This document shows, piece after piece, positions 1 to 8,516 of a stretch of 8,516 bases of DNA; positions within the stretch are counted from its first letter, which is position 1, and the number at the start of each line of letters is the position of its first letter. The translations under genes were made by a program, and so were the position numbers. Under the pieces are notes generated by a model that was not told the DNA's origin, did not search any database, and worked only from the letters and a program-made list of their open reading frames with translations. The DNA comes from Pirellulaceae bacterium (GTDB lineage Bacteria > Planctomycetota > Planctomycetia > Pirellulales > Pirellulaceae), in NCBI GenBank assembly GCA_013002105.1, contig JABDKS010001066.1, positions 1 to 8,516 of the forward strand, in the 5' to 3' direction.

Positions 1-48
1 ATCTGGCAAACGTCATAATCTAATCCCGTCGCTACAACGAATCTTGAT

Positions 49-68
49 CCGACGGCGATGACCGTCGG
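49..68 (-). other. Hairpin downstream of the last minus-strand gene, possible weak terminator
   Basis: A perfect 7-bp inverted repeat, CCGACGG and CCGTCGG, encloses a 6-nt loop. It lies about 60 nt past the stop codon of the sulfatase gene at 130. No run of U follows it in either direction, so it is not a classical intrinsic terminator. It could be a transcript-end stabilising hairpin or chance. The rest of 1-129 shows no gene I can support. Confidence 0.3.
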
Positions 69-129
69 CCTGGGAGTGTGAGTCAATCTGGTATGGGCCT
101 GCGGCGGGCGCCGTCGGCTCGTGTTGAAT

Positions 130-1779
130 CTAAAATGCCTGCTGCCAACCCGCGTCGAATTGTTCTGTCAGGTCAGCTACTACGTCTGAATTCTCGCTGG
201 CGATATTCTTTGTCTCGTCGGGATCGTTCTTGTGATCGAACAATTCGACATACAATGGTTCCGCACCGGGATCGCGATGGTCACGCCAGACGACCAAGCG
301 GTATCGATCGGTTCGCATCGTGTAACCCATCAGATGTTGCTCGAACAGTTCGCGATCCCACTTGTCGCCTTGCTGTGTGATGATCCGCTGTTCCACTTCC
401 TTGATCAAAGGACCGAACCACGTTTCACGCATCCCTTGCGAAAGTGGATTTGCGGCCCACTCGCGCAGTGCCGGATTGGGGTACTGACTGAATGCGGCTT
501 TTTTCCACGGCTGATCAGGTTGATCCAATAGAGGCACAAAACTGTGTCCTTCGATATGTTCTGGGATAGATACTCCCGCCAATTCGCAAAGCGTTGGATA
601 CATATCTACTAATTCGACTAGAGCATCCGTTTTTGCGCCGCGAGTTTTCATGTCGGGCGTCCAAATCATCAGCGGAACGCGAGTGGCAATCTCGTAGTTC
701 GTGGCTTTTCCCCAGACGCCCATGTCGCCAAGGTGCCAACCGTGATCGCCCCAGACAATGATAATGGTATTGTCGCGAACACCCGCGTCGTCGAGAGCCT
801 GGACCATCAGTCCGATTTGAGCGTCGACATAACTGGTGCTCGCCAAATAGGCATGTTTAAGCGTACGCGACAGTTCCGGCCCAAGCGGTCCGATCTTGGG
901 AATCCCCGCTCGCGTGCGTAGTTCGAACGAAGCGTGCAGGCCCATTGCGGCTCCGTCCTCGGGTGCCTCGTGCTCGCGGGCCATCGGGATCTTCGCTGGG
1001 TCGTAAAGATCCCAGTACTTTTTGGGCGCACACCAATTCAGATGCGGTAGTTTGTAGCCCATGCCCAGAAAGAATGGTTTGTCACCGTTGGCAACCATCT
1101 CCTTTAGCGTCGCGATCGCTAACTGCGTGTTGTAGCCATCCATATACGCGGTGTCGGGTACATCGGCGGACTCATAAGCCGGTCCGGCAGCAAGGCCGCG
1201 TCGAGCCGCTTCACCGTACTTCGCCAACATCCGTTTCATGTTGTCGGCCTTCATCTTGTTATTCTCAGGCAACGCATAGCCGCCCGACGGTTTCTTGATG
1301 CCCTTGATCCATTTCACCGGATTGCGACTCCACGACGTCCCTTCGTCGGTATCACCGTTGTGAAAGATTTTGCCACAATAAGCGGTTTCGTAACCATTCG
1401 CGATGAAGTGCTGCGGTAGCGTTAAAATGTCGGGCTGAAGCTCGCGAAGCGCCACGTAGTTGTGAAACAGTCCGGTCGTCTCGGGTCGCGCACCGGTCAT
1501 CAGACTCGCCCGCGAAGGACGGCAAATCGCCTGCTGACAATAGGCTCGATTGAACAGCAACCCGTCTTGGGCCAACGCATCCAGATTCGGCGAAACAGCA
1601 ATCGGCGATCCGTAGCAACCAAGCTCCGGACGCAAATCGTCCACCGCAATGAACAACACGTTTGGTTTGTCACCGGCACTGGCCGCGGCAGGCACAACCG
1701 CCAATGCGAGAAATGTAAATGCCAGCGCAAACGAGCGATGGGCAGTTGTTGTTCGTGCGATCAAATTCATTGTTTTCAT
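130..1779 (-). CDS. Secreted type I sulfatase, iduronate-2-sulfatase-like
   Basis: The predicted 549-residue protein is a formylglycine-dependent sulfatase that hydrolyses sulfate esters, probably on a sulfated sugar. It begins with a basic stretch and a hydrophobic signal peptide (about residues 17-35, ending ASA). The alkaline-phosphatase-fold catalytic residues are visible: metal-binding D47 and D48, the CRPSR maturation motif at 86-90 with C86 as the formylglycine precursor, K137 and H140 in a GKIFH motif, H246 in a KLPH motif, D345 and H346 in a GDHGWHLGD motif, and K358. The DDLRPELGCYG start, YxxPH region and late MGYTMRTDRYR block resemble human iduronate-2-sulfatase. From memory this group corresponds to SulfAtlas S1_7. 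I chose the ATG at 1779. A TTG lies one codon upstream and another ATG lies at 1770; none has a clear Shine-Dalgarno. It is the last gene of the minus-strand block, 116 bp after the GH16 gene, next to which carrageenan-type substrates are likely. The exact substrate is not determinable from sequence alone. Confidence 0.93.
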   Translation of the reverse strand: MKTMNLIARTTTAHRSFALAFTFLALAVVPAAASAGDKPNVLFIAVDDLRPELGCYGSPIAVSPNLDALAQDGLLFNRAYCQQAICRPSRASLMTGARPETTGLFHNYVALRELQPDILTLPQHFIANGYETAYCGKIFHNGDTDEGTSWSRNPVKWIKGIKKPSGGYALPENNKMKADNMKRMLAKYGEAARRGLAAGPAYESADVPDTAYMDGYNTQLAIATLKEMVANGDKPFFLGMGYKLPHLNWCAPKKYWDLYDPAKIPMAREHEAPEDGAAMGLHASFELRTRAGIPKIGPLGPELSRTLKHAYLASTSYVDAQIGLMVQALDDAGVRDNTIIIVWGDHGWHLGDMGVWGKATNYEIATRVPLMIWTPDMKTRGAKTDALVELVDMYPTLCELAGVSIPEHIEGHSFVPLLDQPDQPWKKAAFSQYPNPALREWAANPLSQGMRETWFGPLIKEVEQRIITQQGDKWDRELFEQHLMGYTMRTDRYRLVVWRDHRDPGAEPLYVELFDHKNDPDETKNIASENSDVVADLTEQFDAGWQQAF

Positions 1780-1812
1780 CAATTACTGGTCACGATTTGA
1801 TTTGCGATGGTC

Positions 1813-1836
1813 GCCTACGATGCATGGCTTGTAGGC
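1813..1836. repeat. Inverted repeat GCCTAC/GTAGGC in the gap before the last sulfatase
   Basis: GCCTAC (1813-1818) and GTAGGC (1831-1836) form a 6-bp perfect stem with a 12-nt loop. It lies 34 bp upstream of the sulfatase ATG at 1779, inside the longest gap of the minus-strand block. It may be an RNA hairpin in the operon transcript or a protein site. It has no U-tract, so I do not call it a terminator. Confidence 0.3.
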
Positions 1837-1852
1837 AGAAGAGTGATATCGA

Positions 1853-1865
1853 CTGTTTGAAACAG
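1853..1865. repeat. 13-bp odd palindrome CTGTTTGAAACAG
   Basis: This is a perfect palindrome with a one-base centre in the 116-bp gap between the GH16 and iduronate-sulfatase-like genes. The form suits a dimeric DNA-binding protein better than an RNA hairpin, since only four pairs can form around a usable loop. No recognisable promoter was found in the same gap. A chance occurrence cannot be excluded. Confidence 0.3.
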
Positions 1866-1895
1866 ACATCCGTGATGGTACACAATAACGACTCG

Positions 1896-3017
1896 TCAAT
1901 CAGACCTTCCTGCGTCGGACCGCTTCACTTTGAACCACTCCTGACGTTCTTTACCCGATGCGACACCGTCGGCGTCCGTATCGATTTCGACAAAGTTCGA
2001 TTTGACTTTCGCCTGATTCCATGTCCAACCATTCTTTTCCCAGTTCGCTTTTTCCTTTGCAATGTACTGCTCTTTGGTCCAATCATTTGATGACTTCGCT
2101 GTCTGCGGGTCGGTCCAGACGCGCACGTAATCGACCGACATGTAGGTTGGAAAACCATCGCCAGTCGTCTTGTCAGCAACGGCAACGCGTTCGTTGTTTT
2201 CATAACCGACGAACGGATATCGCAATCCAAGCGAAAGGGTGACGTGCATCGGAATGTGCCAATACAGGTTCGGCTTTCGTGCGACCTCCTTGCCATCGAT
2301 GTACCAAATGATTTCTTCTTTGCTGTTCAGAACGCCGTAAACGTGATAGTCATCGCGTGGATCCCACGGTGCATCAAAGTGATTGGCACACAACTCGGGC
2401 CGGTTACCCGGTCGAGCCCACACGCGCTTGCCGTCCTTTATCAGCGTCGTATGCAGGTTGCAGTCAATGCGAGTGACTGGAAAGTGCTTATTCGTCTTAA
2501 AGTCGAATTCGCTTTGTTGCAATTCGACGACGTCAATTTCGGAATACGCGACGGTCTCGCCATCGCTTGCTCGGTAACGGTTTTGGGGACCGATACTGTA
2601 AAGCCAAAATGACGGACAGGCCCCGGGATACCGTGAACAACCTTTGATGCGGGCTTCAAAGTACCCGTAGGTAATTGTTTTCTCGTTGCGAGCCATCCCC
2701 GAGGTGTAATGAAAGGTTTGTTTACCACGTTGGTGATCTTTTTGAACCATCCGCAAGTGCAAGGATCCGTTCTTCTGCGCAACGTTTCCCGGTTCCCAAC
2801 TCCAGACACCAAAATCTTCGGTATCAATGTTCCACTTCCCTAAATCGATCTCATCGCTATTGAATTCATCCGAATGTTCACTGACAAACCGCCACTGCAC
2901 CGAGTCGATATCGCTGGCATCGCCGAGGGGCGCAAAATCGCCGGCCCCCAAAAACGAGCCGTGCGAAAGCAAAATCATCATTCCCAACCAAAGCAATTTC
3001 ATCGATAGAATTCTCAT
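1896..3017 (-). CDS. GH16 kappa-carrageenase-like endo-hydrolase with EF-hand tail
   Basis: The predicted 373-residue secreted enzyme is a family GH16 retaining glycoside hydrolase. The catalytic signature SEIDVVELQ gives E160 (nucleophile), D162 and E165 (acid/base). Several blocks match what I recall of Pseudoalteromonas kappa-carrageenase CgkA: FGVWSW, HYTSGMAR, YGYFEARIKG, PSFWLYS, the LHTTLIKDG and RPGNRPEL region, DPRDDYHVYGV, NLYWH, LSLGLR and SVDYVRVW. This points to GH16 subfamily 17 and cleavage of beta-1,4 bonds in kappa-carrageenan, rather than to beta-agarase or porphyranase. A signal peptide lies at about residues 1-25. After the catalytic domain (ending near 303), a Lys/Trp-rich linker leads to a single EF-hand-like loop at 346-357 (D-x-D-x-D-G-x-x-S-x-x-E). 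The ATG at 3017 is preferred: a longer frame from 3110 would overlap the upstream sulfatase end, and its extra 31 residues would bury the signal peptide. A weak GGTG lies 6 nt before the start. The gap to the upstream sulfatase is 41 bp. Confidence 0.92.
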   Translation of the reverse strand: MRILSMKLLWLGMMILLSHGSFLGAGDFAPLGDASDIDSVQWRFVSEHSDEFNSDEIDLGKWNIDTEDFGVWSWEPGNVAQKNGSLHLRMVQKDHQRGKQTFHYTSGMARNEKTITYGYFEARIKGCSRYPGACPSFWLYSIGPQNRYRASDGETVAYSEIDVVELQQSEFDFKTNKHFPVTRIDCNLHTTLIKDGKRVWARPGNRPELCANHFDAPWDPRDDYHVYGVLNSKEEIIWYIDGKEVARKPNLYWHIPMHVTLSLGLRYPFVGYENNERVAVADKTTGDGFPTYMSVDYVRVWTDPQTAKSSNDWTKEQYIAKEKANWEKNGWTWNQAKVKSNFVEIDTDADGVASGKERQEWFKVKRSDAGRSD

Positions 3018-3058
3018 TGCAAACACCAATTCAGTATGCTGCCAACGGTTGTACGCGA

Positions 3059-4558
3059 TTAATCGACCGCGAAGGTGGACTGATATTTCGGCATGCCATC
3101 CATTTTCCAAGCCGCCTCGGACTTCTCGTTGTCAAACCAACGTGGTTGTGTATGCGACTGACTCCACTTGCGACCTTCGTCGACCATCTCGCTAACGATC
3201 TCGGGATGCTTTCCACTCAGGTCATTTGATTCGCTAATGTCATCGTCCAGATTGAACAGGTTCCAGGGTGAATTGGGGCCACGCTTGGACGCCTTCCATT
3301 GGTCTTTGCGAATACCGACATTATGGAAACCATTCCAGTGTCGCAGCGCAAAAATCGTTTCGCCTTGGCGCGGACTGCGATCAGCCAGAAAGGCGTCCCA
3401 GATATCTTTGCCGTCTATTTGTTTGCCACTCGCGATCGTGGCACCGGCAAGACGTGCGAACGTGGGATAGAAATCGAGTGCGGAAACCGGGTGGTCGTAT
3501 CGCACGCCCGCTGGCACGCTTGCGGGCCAATGAAAAAACATCGGCACACGAAATCCGCCTTCGCAAATACTTCCCTTGCCCTGAGTCAACGGTGCGTTGT
3601 TGGCACCCGCTCCGATCTTTCCACCATTGTCGCTCAGAAAAACGATCAGCGTGTTTTCTAATTCACCTGTCGATTTCAGCGTATCAACGAGTTGCCCAAC
3701 GCCGCGATCGACCGCGTAGACCATAGCCGCATAAGTGCGACGCTTCTCATCTTGAATGTCGGCAAACTTTGCCAAATCCTCCGCTTTGGCCTCCAACGGA
3801 GTATGGGGTGCGTTGAAAGCCAGGTACAGAAAGAACGGCTTGTCCTCTTGAGCGGCAGCTTTTGCGAACCTTGCCGCCTCGCGTGAAAGACCGTCAGTGA
3901 TGTACTCCGTCTCCTCCACATCGACACCGTTGTGCTCCAACGGCAGGACATACTCATTGATATGCTCGACACCGTTCTTGCTTTGCCGCTGGTAGATCGG
4001 CGCAAATTTCTCCGGAAAATACATATGCCCGCCGCCCAGGAATCCATAAAAGTCATCGAACCCGCGTCGGTTGGGATGGAACTGCGGTTGGATGCCCATG
4101 TGCCATTTACCCACCGCACCGGTGAAATAGCCGGCGTCCTGTAACACCGTACTGATCAATGGTTCGTTTTCGTCGATGCCTTTTGCGTTGTACTGCTCGA
4201 TCCCTAATCCACTATTGGGCAGATTGAATGGTGATCCAAATGAATGCGGATAGCGTCCCGTCATCAGCCCCATTCGACTTGGACCACAAAACGGATGTGC
4301 AACATAGGCGGACGAAAAGATCGTTCCGTTCTTGGCCAACTGATCAAGCGAAGGCGTGGTGATGTCCGTCGAACCGTTGAAGCCGACGTCCGCGTATCCA
4401 AGATCGTCACAAAGAATCAAGACGATGTTGGGGCGTTCCGCGGTCACCGCCGCTAGGTCGGATGTAAATGTCACGACGCAAGTAAGTGCCAAGATCACAT
4501 GTCTGAGGGATCGCAGCGTCCTATCCAAGCCGACTGCGCAACCGCACAGTGTGGTCAT
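3059..4558 (-). CDS. Secreted type I sulfatase, arylsulfatase-like (possibly S1_19)
   Basis: The predicted 499-residue protein is a formylglycine-dependent sulfatase. Its N-terminal signal peptide has a basic n-region and a hydrophobic core at about residues 20-35. Visible active-site residues are D51 and D52 (CDDLGY), the CGPSR motif at 91-95 with C91 as the formylglycine precursor, K151 and H153 in GKWHMG, H252 in NAPHTPLEA, D310 and N311 in LSDNGG, and K328 in TQGKGS. The smaller C-terminal subdomain follows from about residue 395. Overall form is that of bacterial arylsulfatase A-like enzymes. The carrageenan sulfatase subfamily S1_19 is a reasonable guess from context, but unproven. The reading frame stays open to 4657, but starting there would overlap the preceding gene by about 90 bp. 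The ATG at 4558 lies 7 bp after that gene's TAA and places the signal peptide correctly. No Shine-Dalgarno is visible, so translational coupling is likely. It requires a formylglycine-generating or anSME-type maturase, which is not in this window. Confidence 0.93.
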   Translation of the reverse strand: MTTLCGCAVGLDRTLRSLRHVILALTCVVTFTSDLAAVTAERPNIVLILCDDLGYADVGFNGSTDITTPSLDQLAKNGTIFSSAYVAHPFCGPSRMGLMTGRYPHSFGSPFNLPNSGLGIEQYNAKGIDENEPLISTVLQDAGYFTGAVGKWHMGIQPQFHPNRRGFDDFYGFLGGGHMYFPEKFAPIYQRQSKNGVEHINEYVLPLEHNGVDVEETEYITDGLSREAARFAKAAAQEDKPFFLYLAFNAPHTPLEAKAEDLAKFADIQDEKRRTYAAMVYAVDRGVGQLVDTLKSTGELENTLIVFLSDNGGKIGAGANNAPLTQGKGSICEGGFRVPMFFHWPASVPAGVRYDHPVSALDFYPTFARLAGATIASGKQIDGKDIWDAFLADRSPRQGETIFALRHWNGFHNVGIRKDQWKASKRGPNSPWNLFNLDDDISESNDLSGKHPEIVSEMVDEGRKWSQSHTQPRWFDNEKSEAAWKMDGMPKYQSTFAVD

Positions 4559-4565
4559 CGCGTTG

Positions 4566-6299
4566 TTAGTACCCAAGAGGTTTTCCCTTTTCATACATCG
4601 TTTTAATTTCTTCGGGCGATAAAGCCGCGTCGAAAATGGCCAGTTCATCAATGGCACCGTTCAAATTGCGAACCGCGAACCAAGGTGACTTACGCAGTGG
4701 CTGCCCCCAGTTGCCGATCTCGGCTGCGCCAATTCGTAAGTCGGAAATATGAAACTTGTCGATGATTTTCTCGCTGCTGATTCGGTCACCATTGACATAC
4801 TGATCGACCGTGCGACCAATCGGATCGTAAACTGCCGCAACTTGAAACCACTGACCGCTTTGCGAGCCGTCCATAAACGGTTCGGTGTAGTAAATGTGAT
4901 GCAAACCCGCTGTCGTGATGACTCGCTGATCTGTCTTGTCAAATCGTGGAACGTTGACGGTGTCATCGACCATCACCGAAAACATCAGTCGCCCATCGTC
5001 ACGTATTTGCCAGTGCGGTTCGCCGTTGTCGTAGCCATCGCCCATGAACAAAGAGTTGTAACGATGCTCCAATGAGTCGACTCGAATCCAACAACAGAAC
5101 GTGAACGCTTTGTATTCACCGTCGATGCGTGTTCGCACCCGAGAACCCGGTCGATCGAAGCCGACACTCGCCGACAAAGGTCCAAACCGACCGGTGGATT
5201 GGCTGACCAGCCCAACTTGGATGCCGTCACGCTCAGGTCCAGTGGCTGCTGCGTTATCAATCACACGCTCCGCGTTTTGCGCCGCGATGGGAAAGTAGGC
5301 GATTAGCCTATCGTCGTTTGCCAGTTCTTGGCAATGAGTTCTCCATTGCTGGAAACGCTCGCGTAGAGCTTTCTCGTGGCGTCGCTCGACATCACTCTTG
5401 GTACTCAAATCTTGCAAAAGATCGCCACCAGCATCGTCGCCCTTGAGCGACCGGCCTTGGCCAGTGACCAAATGATCGCCATCGTGTCGGCCCCCCTTCA
5501 GCTTGACTTCTCCGTCGACGACTTCGACACGTACATTGTCCGCACCTACATCCAAGGCGAATTCCGTCCCCAAATCGATGATTTGAGAATCGGCCGCTTT
5601 AACGATAAATCCTCTCGCAGCCGGGGGAACGTTGGCCCGCAATCGTCCCGAGATCAATCGCACCGACCAATCCGATTCCAAATCCAATTTTGCGGGACCT
5701 TCGACGATCACCGCGGCACCACAGAAAAAGTCAATTTCCGCGACACCGTCTTCAAATTCCAATACGCCGGCCGGCAACACGTCCCCTTCGCGAAACGCTT
5801 TCGCATTGTTGGCCCACTCGATCCCAGCATTACGACGCAGCGTCGCATGACCAGCGATCGTCTGCTCAGCCGCTTCGTCACCCGAGTCATCTCCGACTTC
5901 GCGCGGCATAGCATTATTCGTTGCCACCGCGTCTTGAGCGACTTCTTTTGCCGCGTCGCTTTTGCCGAATTGGTAAGCAAGTCCACCGACGACTAGCAGC
6001 ATCGCTGCCGCACAAGCCAATTGAATCCAGGTCGCAACGCGACGGTTCCCTGCTCCTTGCCGCCCATGTTCCGTTGGTTCGTTTAGTGGACGACCGGCTG
6101 CAGTCTGAGAATCGGACACACTAGGGTTGCTAGACGCAATCTCCCGGAGCGCCGCGTCCAATCGCGTCAACTCGCGAAACGTATCGCGTGCCTCGGTTGA
6201 CTCGAGCAACCGTTGTTGCAGCGCTTGCGACTGTGTCTCGCTAATGCGGCCGTCCAACCAAGCGGCAATCAACTCATTCAGATCCGATGGACTCATCAT
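4566..6299 (-). CDS. Membrane FecR-LamG protein, likely anti-sigma regulator/sensor
   Basis: The predicted 577-residue single-pass membrane protein appears to be the partner of the ECF sigma factor encoded just upstream. Residues 1-55 are an acidic, helical, cytosol-facing segment (LNELIAAWLDGRISETQ) like planctomycete anti-sigma N-termini. It contains no cysteine, so there is no zinc-binding HxxxCxxC motif. A transmembrane helix spans about 90-110. A FecR domain follows at roughly 155-268, with ISGRLRANVP, DLGTEFALDV and VEVVDGEVKL blocks, then a charged linker at about 285-325. The C-terminal LamG/concanavalin-like domain (about 328-573) includes TFCCWIRVDSL, NGEPHWQI, GQWFQVAAVYD and GAIDELAIFD. 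Such lectin-like folds often bind glycans, so this domain could sense extracellular or periplasmic polysaccharide; that is inference. The start at 6299 overlaps the sigma stop as ATGA and has GGAG five bases upstream. A second ATG follows at 6296. A longer frame to 6551 runs inside the sigma gene and is not believed. Confidence 0.88.
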   Translation of the reverse strand: MMSPSDLNELIAAWLDGRISETQSQALQQRLLESTEARDTFRELTRLDAALREIASSNPSVSDSQTAAGRPLNEPTEHGRQGAGNRRVATWIQLACAAAMLLVVGGLAYQFGKSDAAKEVAQDAVATNNAMPREVGDDSGDEAAEQTIAGHATLRRNAGIEWANNAKAFREGDVLPAGVLEFEDGVAEIDFFCGAAVIVEGPAKLDLESDWSVRLISGRLRANVPPAARGFIVKAADSQIIDLGTEFALDVGADNVRVEVVDGEVKLKGGRHDGDHLVTGQGRSLKGDDAGGDLLQDLSTKSDVERRHEKALRERFQQWRTHCQELANDDRLIAYFPIAAQNAERVIDNAAATGPERDGIQVGLVSQSTGRFGPLSASVGFDRPGSRVRTRIDGEYKAFTFCCWIRVDSLEHRYNSLFMGDGYDNGEPHWQIRDDGRLMFSVMVDDTVNVPRFDKTDQRVITTAGLHHIYYTEPFMDGSQSGQWFQVAAVYDPIGRTVDQYVNGDRISSEKIIDKFHISDLRIGAAEIGNWGQPLRKSPWFAVRNLNGAIDELAIFDAALSPEEIKTMYEKGKPLGY

Positions 6300-6865
6300 G
6301 CGTTCTCCGCCGCGAGTGATTTGGACACGCACTGCATCAGCGAGGTGCGCAAACGCTGGATCACTTTGTAAAACGCCTGCTCGCTCCTGCCGGTTTGCAA
6401 GGCGACGTCTCGCATCACAACGCCAGGCGCATGGACGCGTAACAATATGCTGCGTTTTTCCGGTGGTAACTTTTCCAGGCAAGTTTCCAAATGCCGCCGA
6501 TAAACCGTTGGAGTCTCGTTTTGGACAGACTCGTCTGCCAACAACTCCCAAAGGTCGTCAGCAAAGACCAGTGGCGTGCGAGCGATCCGGCGACGATGAG
6601 CGAGTGCCTCGAATCGAGCGATGGTGAGGAACCATCCGCCAAACGCTGTACCCTGCTCAAAGTCCGCAAATTTACGCCACGCGATCAGTCCAGCCTCTTG
6701 CAAGACATCGTCCACATCGTCCCACGATGGCAGTAGTCCACGTAAAAACGACCGCACCTGTGGTTCATGTTCCAACAACAATTGGACAAACACCTCGCCA
6801 ATGTCCCTGTCGCCCTTATCGGCGATTGGCAATTGGGTTTTGTCGTCAGGAGGACTTTCGTTCAT
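6296..6865 (-). CDS. ECF-type RNA polymerase sigma factor
   Basis: The predicted 189-residue protein has the two-domain layout of extracytoplasmic-function sigma factors. Sigma region 2 spans about residues 25-93, with the DDVDDVLQEAGLIAWRKF core-binding segment and the GGWFLTIARFEALAHRRR -10 recognition segment. Region 4 spans about 126-178, with LEKLPPEKRSILLR leading into a helix-turn-helix (about 150-172) for the -35 element. It resembles the Rhodopirellula/Verrucomicrobium sigma-70 family that I recall as TIGR02989. A purine-rich ribosome binding site lies 6 nt before its ATG. It is the first gene of the minus-strand block and overlaps the FecR-LamG gene by ATGA, the usual arrangement for a sigma and its membrane-bound anti-sigma. 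It probably directs transcription of this locus, perhaps including its own promoter, but the promoter it recognises is not known. There is no sign of truncation. Confidence 0.93.
   Translation of the reverse strand: MNESPPDDKTQLPIADKGDRDIGEVFVQLLLEHEPQVRSFLRGLLPSWDDVDDVLQEAGLIAWRKFADFEQGTAFGGWFLTIARFEALAHRRRIARTPLVFADDLWELLADESVQNETPTVYRRHLETCLEKLPPEKRSILLRVHAPGVVMRDVALQTGRSEQAFYKVIQRLRTSLMQCVSKSLAAENA
6303..6308 (-). promoter_or_regulatory. Ribosome binding site of the FecR-LamG gene
   Basis: On the minus strand GGAGAA lies inside the sigma gene's last codons, with GGAG five bases before the ATG at 6299 and eight before the ATG at 6296. It supports starting FecR-LamG at the sigma stop codon instead of the long upstream open frame. 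The ATGA overlap suggests translational coupling that keeps sigma and regulator in proportion. Confidence 0.6.
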
Positions 6866-6871
6866 ACCAAT

Positions 6872-6880
6872 TCACCCCCT
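6872..6880 (-). promoter_or_regulatory. Ribosome binding site of the ECF sigma gene
   Basis: On the minus strand AGGGGGTGA sits six bases before the ATG at 6865 and is a good anti-16S match. The downstream enzyme genes show weak or no such site, so this one stands out and fixes the sigma start. Confidence 0.65.
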
Positions 6881-6925
6881 GAGAACGTTAATTTGGACAA
6901 ACGATTCGCGATCTACGCCAAAAAA

Positions 6926-6954
6926 ATTCGACTCGTCCAAAGAGTGGTAGTCAA
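6926..6954 (-). promoter_or_regulatory. Candidate sigma-70-type promoter for the minus-strand block
   Basis: On the minus strand TTGACT (6954-6949, 5 of 6 to the -35 consensus) is separated by exactly 17 bases from TCGAAT (6931-6926, 4 of 6 to the -10 consensus). Transcription would start near 6919, giving a leader of about 54 nt to the sigma ATG. The match is by eye only. An ECF-dependent promoter could exist instead of or beside it. Confidence 0.35.
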
Positions 6955-6959
6955 ACCAC
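6944..6959. promoter_or_regulatory. Inverted repeat around the candidate -35 box, possible operator
   Basis: GTGGT (6944-6948) and ACCAC (6955-6959) flank a 6-base spacer that is exactly the candidate -35 hexamer TTGACT on the minus strand. Binding of a dimeric regulator here would block or alter use of that promoter. The arms are only 5 bp, so chance is possible. Confidence 0.3.
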
Positions 6960-7038
6960 AAGGATGGTGTCGCCTGTATCATCTCGTTGCACTCTGCGCC
7001 GCGATATCGACACAGCTAAGAATATTTATTTTCTAACA

Positions 7039-7105
7039 CGATTGCGCGTCCAATCGCGGCAAAATGCCGCGTGGAGCACTAGGATAGATTTCGCTTTCGC
7101 GAAAT
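7039..7105 (+). repeat. Three successive small hairpins upstream of the DUF1559 gene
   Basis: Three perfect 6-bp stems follow one another: CGATTG/CAATCG (7039-7044 with 7051-7056), CGCGGC/GCCGCG (7055-7060 with 7066-7071) and ATTTCG/CGAAAT (7088-7093 with 7100-7105), with loops of 6, 5 and 6 bases. The first two share two bases (7055-7056), so both cannot form in full at once. They end 36 bp before the DUF1559 start. They may be leader RNA structure or protein sites. No known riboswitch was recognised. Confidence 0.4.
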
Positions 7106-7127
7106 TCTTCGCAATTCTTCATTCTTC
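7104..7127 (+). repeat. Three copies of ATTCTTC before the DUF1559 start
   Basis: The heptamer ATTCTTC occurs at 7104-7110, 7114-7120 and 7121-7127, ending 14 bp before the ATG at 7142. This makes the region where a ribosome binding site is expected pyrimidine-rich and free of any Shine-Dalgarno. It may be a regulator site, an unstructured translation-enhancing leader or replication slippage. Confidence 0.45.
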
Positions 7128-7141
7128 TTACGGGCGATTCA

Positions 7142-8386
7142 ATGCAAAGAACACAGAGAACAGGCGGCTTCACATTGGTGGAGCTTCTCGTGGTGATTGC
7201 CATCATCGGGATTCTAATCGGACTGCTGTTACCAGCGGTCCAAGCGGCTCGCGAAGCCGCACGTCGGATGAGTTGCAGTAACAATTTCAAGCAAATTGGA
7301 CTGGCGATTCACAACTATCACAGTGCCTACAAGCAACTCCCGTTGCATGGGGCAGGCACGAACTCGCCGGGCGGTGGTGCACCGCCATTCGGCAATGCAG
7401 GACCATCCATGAACTGGTGGACCAATCACTCCCACAGCAACTCGTGGCGTTTGAGCATGTTGGTCGGGCTGACTCCCTTTATCGAGCAGCAAGGTATCTG
7501 GACAACCATCTCCAATCCCAATGAGGTGGATGCGACGAACCTGCTGAATCCGTTGACCCCGCCGTGGCCACCGATGGGACCGGCACCGGTTCAGGCACGC
7601 TACGGGCCGTGGTCGACTGAGATTCCGACCTACCGCTGTCCCAGCGATCCGGGTGTTGGCCTGCCGGCTCTTGGACGTACCAACTACGCAGCCTGCCTGG
7701 GCGATTCCTACTATTGGTCGATTCGTGGACCGCGTCGGTTCGATGGATCGGGCGCCTACCCATTGCACAGCGGCTGGACTCAACATTCTCGTGCGGCTGA
7801 CCGTGGTGCCTTTGTACAGCACAAAGAAGCCAAATTCCGTGATGTGCTCGATGGCCTATCCAACACAATCGTGATGGGGGAAATTGTATCGGACCTGGGT
7901 GACCGCGACATCCGTACGATTCCCGTTCAACACGCTCAGGCCTACACCGATGTACGCGACAATCCCAGTTGGTGCGTGGATCAAGCCTACGCCGACGCTA
8001 AACGGCCACGATTTTGGCGCCCCGGCGAACCGACCTGGGGTCGTGTCAACGGGCGTGGATACCGCTGGGCGGATCACCGCGTCGGGATGACCGGGATGCA
8101 TACCATTTTGCCCCCGAACGCTGGACTGTGTGCGCAGCGTTTCCCAGGCGGTGCGCTTGTCGCACCACCATCGAGTCGGCACCAAGGTGGCTGTCACATT
8201 CTGATGGGCGATGGCGCGGTCATCTTCATGACCGATTCGGTCGAAGCGGGTGATTCGTACGCGCCGATGGTGTGGCGAAACGGCACAGGTGCCGCCGCCC
8301 CCGGATCGATCAGCCCCTATGGTCTATGGGGTGCGCTGGGTACCAAAGCGAGTAGCGAAACCGTCGAAGAACAGCTGAATCAATAA
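7142..8386 (+). CDS. DUF1559 protein with prepilin-type N-terminus
   Basis: The predicted 414-residue protein belongs to the DUF1559 (SBP_bac_10) family, which is greatly expanded in planctomycetes and of uncertain function. The N-terminus is a type IV prepilin/type II secretion pseudopilin signal: a short basic leader, cleavage expected after G9 before FTLVELL, then a hydrophobic helix to about residue 33 and the [14 protein letters not shown] motif. Family blocks follow: [16 protein letters not shown] (45-60), RCPSDP (165-170), NYAACLGD (181-188), [12 protein letters not shown] (236-247) and the C-terminal H-X9-DG motif with H347, D357 and G358. The length is typical and nothing seems missing. 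It would be exported, processed by a prepilin peptidase and anchored or assembled at the envelope. It is divergent from the carrageenan-type block across 276 bp and has its own terminator. No clear Shine-Dalgarno or promoter was found. A part in polysaccharide binding or uptake is possible but speculative. Confidence 0.93.
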
Positions 8387-8438
8387 CAGCTGGTAGGCCC
8401 GACTCCAAGTAAGTCGAGCTTAAGAAGATCGTTTTTTG

Positions 8439-8488
8439 TCAGTCGACTTCGGCCCGAAGAAAAAGCCGAAGTCGGCTGGCTTTTTTTT
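8439..8488 (+). terminator. Strong intrinsic terminator of the DUF1559 gene
   Basis: Arms at 8439-8453 and 8465-8479 form a 15-bp stem with a perfect core, CGACTTCGGC against GCCGAAGTCG, plus two G-U pairs in the outer part. The loop is 11 nt. One C and then eight T (8481-8488) follow. It lies 52 nt after the TAA at 8384-8386. A run of six T at 8432-8437 lies just before the stem. Nothing further is seen to the window end. Confidence 0.92.
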
Positions 8489-8516
8489 AGACACGCTGAA
8501 CCCATCTAGACAAACC

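Follow-up and report, generated by a model that had tools for sequence, protein, structure and literature searches.

The FecI/FecR system pairs an ECF sigma factor with a FecR-type transmembrane regulator. The stretch of DNA analysed here (the window, apparently a whole contig of 8516 bases) resembles it in that an ECF sigma gene overlaps the gene of a FecR-domain protein predicted to cross the membrane once, with an anti-sigma part in the cytoplasm, but differs in that the outermost part of the window sensor is a LamG lectin-like domain, in that the linked genes encode sulfatases and a carrageenase, and in that no partner TonB-dependent receptor of the FecA kind was found among the six window gene products scanned.

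The enzymes have their closest described counterpart in the carrageenan regulon of Zobellia galactanivorans, where S1_19 and S1_7 sulfatases and a GH16 kappa-carrageenase are co-induced and act on carrageenan, the S1_7 sulfatase CgsB1 and the S1_19 sulfatase CgsA acting on kappa- and iota-carrabiose motifs, and where some carrageenases lie outside the core set (PMC5698469). The window holds similar enzyme kinds, S1_19-like and S1_7-like sulfatases and a GH16 kappa-carrageenase, but whilst Zobellia uses the AraC-type regulator CgrA and a SusC/D-like pair, the window has an ECF/FecR-LamG pair and no transporter in view (PMC5698469). For ECF sigma factors and class I anti-sigma factors, co-evolution has been described in which the anti-sigma domain follows the sigma group (PMC7406223); the same holds here, however, the remainder of the sensor does not follow sigma, and the motif in the leader changes with it. 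Amongst planctomycetes, activity is reported for RsCgk of Rhodopirellula sallentina, like the window enzyme a GH16 kappa-carrageenase (PMC9783963). Of the two such genes in that species, the one at our locus L004 encodes an enzyme that shares 53% identity with the window's; it lies on a 12.1-kb contig without a sensor match and may or may not be the gene of RsCgk. Planctomycetes from the red alga Porphyra carry kappa-carrageenase genes and show fast turnover of sulfatase clusters (PMC4807772), and in that text "FecR" and "LamG" occur 0 times and "sigma factor" once. At the level of titles and the opening lines of abstracts, we found among the papers listed neither ECF/FecR-LamG control of carrageenan genes nor the exchange of promoter-sigma-anti-sigma cassettes in planctomycetes.

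Five minus-strand genes follow one another in the window: ECF sigma factor, FecR-LamG protein, sulfatase, GH16 kappa-carrageenase and sulfatase (Table 1). The sigma and FecR-LamG genes share an ATGA overlap and the later gaps are 7, 41 and 116, confirming on window coordinates what the initial annotation had described. Family scans of the longest frames, which covered six gene products, placed the sigma factor in TIGR02989 (Rhodopirellula/Verrucomicrobium family) at 156.8 bits against a curated cut-off of 124.55. No SusC/SusD was detected among these six products, again as first annotated, and the locus does not qualify as a polysaccharide utilisation locus of the Bacteroidota type; the absence of receptor and transporter applies to this contig. 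A divergent gene at 7142-8386 (+) encodes a DUF1559 protein with a prepilin-type start and an H-X9-DG end; we rejected it as a member of the unit, no DUF1559 match being labelled in the stretches of 42 other sensor loci.

Table 1 Positions of the features of the window, and of one case from related loci.
Feature	Position	Strand	Basis or remark
Sulfatase 2, S1_7-like (label assumed), usual partner of the sensor in relatives	130..1779	-	CRPSR at 1524-1510
GH16 kappa-carrageenase with EF-hand-like C-terminal piece	1896..3017	-	EIDVVE at 2540-2523; DTDADG at 1982-1965
Sulfatase 1, S1_19-like	3059..4558	-	Relatives include iota-carrageenan sulfatases; CGPSR at 4288-4274
FecR-LamG transmembrane anti-sigma factor/sensor, 577 aa	4566..6299	-	PF04773 and PF13385 over cut-off; AF2 model
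LamG/concanavalin-A-like domain, residues 332-556, putative glycan sensor	4632..5306	-	PF13385, model, structure search
FecR beta domain, residues 152-286, presumably periplasmic	5442..5846	-	Model
Predicted membrane helix, hydrophobic residues 91-111	5967..6029	-	Within model helix 87-122
Putative anti-sigma domain, residues 1-57, predicted three-helix bundle	6129..6299	-	AF2 model; co-varies with sigma type
ECF sigma factor, TIGR02989 family, type a, 189 aa	6296..6865	-	Family scan, sigma typing
Putative sigma-target promoter motif TGTCCA-N18-GTG	6873..6899	-	Starts 34 nt before sigma start codon
Motif with sensor, sigma elsewhere (G531/G533)	L091:1302 and L164:2535; L222:7000-7572		

Both sulfatases match PF00884 (220.7 for sulfatase 1 and 158.2 for sulfatase 2, cut-off 25) and carry the C/S-x-P-S-R motif of formylglycine sulfatases (S1), as CGPSR and CRPSR, respectively. 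The five best solved matches of sulfatase 1 are 6bia (Sulfatase), 6b0j and 6b0k (Iota-carrageenan sulfatase), the closest three at E-values of 1e-183 to 1e-185, then 9hh3 and 9hh2, both labelled S1-19, and by these closest chains the enzyme groups with the S1_19 carrageenan sulfatases. The best solved match of sulfatase 2 is the arylsulfatase 6hhm, which we take to be an S1_7 enzyme, hence the label. The GH16 enzyme scores 490.3 against the NF041449 cut-off of 350, its EIDVVE fits ExDxxE, and its closest solved chains are the kappa-carrageenases 5ocq, 1dyp and 5ocr, which together make it a kappa-carrageenase; the sulfatase motifs and EIDVVE are presumably the active-site motifs. The EF-hand-like piece, some 50 C-terminal residues (312-361) of the window carrageenase, recurs at 58-65% identity directly behind S1_19-like sulfatases (L004:8822-8971, also L082, L084 and L086), perhaps as a shared anchoring or calcium module. 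At L103:9559-12621 (-), a single 1020-aa frame joins an S1_19-like sulfatase to a GH16 kappa-carrageenase, a natural fusion in the same place of the operon.

The sensor matches FecR (PF04773, 30.4, gathering score 24) and Laminin_G_3 (PF13385, 55.9, gathering score 27.6), and its AF2 model (mean pLDDT 84.6) has one long helix that contains the hydrophobic run, giving a FecR domain with one membrane helix. This arrangement would place the helical anti-sigma domain inside and FecR and LamG in the periplasm. Near residue 60 the three-helix bundle of the model ends and a disordered stretch starts, before the membrane helix. Between the window and its relatives, identity is 52-83% in residues 191-285 of the FecR domain and 53-74% in LamG. 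The 50 matches listed for LamG in a structure search were all trans-sialidases/sialidases or binding or companion domains of clostridial neurotoxins, with TM-scores of 0.13-0.41, which we read as a generic jelly-roll or lectin-like fold class giving no hint of ligand or toxin kinship.

A search for the five-gene order in other planctomycete genomes, which the initial annotation had called for, recovered the full order in L003, L097 and L103 (in the last with sulfatase and GH16 in one frame) and partial versions in more. Amongst these layouts, which draw in part on a set of loci picked by GH16, L089, L092 (with a divergent S1_19), L093, L096 and L104 lack the S1_19 gene in between, L095 lacks sulfatase 2 and L001/L002 have GH16 only. 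Behind sulfatase 2, loci with enough further sequence mostly have frames of ~930 and ~500 aa; in L089 these are a PSCyt1/PSCyt2/PSD1 protein and then a DUF1501 protein, and length and place suggest the same identities at the other loci.

Kappa-carrageenases over the NF041449 cut-off number 23 in the family of R. sallentina, where 17 of 241 genomes have them; in a sample of the phylum, 2 of 392 genomes do. The same 241 genomes hold at least 38 close FecR-LamG homologues (E ≤ 1e-100, in 37 genomes) and at least 73 sulfatase-2 homologues (E ≤ 1e-130, in 65 genomes), both lower bounds because up to five candidates were scored per genome. Among the matches listed in this family-wide draw, sulfatase 2 lies on the same strand within 10 kb at 34 of the 38 sensors, and kappa-carrageenase at 8 (close by in G527, G401, G397, G497, G578, G558 and G546, ~6 kb off in G531); seen from the enzyme, a sensor is nearby in 8 of the 23 kappa-carrageenase genes. 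The initial suggestion that one pair is tied to one carrageenase does not survive these counts, and we reject a pair dedicated to the carrageenase: the usual partner of the pair is the second sulfatase, 64-85% identical in nearly all rows. The four sensors without sulfatase 2 in reach are those of G533 (on a 10.5-kb contig), G601 (where 252 bases separate the match from the end of the contig), G522 and G401 (where S1_19 and GH16 are present). Also among the matches listed, the 10 kb around 39 of the 73 sulfatase-2 homologues contain no listed sensor; some of these homologues lie at contig ends, and one, L203, adjoins a sensor fragment.

The sigma factor and the first ~55 residues of the sensor fall into three sets by identity to the window, and unsupervised clustering returned the same three types, a, b and c, with 5, 27 and 8 loci. 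Mean sigma identity is 57-66% within types and 24-35% between them, and each type is one branch of the sigma tree (a 99/91, c 100/100, b 91/58). In the sensor tree, however, the types are mixed, with 6 changes where 2 would do (L002, a near-copy of L001, was dropped from the trees). The sensors themselves belong together: a quick tree sets 35 of them apart from 12 paralogues as a single branch (100), whereas an AU test rejects holding 33 of their sigmas together against those of the 12 paralogues (p 2.5e-72; 33 of 40 sigmas were kept after removal of seven near-duplicates, and 12 of the 15 paralogue loci, L131 and L138 having given no sigma match and L133 being the G311 locus itself). The sigma/sensor pair is not a constant one, with three sigma/anti-sigma-domain types serving the same sensor clade. 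Identity of sigma correlates at 0.90 with that of the anti-sigma domain (residues 1-60; 32 loci), co-variation being the evidence that the cytoplasmic domain may bind sigma, and at 0.28 with that of the sensor (Mantel p 0.002). The ratio of within- to between-type identity is 1.9-2.0 for residues 1-60 and 0.97-1.14 after them (34 thinned loci), which places the end of the type signal near residue 60. A tree of the anti-sigma domain (58 columns) keeps type c as one branch (100/99) and does not hold type a together.

Each type also has its own motif in the sigma leader, counted from 250 nt upstream to 130 nt downstream of the annotated start of sigma. TGTCCA-N18-RTG occurs in 5/5 type-a leaders and 0/35 leaders of other types, GGTA-N15-GGAA in 21/27 type-b leaders (absent from six) and GTTA-N16..18-CTAT in 8/8 type-c leaders, the latter two in 0 leaders of other types (Fisher p 1.5e-6, 2.3e-6 and 1.3e-8 for a, b and c); discovery and counting of the motifs used one and the same set of loci, and for type a, which has just five sigma leaders, the motif was noticed by eye before it was counted, the gap-pattern scan alone not having recovered it. 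Motif b overlaps the start of the longest sigma frame in L175, L187, L188 and L190 and is ~200 nt away in L167 and L170. The motif at 6899-6873 is the sole type-a match on either strand of the window, and a leaderless transcript or one with a very short leader would follow from its position.

Scans of whole loci gave 18 occurrences of motif b in 374 kb from type-b loci (22/27 loci scanned), always at sigma leaders, and 0 in 316 kb of other types. Motif a has 8 occurrences in 163 kb of its own type, 7 of them at these operons, compared with 6 in 528 kb of the others; for motif c the figures are 10 in 153 kb, with 7 of them at sigma leaders, and 1 in 538 kb. Genome-wide, strict motif b gave 11 matches in 8 genomes, 7 of them before this operon, with 0 in the reversed control; the operon match is the only one of its genome in G594, G597, G569, G600 and G001, whilst the single match of G311 lies elsewhere. 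The corresponding type-a scan gave 20 matches against 5 in the reversed control, with 3/20 at these operons, its pattern also requiring an NTT that is missing from some type-a leaders. Independent support for the type-a motif comes from G531 and G533, whose sensors carry an anti-sigma domain of type a but have no adjacent sigma gene: the motif stays with the sensor operon and stands ~200 and ~150 nt before the sensor gene, respectively, and a 69-70% identical sigma is encoded ~25 kb off on the same contig (G531) or on another contig (G533). In L092 and L112, the divergent S1_19 sulfatase has a type-c motif of its own; a third type-c motif in L092, at 18984 (+), is away from the sigma and sulfatase leaders.

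We consider it likely that the locus, apparently from a marine planctomycete, is a sense-and-degrade operon that is self-contained and under positive autoregulation, and that its output cassette (promoter, sigma and anti-sigma domain) is exchangeable. Gene order, gene families, the sigma mosaic, the co-variation and the motifs are observed, whilst the topology, the ligand, the way sigma is released, the activity of the promoter and the common transcript are what we infer. FecR-LamG would sit in the inner membrane and, when no ligand is present, hold the ECF sigma factor; on meeting a sulfated galactan, probably carrageenan-type chains or fragments, LamG would cause the release of sigma, which would bind the promoter motif at 6899-6873. 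Sigma, sensor, sulfatases and carrageenase would then be transcribed together and sigma would amplify its own operon, which is probably autoregulated. Carrageenan is the presumed controlling signal because of the enzymes linked to the sensor, which would desulfate and cleave this seaweed polysaccharide. The conserved core across relatives is the sensor and the second sulfatase, with the carrageenase and the first sulfatase optional; the output part would be an exchangeable cassette that comes in three or more types, its junction lying in the disordered linker on the cytoplasmic side, around residue 60. Of the sense-and-degrade unit first proposed, the self-contained part is supported by the conserved order and, in type-b relatives, by a leader motif nearly unique to the operon, whilst the exclusive tie to the carrageenase is lost.

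The signal may however not be kappa-carrageenan, as 30/38 of the listed sensor loci have no kappa-carrageenase within 10 kb. The cue for the pair could be a different one, either another sulfated glycan or a signal from the envelope, with the pair tied to sulfatase 2 and the carrageenase inserted downstream, using the existing promoter; the preponderance of sulfatase 2 beside the listed sensors speaks for this, as do the many loci with sulfatase 2 alone followed by genes of PSCyt/PSD1 and DUF1501 size. Two observations make us doubt it, though we give it some weight: in one carrageenase lineage (98, quick tree), 10 of the 12 rows are linked to the pair, with all three sigma types represented, and an S1_19-like sulfatase is present in operons without GH16 (L165, L166, L169, L187 and L188). 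That the adjacency is a by-product of abundant sulfatase and ECF genes, the five genes not being one regulatory unit, is very improbable and already disfavoured. Candidates are indeed plentiful at first look, with 38-462 sulfatases per genome in the 65 genomes with a match and 10-49 FecR-LamG proteins per genome in 13 genomes, but the order recurs with short gaps, the same sulfatase stands beside most listed sensors, and the ~1.5 kb flanks of 14 FecR-LamG loci that are more distant hold no close match to sulfatase 2.

The sigma mosaic, for its part, could stem from ancient duplications of the operon, with differential loss and rapid divergence of sigma, rather than from cassette exchange. A single clade of type-a sensors is not rejected (AU test, p 0.29), 14/39 forks of the sensor tree are open and long branches meet in the sigma tree, all of which would suit such a history. 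We nevertheless judge it unlikely: type-a sigmas join those of the paralogues L137/L139 (99/99), where the FecR-LamG proteins share only 31-32% identity with that of the window, type-c sigmas join those of another set of paralogous pairs, L128-L130 (97/95), the type signal drops sharply after residue 60, and the type-c L093 is nested among type-b sensors (97/91). On the reading of cassette exchange, the three types need at least two replacements and more are likely, the number of swaps being uncertain because same-type sensors cluster more than shuffles, sigma and sensor identity are weakly correlated and the type-a clade is not rejected. Sigma, its promoter and the sensor segment by which it is probably held appear, from these comparisons, to have been exchanged together, whilst the sensor and one sulfatase stayed constant.

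The apparently exchangeable promoter-sigma-anti-sigma cassette is the greater surprise here. We lean slightly towards the wider proposal that evolution rewires the output of a glycan sensor by swapping a compact cassette, with sensor and target sulfatase kept and the regulon of each cassette essentially one operon, giving naturally insulated circuits. Planctomycetes have many FecR-LamG proteins, and the locus gives one pair a testable substrate and a testable promoter; the natural chimeras show where in the sensor the signal would be read and where the output would be set, and the locus could supply insulated carrageenan-responsive switches.

Some further arrangements were seen in relatives. 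In G557, a type-a motif (L085:10882, -) lies ~300 nt upstream of a kappa-carrageenase far from the sensor operon, a single case that is suggestive only of possible control in trans. At L195:5847-11650 (+), the set of sulfatase 2, 939-aa and 500-aa frames stands behind a different sigma system, an ECF sigma (PF07638) overlapping a 1723-aa kinase-WD40 protein. Proteins with LamG and BNR_2 are encoded upstream of sulfatase-2 homologues without a sigma/sensor pair at L204:8981-10861 and L205:4994-6853, in L205 with an S1_19-like gene between the two.
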